The notes under the pieces are model-generated. The model worked only from the letters and a program-made list of their open reading frames with translations, searched no databases and was not told where the DNA came from. Below, piece by piece: positions 1-31,094 of a DNA stretch of 31,094 nucleotides. A program made the position numbers and the translations under genes. Location: positions 1 through 31,094 of IMG/VR virus record IMGVR_UViG_3300015171_000020; one strand, written 5' to 3'. Each line of letters opens with the position of its first letter. The stretch's first letter is position 1. The DNA comes from a virus.

Positions 1-1
1 T

Positions 2-58
2 GATCCGGTGATCATCGGGGGCAAGCCCGAGGGGGCGGTTACGCCCATGGTGTCATGA
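2..58 (+). CDS. 3' end of an upstream gene (partial)
   Basis: An open frame enters from the left edge and ends at the TGA at 56-58. The visible tail reads DPVIIGGKPEGAVTPMVS. The stop overlaps the next start in an ATGA arrangement, the same coupling used by many genes here, which is the main reason to accept it as coding. Only 18 residues are visible, so no function can be given. Confidence 0.5.
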   Translation, partial: DPVIIGGKPEGAVTPMVS

Positions 59-255
59 GTCGTCCCGTGGAAATCACCCACATCTGCAACCCCACGCGCA
101 TGGCCGTGGCGCTGGGCCGGATCTGGAACCAGGAAGTCCGTGGCTTCGTGTGGGTGGAAGAGCAGGTCCGGGGCAAGAGCCGGGTGATCCACGCCCAGAT
201 GCTGCCGGCGGGCGCGCGGTTGATGCGGGCGCCCCAGCCAGAGGCGGCGGCGTGA
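55..255 (+). CDS. Small hypothetical protein (66 aa)
   Basis: This 66-residue protein starts at an ATG that overlaps the upstream stop (ATGA) and ends in a TGA that overlaps the GTG of the next gene. The sequence (start MSRPVEITHICNPTRMAV) is mixed alpha/beta in character, with no signal peptide, membrane segment or motif I recognise. The tail is alanine-rich. Its position directly upstream of the terminase genes and its tight coupling on both sides argue for a real gene. An overlapping minus-strand frame exists but breaks the one-strand layout. The function is unknown. Confidence 0.6.
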   Translation: MSRPVEITHICNPTRMAVALGRIWNQEVRGFVWVEEQVRGKSRVIHAQMLPAGARLMRAPQPEAAA

Positions 256-509
256 AGACCCTGACGCTCCCGAAGCCCGCAGTCCTGAGCGCCGATTCGT
301 TCAGCGCAGCGCGCGCGGTGCTGGTCAAGGCCTGGGACACGCCGGTTGCGCTGGTCGCCACGCCCGAGGACGCGAACCAAGCGGCCGAATGGCTGAAGGT
401 GGCCAAGCCACAGGTCGAAGTACGGCTCGTGCCGTCCGAGGCGCTGAAAGGCCCGCACGTCTGGTGCCTTGAGGGGCATCGGCACGTTGTTGTGAGCATG
501 GTGCCCTGA
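252..509 (+). CDS. Small hypothetical protein (85 aa)
   Basis: The GTG at 252 overlaps the upstream TGA (GTGA). I prefer it to an in-frame ATG at 150, because starting there would run 100 bases through the preceding gene in a foreign, Gly/Ala/Arg-rich frame. The protein (KTLTLPKPAVLSADSF onward) contains a stretch resembling a small alpha/beta fold: a hydrophobic strand VALVAT followed by an amphipathic helix around EDANQAAEWLK. Its stop overlaps the terS start (TGATG). There is no membrane segment or catalytic motif. The function is unknown, and the link to packaging is by position only. Confidence 0.6.
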   Translation: MKTLTLPKPAVLSADSFSAARAVLVKAWDTPVALVATPEDANQAAEWLKVAKPQVEVRLVPSEALKGPHVWCLEGHRHVVVSMVP

Positions 510-1165
510 TGGCGCGCGGGTCGATCAATAGCGGGACCGGCGTGACGGACCAGCAGGAGAGGTTCGCTATTGAATTCGTGAAGACCGGACGGCCGCTCGT
601 CGCTTACGGACGTTCTTATAACCCCGAAAAGATGTCGAAGGCAGCGCAGAGTGTTGAAGCTAACAAACTGATCAATAACCCTAAAGTCGCCCTAAGAATC
701 GAACGGTACCGAAAAATCGCCGAGAAGGCCCTCGAAGTCGATGTCCAGGAGGTCGCCCGGATGATGGCCCGGGTCGCCAAGTTCGACATCCGGGACTGCT
801 TCGACGACGAGGGCAATGCCCTGCCACCCCACGAGCTGCCAGAGAACGTGGCGCTGGCGATGGGGAGCATTGAGGTGATTGAGGAATACGCCGGCCGCGG
901 CAAGGACCGCGAGCTGGTGGGCTACGTGAAGAAATTCAAGGCCACGGAGCGCAACGGGGCGGTTCGCATGCTCGGCCAGTGGAAGCGGATGCTGACCGAG
1001 CGGGTTGAAGTGGTCGATCCCACCAACCTTAAGCACCTGACGAATGAGGAATTGGACGCGCGCATCGAAGAGGATGAGCGCGTGCTTGAGCAGATGAAGA
1101 GGGCGCGCGGGCGCAAGGTTATCCCCAAAAAAGCGGAGAAGCCGAGAGCCAGGGCGCGGGCGTAG
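509..1165 (+). CDS. terS: Terminase small subunit
   Basis: This 218-aa protein fits the small terminase subunit that recognises phage DNA and loads the large subunit. Residues about 10-80 (TDQQERFAIEFVKTGRP..., then NPKVALRIERYR) match the general pattern of the Terminase_2 DNA-binding region. That pattern is a helix-turn-helix followed by a helix holding a 'NPKV..RI' segment. The middle is charged and helical, and the C-terminal about 50 residues are a charged coiled-coil-like tail ending in Arg/Lys/Ala repeats. It lies immediately upstream of terL. The ATG at 509 overlaps the previous stop. The stretch coding for the DNA-binding half (about 541-720) is clearly poorer in GC than its surroundings; one 60-base line (661-720) is 42% GC. 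No other role fits as well. Confidence 0.82.
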   Translation: MARGSINSGTGVTDQQERFAIEFVKTGRPLVAYGRSYNPEKMSKAAQSVEANKLINNPKVALRIERYRKIAEKALEVDVQEVARMMARVAKFDIRDCFDDEGNALPPHELPENVALAMGSIEVIEEYAGRGKDRELVGYVKKFKATERNGAVRMLGQWKRMLTERVEVVDPTNLKHLTNEELDARIEEDERVLEQMKRARGRKVIPKKAEKPRARARA

Positions 1166-1167
1166 GG

Positions 1168-2769
1168 GTGGAGACGCCGGCGCAGGTCGAGCGGCGGCTG
1201 AAGGAATTACGTGCGGAGCGCAACACTCGTCTCCGCCGCAATGCCGAGCAGCGCAGCATCATCCACTTCATCAAGCGGGTATGGCCGTGGTTCGTGATCG
1301 AGGAAGTGCACTTGCTCCTGGCCGGGCACCTGGAGGCCCTTGTTTTCGGGGATCTGGACCGGCTCATGACGTTCATGGCCCCACGGACGGGCAAGAGCAT
1401 GATGAGTTCGATTGTGCTGCCGAGCTTCTATATCGGGAATTTCCCCGCAAACAAGGTGATGCTGGCGAGCCACCAGATGAGCATGGCGGTGGACTTCGGG
1501 CGGGACGCGAAGGATCTGATTCAGGACGAGGACTACCCACTGGTGTTTCCAGGCGTCGAGCTGAAGGCCGATGCCAAGGCGGCGGGGAAGTGGTTCACCA
1601 GTAAGCGGGGCGCGTTCTACGCCACCGGCGTGACTGGCGGGATCGCGGGTAAGGGCTGGAACCTCGGCATGGGCGACGACCTCCTGAACGAGCAGACGGC
1701 CTATTCGGATCGCTCGAACCAGCGAGTCATTAACTGGTGGGGTCCGGGGTTCTACACACGGCGCCAGCCGGAGAAGTCGGCCCTGGGCCTGACCATGACG
1801 CGGTGGAGGAAGAACGACATCGCCGGGTACTTGCTGGAGAAGGGTCGGACGGACAAGAACGCCGACCAGTACACGGTCCTGAAGATCCCGGCGGTGATCG
1901 ACGAATTGACCGCGGAATTGCTGAACGAGTATTCGGGCGACCCGTTGCTATCCCCAAGCCCGACGGGCAAGCGGTTGAAATTCAAGGCGGGCGACAGTTT
2001 CTCGCCGCGGCGCTGGCCAAAGCACGAACTGATGCGCCAGAAAGCGAACATGGCGGACTCCGCCTGGCAGGCGCAGTACATCCAGTCGCCGACGAACGAA
2101 GAGGGCGCCATCCTCAAAAGACGTTGGTGGAAGAAGTGGAAAGAACGCCAGCCGCCGGCCTGCAAGCTCGTGATCCAGGTGTACGACACGGCTTTCGAGG
2201 AAGACGAGCTCGGGGTATCGCGCAGCGGCAAGCGCGACAAGGAAGAGCCGGACTTCTCGGCCAGCACGACGTGGGGGATCTTCGAGCACGCGGACAAGCA
2301 CAACCAGGTCCGGGATCACATGATCTTGCTTGACCGCTGGAAGGGTCAGGTCGGCTTTCCCGAACTGCGCGAGGAAGCGGTTCGTTCGAACCGGCTGCAC
2401 AAGCCGGACCTGATCCTGATCGAGAACAAGGCCTCGGGAATCAGCCTGCGGCAGGAATTGCGGCGGAAGAACCTGCCGGTCCGGGGGATCGACGTGCCTG
2501 GCACTTCGAAGACGGCCCGGGCCCACTCAGCATCGATCGTGTTCGAGCAGGGCTGTGTCTGGTACGTGGACCGGAAGTTTTCCGAGGAAGTCATTACCGA
2601 GTGTGCCGAATTCCCGTTCGGGGACTTCGACGACATCGCGGACACCGTGGTCCATGCAGCAATGTGGCTGCGCAGAACAATGCACGTCCAGCTGGGCGAC
2701 GAAGCGCCGCTCGAGCCGGATCCAGAGCGCTTTGAGGCAACCGGCGGTCGCAAGATTGTGATCGCCTAA
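1168..2769 (+). CDS. terL: Terminase large subunit (ATPase-nuclease)
   Basis: This is the 533-aa motor and nuclease that pumps DNA into the procapsid and cuts the concatemer, a typical family length. The ATPase half has a Walker A-like APRTGKS at residues 71-77 and a Walker B LGMGDD at 166-171. The RNase H-like nuclease half has the expected acidic residues: VYDTAF with D340, IENKASG with E419, and a cluster DFDDIAD with D486, D488, D489 and D492, followed by TVVHAAMWLRR, a common C-terminal signature. The GTG start lies two bases after the terS stop and gives the usual basic N-terminus. No intein or frameshift is seen. The call is firm from motifs; the packaging strategy (cos or headful) cannot be told. 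Confidence 0.95.
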   Translation: METPAQVERRLKELRAERNTRLRRNAEQRSIIHFIKRVWPWFVIEEVHLLLAGHLEALVFGDLDRLMTFMAPRTGKSMMSSIVLPSFYIGNFPANKVMLASHQMSMAVDFGRDAKDLIQDEDYPLVFPGVELKADAKAAGKWFTSKRGAFYATGVTGGIAGKGWNLGMGDDLLNEQTAYSDRSNQRVINWWGPGFYTRRQPEKSALGLTMTRWRKNDIAGYLLEKGRTDKNADQYTVLKIPAVIDELTAELLNEYSGDPLLSPSPTGKRLKFKAGDSFSPRRWPKHELMRQKANMADSAWQAQYIQSPTNEEGAILKRRWWKKWKERQPPACKLVIQVYDTAFEEDELGVSRSGKRDKEEPDFSASTTWGIFEHADKHNQVRDHMILLDRWKGQVGFPELREEAVRSNRLHKPDLILIENKASGISLRQELRRKNLPVRGIDVPGTSKTARAHSASIVFEQGCVWYVDRKFSEEVITECAEFPFGDFDDIADTVVHAAMWLRRTMHVQLGDEAPLEPDPERFEATGGRKIVIA

Positions 2770-2784
2770 CCAAGGGAGGGAGTC

Positions 2785-3327
2785 ATGCCGGGAGCAGCCG
2801 ACAGCGAATTCCTCCAATGGCTGCAGCGCATGCGCCCGCAGCAACAGGGGCCGAACGCTGCCGATCCGTCCTGGAAACGCGAAGACGGCACGCAGAAGGG
2901 CATGGGCTTTCTCGGGCCGCTCAAATTCAAGGACGGTCGCACGTCGACTGAGTTGTCGATCGGCGTGAACTTCGACGGCAAGCAGCGCGAGATCCCGTCC
3001 CTTGTGCCGACGCTGACGCGGGAAGAGATCCAGCACCTTCTGGACGGCAACGGGCCTACGCCGGCGATTGTCGACAAGGCCGTCGCGCACGCACGACAGC
3101 GCATGACTGTGGGGAAGGACGTATTTGCAGTCCCGGGTGAGCAAATCGCACAGCCGGCGCCGATTGACCTGCGTACGGGCCTGCCCGCGACGCAACCGCC
3201 CCCGGGGTCGAACGTGATCAATCCGTACGCGGCAGGGGCATTGCCGCCGATGGATTACTCAGGCTCGAGCTTCGGGCGCACGGGCACGACCAACCAAGGC
3301 ATCTATCCGACAGGGAGGCCGCAGTGA
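2785..3327 (+). CDS. Virion-associated small protein between terL and portal (180 aa)
   Basis: The ATG at 2785 is preceded by a strong AAGGGAGGGAGT ribosome binding site. Residues about 40-115 form a domain I recognise from many phage structural modules: GMGFLGPLKFKDG, then STELSIGVNFDGK, IPSLVPTLTREEI, and IVDKAVAHARQRM. The same block occurs in other phages alone or attached to larger virion proteins. Its biochemical role is not known to me. The C-terminal third is Pro/Gly-rich and probably disordered. The 3' end overlaps the portal GTG by four bases, so translation is probably coupled. The placement suggests a head or injected component, which is inference. Confidence 0.7.
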   Translation: MPGAADSEFLQWLQRMRPQQQGPNAADPSWKREDGTQKGMGFLGPLKFKDGRTSTELSIGVNFDGKQREIPSLVPTLTREEIQHLLDGNGPTPAIVDKAVAHARQRMTVGKDVFAVPGEQIAQPAPIDLRTGLPATQPPPGSNVINPYAAGALPPMDYSGSSFGRTGTTNQGIYPTGRPQ

Positions 3328-5996
3328 GGGGAGCATTCGCACAGTCGGCCATCCCGGCGATGGACAACTCACTCCAGCCACGGGCGGAAGAAGACGCACT
3401 ACCCGAGAGCGTGGTGGTCAACATGCCGCGCCGGCCCGGGGCGCAGATGGTCGACGGCGCGGCCGAAACGCCCATGGGTGATGGGTCGTTCATGATCGAC
3501 CTGGACGGCGACACGGACGCCGGCGGCATGGAAGAGCAGGACAAGGGCGATCCGACCGAGCACGGCGCCAACTTGGCCGAGCACATGGCCGAGACGGACC
3601 TGATGCTGATCGCGCAGAACATCGTGCAGGCAGTCGATCAGGACGTGGAATCGAGAAAGCCGTGGTTCGACATGGTGGCCAACGGCATCAAGAAGCTCGG
3701 CATCGAAGTGAACGATGCCGATGCGCGGGAAATGGGCGTCTTCAAGATCGCCCGGCGCGCAAATTACCCGCTGATTCAAGAGGCATTGGTCCAGTTCCAG
3801 GCGCGATTCATTGCCGAACTCTTCCCGCCCCAGGGGCCTGTGAAGACCGGGGTACTGGGGCAGAGAACGGCCGATGCGGTCGAGCGTGCGCAGCGCGTCG
3901 AAGACTACATGAACTACCAGTTGACCTTCGACGACCCGACGTACTTCGAAGAGACGGACCAGCTGGGCTTTCTCCTGGGGATCGAGGGCAGCATCTTCCG
4001 GAAGGGGTATCAGGACCCGCTGCAGGGTAAGAACGTGCTGCGCATGGTCAGGGCTGAGAACCTGGTGGTGCCGTACCACGCGACGAGTCTGGACAGTGCC
4101 AGCCGCTTCACGCATCGCGTTGACCTGCCGCACAACGATCTCCTGAAGCTCCAACAGGTCGGGTTCTACCGCAAGACGGACGTGGCGATGGCCACGCGCG
4201 AGCGCGATTCGGGCAACAGCGACGGGGTGATGGTCGAGGCCCGCGACAAGGCCGAGGGCAAGCAGGAGCCGGGCGGGGCGCCGGAACTCGAGGACGATAT
4301 CCCGCACCGCATCGAAGAGTGCTACATCGACCTGGACCTTGCGGGCTTCGAGCACCAGAACGATGCCGGCGAGGCGACGGGGATCAAACTACCCTACGTG
4401 GTGCACGTCGAGCGCGAGTCGCAAGCGGTCATGGCGGTGTACCGGAACTGGAAAGAGCAGGACCCGCTCAAGAAAAAGCGGGTGCCGTTCTCTCACTACC
4501 GCTACCTGCCGGGGACCGGGTTCTACGGCTGGGGGCTCTTTCACGCGATCGGCGGACTGGATGCCGCAGCCACAGGCCTGTTGCGCACGGCGCTGGTGGC
4601 CGAAGCCTTCGCCGGTGCCGGTGGTGGTTTCAAGACGAAGCAGGGCCGCGCGATCGACGGACAGGTCGAACTCGAGCCCGGCGTGTTCAAGGACGTGGAC
4701 GCAGGCTATGAAGACCTGCAGCAGGCGTTCTGGAAACCGGACTTCAAGGGCACGAGCGAGGGCACGTTCAAGCTCCTGGGGATCATCACTGAGGCTGGCC
4801 AGCGGTTCGCCTCGACGACCGAGAACATGGTGGGCGATGCGCAGAACACCGGGCCGGTAGGCACGACCGTGGCCCTGATCGAGCAAGGCTCGAAGGTGTT
4901 TTCCGGGATTCACAAGCGGTGCCACGCGGCGGCCGGCAACGAATTCAACATCCTGGCCGATCTGGACCACGAGTTTATGGCGCCCGGGGAGACGTACCCC
5001 TACGAGGTCGAGGGGGCGTCGAAAGAGATCATGCAGGAGGACTTCGCCGACCAGGTGCGGATCAAGCCGGTCAGCGACCCGAACATTTATTCGAGCACAC
5101 AGCGGATTGCGATTGCCCAAGCCGGTCTGGATCTGGCGAACAACTCGCCCGACCTCTTCAACCGGCGAGAAGCCAACCGCCGGATGCTGGAAGCCCTGCG
5201 GTCGCCGGACATCGACAGCCTGATGCCGCCCAAGGGCAAGACCGCCCGGATGGACCCGGTGACGGAGAACGCAATGGTGATGGTCGGACGGGGCGTAAAA
5301 GTCTTTCCCGACCAAAACCACCAAGCCCATATCGCGGTGCACATGGGGCAGCTTCAATTGATGGTGGCGCAGAAGTCGGCCGCCCTTCAGACCGCGCAAC
5401 CCTTACTCGTGGCGCATATCGCCGAGCACGAGGCCGAGGCGATGCGGGTGCAGTTGATGCAGGACATGGGCATGCAACTCCCGCCGATGGACCTGTACGC
5501 CGAGGATTCGGCAGAGGGCACGCCCGACATTCCGCCCGAGGTCGAGGACGCGATTGCGGTCAAGGCCGCGGGCGTGATGTCGGCGCTCATGAAGCAGTTG
5601 AACGAGCAGCAGGCAGCGCAAGCGACGCCGGCTGGCCCAGCGCAACCCGATCCGGCGGCCGAAGAGGCGCGCCTAGACCAGTCGGCCGCAGCCAAGCAAC
5701 AGCGCGATGATGCGGCAGCGGCAGCGGCGGAACACCGCAAGGACGCGGCGCTGCATGCACAGGTCGATCGAGAGGACGCCTTGGGTGGATTGGACCCGGC
5801 CTCAGTGAAGGAAGCGCAGGGGTATCTGGCCAAGCTCGGGCTCGACCAGATGATCAGCCCGCGCCAGTTGTCCGTGGTGTCGAGAGCCCTGGGCAAGTCG
5901 TTCGACGACACCGTGAGGATGATCATGGCGATCAATTCAGGTGGTCAGGGTATGGGAGCATCGCCCGGAGCCCTGCCGTACGCGGGGAGGCGATAG
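3324..5996 (+). CDS. Portal (head-tail connector) protein
   Basis: This is a portal protein of 890 aa, long for the class (many are 400-750 aa). The portal ring is the DNA channel at one head vertex and the terminase docking site. The core, residues about 95-600, contains portal-like blocks: ANYPLIQEALVQFQARFIAE near the N-terminus, a GTGFYGWGLFHAIGGLDAAA segment in the middle, and the helical QNTGPVGTTVALIEQG region. The first about 90 residues are acidic and disordered (DLDGDTDAGGMEEQ). The last about 130 are Ala/Gln/Asp-rich with coiled-coil character, followed by a Gly-rich tail. The GTG start at 3324 has GGGAGG upstream, and the stop abuts the next ATG. The position after terL supports the call. 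Confidence 0.88.
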   Translation: MRGAFAQSAIPAMDNSLQPRAEEDALPESVVVNMPRRPGAQMVDGAAETPMGDGSFMIDLDGDTDAGGMEEQDKGDPTEHGANLAEHMAETDLMLIAQNIVQAVDQDVESRKPWFDMVANGIKKLGIEVNDADAREMGVFKIARRANYPLIQEALVQFQARFIAELFPPQGPVKTGVLGQRTADAVERAQRVEDYMNYQLTFDDPTYFEETDQLGFLLGIEGSIFRKGYQDPLQGKNVLRMVRAENLVVPYHATSLDSASRFTHRVDLPHNDLLKLQQVGFYRKTDVAMATRERDSGNSDGVMVEARDKAEGKQEPGGAPELEDDIPHRIEECYIDLDLAGFEHQNDAGEATGIKLPYVVHVERESQAVMAVYRNWKEQDPLKKKRVPFSHYRYLPGTGFYGWGLFHAIGGLDAAATGLLRTALVAEAFAGAGGGFKTKQGRAIDGQVELEPGVFKDVDAGYEDLQQAFWKPDFKGTSEGTFKLLGIITEAGQRFASTTENMVGDAQNTGPVGTTVALIEQGSKVFSGIHKRCHAAAGNEFNILADLDHEFMAPGETYPYEVEGASKEIMQEDFADQVRIKPVSDPNIYSSTQRIAIAQAGLDLANNSPDLFNRREANRRMLEALRSPDIDSLMPPKGKTARMDPVTENAMVMVGRGVKVFPDQNHQAHIAVHMGQLQLMVAQKSAALQTAQPLLVAHIAEHEAEAMRVQLMQDMGMQLPPMDLYAEDSAEGTPDIPPEVEDAIAVKAAGVMSALMKQLNEQQAAQATPAGPAQPDPAAEEARLDQSAAAKQQRDDAAAAAAEHRKDAALHAQVDREDALGGLDPASVKEAQGYLAKLGLDQMISPRQLSVVSRALGKSFDDTVRMIMAINSGGQGMGASPGALPYAGRR

Positions 5997-6182
5997 ATGG
6001 CGGCGCACAAAATCCTGAAGAAGATGGAGGACGAAGCGCTTTCCATCGAAGACCAGATCGTGAAGGGCAAGGCGAAGGACTACGCCGAGTATCAAGGCCT
6101 CGTAAACCGCGCTCGAGGCCTGCGGGATGGCATTGCAATTGTGCGCGAGGGTGTACGGATCGGTGACGACCCGCCAGATTGA
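5997..6182 (+). CDS. Small helical protein after portal (61 aa)
   Basis: The 61 residues are strongly charged and predicted helical (KILKKMEDEALSIEDQIVKG...), probably a short coiled coil with an acidic tail ending in DDPPD. The ATG directly follows the portal stop, and a GGGGAGG ribosome binding site lies inside the portal 3' end. Small helical proteins are common just behind portal genes in podoviruses. No function is known to me. There is no membrane segment or cysteine. Confidence 0.65.
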   Translation: MAAHKILKKMEDEALSIEDQIVKGKAKDYAEYQGLVNRARGLRDGIAIVREGVRIGDDPPD

Positions 6183-6191
6183 GAGGCAACG

Positions 6192-6614
6192 ATGGGCGCA
6201 GCAGAGCACGGCAACAATTACGAGGGCAATTGGCTGAATCCGGAGGAAGTGGTCATGCCGGATGGGCTACCGAAACCGACGCTGTGGCGGGTGATGGTGT
6301 GCCCGGTGCAGCCCAAGACGATGAGCAAGGGCGGCATTGCCTTGCCGGCGACGGTTGGCGACGCCGAGCAGTACCTGAACTACATCGGCAAGGTCGTGGC
6401 GATGGGGCCGCTTGCTGGCGTGAAAGCGGAATTCGCTGACCCCAAGACCGGCGAGAGCACCTACAAGGTCAACGTCGGGGACTGGGTGGCCTACGGCCGC
6501 TACGCCGGCCAGAGGATCGAATACAAGGGCGTGCGTCTCCTGTTATTGAACGACGACGACGTGACCCTGACGCTGCCGGCGGGCCCGGCGGGATTCAAGA
6601 TTTACGTGGAGTAG
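6192..6614 (+). CDS. GroES-like co-chaperonin (Cpn10)
   Basis: Residues about 30-140 read as a Cpn10 beta-barrel. A start WRVMVCPVQPKTMSKGG leads into a flexible loop, followed by LNYIGKVVAMGPLAG, VNVGDWVAYGRYAGQ and a closing YKGVRLLLLNDDDVTLTL. The loop holds the hydrophobic tripeptide I49-A50-L51, at the place where GroES has the Ile-Val-Leu that contacts GroEL. At 140 aa it is longer than bacterial GroES (about 97 aa) because of an N-terminal 28-residue extension and a larger loop after 'GPLAG'. A good ribosome binding site (GAGAGG) precedes the ATG. It lies between portal and scaffold, so it probably helps the host GroEL fold the capsid protein, as T4 gp31 does. The fold call is from sequence pattern; the client is inference. 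Confidence 0.8.
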   Translation: MGAAEHGNNYEGNWLNPEEVVMPDGLPKPTLWRVMVCPVQPKTMSKGGIALPATVGDAEQYLNYIGKVVAMGPLAGVKAEFADPKTGESTYKVNVGDWVAYGRYAGQRIEYKGVRLLLLNDDDVTLTLPAGPAGFKIYVE

Positions 6615-6731
6615 TAAGCACGGCGCTGGGTAAGACCCGGCCGGTGGTACCACCGTTGTGCCAATTCAGGCGAGCAGGCACAGGTTTCCGAAAGGACGGT
6701 TGAGCCGAGAGCGTTTACAGGGACTCAAACC
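6615..6731 (+). other. 117-bp intergenic leader before the scaffold gene, with perfect palindrome
   Basis: This is one of three gaps over 100 bases in the window. It holds a perfect 14-base palindrome CGGTGGTACCACCG at 6642-6655, which could form a five-pair hairpin or bind a dimeric protein. No T-tract follows, so it is not a convincing intrinsic terminator. I see no clear -35/-10 promoter pair. The GTG at 6732 follows an AGGGA-type site. Confidence 0.4.
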
Positions 6732-7811
6732 GTGGCGAAGCCAGGAGCAGGCAGGGACATCGATGATATCGATGATGGGGACGAAGTGGTCCTCGGCAAG
6801 GAAAGGGTAGTTGACGGTGGCGAAGATCAGGTCCAGGCGCGGCACAACACCGAGCCGGACGCGGACGACATCGAAGTCGTACTCGCCGAGCACGACAAGC
6901 AGGATGCCGGCGACGAGACGGACGGCGATGGTGATGCGGACGGCGATGCTGATGGTGACATCGACAGCGATGCTGACGCCGAAGCTGACGCCGAGGCGGA
7001 GCGGGCGCGCAAAGCCGCACTGCAGGGCGAAGACGACGACGCTTCGTATTCCGAGAAGGTGCGTAAGCGCATTGCGCGCGAGCGGCGCCTGCGGATCGAG
7101 GCCGAGGACGCCTTGGCCGCCGAGCGTATCGAGCGCGAGAAGGCGCAGGTCCAGAACCTTGGCTATCGCAAGACGTTGGTGGACACCACCCTGGTCAACA
7201 TCGACGGGCTGATCGCCAAGGCGCAAGCCGACATGAAAAAGGCGATCGAGGCGGGCGAAACCGACAAGCAGGTCGAGGCCCAGGGGCAGTTGTCCGACCT
7301 CCAGGGCAGAAAGCGCGAGCTTGAAAACGCCAAGGCGCGCCTCGAGGCCGAAGTCACGGCGGGTGCCGACAGTTCGAAGCCGGAGAACAACCCGCTCACG
7401 AAACGCTGGTTGGGCAAGAACCAGTGGTTTGCCGATCCGAAGTTCAAGGAAATGGCCGCGGCCGTCCGTGGCTTCGATTCGGTGATGGTCAGCGAAGGCT
7501 TCCGGCCGACGAGCGAGGCGTACTACATCGAACTGGACCGGCGCATCAAGCGGAACCTGCCGCAGTTGCAGGCTTCGTTGCGCAAGGCCGGGTACGTGGC
7601 GGCGCCGAGGACCGAATCGACCTCGACCAAGCGAGGCACAGCCCTGCCGGCGAATGGCGGCGGGGGTAATGGCGGTGCGCGCACGACAGCGGGCAAGCGC
7701 CGGGTGGTCCTGACACGGGCCGACCTGGAAACGATGGAGGGGTTCGGTCTGGACCCCAACGACTCCAAGGCGCGCGTCGAATTTGCCCGCCAAAAACTCG
7801 CACTCGGCTAA
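6732..7811 (+). CDS. Capsid scaffolding protein (putative)
   Basis: This is a 359-aa, highly charged protein. Residues about 1-95 are very acidic, with a run of D-G-D-A type repeats (about residues 65-95). Residues about 100-215 are a long coiled coil rich in Glu/Lys/Arg/Ala. Residues about 220-290 form a more globular part with a KRWLGKNQWFADPKFKEM segment. The end is a basic linker followed by a short helical tail (VVLTRADLETMEGFGLDPND). An acidic disordered head, coiled coil and small C-terminal helical motif just upstream of the capsid gene is the usual scaffold plan. Scaffolds diverge quickly, so the call rests on architecture and position rather than a motif. The GTG start is chosen for the ribosome binding site and lack of upstream ATG. 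Confidence 0.72.
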   Translation: MAKPGAGRDIDDIDDGDEVVLGKERVVDGGEDQVQARHNTEPDADDIEVVLAEHDKQDAGDETDGDGDADGDADGDIDSDADAEADAEAERARKAALQGEDDDASYSEKVRKRIARERRLRIEAEDALAAERIEREKAQVQNLGYRKTLVDTTLVNIDGLIAKAQADMKKAIEAGETDKQVEAQGQLSDLQGRKRELENAKARLEAEVTAGADSSKPENNPLTKRWLGKNQWFADPKFKEMAAAVRGFDSVMVSEGFRPTSEAYYIELDRRIKRNLPQLQASLRKAGYVAAPRTESTSTKRGTALPANGGGGNGGARTTAGKRRVVLTRADLETMEGFGLDPNDSKARVEFARQKLALG

Positions 7812-7821
7812 GGGGAACGAC

Positions 7822-8382
7822 ATGGCCAAAGCACAAGGTAAGGCGGCCCCCCGTGGCCGGAAGGCGACCGCAGCATCACTGGACGCCGAATCGCAGCACT
7901 CGAGCAGGGAAGCCGAACTTCGCCAGGCGATCGCGCCGCGCGAGCTGGAAGACGAGCCCTGGGTCAATCCGGCATCACTTGACGCGCCGAAACCGCGCCC
8001 GGGCATGAAGCAGCGCTGGATCCGCACCAGCACGTTCGAGAAGGTGGACGTCACGAACGTGAACCGCAAGATGCGTGAGGGCTGGTCGCCCAGGAAGTCG
8101 GACACGGTGCCGAAGAACTTCCACTTCCCGGACTCGGCGACCGGGCGTTTCGCTGGCTGCATCATGGTCGAAGGCATGTTGCTTTGCGAAATGCCGGTGG
8201 AACGGGTGGCACGTCGCAATGCGCACTACGCGAACGAGACTAAAAAAATGACTGCGGCGATCGACGCGCAGCTGGCGGGTGCAAACCCGCGAGCCCAGGG
8301 CGGGTTTGGCCAGTTCACCAAGCAGGCCCAGAGCGTGCCGGTGCGCGAGAAGCGCAGCGTCTCGGTCGGGGCTGACGACTAG
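7822..8382 (+). CDS. Hypothetical protein of the capsid operon (186 aa)
   Basis: I place the start at ATG 7822, behind the AAGGGGAA site. An upstream in-frame ATG at 7783 overlaps the scaffold 3' end and adds foreign residues. The protein begins with an Ala/Lys-rich basic tail, then a compact part with AWIRTSTFEKVDV-like hydrophobic strands (actual RWIRTSTFEKVDVTNVNRK). Next comes GCIMVEGMLLCEMPVERVAR, which looks like a helix-strand segment, and a helical, Gln/Lys-rich end. I do not recognise the family. The position between scaffold and decoration genes suggests a head-assembly role, which is inference only. Confidence 0.68.
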   Translation: MAKAQGKAAPRGRKATAASLDAESQHSSREAELRQAIAPRELEDEPWVNPASLDAPKPRPGMKQRWIRTSTFEKVDVTNVNRKMREGWSPRKSDTVPKNFHFPDSATGRFAGCIMVEGMLLCEMPVERVARRNAHYANETKKMTAAIDAQLAGANPRAQGGFGQFTKQAQSVPVREKRSVSVGADD

Positions 8383-8507
8383 GAACACGCAGGACCGTAC
8401 TACCCACGACGGGCAATCCGTCGGCGAACGCAGGACCGCTTGAGCGCACACGAGAACAGCAGGGCCAGTCTGCGCGCATCAAACCCCTTCTTCTTTTGGA
8501 GTGACCA
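8383..8507 (+). promoter_or_regulatory. 125-bp leader with direct repeats and hairpin before the capsid genes
   Basis: The gap contains the 10-mer CGCAGGACCG twice, at 8389-8398 and 8429-8438, exactly 40 bases apart. Between the copies is a perfect six-pair inverted repeat, CGACGG at 8407-8412 and CCGTCG at 8418-8423, with a five-base loop GCAAT. No sigma70-type promoter is evident. The arrangement could be a phage late promoter/operator or an mRNA structure that sets expression of the abundant decoration and capsid proteins. Function is inferred from position only. Confidence 0.4.
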
Positions 8508-9065
8508 ATGGCAAATGCAAACGAGCCGGGTGGTTTCCGGCCGCTGCGTCATTTGGCTGGGGGACTGATTCGCTCAAACGCCTACAAGATCCAGTCGGGG
8601 TACGCCTCGAACATCTTCACCGGCGATGCGGTGGCTCTGTCCTCGCAGTATCTGAACGTGGGCGGCACGAGCGGAAGCCTTCTCGGCATTTTCGCGGGAT
8701 GCAAGTACATCGCATCCGACGGGAGCGTGAAATTCTCACCGTACTGGCCGGCATCAACGGCCACGTCGGGGAGCGCGGACGTGACGGCTTACGTCTACGA
8801 CGATCCCAACATCACGTACCGGGTCCAGGCAAGCGTGGATCTGGCCTACGTCGATGCGTCGCACAAGAACGGCAGCTTCGATCTGGTGGGCACCAACGCC
8901 GGCAGCACCCTCACGGGGCAGTCGGGGCAGGAGCTCAACCTCAACGACACCGGCACGGGTCAGTTCCTCGTGCTCGGGCTGCTCGACACCGAAGTCAACA
9001 ACGCTGCAGGCCTGAACGCGAAGCTCGAAGTCAAGCTCCGCAAATCAGTCCTCGCCGTGAACTAG
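8508..9065 (+). CDS. Head decoration/stabilisation-type protein
   Basis: This 185-aa beta-rich protein begins MANANEPGGFRPLRHLAG and contains Gly/Ser/Thr-rich strands and YVYDDPNITYRVQ. Small beta-rich proteins encoded directly before the major capsid protein often cement the mature shell. The 'ydDPn.tf.vQ...' segment is one I associate with such capsid-adjacent proteins. The ATG follows a TTTTGGAGTG site, and the stop is nine bases before the capsid start. There is no signal peptide. The alternative is another head protein of unknown role. Confidence is moderate because the call leans on position and fold type. Confidence 0.65.
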   Translation: MANANEPGGFRPLRHLAGGLIRSNAYKIQSGYASNIFTGDAVALSSQYLNVGGTSGSLLGIFAGCKYIASDGSVKFSPYWPASTATSGSADVTAYVYDDPNITYRVQASVDLAYVDASHKNGSFDLVGTNAGSTLTGQSGQELNLNDTGTGQFLVLGLLDTEVNNAAGLNAKLEVKLRKSVLAVN

Positions 9066-9074
9066 GAGGCCGTC

Positions 9075-9989
9075 ATGGCGATGAATCGAGCGCAATTCAA
9101 GAAGCAGCTCCAGCTCGGCCTGAACACGGTCTTCGGGCAGGACTACAAGCGTTACCCGGAAGAGTACCGGATGATCTTCGACATGGAACGCGAGAGCCGC
9201 AAGGCCTTCGTGGAAGATGTCCTGATGGCCGGTCTGGGTGCGGCGCCTGTCAAGGAGGAAGGTCAGGCGATGGCCTACGACGAGACGTCGGAAACGTACG
9301 TTGCACGGTACGTGTTCGAGACGATCGCCCTGGCCTTTGCGATCACCGAGGAAGCCGAGGAAGACGGACTGTACGGGAGCCTGGGCGGCAAGCTCGCCAA
9401 AGCCCTCGCGCGCGCCATGCAGCACACCAAGGAAGTCAAAGGCGCGAACGTCCTCAACAACGGCTTCTCCGGCGGCGCGACGGCGGGTGGTGACGGCGTA
9501 GCCCTCTTCTCGACAGCCCATCCGCTGAAGTCCGGCGGGACGCTGGCGAACAAGATGGCCACCGATGCCGACCTGTCGGAGACGAGCCTGGAGGACATGC
9601 TGATCCTGATCGGCGGCAACACCGACGATCGCGGCATTCCGACGGCCCTGTCTGCGGTGCGCCTGATCGGCCCGCGGCAACTGAAGTACATCGCCCACCG
9701 CATCCTGCGCAGCACCATGCGCGTGGATACGGCGAACAACGACGCGAACGCCATCAAGGATTTGGGCGACGTGCCGGGCGGCTTTGCCGTAAACCACCGT
9801 CTGACCGATCCGGATGCCTGGTTCGTGAAGACGGACTGCCCGGACGGTCTGAAGCACATCGTTCGCAAGCCCATTTCGGGCGGCGTCGAGGGCGACTTCG
9901 AGACGGGCAATATGCGCTACAAGAAGCGCGAACGCTACATCTTCGGATGGTCGGACTGGCGCGGGGCCTACGGCTCGGCCGGGGCGTAA
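9075..9989 (+). CDS. Major capsid protein (HK97-like fold expected)
   Basis: The 304-aa length and several stretches fit a major capsid protein. Near the N-terminus an amphipathic region is followed by a VEDVLMAGLGAAPVKEEGQA segment. In the middle is ALFSTAHPLKSGGTLANK; the 'FSTAHP' signature with a following Gly-rich loop is common in capsid proteins of this kind. After that come a domain with strands around RLIGPRQLKYIAHRILRS and a basic C-terminal strand region. Upstream are scaffold and decoration genes, and downstream is a strong terminator, as expected for the most heavily expressed gene. The AGGAGG ribosome binding site is close to ideal. No N-terminal protease target or separate maturation protease is seen in the window. 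Confidence 0.87.
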   Translation: MAMNRAQFKKQLQLGLNTVFGQDYKRYPEEYRMIFDMERESRKAFVEDVLMAGLGAAPVKEEGQAMAYDETSETYVARYVFETIALAFAITEEAEEDGLYGSLGGKLAKALARAMQHTKEVKGANVLNNGFSGGATAGGDGVALFSTAHPLKSGGTLANKMATDADLSETSLEDMLILIGGNTDDRGIPTALSAVRLIGPRQLKYIAHRILRSTMRVDTANNDANAIKDLGDVPGGFAVNHRLTDPDAWFVKTDCPDGLKHIVRKPISGGVEGDFETGNMRYKKRERYIFGWSDWRGAYGSAGA

Positions 9990-10012
9990 GCGAAGGCAAC
10001 ACGCTGTAAGGG

Positions 10013-10046
10013 AAAGGCCCGGCGGGCAACCTCCGGGCCTTTTTTT
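10013..10046 (+). terminator. Rho-independent terminator after the capsid gene
   Basis: A perfect ten-pair inverted repeat, AAAGGCCCGG at 10013-10022 and CCGGGCCTTT at 10033-10042, has a ten-base loop and runs into seven T (10040-10046). This is the clearest intrinsic terminator in the window and separates the capsid operon from the fibre/tail genes. Confidence 0.93.
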
Positions 10047-10109
10047 CGAACTACCTCATCTATGGGGTTCCAACTTTCGGCCCTGGACAAGGGTCCATAG
10101 GAGATTGTC

Positions 10110-11656
10110 ATGACCAGACCACTCTCGCGTTACCCGAAGGGTTTCATCCCGGGCGTCGAAATTCGCAACGTCCCGATTCTCAACACTCACCCGAAAGACG
10201 TATGGTGGGTCGACTCGAACGGCGGGCAGAACGGCGAAGGCACGTTCACGCGCCCGCACACCAACTACACCAACGCTCTGGCAGTCGCTGCGGAAGGCGA
10301 CATCATCCTGATCAAGGAAGGCCACGCGGAATCGGTCATTGCGGCCGGCGGTATCGCTCACTCGGCCGTCGGTGTTACGACCGTGGGCTTGGTGAGGGCG
10401 ACAAGCGCCCGGTATTCACGTTCAGCACTGCAACCGGCGCCAGCATCGTCTTTACCGGCGCGAACTCGTCGCTCAAGAACATCGTCGGCTCGGCGGGCAT
10501 CAATGCTCTGACCAACCCGTTTGACGTGCGGGCTGCGGGCCTCGATCTCGACATCGAGTGGGTGGACACCGCGGACAACGTGGAAGCGGTCAGCGTGGTT
10601 GTCGGCACCACGGCGGCGGACCGCCTGAATCTCAGGCTGAAGTATCGGGGTCGCACGGGCGGTAGCGCCTGCGTCAACCCGGTCAAGCTGAACGGCACCG
10701 ACCGGGCGCGGATCGATCTCGACTTCTACGGCAAAGCCAGCACGGCGGTGGTCAACTTCGTCACCACGGCCTGTACCGACATCGACGTCCGGGGCTACAT
10801 CTACAACTCGGGCGATACCACGGGCGCAAAACTCGTCGTGGACACGATCACGGGCTCGACCTGGTACGCCTACATCGACGCCGGTGCTGCGGGCCAGGTG
10901 TTCAAGGGTGGCTCGGGCGCGGCGATTGCGGGCGATCCGACGATTGCCTCGGTGGCCGCGCAGCTGAACGTGCCGGCGGCCGATGCGGTCACGAACGTCA
11001 ACGAGCGCGACGTGATCGGCAACAAGACGGACGCCGCAGTAACGGCTGTGGGCACCACGAAGTCGATCCTCGCCTTCGTGAAGGGTCTGATCACGATGTG
11101 CACGGTGCAAGCGGCCGACTCCGCCAACAACGCCTTTGCAGGCGATGTGGTTGGGAACAAAACCGATGCGGCGGCGTACTTCCCCACAACGACCAAGAGT
11201 CTGGCGGCCTATATCAAAGGCAATGCGGACCTTCAGGAAGGAGTGGTGACATCGGCCACGGCCGTGATGGTGAACGGCAACACGCTGTTCACGGTCACGG
11301 GCGGCTGGATTCAGGTTATCAGCCTAGTCTCGGAGTGCATGACCGCCAACGGCGCGACGGCTTCGACGCTGCAGTACAGCGCCACGCCGACGGTCGGAAC
11401 GGCGACCACGTTCTCCGGCGCTTCGGCTTCCCTGGCAAACGCAGCCGCTGGCGCTTCGGTGAGCCTGGTGGGCACGGCACTGGCCACGGCACCGACCTTG
11501 AACGCCAACGGCCCGGGCCTGGGCATGACGACCAACGGCGGAATCATCGTTCCGGCGGGCACCATCACCGCGGTCATCGGTGTCGGCAGCACCACGGGAA
11601 CGTGGCGCCACATGCTGCGGTATCGCCCGCTGAACAAGGGCGTGTCCGTAGCGTAA
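10110..11656 (+). CDS. Beta-helix-like capsid fibre protein, interrupted by a one-base frameshift
   Basis: Two frames must be joined to give one protein of about 515 aa. The first runs from ATG 10110 (good AGGAG site), and the second is open to the TAA at 11656. The switch falls near 10389-10393. Reading TTG then GGT GAG GGC gives the smooth join TTVGLGEGDKRPVF, as if one G is missing. The N-terminal part (WWVDSNGGQNGEGTF..., GDIILIKEGHAESV) looks like the start of a pectate-lyase-type right-handed beta-helix. The C-terminal half has a duplicated GNKTDAA segment about 45 residues apart and a Thr/Ala/Gly-rich beta domain. Its place right after the capsid gene suggests a head fibre or tailspike. 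Without correction, translation stops at 10511. Confidence 0.68.
11009..11236 (+). repeat. Internal 45-residue duplication in the capsid fibre gene
   Basis: DVIGNKTDAAVTAVGTTKSI starting at 11009 and DVVGNKTDAAAYFPTTTKSL starting at 11144 are two copies of one unit, 135 bases apart, each followed by an F/Y-V/I-K-G helix. GNKTD repeats of this sort are familiar from phage head-fibre proteins. Confidence 0.7.
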
Positions 11657-11677
11657 TCCGCTCAACAACCAGTAAGA

Positions 11678-11703
11678 CCTCTCCCGGCTTCGGCCGGGGG
11701 AGG
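11678..11703 (+). promoter_or_regulatory. UUCG-tetraloop hairpin between fibre genes
   Basis: CCTCTCCCGGC (11678-11688) and GCCGGGGGAGG (11693-11703) pair over 11 positions with a single G-U wobble, around a TTCG tetraloop, giving a very stable RNA stem. No T-tract follows, so it is more likely an RNA processing or stabilising element, or a weak or Rho-assisted terminator. The ribosome binding site of the next gene (AGGAG) begins about ten bases downstream. Confidence 0.65.
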
Positions 11704-11722
11704 GTTCGACCAGGAGAAGCAG

Positions 11723-12355
11723 ATGAGCGGACAGCCAAAGAGCATTTCGATCTCGCCGATCACGTACTCGGCGGTGAACATCCTCGCCTCGCAGAACCGG
11801 GGCAGCGCGGGCGCCCTGACCGTCAACGGGTCGCTCGCCTCGAGCGGCGTGGTGTCCCTTGCCAACGCCTACAAGGTCGATCTGGTCAGCACCGGGGACC
11901 TGTCGGGCAAGAACTTCACGATTACCGGGACGGACTGGAACGGGGTTGCTCAGAGCGAATCCATGGCCGGGCCGAACAACAACACGGTCACGAGCACCAA
12001 GTATTACAAGACCATCACCGGGATCTCGGTGGACGCGACCATGGGCGGCGTCAACCTCACGGCCGGCGCCTCGAACTCGCTCATCAGCCAGGTCGTGCCC
12101 GTGGATATCTACGCACCGACCACGAAAGTGGCGGTCGACGTGGTGTCCGGGACCATCGTGTACTCGGTGGAGAAGTGCTACGAACGCCCCACGGCGGGCG
12201 AGACGCCCAACTTCGTCGACGGCGGGTTGCTTGGACTGGCGGTCGATTCGAACGTCACCTTAAACGAGCCCATCGGGGCGATCCGGCTGGTGATCAATTC
12301 GTACAGTTCGACACCCTCGATCACCTTCCGCATCCAACAGGTTCGCTACTACTAG
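11723..12355 (+). CDS. Beta-rich virion structural protein (210 aa)
   Basis: The protein is Ser/Thr/Gly/Val-rich and predicted almost entirely beta. It contains LSGKNFTITGTDWNGVAQSE followed by a GPNNNTVTSTKYYKTITGIS stretch, a pattern I associate with phage structural proteins encoded shortly after the capsid gene. The C-terminal half (IGAIRLVINSYSSTPSI, ending in QVRYY) looks like a jelly-roll-type beta domain. There is no signal peptide, and the single ATG has an AGGAGA site. Its likely role is a head fibre, decoration or fibre-base protein, which is inference from fold type and position. The enzymatic residues of depolymerases are not evident. Confidence 0.65.
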   Translation: MSGQPKSISISPITYSAVNILASQNRGSAGALTVNGSLASSGVVSLANAYKVDLVSTGDLSGKNFTITGTDWNGVAQSESMAGPNNNTVTSTKYYKTITGISVDATMGGVNLTAGASNSLISQVVPVDIYAPTTKVAVDVVSGTIVYSVEKCYERPTAGETPNFVDGGLLGLAVDSNVTLNEPIGAIRLVINSYSSTPSITFRIQQVRYY

Positions 12356-12363
12356 GGGGAAAC

Positions 12364-12750
12364 ATGAAACGCCTGATCCTCGGACTCTTCGCCGCGCTGC
12401 TCTGCGGCTTTGCCATCGCCGCGCCGAACGCGCTCAACATCCCGGGCGGCACGAACAGCCAGTTCAGCTCAAACATCCGGCCGGCGCCTACCTACATCGA
12501 CACGCGGGTGCTTGGCGCGGCATCGAGCGAGACGCACACGGTTCCGACGGGCGCGCGGTTCGTGCTCTTCTCAGCCGATTGCAACTTCTACGCGAAGGTG
12601 GGTGCGAGCGCAGCTGTGCCAGCCGCAGACGTGACCGACGGTACGGGATCGGAGCAGAACCCGGCCGCGTGGCTCCTACCCGTGGGCACGACCCAGATCA
12701 CGCTCATAGCGGCCACGGCGTGCAAGATCACCATGGCGTTTTACAACTAG
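12364..12750 (+). CDS. Signal-peptide-bearing small beta protein (128 aa)
   Basis: The ATG at 12364, behind AGGGGGAA, gives a textbook Sec signal peptide: MKR, then a hydrophobic core LILGLFAALLCGFAIA and a likely cleavage after AIA-A. The mature part is a compact beta domain (YIDTRVLGAASSETHTVPTG, FVLFSADCNFYAKVG) and ends KITMAFYN. The body resembles small phage structural proteins that I have seen without a signal peptide, so the leader is unexpected. A much longer open frame in phase upstream (from 11098) is a shadow of the preceding genes. Possible roles are a secreted or surface-acting factor, or a virion component with a fortuitous hydrophobic start. I cannot decide from sequence. Confidence 0.7.
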   Translation: MKRLILGLFAALLCGFAIAAPNALNIPGGTNSQFSSNIRPAPTYIDTRVLGAASSETHTVPTGARFVLFSADCNFYAKVGASAAVPAADVTDGTGSEQNPAAWLLPVGTTQITLIAATACKITMAFYN

Positions 12751-12752
12751 CC

Positions 12753-13121
12753 ATGAGCGAACTTCTCTCGAAGATCCTCGCAAGCCCGGACGTAGCGGCC
12801 GCAATCATATTCTGCGCATCGGCGAGCATCGGTCAGGTGATGCACGCCATCAAGAAGTGGGGCGACGGTGAGGTTGATTCCCTGACCGGCTGGCTCACGA
12901 ACAACGTGCGCCGCTCTGTGGGCGCCGCGATCGGCAACATGGGCGGCATGCTCGTGTTCATCCAGACCGGGGTGCTGGGGCCGATGCTGGCCCTGCCGAA
13001 TGGCTGGTGGGCGATCTTTCTCTTCGGCTTCATGAACGGCTTCACTGCGGACAGCGCCTTGAACAAGGCCAACCGTGAAGCCTGGACGGCCGAAAAACGT
13101 GCGGAGGAAAAGCAATCATGA
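12753..13121 (+). CDS. Small membrane protein, holin-like
   Basis: This 122-aa protein has hydrophobic segments at about residues 13-30, 56-81 and 84-98, a short positively charged loop (NNVRRS) between the first and second, and a hydrophilic charged C-terminus (AEKRAEEKQS). Size, segment count and charged tail fit a holin that would permeabilise the inner membrane at lysis. There is no specific holin motif, so this rests on topology alone. The ATG at 12753 lies two bases after the previous stop and has no good ribosome binding site, so translational coupling is likely. The stop overlaps the next start (ATGA). No endolysin is seen beside it. The alternative is an unknown membrane protein. Confidence 0.55.
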   Translation: MSELLSKILASPDVAAAIIFCASASIGQVMHAIKKWGDGEVDSLTGWLTNNVRRSVGAAIGNMGGMLVFIQTGVLGPMLALPNGWWAIFLFGFMNGFTADSALNKANREAWTAEKRAEEKQS

Positions 13122-14494
13122 AACGCATTCTCGGATGGATTGTTGCAATCGCGCTCGCGCTGCCGTGCGCCGCCTCCGCCCAGTGGGGCGGCCTGTATAA
13201 CTACAAGGCCGGCGGCGGGCTCACGATCGGCAACCCTGTTGTCAGCGGCGCGGCAAATAGCGTCTTGTTCCAGGACTCTAGCCAGAACCTCGCTACGAGC
13301 ACCAACTTCCTCTACTCCGAATCCAGCGGCCCGAGATTGCAGGTTGGAAGTGGGAGTGGGACGAGTCAAGGTTGGATTATTGGCTACCAGCAAAATACTT
13401 TTGGAGGTATTTGGGCGACAAGTGTTACGCCAACTTCCACTAACTACACACTTGCAGAAAGCGGCGGAGTTACAGCCTTAAACTCAAACACTGCGAGTGG
13501 CAGTGTAGGTCTTTATATTACTGGAACCGCAAAGCTGACTATCGCCGGAACCGCTGGCGCCGGACCATCCATCACCGCAGGCACCGCCACCACAGATGTA
13601 GCAGCACTCTCCGTTACAAGAACGAATAACAATGCTGCGGTGGCGACAGGTGTGAATTTCACGTTCACGGATACGACGAGCGCGGCTGGGTTCCTACCGC
13701 TCAGTATTCTTGGCGGGTCTGCTGGGACCACCAACCTGTTCAGTCTCGGAAAAACCGGTGCAGGTACATTTGGCGCATCCGTTGGCGCAGGAACAACGGG
13801 GAAGCTATTTAGAGAGGATTCTGGCGGGCATGGCACGTTCATTCTTACCAATACTACTGGCGACGTTGCGCTTGTATCGTTAACAAATGGTTCTGGAAAG
13901 GGGGCGATTACCGTTCCAAGTGATGGCGTTCTCGGATTCGCTTCTGGTACGGCAAACGCTTACGACACATTCGACACCGCACTTTATAGAGGCGGCGCTA
14001 ACCAGATCATCGCCGCAGGGAAACAATCCACAGGGTCCGGAGCAGCAACTAGCCGTGCCGAAATAAACAAGGCTGTCACCGCGATTGCGAACAACACGGC
14101 GACCGATCTTGCTACCGTCACAGTCCCCAACGGCGCGCACTCTGCAGGCGGAAAGTTTACTATTAAATGTTCTGCGGGTGCAGGTGGCGCCATTGGTGCG
14201 AACGAGTTCACCGCGATCAACGAATACGATTTCGTAGTCGCCCGCACGGCTGGCGTGAATGCAGTAGCAACTCTTTCCGCCGCGCTCCTGACAACGACGA
14301 CTGCATCTGTTGCGGGTGGTGCTACGCCGACGCTGGCAGGATCGCTCTCCGCAATCTCGGGAGCGGTAGGCGCAACGAACACCTTCACCATTAAGGCAAC
14401 CGTGAACGCGCTGACAGGTTCCTCGACGAACCACACCTGTTTTCTATACGGCACCCTTCTCAACGACAACGCCAGTGGAGTGACAATACTGTGA
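13118..14494 (+). CDS. Secreted or fibre-like repetitive beta protein (458 aa)
   Basis: The protein starts with a signal peptide (MKRILGWIVAIALALPCAAS, then AQWGG). It continues as a long Ser/Thr/Gly/Ala-rich, low-charge beta region with irregular T-x-T-x-G-x repeats, typical of fibre or adhesin shafts. At about residue 340 it changes to a beta domain (FTIKCSAGAGGAIGANEFTA...) that closes the chain. The ribosome binding site GGAGGAAA is strong, and the ATG overlaps the upstream TGA. Base composition falls here: lines at 13381 and 13501 are 47% and 53% GC, against 70% in the capsid gene. This suggests recent exchange of a host-range module. Whether it is a tail fibre or a surface protein is unclear because of the leader. 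Confidence 0.62.
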   Translation: MKRILGWIVAIALALPCAASAQWGGLYNYKAGGGLTIGNPVVSGAANSVLFQDSSQNLATSTNFLYSESSGPRLQVGSGSGTSQGWIIGYQQNTFGGIWATSVTPTSTNYTLAESGGVTALNSNTASGSVGLYITGTAKLTIAGTAGAGPSITAGTATTDVAALSVTRTNNNAAVATGVNFTFTDTTSAAGFLPLSILGGSAGTTNLFSLGKTGAGTFGASVGAGTTGKLFREDSGGHGTFILTNTTGDVALVSLTNGSGKGAITVPSDGVLGFASGTANAYDTFDTALYRGGANQIIAAGKQSTGSGAATSRAEINKAVTAIANNTATDLATVTVPNGAHSAGGKFTIKCSAGAGGAIGANEFTAINEYDFVVARTAGVNAVATLSAALLTTTTASVAGGATPTLAGSLSAISGAVGATNTFTIKATVNALTGSSTNHTCFLYGTLLNDNASGVTIL

Positions 14495-14709
14495 AACGCA
14501 TCCTGATCCTTCTTGCCTTCCCACTCGTCGCCTTTGCACAGGGCCAGCCCACGCCAGAGCAACTCGAAGCCAATGACCGTCTTGCTGCCCTCGCAGGCCA
14601 GCGTGACGAGCAGGCCAACCGTGTCGTACTCCTGACCGCGGAACTCGCCAAGGTGCAGCGCGCGCTCGAAGCGGCGAAGAAGGAATGCAAGCCCGAGGAC
14701 AAGAAGTAG
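14491..14709 (+). CDS. Secreted coiled-coil protein, spanin-like candidate (72 aa)
   Basis: The GTG at 14491 overlaps the previous TGA and gives a short signal peptide (MKRILILLAFPLVAFA, cleavage before QGQP). The mature about 55 residues form one amphipathic coiled coil (QLEANDRLAALAGQRDEQAN..., LTAELAKVQRALEAAKK) with one cysteine near the end. A small periplasmic coiled coil is what an Rz-type spanin subunit looks like, but a classical i-spanin keeps its membrane anchor and this one seems cleavable. There is no lipobox. Other possibilities are a periplasmic chaperone-like or superinfection factor. GC returns to the local norm, unlike the gene before it. Confidence 0.6.
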   Translation: MKRILILLAFPLVAFAQGQPTPEQLEANDRLAALAGQRDEQANRVVLLTAELAKVQRALEAAKKECKPEDKK

Positions 14710-14712
14710 CCC

Positions 14713-15372
14713 ATGACGGCGAGCGCCACCTACGCCTATGCCCCGGAGATAAGCGAGTTCGGAGACGAAGCCTTCGAGCGCTGCGGAATCGATCCGGCCG
14801 TGCTCACGATGCGCCATGCGCGCTCGATGCGGCGCTCGATCAACCTTCTCTTTTCAGAATGGGCGACCAAGGGCGATGTAGGTTTCCTGATCGACGAGCA
14901 GACCCAGACCGTGACCCAAAGCCTGGCAACGTACACCGCAGCAACTGGGACGCTGGCGATGTTCGACGTGACCGTGCGGCGCAGTTCCGTGGACACTCCC
15001 GTATTCCAGATGAACCGGGATGAGTACGCGGGGATTCCAGACAAGACGAGCCAGGGACTACCGAGCCGGGTGTTTTACGACCGGGCCGCAGGCACGTACA
15101 AACTCTGGAACGTGCCGGAGAACTCGACCGATCAGATCCGCTATTGGCGGCTGCGGCGTGCCCAGGACGCAAGTGCCGGATCGCAAACCCCGGACGTGCC
15201 GTTCTATTGGTTCGAGGCCTTGGCTTCGGGTCTTGCGGCAAAACTCGCCGTGAAATTCGCGCCTGGGCGCGTGACGTTGCTCGACGCCAAAGCCGCACAG
15301 GCTTTTGTGGACGCCAAGTATTTCGACCGCGAGCGCGGGGATACGACCTTCACGCCGGGAGGGCGCAACTAA
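14713..15372 (+). CDS. Neck/head-completion connector protein (gp4-like)
   Basis: This 219-aa protein matches a pattern I know from podovirus connector proteins that sit below the portal. An N-terminal helix contains FERCGIDPAVLTMRHARSMR, followed by INLLFSEWATKG. Then a beta part holds FDVTVRR and FQMNRDEYAGIPDKTSQG. The end contains IRYWRLRRAQDA, PDVPFYWFEALASGLAAKLA and a DRERG tail. The 'YW.lRR.qDa...DvPfyW.eAL..GLAAKLA' order is distinctive. It is followed at once by two further small connector-type genes, as in other phages. The equivalence to P22 gp4 is by role and position, not by an alignment. Confidence 0.7.
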   Translation: MTASATYAYAPEISEFGDEAFERCGIDPAVLTMRHARSMRRSINLLFSEWATKGDVGFLIDEQTQTVTQSLATYTAATGTLAMFDVTVRRSSVDTPVFQMNRDEYAGIPDKTSQGLPSRVFYDRAAGTYKLWNVPENSTDQIRYWRLRRAQDASAGSQTPDVPFYWFEALASGLAAKLAVKFAPGRVTLLDAKAAQAFVDAKYFDRERGDTTFTPGGRN

Positions 15373-15653
15373 TGGCCGGGTTCGCCGAGGGCAAGAAAGC
15401 CTGGGGAATGTGCCGCCGTTGCGGGCTGCGCGCGCTCCTGAAAGAGCTCGTCTCCGACGGCGAGAAGCCCGGCCTGCTCGTGCACTCGGACTGCCGGGAC
15501 ATGCTGCACCCCACGAAAAAGACGTTCAACCCGGAGGACCGGATGGTGCTGCGCCGGCCTTCGCCTGACACCGACGATGATTCTCCGGGCGACACCGGCG
15601 AGAGCCTAGTTACCGCGCTGGGCTTCGATCATTACTTCGGCGGTGGAACGTGA
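15372..15653 (+). CDS. Small zinc-ribbon-like phage protein (93 aa)
   Basis: The ATG overlaps the previous stop (TAATG). A CRRCG pair (CxxC) near residue 14 is followed about 25 residues later by HSDCRDMLHP, so Cys/Cys/Cys plus a His could form a zinc site. The pattern 'C..CG......L......GL.V...C.D..HP' recurs in small proteins of phage neck regions. The C-terminal half is acidic and Ser/Pro-rich. The TGA overlaps the next GTG. It is shorter than the open frame in phase upstream, which begins inside the connector gene and is not credible. The role is unknown. Confidence 0.65.
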   Translation: MAGFAEGKKAWGMCRRCGLRALLKELVSDGEKPGLLVHSDCRDMLHPTKKTFNPEDRMVLRRPSPDTDDDSPGDTGESLVTALGFDHYFGGGT

Positions 15654-16297
15654 CCCCGTACACCCTCGCCACCCTCAAGGCCGCGATGCAGGCGTATCAC
15701 GAGGACCAGGGCACGTACCTGGCCGCGAGCCTGAACGACCTCATCGGCAAGGGCGAGGACCAGCTCGCGCGGGATCTCAACCTTGAAATCTTCAAGGCCG
15801 TGGCCGCGATCACGTTCACGCAAGGCATCCAGACCGTCACGAAGCCGACCGGGTATCTCGCCTATGACACGTTCAGCTACACCGTGGCCGGTGTGACGAC
15901 GTTCATGGAAGAACGGACCTACGGCTACATGGTGGACTACTGGCCCACGGCCGCATCGCAGGGCCTGCCGAAGTATTTCTGCGACCTGAACCAGACCAAT
16001 GACGGCCTTGGACAGATCATGGTGGTGGGCACCCCGAACGCGGCCGTTGCCGGCGCCACGGGCTCGATGCGCTACACCAAGCGGCCCACGTCCCTTGTTA
16101 CCGACACCAGCGGGACGTGGATGTCGACGAACACCCCGGACCTGCTTTTCCACGCCTGCATGGCCGAGCAGGAGAAGTTTGCGATGGCTGATGAGCGCAT
16201 AGCGACGTGGCAGGCGGCGTACGGCCAGAAACTCGCTGCAGCCCTTGCCGGCGAACTGAAGAACCTCGTCGCGCGCAAGTTCGCGCTGGCGCAATAA
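15650..16297 (+). CDS. Neck/adaptor-type virion protein (215 aa)
   Basis: The GTG at 15650 overlaps the previous TGA (GTGA). The N-terminal helix (TLATLKAAMQAYHEDQGTYL) and early FKAVAAITFTQGI are followed by a beta middle containing YGYMVDYWPTAASQGLPKYF. The end is a long helix (PDLLFHACMAEQEKFAMADE..., IATWQAAYGQKLAAALAGEL). The last segment is typical of adaptor proteins that join portal and tail in short-tailed phages. It sits as the third of a coupled trio (14713, 15372, 15650). I infer a head-tail joining role from fold and neighbours. No enzyme motif is seen. Confidence 0.62.
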   Translation: MTPYTLATLKAAMQAYHEDQGTYLAASLNDLIGKGEDQLARDLNLEIFKAVAAITFTQGIQTVTKPTGYLAYDTFSYTVAGVTTFMEERTYGYMVDYWPTAASQGLPKYFCDLNQTNDGLGQIMVVGTPNAAVAGATGSMRYTKRPTSLVTDTSGTWMSTNTPDLLFHACMAEQEKFAMADERIATWQAAYGQKLAAALAGELKNLVARKFALAQ

Positions 16298-16307
16298 GGA
16301 GAACACC

Positions 16308-17210
16308 GTGGCGAGTTCGTACACCGATCTTCTCAGGATTGAGCAACAAGCCGACGGGGAAAACAACTCCACCTGGGGCCAGAAGCTCGCCGCCGCCGAC
16401 AACATGCTCGAGGACGGCATCGCCGGGCGTGCGGCCGTGGTCATGGCGTCGGATGCGAATCGCACGCTGACGACAGCCAACGGCACGGTAGACGAAGCCC
16501 GGATGGCGATCCTCTACGTCACGTCAGGCGTTGCTCTGACAACCACACGCGACATCATCGTGCCCACGTCTTCGAAGAAGTACGTGGTGACGAACGCGAC
16601 GACCGGCGGACAGTCTATCCGGGTCAAGACCGCAGCTGGTACGGGCATCACGATCCCGAACGGCAACACTTCCATCTTGTTTTGCGATGGGACAAATGTG
16701 CTGACCATGCTCGATTACATCGCTGGTGCGCTGGCGATAGTAGGCCCGTTGACAATTTCTGCGCAGCCCGCTTTCCGTGCGTATGCGGCTGGAACGATAA
16801 TCAACAATGTAACCGGGGATGGCACGGACTACACGATCGCGCTCGATACAAAGTCCTTTGACCGAGCGACTAACTTCAATACCGGAACCTACACATTCAC
16901 CGCTCCGGTAACAGGGCTGTATCAGCTTAGTGCCCGTGTGTACCTTGAGGGCTTGGCGGCAGGTCACACGGACGGCGTTGCTTGGATCGCTCTCACAGGC
17001 CCCACAAGCGCAACCATATTCGATCTAAACGTGGGAGCTGTTCTCGGCTCTGGTGGAGCAGCTACGTTTTGTGGCTCTGGATCAGTTCTAGTTGCTATGA
17101 CTGCCGGAGACACCGCCTCACTACATGTTTCGGTATCGGGCAGCACAAAGACCGTAGATATAGTGGCCGGTGCAGCGGCCACCATGCTCTGCGGCCACTT
17201 GGCAGCATAA
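16308..17210 (+). CDS. Tail fibre with C1q-like C-terminal domain
   Basis: The GTG at 16308 follows an AAGGAGA site. Residues 1-45 (SSYTDLLRIEQQADGENNST, WGQKLAAADNMLEDGIAG) are the common attachment motif found at the start of many phage fibres. A beta linker follows. Residues about 153-300 look like a C1q/TNF-type jelly roll: AFRAYAAGTIINNVTGDGTD, then FDRATNFNTGTYTFTAPVTG, LYQLSARVYLEGLAAGHTDG, and a final MTAGDTASLHVSVSG. C1q-like heads trimerise and bind ligands, which fits a receptor-binding tip. The 3' half is poorer in GC than its neighbours. The target receptor is unknown. Confidence 0.75.
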   Translation: MASSYTDLLRIEQQADGENNSTWGQKLAAADNMLEDGIAGRAAVVMASDANRTLTTANGTVDEARMAILYVTSGVALTTTRDIIVPTSSKKYVVTNATTGGQSIRVKTAAGTGITIPNGNTSILFCDGTNVLTMLDYIAGALAIVGPLTISAQPAFRAYAAGTIINNVTGDGTDYTIALDTKSFDRATNFNTGTYTFTAPVTGLYQLSARVYLEGLAAGHTDGVAWIALTGPTSATIFDLNVGAVLGSGGAATFCGSGSVLVAMTAGDTASLHVSVSGSTKTVDIVAGAAATMLCGHLAA

Positions 17211-17225
17211 AAACACTGGGAACAA

Positions 17226-17501
17226 ATGAAATCGATCCTCGCACTTCTCCTGATCTTCGCGCCGCTCGCAAACGCCGCCGACAAGTACGCGCCGCCGCCT
17301 TCGCCGGACGTTTACAGAGGCCAGCCCGTACCAATGCGCCCAATCAACGGGCAGATGGCGCAGGCAGGCACAACGTACAAGCCGCCCGTAATCCAGCCGC
17401 CGCAAATCAATCCAATGCCGAACCTCCAGCCGCTCGGCCCGCTCCTAACCATCGATCCGCGAGTGTTTCTTCCAAGCGGACCGGCCCTCATCAGATACTG
17501 A
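17226..17501 (+). CDS. Secreted proline-rich protein (91 aa)
   Basis: A Sec signal peptide (MKSILALLLIFAPLANA, cleavage before ADKYA) is followed by about 74 residues very rich in Pro, Gln and Asn (VIQPPQINPMPNLQPLGP), with no cysteine. Proline-rich short secreted proteins include outer-membrane spanins, but those need a lipobox cysteine, which is missing here. It sits between the C1q fibre and the nozzle-like gene. The ATG has a GGGAA site. The last bases (TACTGA) fall just before the next gene's ribosome binding site. The function is unknown. Confidence 0.6.
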   Translation: MKSILALLLIFAPLANAADKYAPPPSPDVYRGQPVPMRPINGQMAQAGTTYKPPVIQPPQINPMPNLQPLGPLLTIDPRVFLPSGPALIRY

Positions 17502-17518
17502 ATACAAGGGACCAAGGC

Positions 17519-19312
17519 GTGAGCCTGAAAGACTTCCTCATCAAGCCCGGGTTTTTCACCCTGGACACCGACCGCGATTCCAAGGGCCGGTGGAAGAATG
17601 GGGACCACGTTCGATTCTGGAAGGGCCTGCCGCAAAAACTCGGCGGCTGGCAAAAGCGCGCAACCTCCACGTTCCTCGGGATCTGCCGGGCGCTGACCGA
17701 CTGGGAAACGCTTGCCTTGGTGCCGTACATCGCCTTGGGCACGCACCTGAAGCTGTACGTGTTCAACAGCATCTTCTACGACATCACGCCGACGAGGACC
17801 TCTGGCACGTACGGCAATAACCCGCTCACCACCACAAGTGGATCGGCGGTGGTAACGATTCACCATGTCGCCCACGGTGAACTGGCCGGGGATTACGTGA
17901 CCATCGGCGGGGCCACGGCGGTGGCAACCATCACCGTGAGCGGGCAGTACACCGTGACTTCGGTAGTGGATGCGGACAACTTCACCATCACGCACTCAGC
18001 ACCAGCGAATGCGAACGCTGTCGGCGGCGGAGCGGTGGTGACGTATGTGTACGACATCCACGTCGGCAACGTCGATTCCGTGCCGGGCCTGGGGTATGGC
18101 GCCGGTTCGTACGGGGTTGGAACGTACGGAACACCCCGCTCGATCACAGACTTTCTCACCTTCGCGCGCATCTGGTCCTTGGACCAGTGGGGCGAAGACC
18201 TGATCGGATGCCCGAGGGACGGCGGTATCTACCTGTGGGACGCATCGGTCGGCACCGGAACGCGCGCTGCGGCGATAGTTGGTGCGCCGACCACTGCAAA
18301 AGCCGTTTTCGTGTCGGCCGAGAACCGGCAGTTGGTGGTGCTCGGGGCGAGTGGTGATCCGATGCTGATTCAGTGGTCCAATGCCGAGGACTACAGCGTC
18401 TTCACCCCAGGCGAAACCGTGACCGCCGGGGAAAAGAGGGTGGACATCGGCAACCAGCTTTATTGTGCGGTCAAGGGCAAGCATGAAACGCTGATCTTTT
18501 CCGACACCTACGTATGGTCCATGCAATTCATCGGGCCGCCGTACAACTTCGGCTTTGAGGGCTTGGGCTTCACCAACTCGATCATGGGGCCGAACGCGGC
18601 CGTCGAATTGAACGGGGTCGCCTACTGGATGTCGCAGAACGAGTTTTACTACTACGACGGCGAGATCAAGGTCCTGCCGTGCGATGTCCTGAACCACATC
18701 GTTGACGACATCAACGTCGACCAGCGGGTAAAGGTGTACGCGGGCGTGAACCGGGAATTCGGGGAAGTGTGGTGGCTGTACCCGTCCTCGCTTTCGACCG
18801 AATGCGATCGGTACGTTGCATTCAACCCTACGGATGGGACGTGGGTGTACGGCACCCTGGCCCGGACCGCGCTAAACGGGGAATTGAAGACCTTCACCGA
18901 CGTGGTGGCCACGGGCATCAACGGGATTCTGTACGACCACGAGGCCGGAGTGGACGACGATGGTAGTGCAATGACGGCCTACCTCGAAAGTGCGGACGCC
19001 GAGCTCCAGGCGGTAAACCCGATACAAGGCCCGGCCACTGGCGAGGGCGAGAACATGATGTTCGTCAGGGGGCTGATCCCGGACTTCAAGACCCTGACCG
19101 GCTCGGTGGACATCACCCTGAAGGCCAAGCGGTACCCGCAATCGACCGAGCAGATTTCCTCGACACCAACCACGGTGACTGCATCGACGCTCACGGCGAA
19201 CGCGCGTATCCGGGGAAGACAGATCGACGTGTATATCGAGTCCGACGAGATCGGCGACCACTGGCGCATGGGGCGTCTGCGCCTTGACACGAGGCCCCAC
19301 GGCAAAAAATGA
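17519..19312 (+). CDS. Tail nozzle/hub-like virion protein (597 aa)
   Basis: The start is GTG 17519, behind AAGGGACCAAGG. The longer open frame in phase (from 16982) runs through two other genes and is discarded. The protein opens with SLKDFLIKPGFFTLDTDRDS and RWKNGDHVRFWKGLPQKLGG, a beginning I recognise from podovirus hub/stabilisation proteins. It then has WD/beta-propeller-like beta repeats with an inserted Ig-like region (about residues 105-175, rich in Thr/Val/Gly). After these come WSNAEDYSVF, GEKRVDIGNQLYCAVKGKHE, YVWSMQFIGPPYNFGF and YWMSQNEFYYYDG. P22 gp10 and related nozzles have a beta-propeller that plugs the tail. This is the best analogy, not a proven homology. Confidence 0.68.
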   Translation: MSLKDFLIKPGFFTLDTDRDSKGRWKNGDHVRFWKGLPQKLGGWQKRATSTFLGICRALTDWETLALVPYIALGTHLKLYVFNSIFYDITPTRTSGTYGNNPLTTTSGSAVVTIHHVAHGELAGDYVTIGGATAVATITVSGQYTVTSVVDADNFTITHSAPANANAVGGGAVVTYVYDIHVGNVDSVPGLGYGAGSYGVGTYGTPRSITDFLTFARIWSLDQWGEDLIGCPRDGGIYLWDASVGTGTRAAAIVGAPTTAKAVFVSAENRQLVVLGASGDPMLIQWSNAEDYSVFTPGETVTAGEKRVDIGNQLYCAVKGKHETLIFSDTYVWSMQFIGPPYNFGFEGLGFTNSIMGPNAAVELNGVAYWMSQNEFYYYDGEIKVLPCDVLNHIVDDINVDQRVKVYAGVNREFGEVWWLYPSSLSTECDRYVAFNPTDGTWVYGTLARTALNGELKTFTDVVATGINGILYDHEAGVDDDGSAMTAYLESADAELQAVNPIQGPATGEGENMMFVRGLIPDFKTLTGSVDITLKAKRYPQSTEQISSTPTTVTASTLTANARIRGRQIDVYIESDEIGDHWRMGRLRLDTRPHGKK

Positions 19313-19722
19313 GCAACGGCCCAGGCAACCCGAGACTGCCGGAATTCGGCGCCGAATACGAAGGCGGGAAGATGCGCGACCTGGTGCGCTACCTGCGCTC
19401 GTTGTTCGCACGGCTGCACATCGACGGGCCGCTGATCATCGGCGGCGGGCAGACGATCGACAAGCATTTCATGTTCTCCAAGACGTGGGACCCGGCGAAC
19501 GTGGCCGATGGAGCCCAGACCACCACGACGGTCACGGCTACCGGTGTACTACTGGCCGATGCCTGCCCGGTGTACGTGGGCTTTAGCAACAGCCTTCAGG
19601 GCATGGTTCTGTCCGCGTACGTCAGCGCCGACGATGTTGTTACCTGTGTCCTGAGAAACAACACGGGCGGCGCCCTCAACCTCGCATCCGGCACCTTGCG
19701 TGTCGGGGTCTGGAGGTACTGA
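19309..19722 (+). CDS. Small virion protein with beta C-terminus (137 aa)
   Basis: The ATG overlaps the previous TGA (ATGA). The first 45 residues are polar and helical (MRDLVRYLRSLFARLHIDGP). Residues about 60-137 form a beta domain: TTTTVTATGVLLADACPVYV, MVLSAYVSADDVVTCVLRNN, then TLRVGVWRY at the end. This C-terminal domain recurs in phage structural proteins and usually ends in a similar 'lrv.vwr/y' strand. The role is probably a tail or fibre accessory. There is no leader peptide, in contrast to several neighbours. Confidence 0.65.
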   Translation: MSNGPGNPRLPEFGAEYEGGKMRDLVRYLRSLFARLHIDGPLIIGGGQTIDKHFMFSKTWDPANVADGAQTTTTVTATGVLLADACPVYVGFSNSLQGMVLSAYVSADDVVTCVLRNNTGGALNLASGTLRVGVWRY

Positions 19723-19723
19723 T

Positions 19724-22096
19724 ATGGCCGAATGGAGCGCAGCGGAGAAGAACACTTGGCTAAAACAGCCTGACGGAACCTATTGGAGTCCGGTTGCCGG
19801 GAAGTATGCGACGACTCTCCCATCTGGGGGGAGGGACGCTGGCAGTGTTACCCCGCAGCAATGGGGAGACCTTCCGGGGCAGTATCAGCAACAGGCTTTC
19901 GACGGTGCGGACGCTGGCACGTTTGTTTCGCGGCGAGCAAACGACCCAATGATGAACCAGCCCGACGGGCTGTATGGGACTCCAGAGTGGAGGGCAGCGC
20001 AAGCAAAAGCGGACAGCGTAGGCGCAATCAAAGACGCTTTCGGGGAATACAAGCAAAGCAATTTCGACTCCGGCGCGACCGCACAAGCAATCTCTGATCT
20101 TGGCAAGAAATATGGCTTCTCGAATGCCGAGCTTGCAAAAGCTGTTTCGATGATCCCGAACCAGCAAAAGTCTGGGCAGTTAACTGAGGGCAGCAATTAC
20201 AACGCAATCGCCGCTGAAGTTGTCGGCAATGCGATGAAGATTACAGGTAGGGGTGATCCTGCATCGGTAATAAAAGACAACGCCAGTTTCATTCAGTCTG
20301 GTAGTGATGCTGCTCAACAAAGATGGAAGGGTACACAGAAAAGCAGTGGCGGCCTTGGAACTCTAGGCATGCTCGCTGCGTTAGCGGCGGCGGTTTATAC
20401 CGGGGGCGCTTCTTTAGGTGCTTGGGGTGCTGCCGCCGAAGGATCTCTCGCCGCTGGTGGAGCTGGGCTTGCAGATGAGGCGGCGGCGCTCGGCATATCG
20501 GACCTTGGCGCGGCGGGCATTGGTTCAACCGCCGGCGCTTTTGGTGCGGCTGCGGACGCTGGTGGCGCATTTGACATGGGCGGGACGGCTGGAGCCTTGG
20601 GCGATGGCGCATCTGGTTCGGTGAGTGGTCTCACGGGGGCGGCTTCTCCGGGAATGACATTAGACAGCCCGTGGGGTGTAAATCCAGCATCAGGAGGCAA
20701 TACCGTGATCGATCCTTTCTCTGAAGTCTTCGGCGATTCCGGAGGCGGCAATATCGACACCACCGGACTCACGGGCAACGGGCCAACATTCGACGCGCCG
20801 ACGGGCAAGGACCCGCTGGCTGATCTCGTCAACGGGCCGAACGCATCTTCGGAGGTACCGGGGTATTCAGGCAACACGCTGGACACGGCAGCGCCGGTCC
20901 CCGATTCGACGGGAAATATCAACTGGGACAAGGCGCTCAGTGATGCTGGCTTGCCGGCAGGATCTGATTGGGCAGACAAGATCAAGGAGTTGGCGAAAAA
21001 CGCCCCTCCTGGAACGCAGGCAGCGATCAAGGCGGCGCTCGGTGCGGGCGGTGCGAAATCCGCCGGGCTGATTGGTGGCCTCACAAAACTACTCGGCGGC
21101 GACCCCTCGGGCCTGGACGACGTGCTGAAGGGCGGTCTGCCGCTGGCGATGCTGGCAGGCCTTTTCCAGAACACGCAAAGCCCGTTGGTGGCCACGACGA
21201 TCAAGGCGGCCGAGGGCGCGCTCGGCGCAGACCAGAACTACGGCGCCTTGCCCGCGCTCACCGTCACCCCGACCCAGCAACGGGCAATTGATACTGCCAA
21301 CGCAAACGTAGGCGCTTTCAAGCCCTACGTGGACGCGGGGGCCGCTCTTCAGAAACAAGCCGGAGACGTAGCCACGGCAAACGTCGGGAGCTACAAGCCC
21401 TACGTGGATGCAGGCGTGGCGCTGACGACCAAAGCGGCGGGCGGGATCCCGAGCGTGAACTTGAGCGACTACCTGAACCCGTTCATGCAGGCGGCCATCG
21501 ATCCAGCGGCGGACGTAGTGCGACGTGATGCGGCGAAGAAGCAGATGGCCGACAGCGCGGCGGCGGGCAAGGTGGGCGCTTTCGGCGGAACCTCGGCGGC
21601 CGTGGAGAAAGCGGCGAACACGCGCGACACGCAAACCACGATCGGTAATCTCTACAAGACCGGACTCTCAGCAGGATTCGACAAAGCCACGGGCCTGGCA
21701 ACCACGGACCTTGACCGCATGACCACGGCGGGCAAGAGCCTGGTAGACACTGGTAAAACGGTGAGCACCCTCGGCAATGCGGATGCGACCGCACTGGGTT
21801 CGGCGGGCACCGATCTTGTGAACACCGGAAAAAACGTGAGCACCCTCGGATCCACGGACGTGACGAACCTGACCAATGCCGGCGCGCTCGAATCCCTGCC
21901 GCAGACCTCGCTCCGGGACCAGGCCAAGACCACGGCCGGGCTCTACAACAGTTCGTTGAGCGGCCTGACGGGGGCTACGAACGTGACCAAGCCCACGAAC
22001 ACCCTGGGGCAGGCAGTCGGTGCGCTGGGCGCATTGACCTCGGCACAGAAGCTCGGATTGGTGGACGGTACCGGCACCTTGCCGGGACCGGGATGA
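19724..22096 (+). CDS. Putative internal (ejected) virion protein with 25-residue repeats (790 aa)
   Basis: The ATG at 19724 is chosen over a GTG at 19700 because GGAGGT lies directly upstream and the previous gene still runs to 19722. The first about 210 residues are polar and mixed. Residues about 215-300 are Ala/Gly-rich and hydrophobic (LGMLAALAAAVYTGGASLGA), a possible membrane-active segment. The C-terminal half has tandem 25-residue units, twice as ANVG-x-x-KPYVDAG and twice as AG-x-x-LV-x-TGK-x-VSTLG. Between them lies LNPFMQAAIDPAADVVRRDA and GAFGGTSAAVEKAAN, a segment common in phage virion proteins. The 5' half is poorer in GC. The position after the nozzle gene fits an ejection protein. 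I infer this. Confidence 0.62.
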   Translation: MAEWSAAEKNTWLKQPDGTYWSPVAGKYATTLPSGGRDAGSVTPQQWGDLPGQYQQQAFDGADAGTFVSRRANDPMMNQPDGLYGTPEWRAAQAKADSVGAIKDAFGEYKQSNFDSGATAQAISDLGKKYGFSNAELAKAVSMIPNQQKSGQLTEGSNYNAIAAEVVGNAMKITGRGDPASVIKDNASFIQSGSDAAQQRWKGTQKSSGGLGTLGMLAALAAAVYTGGASLGAWGAAAEGSLAAGGAGLADEAAALGISDLGAAGIGSTAGAFGAAADAGGAFDMGGTAGALGDGASGSVSGLTGAASPGMTLDSPWGVNPASGGNTVIDPFSEVFGDSGGGNIDTTGLTGNGPTFDAPTGKDPLADLVNGPNASSEVPGYSGNTLDTAAPVPDSTGNINWDKALSDAGLPAGSDWADKIKELAKNAPPGTQAAIKAALGAGGAKSAGLIGGLTKLLGGDPSGLDDVLKGGLPLAMLAGLFQNTQSPLVATTIKAAEGALGADQNYGALPALTVTPTQQRAIDTANANVGAFKPYVDAGAALQKQAGDVATANVGSYKPYVDAGVALTTKAAGGIPSVNLSDYLNPFMQAAIDPAADVVRRDAAKKQMADSAAAGKVGAFGGTSAAVEKAANTRDTQTTIGNLYKTGLSAGFDKATGLATTDLDRMTTAGKSLVDTGKTVSTLGNADATALGSAGTDLVNTGKNVSTLGSTDVTNLTNAGALESLPQTSLRDQAKTTAGLYNSSLSGLTGATNVTKPTNTLGQAVGALGALTSAQKLGLVDGTGTLPGPG
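21302..21451 (+). repeat. Tandem 75-bp coding repeat, two units
   Basis: Units start at 21302 and 21377. Both encode ANVG-[AS]-[FY]-KPYVDAG, and the 15-mer CAAGCCCTACGTGGA is identical at 21319-21333 and 21394-21408, 75 bases apart. Confidence 0.85.
21728..21877 (+). repeat. Second tandem 75-bp coding repeat, two units
   Basis: Units at 21728-21802 and 21803-21877 encode AGKSLVDTGKTVSTLG... and AGTDLVNTGKNVSTLG..., again 25 residues each. A third partial unit begins with AGALES at 21878. The period equals that of the pair at 21302-21451. Confidence 0.82.
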
Positions 22097-22108
22097 TGGG
22101 GAGCGACC

Positions 22109-23542
22109 ATGGCTGAAAACGGATTGATCTCAGGCGTCGAGGACATCCCGGGGTATCTCGCCAATAACTTCCCGGCGCTCACCGGGCCAGCTCGAGTTGT
22201 CGGTAACGCGATGCGCCTGCCGCTCGACGTGGGTGCCGATGCCCTGAAGAGCGGCGTGCACAGCGCGGTTGGGCTGGAGAACCCGACCTCCTACACGTCG
22301 GACACCATCGACAGCCTGATCAAGTCGCTGCAGGACACGTACGCGCCTGTCGCCAAGGCCAAAGACGCGGCCAGCACGGGAATCGGGGACGTGATGGACA
22401 AGATCCGGGAGTCTCTGGTGGAAAGCGGGGCTCGACCGGCTGTCGCGGCACCCGCCAAGGGTGGTGGCCCGACCCGCGCGGCCCCCGCCATGACCTCCGC
22501 TGACTTCGAAGACGCCAGCATGGGACCTGTAAGCTCGCCCAGTCCGGCACCCGTGCGCCGTAGCTTGGGCGCAACGCCCACAGGAGGCAGGGGAGGCAGT
22601 GCTGCGCCTCCGATGCCGCCGGCGAGCCTGCCAGCTGCCACAGCAGCCCCTGCCGACGCCGTGGGCGCGTTCGGCGGGCAGCAAGTGCCGGAAGTCCCGG
22701 TTTCAACCTGGGGCGACCAATACCAGAAACGCTCCGCTGCGCTGCGCAAGGAACCCAAAGGCGACCTCACCCAAGGCCAGAAGGACGCCCTCGCGCTCGA
22801 ATTCTGGATGAACGTCATGGCCAAGAGCGCACATCCGGGCTCGGGTTTTCTCGGCGCGTTCGGAGAGGCAGGCGGCGACACGGCGAAGACCGCTCGAGGT
22901 CAGATCGACAAGAACCTTGCAACCGATGCCGCAACCATGGCCCGCGAGCACGCCGACCTGACGGCTGAAATGGGCTTCCGGGAGAAGGATGCCGCACACG
23001 AACTCTCCGGCAAAACGCTCCAGGAGACGACACGGCACCGGTTGGGGACCGAGCGCGACTCGGCTCGGAAGTTGGACCTGCTCCAGCAGCAATTAGAACA
23101 GGGCAATTGGCATGTGCTTGATAATGGCAAGAGCGGAACCTATGTCTTGTTCGACAAAAAGACGAAACAGACCTTCGACACTGGGATCAAGTCGCCAGCC
23201 GCGAAGGACAACACGCCAGCCGAAGTTCGCTTGTTGCAAGCGCTGCGCGACGATCCATCGCTTCTTGAAACGGCCAACGCCTACAATAAGGGTAGGCAGC
23301 CGAAATCGGACGAGACGCCCGAGGCCAAAATCCTGTCCGAAGCCAACAAACTCGCGGCCGGTTCGATGGGCAGTACGACACTCGACCAGGCGATCGACCA
23401 GCAGCTTGCGGCGGTGAATCGGTTGCGCGGCGGGGGTGCGGCATTGCCGCCTGGACTGCCTGAAGGGTCGAAAGCCATTGGCACAAAGGACGGCAAGCGG
23501 GTATTCGAGAAGCCCGATGGCACGCGCGTGATCGAGAAGTAG
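22109..23542 (+). CDS. Putative internal virion protein (477 aa)
   Basis: The ATG at 22109 has a GGGGAG site. Residues 1-105 are helical with moderate hydrophobicity (GVEDIPGYLANNFPALTGPA). Residues about 105-200 are a Pro/Ala/Ser/Gly-rich disordered linker. Residues about 205-330 form a long helical region with ALALEFWMNVMAKSAHPGSG and an Ala/Glu/Arg coiled coil. A small beta piece (WHVLDNGKSGTYVLFDKKTK) follows, then a helical end finishing AIGTKDGKRVFEKPDGTRVI. The closing 'iGt.dGk.vfe..dG' motif recurs at the ends of phage virion proteins. It lies between the repeat protein and the giant polyvalent gene, a block likely to be packaged and injected. No enzymatic motif is seen. Confidence 0.6.
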   Translation: MAENGLISGVEDIPGYLANNFPALTGPARVVGNAMRLPLDVGADALKSGVHSAVGLENPTSYTSDTIDSLIKSLQDTYAPVAKAKDAASTGIGDVMDKIRESLVESGARPAVAAPAKGGGPTRAAPAMTSADFEDASMGPVSSPSPAPVRRSLGATPTGGRGGSAAPPMPPASLPAATAAPADAVGAFGGQQVPEVPVSTWGDQYQKRSAALRKEPKGDLTQGQKDALALEFWMNVMAKSAHPGSGFLGAFGEAGGDTAKTARGQIDKNLATDAATMAREHADLTAEMGFREKDAAHELSGKTLQETTRHRLGTERDSARKLDLLQQQLEQGNWHVLDNGKSGTYVLFDKKTKQTFDTGIKSPAAKDNTPAEVRLLQALRDDPSLLETANAYNKGRQPKSDETPEAKILSEANKLAAGSMGSTTLDQAIDQQLAAVNRLRGGGAALPPGLPEGSKAIGTKDGKRVFEKPDGTRVIEK

Positions 23543-23543
23543 C

Positions 23544-26500
23544 ATGCCCCAACCCCAAGGCGCGTTCTCCACGTTCGACGGGAAGACGGACCAGGAAACT
23601 GGTACCGCCTTTGCCCCATTCAAGGGCGAAACCGACCAGGACAAGGCCGAGCGGGCCAAACGTCCGGGCCTCGTGCGCGAGATTGGTAGCCAGATCAGCG
23701 ACGCGCTGCTCTACCACTTGCCCGCGGCGGTCGCCTCCACCATCGAGGGCGAAAAGCCGTTCGAAGAGCGGAATTTCCTCGACACGGTGATCGAGCGCGG
23801 CAGGAAGCGCGCGAAAGAGGTCGGCGAGCAGCCCGGCGCGCAGGATCCGCTCGCGTTCGGCGCGTTCTCGCGCGAGGACGTGAGGAATCTGGGGCCGAGC
23901 CTCGGATTCTCCGGTGCTGGAATGGGTGCGGGGCTTGCTGCAGGCCTACCTGCGGCCGCAATCAACCCGGTGGCCGGATTCGCCGCAGGGGGCGCTGCTT
24001 CGGGCACAGCTGCCTACCGCATGCAGTACAACCAATTCATGCGCGACGCGCGGGATAAATTCGACGCCGATTCGGTGAAGTCGCGCGGCACTCCGCTTTC
24101 GGACGCAGAATTTGCAGAGATCGAACCAACGCTCGCCGAGCACGCGCACAAGACCGGACTGTGGGAAGCGGTGCCCGAGGCCCTGGGGAACATGGCGATG
24201 GCCGGAATCATCGCCTCGCCCGTGCGCAAGATGCTCCCCGGGGCGGTCGCCAAGATCGCCGACAAGAACATCTTTACCCGCGGCGCGACCAAGCTCGGGC
24301 TCATGCAGGCCGAGGAATTGCCGACGGAAACCATCACCCAGATCGGCCAGCAGCAGGAACAGGTGAAAGCGGGCCTCGGCAAACCCGGCGAAATGGTCCG
24401 GTCCTTCACGAACCCGGACGACTGGCTGACCTCGTTCAAGGAAGTGGCCGGGCCCGTGTTCCTGCAAACCGCATTGATGGGCGGTGCTGGTGCGGCCGGA
24501 CACGCCGGATACAAAGCGCTGCGGCCGGATCGCCCAGGCGCTGATCTACCGCCCGTCACCACCGAGCACGACTCCACGCTGCGCGATGTCGCGGCGCGTA
24601 AGGGTCGGATGGAGGCCGATGCGACGGCTGAACCCGAAGCACCTGAAACGCCCGCGCCCGAGGCGCATATCTCCCCGGTCGAAGAACAGCCGACCGAGCG
24701 CCCGGGCGAGTTGGAAGCCCTGCGCAAAATGCTCGGCAAGGACATAGAGAAGGGCATCCTGACCGACGAAGACCGGGCGTTACTCCTGGAAGCGGGGCAC
24801 GCACGCGAGAACAAGCAGGGCGGACTGACCCCACTTCCTGCCGGCCGCCGGCGCCTGAAAGAGCTTGAGGCCCAGCAGCCCATCGACGAAGCGGCGAACC
24901 AGGCCGCGGCGAGCCCGAACAACGACCTCGAGGAACCGACGGCGGGTCAGGCCGAAGCCGGCAACTACAAGAAGGGGCCGGTGAACGTCGGTGGCCTGGA
25001 CATATCGATCGAGAACCCGGCGGGCAGCACGCGCGAGGACAAGGCGAACCAGCCGCCCCAGTGGACGCAGGAAATGTCCGACCATTACGGCTACGTGAAG
25101 GGTGTTCCAGCGCGCGCACCGGACAAGGAGCACGTCGACACGTTCGTGAAGCCCGGCACGCCGGCAGGATTCAGCGGGACGGTGTTCGTGGTGGACCAGA
25201 GCAACAAAGAGGGCAAGTTCGACGAACCGAAGGCGATGATAGGCTACGATTCCGAGGAAGAGGCGCGCGCCGCGTACGCCCGGAACTACCCGGCCGACTG
25301 GAAAGGCCTCTCCCAGGTCACGCCGATGTCGATGGACGAATTCAAGGCCAAGCTGCAGGACAAGGATGCGTTCATGCAGGCGCAGAAGCCGATCGCCGCG
25401 CCGGCCGAAGAGAAAACCGGCCTCGTGCCTGCCGACGCCACCAACCTGCCCGCCGTGAAGCAGCAACTGTTCGTGGAGCGCGGAATCCAGCGTTCGCCCG
25501 TCGATTCGCTTGAAGACGCAGCCGCGAAGTGGGAACAATTCTTCAGCGCCGCGGTGCGCAAGGGTGCGGGCGGCGCCGGCGAGTCCATCGGTGGCGCGAA
25601 AATCATCGACCAGGACGGCAAGGAAGTGGCGCGCATCAGCCAGAACGGGAAAATCTGGCCACCGGGCGAGTGGAAGTCAGGCATGAAACCGCTGATCGGC
25701 GAGAGTTTCAAGCCGTCAGCGGAGCCGGCGGCGATAGAAGCGGCCACCGCGCAACCCGCACTCACAAAAGGAGCCGAGAGTGAACAACCGAAGCCAGTAC
25801 CCAAACCAGATGCGGCCCGGCCTGGGAAGAAGCCCAGCAAAGCCGAAGGCAAAACCGCAGCCGCGCCCGCAGCCAACGAAGGGACGCAAGTAGCGCCACC
25901 TATCGAGGACGACCGCAAGCCGAAATTCAAGGTGGGCGACATCCTGAATGCCGTCGACGGCGAAGAGGGCATGCAAGCCCGTATTGCCTACGGTGGCGAA
26001 GGGAAATACGCCGTGAGCTTGTGGGACACGGACGCGGACAAGGCTCTGAACACCGTCACTATCTACCCGAACTTCGAGGACGCGAAAGCGGCGGCCGAAA
26101 AGCTCGTCGGCGAGAAACCGGCGCCGGCGCTGACCGATGAAGAGCGCGCCAAGGAAGACCTGAAGGCCGCGCTCGCGGATCTCGGCGACCTCCTGGGCAA
26201 GAACGGCCGCCTGAACGTCACGCCCGAGCAGGAGCAGAAACTGTTGCCGGTCATGACGCGCCTTTTCGATGCCGCGTTTCGTCTGGGCTACATCAAATTC
26301 AAGGCCGCGGCGCGCTTCGTGCGCGAGAAGATCACCGACGCGCTGGGCAAGGACGTGGCCGACGAACTCACCCTCGAGCATTACCAGGGTGGGTACATCG
26401 CCATGTCCGGGCGCTACAAGGAGAAGGGGGCCGAGAGCGCGCGCGAGGTTGCGGCCGTCGATAGTCTGGATGAGGAAGCGCCGATTGATGAAGTTAAGGC

Positions 26501-29500
26501 GCGCGCCGATGCTGCCATGGCAGCGGAGCCCGAGTCTGCGCCAGTCACGCAGCCGCATACGGTTTTCAGTCCTACCAAGGCCGCGCTGATACCGACCCGA
26601 GAGGGCATCAAGGTGCAGCCGCTTGACGAGAGTGGCGCGAATGCTGGACCCGCACACATGGCCGGCGAGAAGGCCACCGAATCCGCACAACCGACTGGTG
26701 AGCGCCCGAAAGACGGCGACGGCAACCCCATCTACAAGAAGGGCGAGCGCGTCGAATTCACTGACGGCCAGCACAAAGGCCGGCACGGCGAGATAGCGGT
26801 GGCCGCGCCGATCACCATGCACATCATTGGCGTGTTCGGCGGTGGCAATCGCACGGAAAAGACCACCTACCACTACGAGGTCAAGACCGACAACGGCGCC
26901 CAGGTGTTCGGGCACCAACGGGAATTTGAGCCCGAGACGGCCAAACCCGAGAACGTGGTGCCGGACATCCACATTCAAGGCCATTGGACCGAGCCTGAGA
27001 GCGTTTGGCGGCAGATCCAGAACGCTCGCTCGGGTGCCCGCGGCGCGCGTGAGAAGCAGGCCCGGGCTAAACTCCAGGCGAAGAAACAGGAATGGGCGAA
27101 GGACGCCGCGCAGCGCGACAAGAACGCCGATGTAGCGCAAGCCGCCTTCGATGCCTGGGCCGAGAAGCACCCAGAGGCCGCGCAGGCGATCCCGGGGGAC
27201 GCGAAGCCTGCAGCACCGGCCCTGAGCGCACCCGCGACCACCGAAGCGACCGAAGGCCTGCCAGCCATGACGCTGCACGCCAACCGGAAGCACGGCAAGA
27301 CCGGCGCGACCATCCATGTGGTGACGCTGAACGACCGGGTATCCCCGGACGTGTTCAGCACCCTCAAATCGCGCGCAGCGAAGTCAGGCGGCCACTACTC
27401 GAGCTACCGCGGCCGCGGCGCGCTGCCCGGGTTCGTCTTCACCGACGAGGCCAGGGCCCGCGAATTCATGGGCCAGGAGCCCGAAAAACCGGCCGAACAG
27501 GCGGCGGAACCTGCGGCGGCGCAGCAAGCGCCCGCCAATCCCCTTGCAGCCGCGGCGGAGGCGCTTATCCAGGCGGCGCAGGCAGTCAAGGACGCTGCGG
27601 CACCAAAACCCGAAACCCCGGTCTATACTGGAACTGAGGCCCAAAATGACCAACCCGTACAGCCAGATGTACCAGGACCTACTGACCGAGCGCAACCCGC
27701 GCAAGCTGGCGGCGCTGATCAAGAGCGGCCAGCTGGAAGCGGTGCTGAAAGAGATCGGGGAGACGGCAACCGAGGAAGAGCAGCGCCTGACACGGGAACT
27801 GGCGAAGGAAAGCCTGGGCGGAAGGGGGCCGACAGCATCGAACGTGACGTTCCAGGAGAGCGCACAGGCGATGTCGACGGCGGCGGTGAGCGCGCGGGAG
27901 ATAGTCAGACAGCAACTGGAAGGGATGGCCGCAGGGGCGCTGCCCTTGGAGTCAACTACCGCATAACGGCGGACGACGACCTCGGCAAGGGGTCGTGGAA
28001 GGTCAAGGCGCGCCAGAACATAGACGCCATTCGCACGCTCAAGCGCATCGTCGCCGAAGAACGCCAGGCCACCCCGGAAGAGCAGGCCACGATGGTGAAG
28101 TACGTGGGCTGGGGCGCCACCGAACTCGCCAACAACATCTTCGAGAAGTACATCCAGCAGCCGTTCGGCCGTAGTCACTACGGCTACGGCAAGGGGTACG
28201 AGCAGCTTGGCGAGGAATTGAAGGCGCTCCTGACCGACGAGGAATACGCGCGCGCGAAGGAATCGACCCAGAACGCCCACTACACGTCCGAACCGATCAT
28301 CAAGGCTATGTGGCGCGCGATGCAGCGGTTCGGGTTCACCGGTGGCCGCGCCCTCGAGCCTGGGCTTGGTGTCGGCCACTTCCTCGGCCTGATCCCGGAG
28401 GATCTGGCTGGCAAGGTGAAATACACCGGCGTGGAGCTCGACCCGAGCACCGGGAATATTGCCAAGCAGCTTTACCCGCAGTCCGACATCCGCGTGCAGG
28501 ACTTCACGAAGTTTGTGATGCCGGACAATTTCTACGACGTGGCGATCGGCAACCCGCCGTTTGCCGACATCGTGATCAAGAGCGACAAGGCCTACAAGAA
28601 ATTCGGGCTGCGCCTGCACGATTACTTTTTCGCCAAGGCGATCGACAAGGTACGACCTGGCGGCGTGCTGATGTTCGTCACGTCCAAGGGCACCATGGAC
28701 AAGCAGGACGACTCGGCGCGGAAGTACATCGCCGAGCGCGCCGACCTGGTGGGCGCGATCCGCCTGCCGCAGGACTCGTTCAAGGAGAACGCGGGCACCG
28801 AGGTAATCACCGACGTGCTGTTTTTCAAGAAGCGGGCCGAAGGACAGGCGCCGGCCGGCGAGGGCTGGAACGACGTGGTTCAGATCGACACGAAGGACGG
28901 CCCCACCGAGATCAACGAATACTTCGGCCGCCACCCGGAAATGATGCTCGGCGAGCCCATGCTGTCGGGCAGCGAGCTTGAGGGCGGCGGCAAGGTCAAG
29001 GGGCTTTACCGCGGCGAGGGCGAATTCACGCTGCTTTCGCGCGAGGGGGCGGACATCGCGGCCGAATTCGACAAGGCCGTCGACCGCATGCCAGAGAACG
29101 TCTACGAGGAACGCGCCTCGAAAACACCCGACAAGGTGGCGCCGGAAGTGATCGACGTATCCCCGGACCATATTAAGGAAGGCGCGTACTACCTGAAGGA
29201 CGGCAAGGTGCTGCAGCGCCGCCAGGGTGTTGGCCTGAAGGCCGACGTATCCGGCATTGCGGAGAAGGTGATCCGCTCGTTCATCCCGCTGCGCGACACG
29301 GTCAAGGACGTGATCCGCACGCAGCTCGAGTCGGACGACCCGAAAGCCCTGAAAGCCGCGCAGTCGAAGATGGCCAAAGCCTACGAGGCGTTTGTCCAGA
29401 AGCACGGGCCGATCAACAAGGAAGTGCACACCAAGCGCACGAACAAGGCCGGCGATGAAGTGGTATCGATCCGCACCCCGAACATTTCCGCCTTCAGTCT

Positions 29501-31094
29501 GGATCCGGAAGCCTACCGGGTTGCGGCGATCGAGAGTTACAACCACGACACCGGCAAGGCCACAAAGCGGGCAATCTTCACCGAGCGCGTAATCAACCCG
29601 CCCACTGAGGCGGAAACAACCTCGCCGGCGGACACCCTCATCTGGTCGCTCAACGAGTACGGACGCCTGGAAACGAAGGCCATGGCCGAGCGCCTTGGCA
29701 TGGACGAGGGCAAACTGATTGAAGAGCTTGGGGATTCGGTCTACCAGGACCCAGCGACGCAGCAATGGGTGACGGACGACGAGTACCTATCTGGCGATGT
29801 CCGCGACAAACTCAAGCTCGCCGAGGAATCGGCCAAGGCCGACCGAGGCTATGACCGCAACGTCGAGGCGCTGAAGAAGGTCCAGCCGCGCGACCTGAAG
29901 CCGTCGGAAATATACGTTCGGCTGGGCGCGCCGTGGATCGACACCGACTACATCGAGGAATTCGCCCGTGAAGGGCTTGGCATTGGCAACGTGAAGGTAT
30001 CGCACGTCCGCGAAGGCGCCATGTGGAGCGCCACGGGCGGGGCCAGTGCATCGGTCAATGCTACTTCGACATGGGGCACCAACCGCGCGAATGCCGTGGA
30101 GTTGCTTGACAACGCGCTCAACGCGCGCACGCCGCGTATATACGATCTGGTTGGATCAGGCAACGACCAGAAGCGGGTATTCAACGAGGTCGCCACCCAA
30201 GCCGCACAGACCAAGCAGAACGAGATCCAGCAGAGATTCTCGAAGTGGCTCTGGGAGGACGGCGAGCGCGGTGCCGCATTGGCCGAAATCTACAACCGCG
30301 ACTACAACAACATCGTCCCGAGGGTGTTCGACGGCAAGCACATGACGCTGCCGGGCCTCTCCGCAGCCTACAAGCCGTACGACCACCAACGGCGTGTCGC
30401 CTGGAGGATCATCCAGCGCGGCAATACCTACATGGCGCACGAGGTTGGTGCCGGCAAGACCATCGCGGCATCGATCGCCGGCATTGAAATGCGCCGGCTG
30501 GGTCTGATCAAGAAACCCGCCTACGTGGTTCCGAAGCACATGCTGCGACAGTTCGCCACCGAATTGCTGTCCCTGTACCCGGCTGCAAAGGTGTTGGTCG
30601 CCGACGAAGAGAACTTCGACGTGAAGGCCCGGGGCACGTTCATGGGCCGCGTCCAGGCGGAAAACTGGGACGCGGTGATCTTCGCCCACTCGTCTTTCGG
30701 ATTCGTGCCCATATCGGATGAATTCGCCCAGGGCGAGATACAGGAAATGGTGGACCTGTACGAGGGCATGGTGGAGGACACGCCCAAGACCGAGCGCGTG
30801 AAGCGTAAGCAGCTCGAGCGGGCGCTGAAGAGGTTCCGCGAAAAGCTCGAGGCCCTGACCGACCAAAGCGGGAAAGACAAGGGCATGACGTTCGAGGAAG
30901 CCGGGATCGACTTCATGTTCGTGGACGAGGCGCACTACTTCCGCAAACTCGACTTCCCCACCAACCAGACCAATGTGAAGGGCATCACGGGCGAGGGCTC
31001 CAAGCGCGCGATGGATCTCTTCTTCAAGACCCGGTACATCGACAGCCTGCACAAGAATCGGTCGCTGGTCCTGATGTCCGGGACCCCCATCACG
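23544..31094 (+). CDS. Giant polyvalent protein: pyrophosphatase-like, N6-adenine DNA methylase, SNF2-like helicase (partial, at least 2,517 aa)
   Basis: The frame stays open from ATG 23544 to the window end. Domains by residue: 123-160 and 303-325, Gly/Ala hydrophobic segments; about 474-605, inorganic-pyrophosphatase-like (GLDISIENPAGSTRE, HYGYVKGVPARAPDKEHVD with D527, E529, D532); about 793-860, small beta domain; about 874-978, a conserved helical domain (TPEQEQKLLPVMTRLFDAAF); about 1062-1133, SH3/KOW-like; about 1244-1310, conserved alpha/beta unit (KSGGHYSSYRGRGALPGF); 1369-1474, a Gly/Arg/Asp disordered linker overlapping another gene. Then come YVGWG at 1520, SAM motif EPGLGVGHF at 1605, NPPF at 1670, Walker A HEVGAGKT with K2305, DEAH at 2461, and GTPIT at the edge. 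Known relatives (DarB-like, polyvalent proteins) are thought to enter with phage DNA and counter restriction. Confidence 0.92.
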   Translation, partial: MPQPQGAFSTFDGKTDQETGTAFAPFKGETDQDKAERAKRPGLVREIGSQISDALLYHLPAAVASTIEGEKPFEERNFLDTVIERGRKRAKEVGEQPGAQDPLAFGAFSREDVRNLGPSLGFSGAGMGAGLAAGLPAAAINPVAGFAAGGAASGTAAYRMQYNQFMRDARDKFDADSVKSRGTPLSDAEFAEIEPTLAEHAHKTGLWEAVPEALGNMAMAGIIASPVRKMLPGAVAKIADKNIFTRGATKLGLMQAEELPTETITQIGQQQEQVKAGLGKPGEMVRSFTNPDDWLTSFKEVAGPVFLQTALMGGAGAAGHAGYKALRPDRPGADLPPVTTEHDSTLRDVAARKGRMEADATAEPEAPETPAPEAHISPVEEQPTERPGELEALRKMLGKDIEKGILTDEDRALLLEAGHARENKQGGLTPLPAGRRRLKELEAQQPIDEAANQAAASPNNDLEEPTAGQAEAGNYKKGPVNVGGLDISIENPAGSTREDKANQPPQWTQEMSDHYGYVKGVPARAPDKEHVDTFVKPGTPAGFSGTVFVVDQSNKEGKFDEPKAMIGYDSEEEARAAYARNYPADWKGLSQVTPMSMDEFKAKLQDKDAFMQAQKPIAAPAEEKTGLVPADATNLPAVKQQLFVERGIQRSPVDSLEDAAAKWEQFFSAAVRKGAGGAGESIGGAKIIDQDGKEVARISQNGKIWPPGEWKSGMKPLIGESFKPSAEPAAIEAATAQPALTKGAESEQPKPVPKPDAARPGKKPSKAEGKTAAAPAANEGTQVAPPIEDDRKPKFKVGDILNAVDGEEGMQARIAYGGEGKYAVSLWDTDADKALNTVTIYPNFEDAKAAAEKLVGEKPAPALTDEERAKEDLKAALADLGDLLGKNGRLNVTPEQEQKLLPVMTRLFDAAFRLGYIKFKAAARFVREKITDALGKDVADELTLEHYQGGYIAMSGRYKEKGAESAREVAAVDSLDEEAPIDEVKARADAAMAAEPESAPVTQPHTVFSPTKAALIPTREGIKVQPLDESGANAGPAHMAGEKATESAQPTGERPKDGDGNPIYKKGERVEFTDGQHKGRHGEIAVAAPITMHIIGVFGGGNRTEKTTYHYEVKTDNGAQVFGHQREFEPETAKPENVVPDIHIQGHWTEPESVWRQIQNARSGARGAREKQARAKLQAKKQEWAKDAAQRDKNADVAQAAFDAWAEKHPEAAQAIPGDAKPAAPALSAPATTEATEGLPAMTLHANRKHGKTGATIHVVTLNDRVSPDVFSTLKSRAAKSGGHYSSYRGRGALPGFVFTDEARAREFMGQEPEKPAEQAAEPAAAQQAPANPLAAAAEALIQAAQAVKDAAAPKPETPVYTGTEAQNDQPVQPDVPGPTDRAQPAQAGGADQERPAGSGAERDRGDGNRGRAAPDTGTGEGKPGRKGADSIERDVPGERTGDVDGGGERAGDSQTATGRDGRRGAALGVNYRITADDDLGKGSWKVKARQNIDAIRTLKRIVAEERQATPEEQATMVKYVGWGATELANNIFEKYIQQPFGRSHYGYGKGYEQLGEELKALLTDEEYARAKESTQNAHYTSEPIIKAMWRAMQRFGFTGGRALEPGLGVGHFLGLIPEDLAGKVKYTGVELDPSTGNIAKQLYPQSDIRVQDFTKFVMPDNFYDVAIGNPPFADIVIKSDKAYKKFGLRLHDYFFAKAIDKVRPGGVLMFVTSKGTMDKQDDSARKYIAERADLVGAIRLPQDSFKENAGTEVITDVLFFKKRAEGQAPAGEGWNDVVQIDTKDGPTEINEYFGRHPEMMLGEPMLSGSELEGGGKVKGLYRGEGEFTLLSREGADIAAEFDKAVDRMPENVYEERASKTPDKVAPEVIDVSPDHIKEGAYYLKDGKVLQRRQGVGLKADVSGIAEKVIRSFIPLRDTVKDVIRTQLESDDPKALKAAQSKMAKAYEAFVQKHGPINKEVHTKRTNKAGDEVVSIRTPNISAFSLDPEAYRVAAIESYNHDTGKATKRAIFTERVINPPTEAETTSPADTLIWSLNEYGRLETKAMAERLGMDEGKLIEELGDSVYQDPATQQWVTDDEYLSGDVRDKLKLAEESAKADRGYDRNVEALKKVQPRDLKPSEIYVRLGAPWIDTDYIEEFAREGLGIGNVKVSHVREGAMWSATGGASASVNATSTWGTNRANAVELLDNALNARTPRIYDLVGSGNDQKRVFNEVATQAAQTKQNEIQQRFSKWLWEDGERGAALAEIYNRDYNNIVPRVFDGKHMTLPGLSAAYKPYDHQRRVAWRIIQRGNTYMAHEVGAGKTIAASIAGIEMRRLGLIKKPAYVVPKHMLRQFATELLSLYPAAKVLVADEENFDVKARGTFMGRVQAENWDAVIFAHSSFGFVPISDEFAQGEIQEMVDLYEGMVEDTPKTERVKRKQLERALKRFREKLEALTDQSGKDKGMTFEEAGIDFMFVDEAHYFRKLDFPTNQTNVKGITGEGSKRAMDLFFKTRYIDSLHKNRSLVLMSGTPIT
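27636..27639 (+). promoter_or_regulatory. Ribosome binding site of the nested gene
   Basis: GAGG at 27636-27639 lies six bases before the ATG at 27646, an ideal spacing, although it is inside the coding sequence of the giant gene. It sets the nested start at 27646 rather than at the in-frame ATG at 27544, whose translation would be an arginine-rich shadow. Confidence 0.6.
27646..27966 (+). CDS. TnpV-like small protein nested out of frame in the giant gene (106 aa)
   Basis: This frame lies wholly inside the giant gene, in the +1 phase. The protein is a normal-looking helical one: MTNPYSQMYQDLLTERNPRK, LAALIKSGQLEAVLKEIGET, RLTRELAKE, then VSAREIVRQQLEGM near the end. The order L-x-x-SG-x-L, A-x5-RL, late M, then A-x-EIV-x-x-L resembles TnpV proteins of mobile elements as I remember them. 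The similarity is by pattern, not alignment. About 86 of 106 sense codons end in G or C (81%), while the giant frame over the same bases has about 51 of 105 (49%), although it has 37 of 40 just downstream. A GAGG site is well placed. The function of TnpV is unknown. The alternative is a chance open frame, which the codon pattern argues against. Confidence 0.72.
   Translation: MTNPYSQMYQDLLTERNPRKLAALIKSGQLEAVLKEIGETATEEEQRLTRELAKESLGGRGPTASNVTFQESAQAMSTAAVSAREIVRQQLEGMAAGALPLESTTA

Follow-up and report, generated by a model that had tools for sequence, protein, structure and literature searches.

The TnpV genes of C. difficile elements are separate genes located near serine recombinase and mob genes (PMC3158075). 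The small protein described here belongs to the same sequence family as TnpV of Tn4451-type elements (PF14198). Unlike those genes, however, its gene does not stand separately beside recombinase and mob genes of an element, but is nested out of frame in an antirestriction gene of a phage virion module. The enclosing gene resembles those of the DarB-like proteins (P1 DarB; PMC5512222), with which it shares the InPase, adenine methylase and SF2 helicase domains; P1 DarB is also virion-borne, yet its gene encloses no nested +1 gene. The main text of Iyer et al. 2017 (PMC5512222) mentions neither TnpV nor overlapping genes. Embedded genes are familiar from the Rz/Rz1 spanins, noted for phage JC1 (PMC9144972), in which a small gene likewise lies fully inside a larger one on the same strand and in another frame. 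Rz/Rz1 is nevertheless a lysis pair of small genes, whereas here a TnpV-family gene overlies a disordered linker within a gene that is several thousand codons long. No report of the nested gene was found among the titles and abstracts listed from the open-licence literature on TnpV, Bcep22-type phages, DarB-like proteins and overlapping genes.

The nested frame and its enclosing gene

The window, i.e., the whole stretch of DNA analyzed, is a 31,094-base fragment from IMG/VR that carries terminase, portal and head genes. The giant protein encoded near its end matches phrog_10089 (DarB-like antirestriction, E 0) and combines InPase, adenine methylase and SF2 helicase in a single polypeptide, as is characteristic of DarB-like polyvalent proteins; the helicase part, matched by phrog_62 (2.6e-13), continues past the contig end. 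Elsewhere in the window, positions 6192-6614, between the portal and head genes, match the phage co-chaperonin GroES (phrog_3188, 8.8e-12). Positions 16982-19312 match a phage virion structural protein family (phrog_3287, 1e-56) and, under the curated cut-off, PF12195 (3.4e-7), a beta-barrel domain of phage endosialidases.

Table 1. Features of the nested locus and of its plasmid analogue
Feature	Positions	Strand	Remarks
Giant DarB-like polyvalent gene	23544..31094	+	2517 aa within the window; 3' end past contig
InPase domain PF18823, giant protein	24945..25355	+	2.9e-44
Shine-Dalgarno TGAGG	27635..27639	+	6 nt upstream of nested ATG
Giant-frame linker, aa 1368-1474	27645..27965	+	G/R/D/P/Q-rich, no stop
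Nested TnpV-family gene, 106 aa	27646..27966	+	ATG start; +1 relative to giant frame
KYVGWG motif, start of methylase-helicase core	28098..28115	+	45 codons past nested stop
Eco57I-type adenine methylase domain PF07669, giant protein	28506..28751	+	9.8e-7
pTet-type 159-aa ORF	L200:3001-3480 (C. jejuni 81-176 pTet, NC_006135.1); L199:92-568

The initial annotation described a complete out-of-frame gene at this site, with its own GAGG ribosome binding site and a third-position G/C of about 81% against about 49% in the giant frame. The ORF does lie entirely within the giant gene and is equipped with a ribosome binding site, a start and a stop of its own (Table 1); third-position G/C over the nested bases was computed as 81.1% for the nested and 47.7% for the giant frame. 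Codon-usage fit in the window was 0.25 for the nested frame and -0.27 for the giant frame, the latter being close to the worst among all segments of the giant gene; across loci, codon usage favours the nested frame in 46 of 48. The start signal is also shared by relatives: a Shine-Dalgarno core (GGAG, GAGG or AGGA at -15 to -4) precedes 50 of the 53 starts defined by homology, compared with 7.3% of other ATG and GTG codons in the same frame and loci. No RNA families were found near the nested site.

ORF length was rejected as evidence. Long +1 frames are common by chance in GC-rich DNA, and shuffles synonymous for the giant protein yielded an open +1 frame of at least 106 codons in 85% of cases and of at least 140 codons in 41%. 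A further ATG-initiated +1 ORF of 106 aa lies within the giant gene at 26269-26589; it has no PHROG match and is probably due to chance. That the nested gene is likewise a chance open frame in GC-rich DNA, with the giant gene alone being real, could draw on this second ORF and on the non-significant length. Its probability is nonetheless negligible, as it is already refuted by conservation: what goes beyond chance is homology (a curated family match and a profile chain controlled with decoys), recurrence at the same place, the conserved start signal, the codon fit, and selection, with dN/dS inverted between the frames.

Recurrence and homology across phages

The resemblance to TnpV, suggested in the initial annotation by the pattern of the protein, was borne out by Pfam. 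The nested protein of the window matches TnpV (PF14198) with E 8.1e-8 and 32.7 bits, above the curated gathering cut-off of 27, and the match joins residues 5-91 of 106 to most of the profile (26-110 of 111). Among 58 aligned nested homologues, 23 match PF14198 themselves (E<=0.01; best 2.8e-10), while several members of a second subfamily, termed MNLNNW-type, reach it only under the cut-off.

To assess recurrence, the 80 IMG/VR loci nearest to the window were chosen by the methylase domain alone. Each of the 80 carries in the +1 frame an ORF at this site, whose end lies a little before the methylase, and the longest +1 ORF averages 121 aa at these loci versus 41 aa in +2. The MNLNNW-type subfamily was found independently and includes phages of Agrobacterium, Sinorhizobium, Klebsiella, Erwinia, Pseudomonas, Microcystis and Ochrobactrum. 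In a separate search for this type, the gene was nested in 83 of 92 loci, always in +1; the remaining nine comprise two at a contig edge, the Sinorhizobium phage PBC5, one broken giant frame and five without an enclosing frame. The distance from the nested stop to the (K)Y-x-GWG motif of the core has family quartiles of 40-49.5 codons, a range that includes the window. The nested arrangement some 45 codons before the methylase-helicase core is conserved in distantly related phages, and what was first noticed as a single case is a widespread family. The lack of any homologue and stops in the nested frame of relatives had been named beforehand as arguments against the gene; homologues occur in very many phages, and the frame stays open there.

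An iterative profile seeded by the window protein recruited 129 of 130 nested proteins (some contigs are counted twice in these rows) and none of 4533 decoys, which consisted of shuffled sequences and other-frame ORFs of the same loci. The sole nested protein outside the chain, L180, was shortened by automatic start choice. Single-sequence searches with the window protein gave no matches, nor did an alignment of four window/Lessievirus-type proteins used as query, and it was the survey anchored on the methylase that led to the homologues. Compared directly with the MNLNNW-type profile, the window protein scored 14.3 bits against 18.7 for the best shuffles, and this match was rejected; since it is no better than shuffles, the kinship between the window and the MNLNNW type rests on Pfam and on the decoy-controlled profile chain. 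No close relative of the window was found, the best nested identity being about 28%, and the defence (PADLOC) and NCBIfam libraries gave no recurrent match to the nested family.

Exceptions to the common arrangement are few. In three loci (L111, L172 and L181) the giant ORFs are shorter, and the nested gene is still enclosed. Separate family members without a methylase-helicase nearby are rare (L095, L102, L103 and L106), and an ancestral-type separate copy beside an unfused methylase-helicase was not found among the loci.

The expectation that automated annotation drops such a gene also held. Among 29 phage records (21 MNLNNW-type and 8 Lessievirus-type), none lists the nested gene separately; what they show at the site is the giant gene or other genes. 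Gene finders that bar same-strand nesting overlook it, and its product would escape any virion proteomics in which spectra are compared with annotated proteins alone. In the record of Pseudomonas phage Itty13 (L005), minus-strand ORFs are annotated as genes across the giant plus-strand gene, which is probably a misannotation.

Coding constraint and probable expression of the two frames

The AlphaFold2 model of the nested protein consists of four helices without a strand (mean pLDDT 90.2, pTM 0.77), and the family is acidic, with a median net charge of -4.5. Structure searches with the window model found no similar solved structure or viral model; the model of the L015 nested protein had one significant viral match only, with an identity of 70%, the same as for PBC5. 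The giant frame over the nested gene encodes a stretch rich in G, A, R, D, S, E and P, in which hydrophobic residues plus Cys amount to 11%, versus 26% in the nested frame. In the window linker itself, V, I, L, M, F, Y, W and C make up 8%, versus 25% across the whole giant protein.

Selection was measured in related phages rather than in the window, because near relatives of the window were not found. The third position of a codon normally changes fastest. Across eleven Agrobacterium-type phages, differences at nested codon positions 1, 2 and 3 were 0.088, 0.074 and 0.220, and in the giant gene just downstream 0.110, 0.065 and 0.410. Over the overlap the giant third-position difference drops from 0.41 to 0.07, because the same base is the nested second position. 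Lessievirus phages follow the same trend less cleanly (nested positions 0.065, 0.084 and 0.139). The dN/dS of the nested frame in four groups was 0.15, 0.07, 0.28 and 0.17, whereas that of the giant frame over the same bases was 1.8, 1.5, 1.8 and 2.7, and downstream of the overlap it was 0.04-0.11. Giant-frame values above 1 are what overprinting would give and are not taken as a sign of positive selection. The initial annotation had proposed this two-frame comparison and regarded purifying selection in the giant frame alone as evidence against the nested gene; at 0.07-0.28 versus 1.5-2.7 in relatives, it is the nested frame that is most strongly constrained.

The giant frame is nevertheless maintained. 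It has no stop over the overlap in the 130 rows, while pooled synonymous reshuffling of nested genes leads one to expect 0.6-2 giant-frame stops per gene; for 50 dereplicated loci, the probability of zero stops is ~1e-30, a figure that is overstated, as the loci share descent. Since the giant frame stays free of stops despite the nested-frame constraint, both frames are kept, and the locus has the features of an overprinted same-strand pair, with a complete second ORF under purifying selection in relatives and a maintained host frame. Judging from these sequence comparisons, the same DNA very probably encodes two proteins, a TnpV-family gene being conserved inside the giant gene.

Alternatively, the giant frame might be untranslated across the nested gene, so that two proteins would flank a tnpV-like gene. 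Such a split would agree with the low-complexity, fast-changing product of the overlap, with its poor codon-usage fit and with the annotation of PBC5 as two genes. We regard it as highly improbable in view of the stop-free rows and their reshuffling statistics, and of single proteins of at least 4500 aa annotated in records. Virions of JC1, whose nested ORF lies at L003:5699-6037, moreover contain the giant product gp69, represented by 51 unique peptides of unspecified position within the protein (PMC9144972), and on this basis the giant frame is translated.

In the PBC5 record, the giant gene is split: the TnpV-like domain forms the end of orf33, and orf23 encodes the methylase separately. 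Here the nested ORF continues the frame of the N-terminal half. The frame switch lies between 5128 and 5174 of L007, within 45 bases before the nested start, and may reflect an indel, a sequencing error or a real arrangement. This configuration would be expected if programmed frameshifting, rather than internal initiation, produced a fusion of the N-terminal half with TnpV. It comes, however, from one 2001 record only, in which an indel or sequencing error is possible; many relatives (e.g., L043, L049, L067 and L082) have the +1 frame closed a few codons before the ATG, and Shine-Dalgarno sequences are present before the nested starts, leaving frameshifting a very slight probability. The length given for phrog_938 (2185) equals that of PBC5 orf33, and the PBC5 frame switch probably shapes this family as well.

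Internal initiation remains the favoured route: in all likelihood, ribosomes would start at the nested Shine-Dalgarno sequence on the late mRNA, giving both proteins from one message. Of the two frames, the TnpV-like one is probably the older and the constrained one, and the low-complexity linker of the giant protein would be the overprinted product; homologues outside phages, codon fit and fold point in this direction. The linker would connect the methylase-helicase with the virion part at the N-terminus, and staying free of stops would be all that is required of it. The most strongly conserved protein read from the overlap is the unlisted one, and the family offers a large and deep natural series for the study of overprinting, in which a folded protein is hidden while the annotated frame is a disordered linker.

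Possible function and plasmid counterparts

The strict coupling to the core, together with presence in phage but not in the nearest plasmid copies, suggests a partner role, and we tentatively propose that the nested protein may be a dedicated partner of the DarB-like methylase-helicase. It could, for example, be a small factor that binds the enzyme during synthesis and virion loading, or one that holds it inactive until injected. P1 DarB is packaged in the capsid along with several small helper proteins, and by analogy these would suggest such a role. It is a more doubtful proposition that, in a large group of phages, the coding sequence of the giant injected antirestriction enzyme encloses the gene of its own small partner; should this be true, the enzyme could be neither made nor inherited apart from its control or loading factor, because both share the same bases. 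The nested gene offers a testable handle on the control or packaging of DarB-like giant proteins, and it indicates what kind of role might be sought for TnpV proteins in general, which are still poorly understood.

The nested gene could also be real and its function unrelated to the giant protein, e.g., if it encoded a free protein for anti-defence or host takeover that is kept there to save space. The rare family members that form genes of their own, with no methylase-helicase close by (L095, L102, L106), would fit this, as would the PADLOC result, no known defence kinship tying the nested protein to the enzyme or elsewhere. We consider it somewhat unlikely, given that even distantly related phages strictly keep a spacing of 40-50 codons between the gene and the core, and given the rarity of the family elsewhere: in bacteria, it was detected in one of 369 genomes of one class, namely the centre genome itself. 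When four host genomes were searched for the TnpV family, the controls gave no match either, so that the absence of matches there carries no weight.

For TnpV of Tn4451, a role in excision was postulated from homology to lambda Xis (PMC3158075), and the nested protein might by extension be an excisionase-like DNA-binding protein. The gene lies in a virion module, with no integrase seen adjoining. Lambda Xis has a winged-helix fold with strands, whereas the predicted model of the nested protein is all-helical, and the protein is acidic. Taken together, these features make an excisionase role very unlikely.

In homologues from rhizobial, pTi and Roseomonas plasmids, the core is 41-44% identical and the protein starts only 67-84 codons before the core match; the nested gene is absent there because the short upstream part leaves no room. 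Nor was a nested gene seen in the copies examined from P1 (DarB), an Enterococcus plasmid, a Nocardia plasmid, a Streptococcus phage and a gut phage. The SNF2/methylase gene of Campylobacter pTet, in contrast, resembles the phage case in enclosing a +1 ORF just before the core (159 aa, with AAGGAG before the ATG). This ORF was found in 206 Campylobacter and 6 Helicobacter plasmid records, without its own gene entry in those shown. Its position differences are coding-like (0.146, 0.082 and 0.386), and a +1 open stretch of equal length arose in 0.35% of shuffles there. Unlike the phage protein, it does not match TnpV, and it is for now treated as an analogue. If the partner proposal is true, the analogous +1 genes of the Campylobacter and Citrobacter plasmids would point to a general design of methylase-helicase polyvalent genes.

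The Citrobacter case is plasmid pF217-2 of C. braakii (L194), in which a TnpV-like-looking +1 ORF lies inside an SNF2-related gene just before position 4001; the 72-aa piece tested had no Pfam match. In Pseudidiomarina sediminum (L103:5971-6762), a relative of the nested protein occurs in a 263-aa frame whose C-terminal part looks membrane-spanning. A separate family copy of Variovorax sp. WS11 (L106, 6001-6321) lies head to head with what appears from its sequence to be a type I restriction-modification methylase gene.
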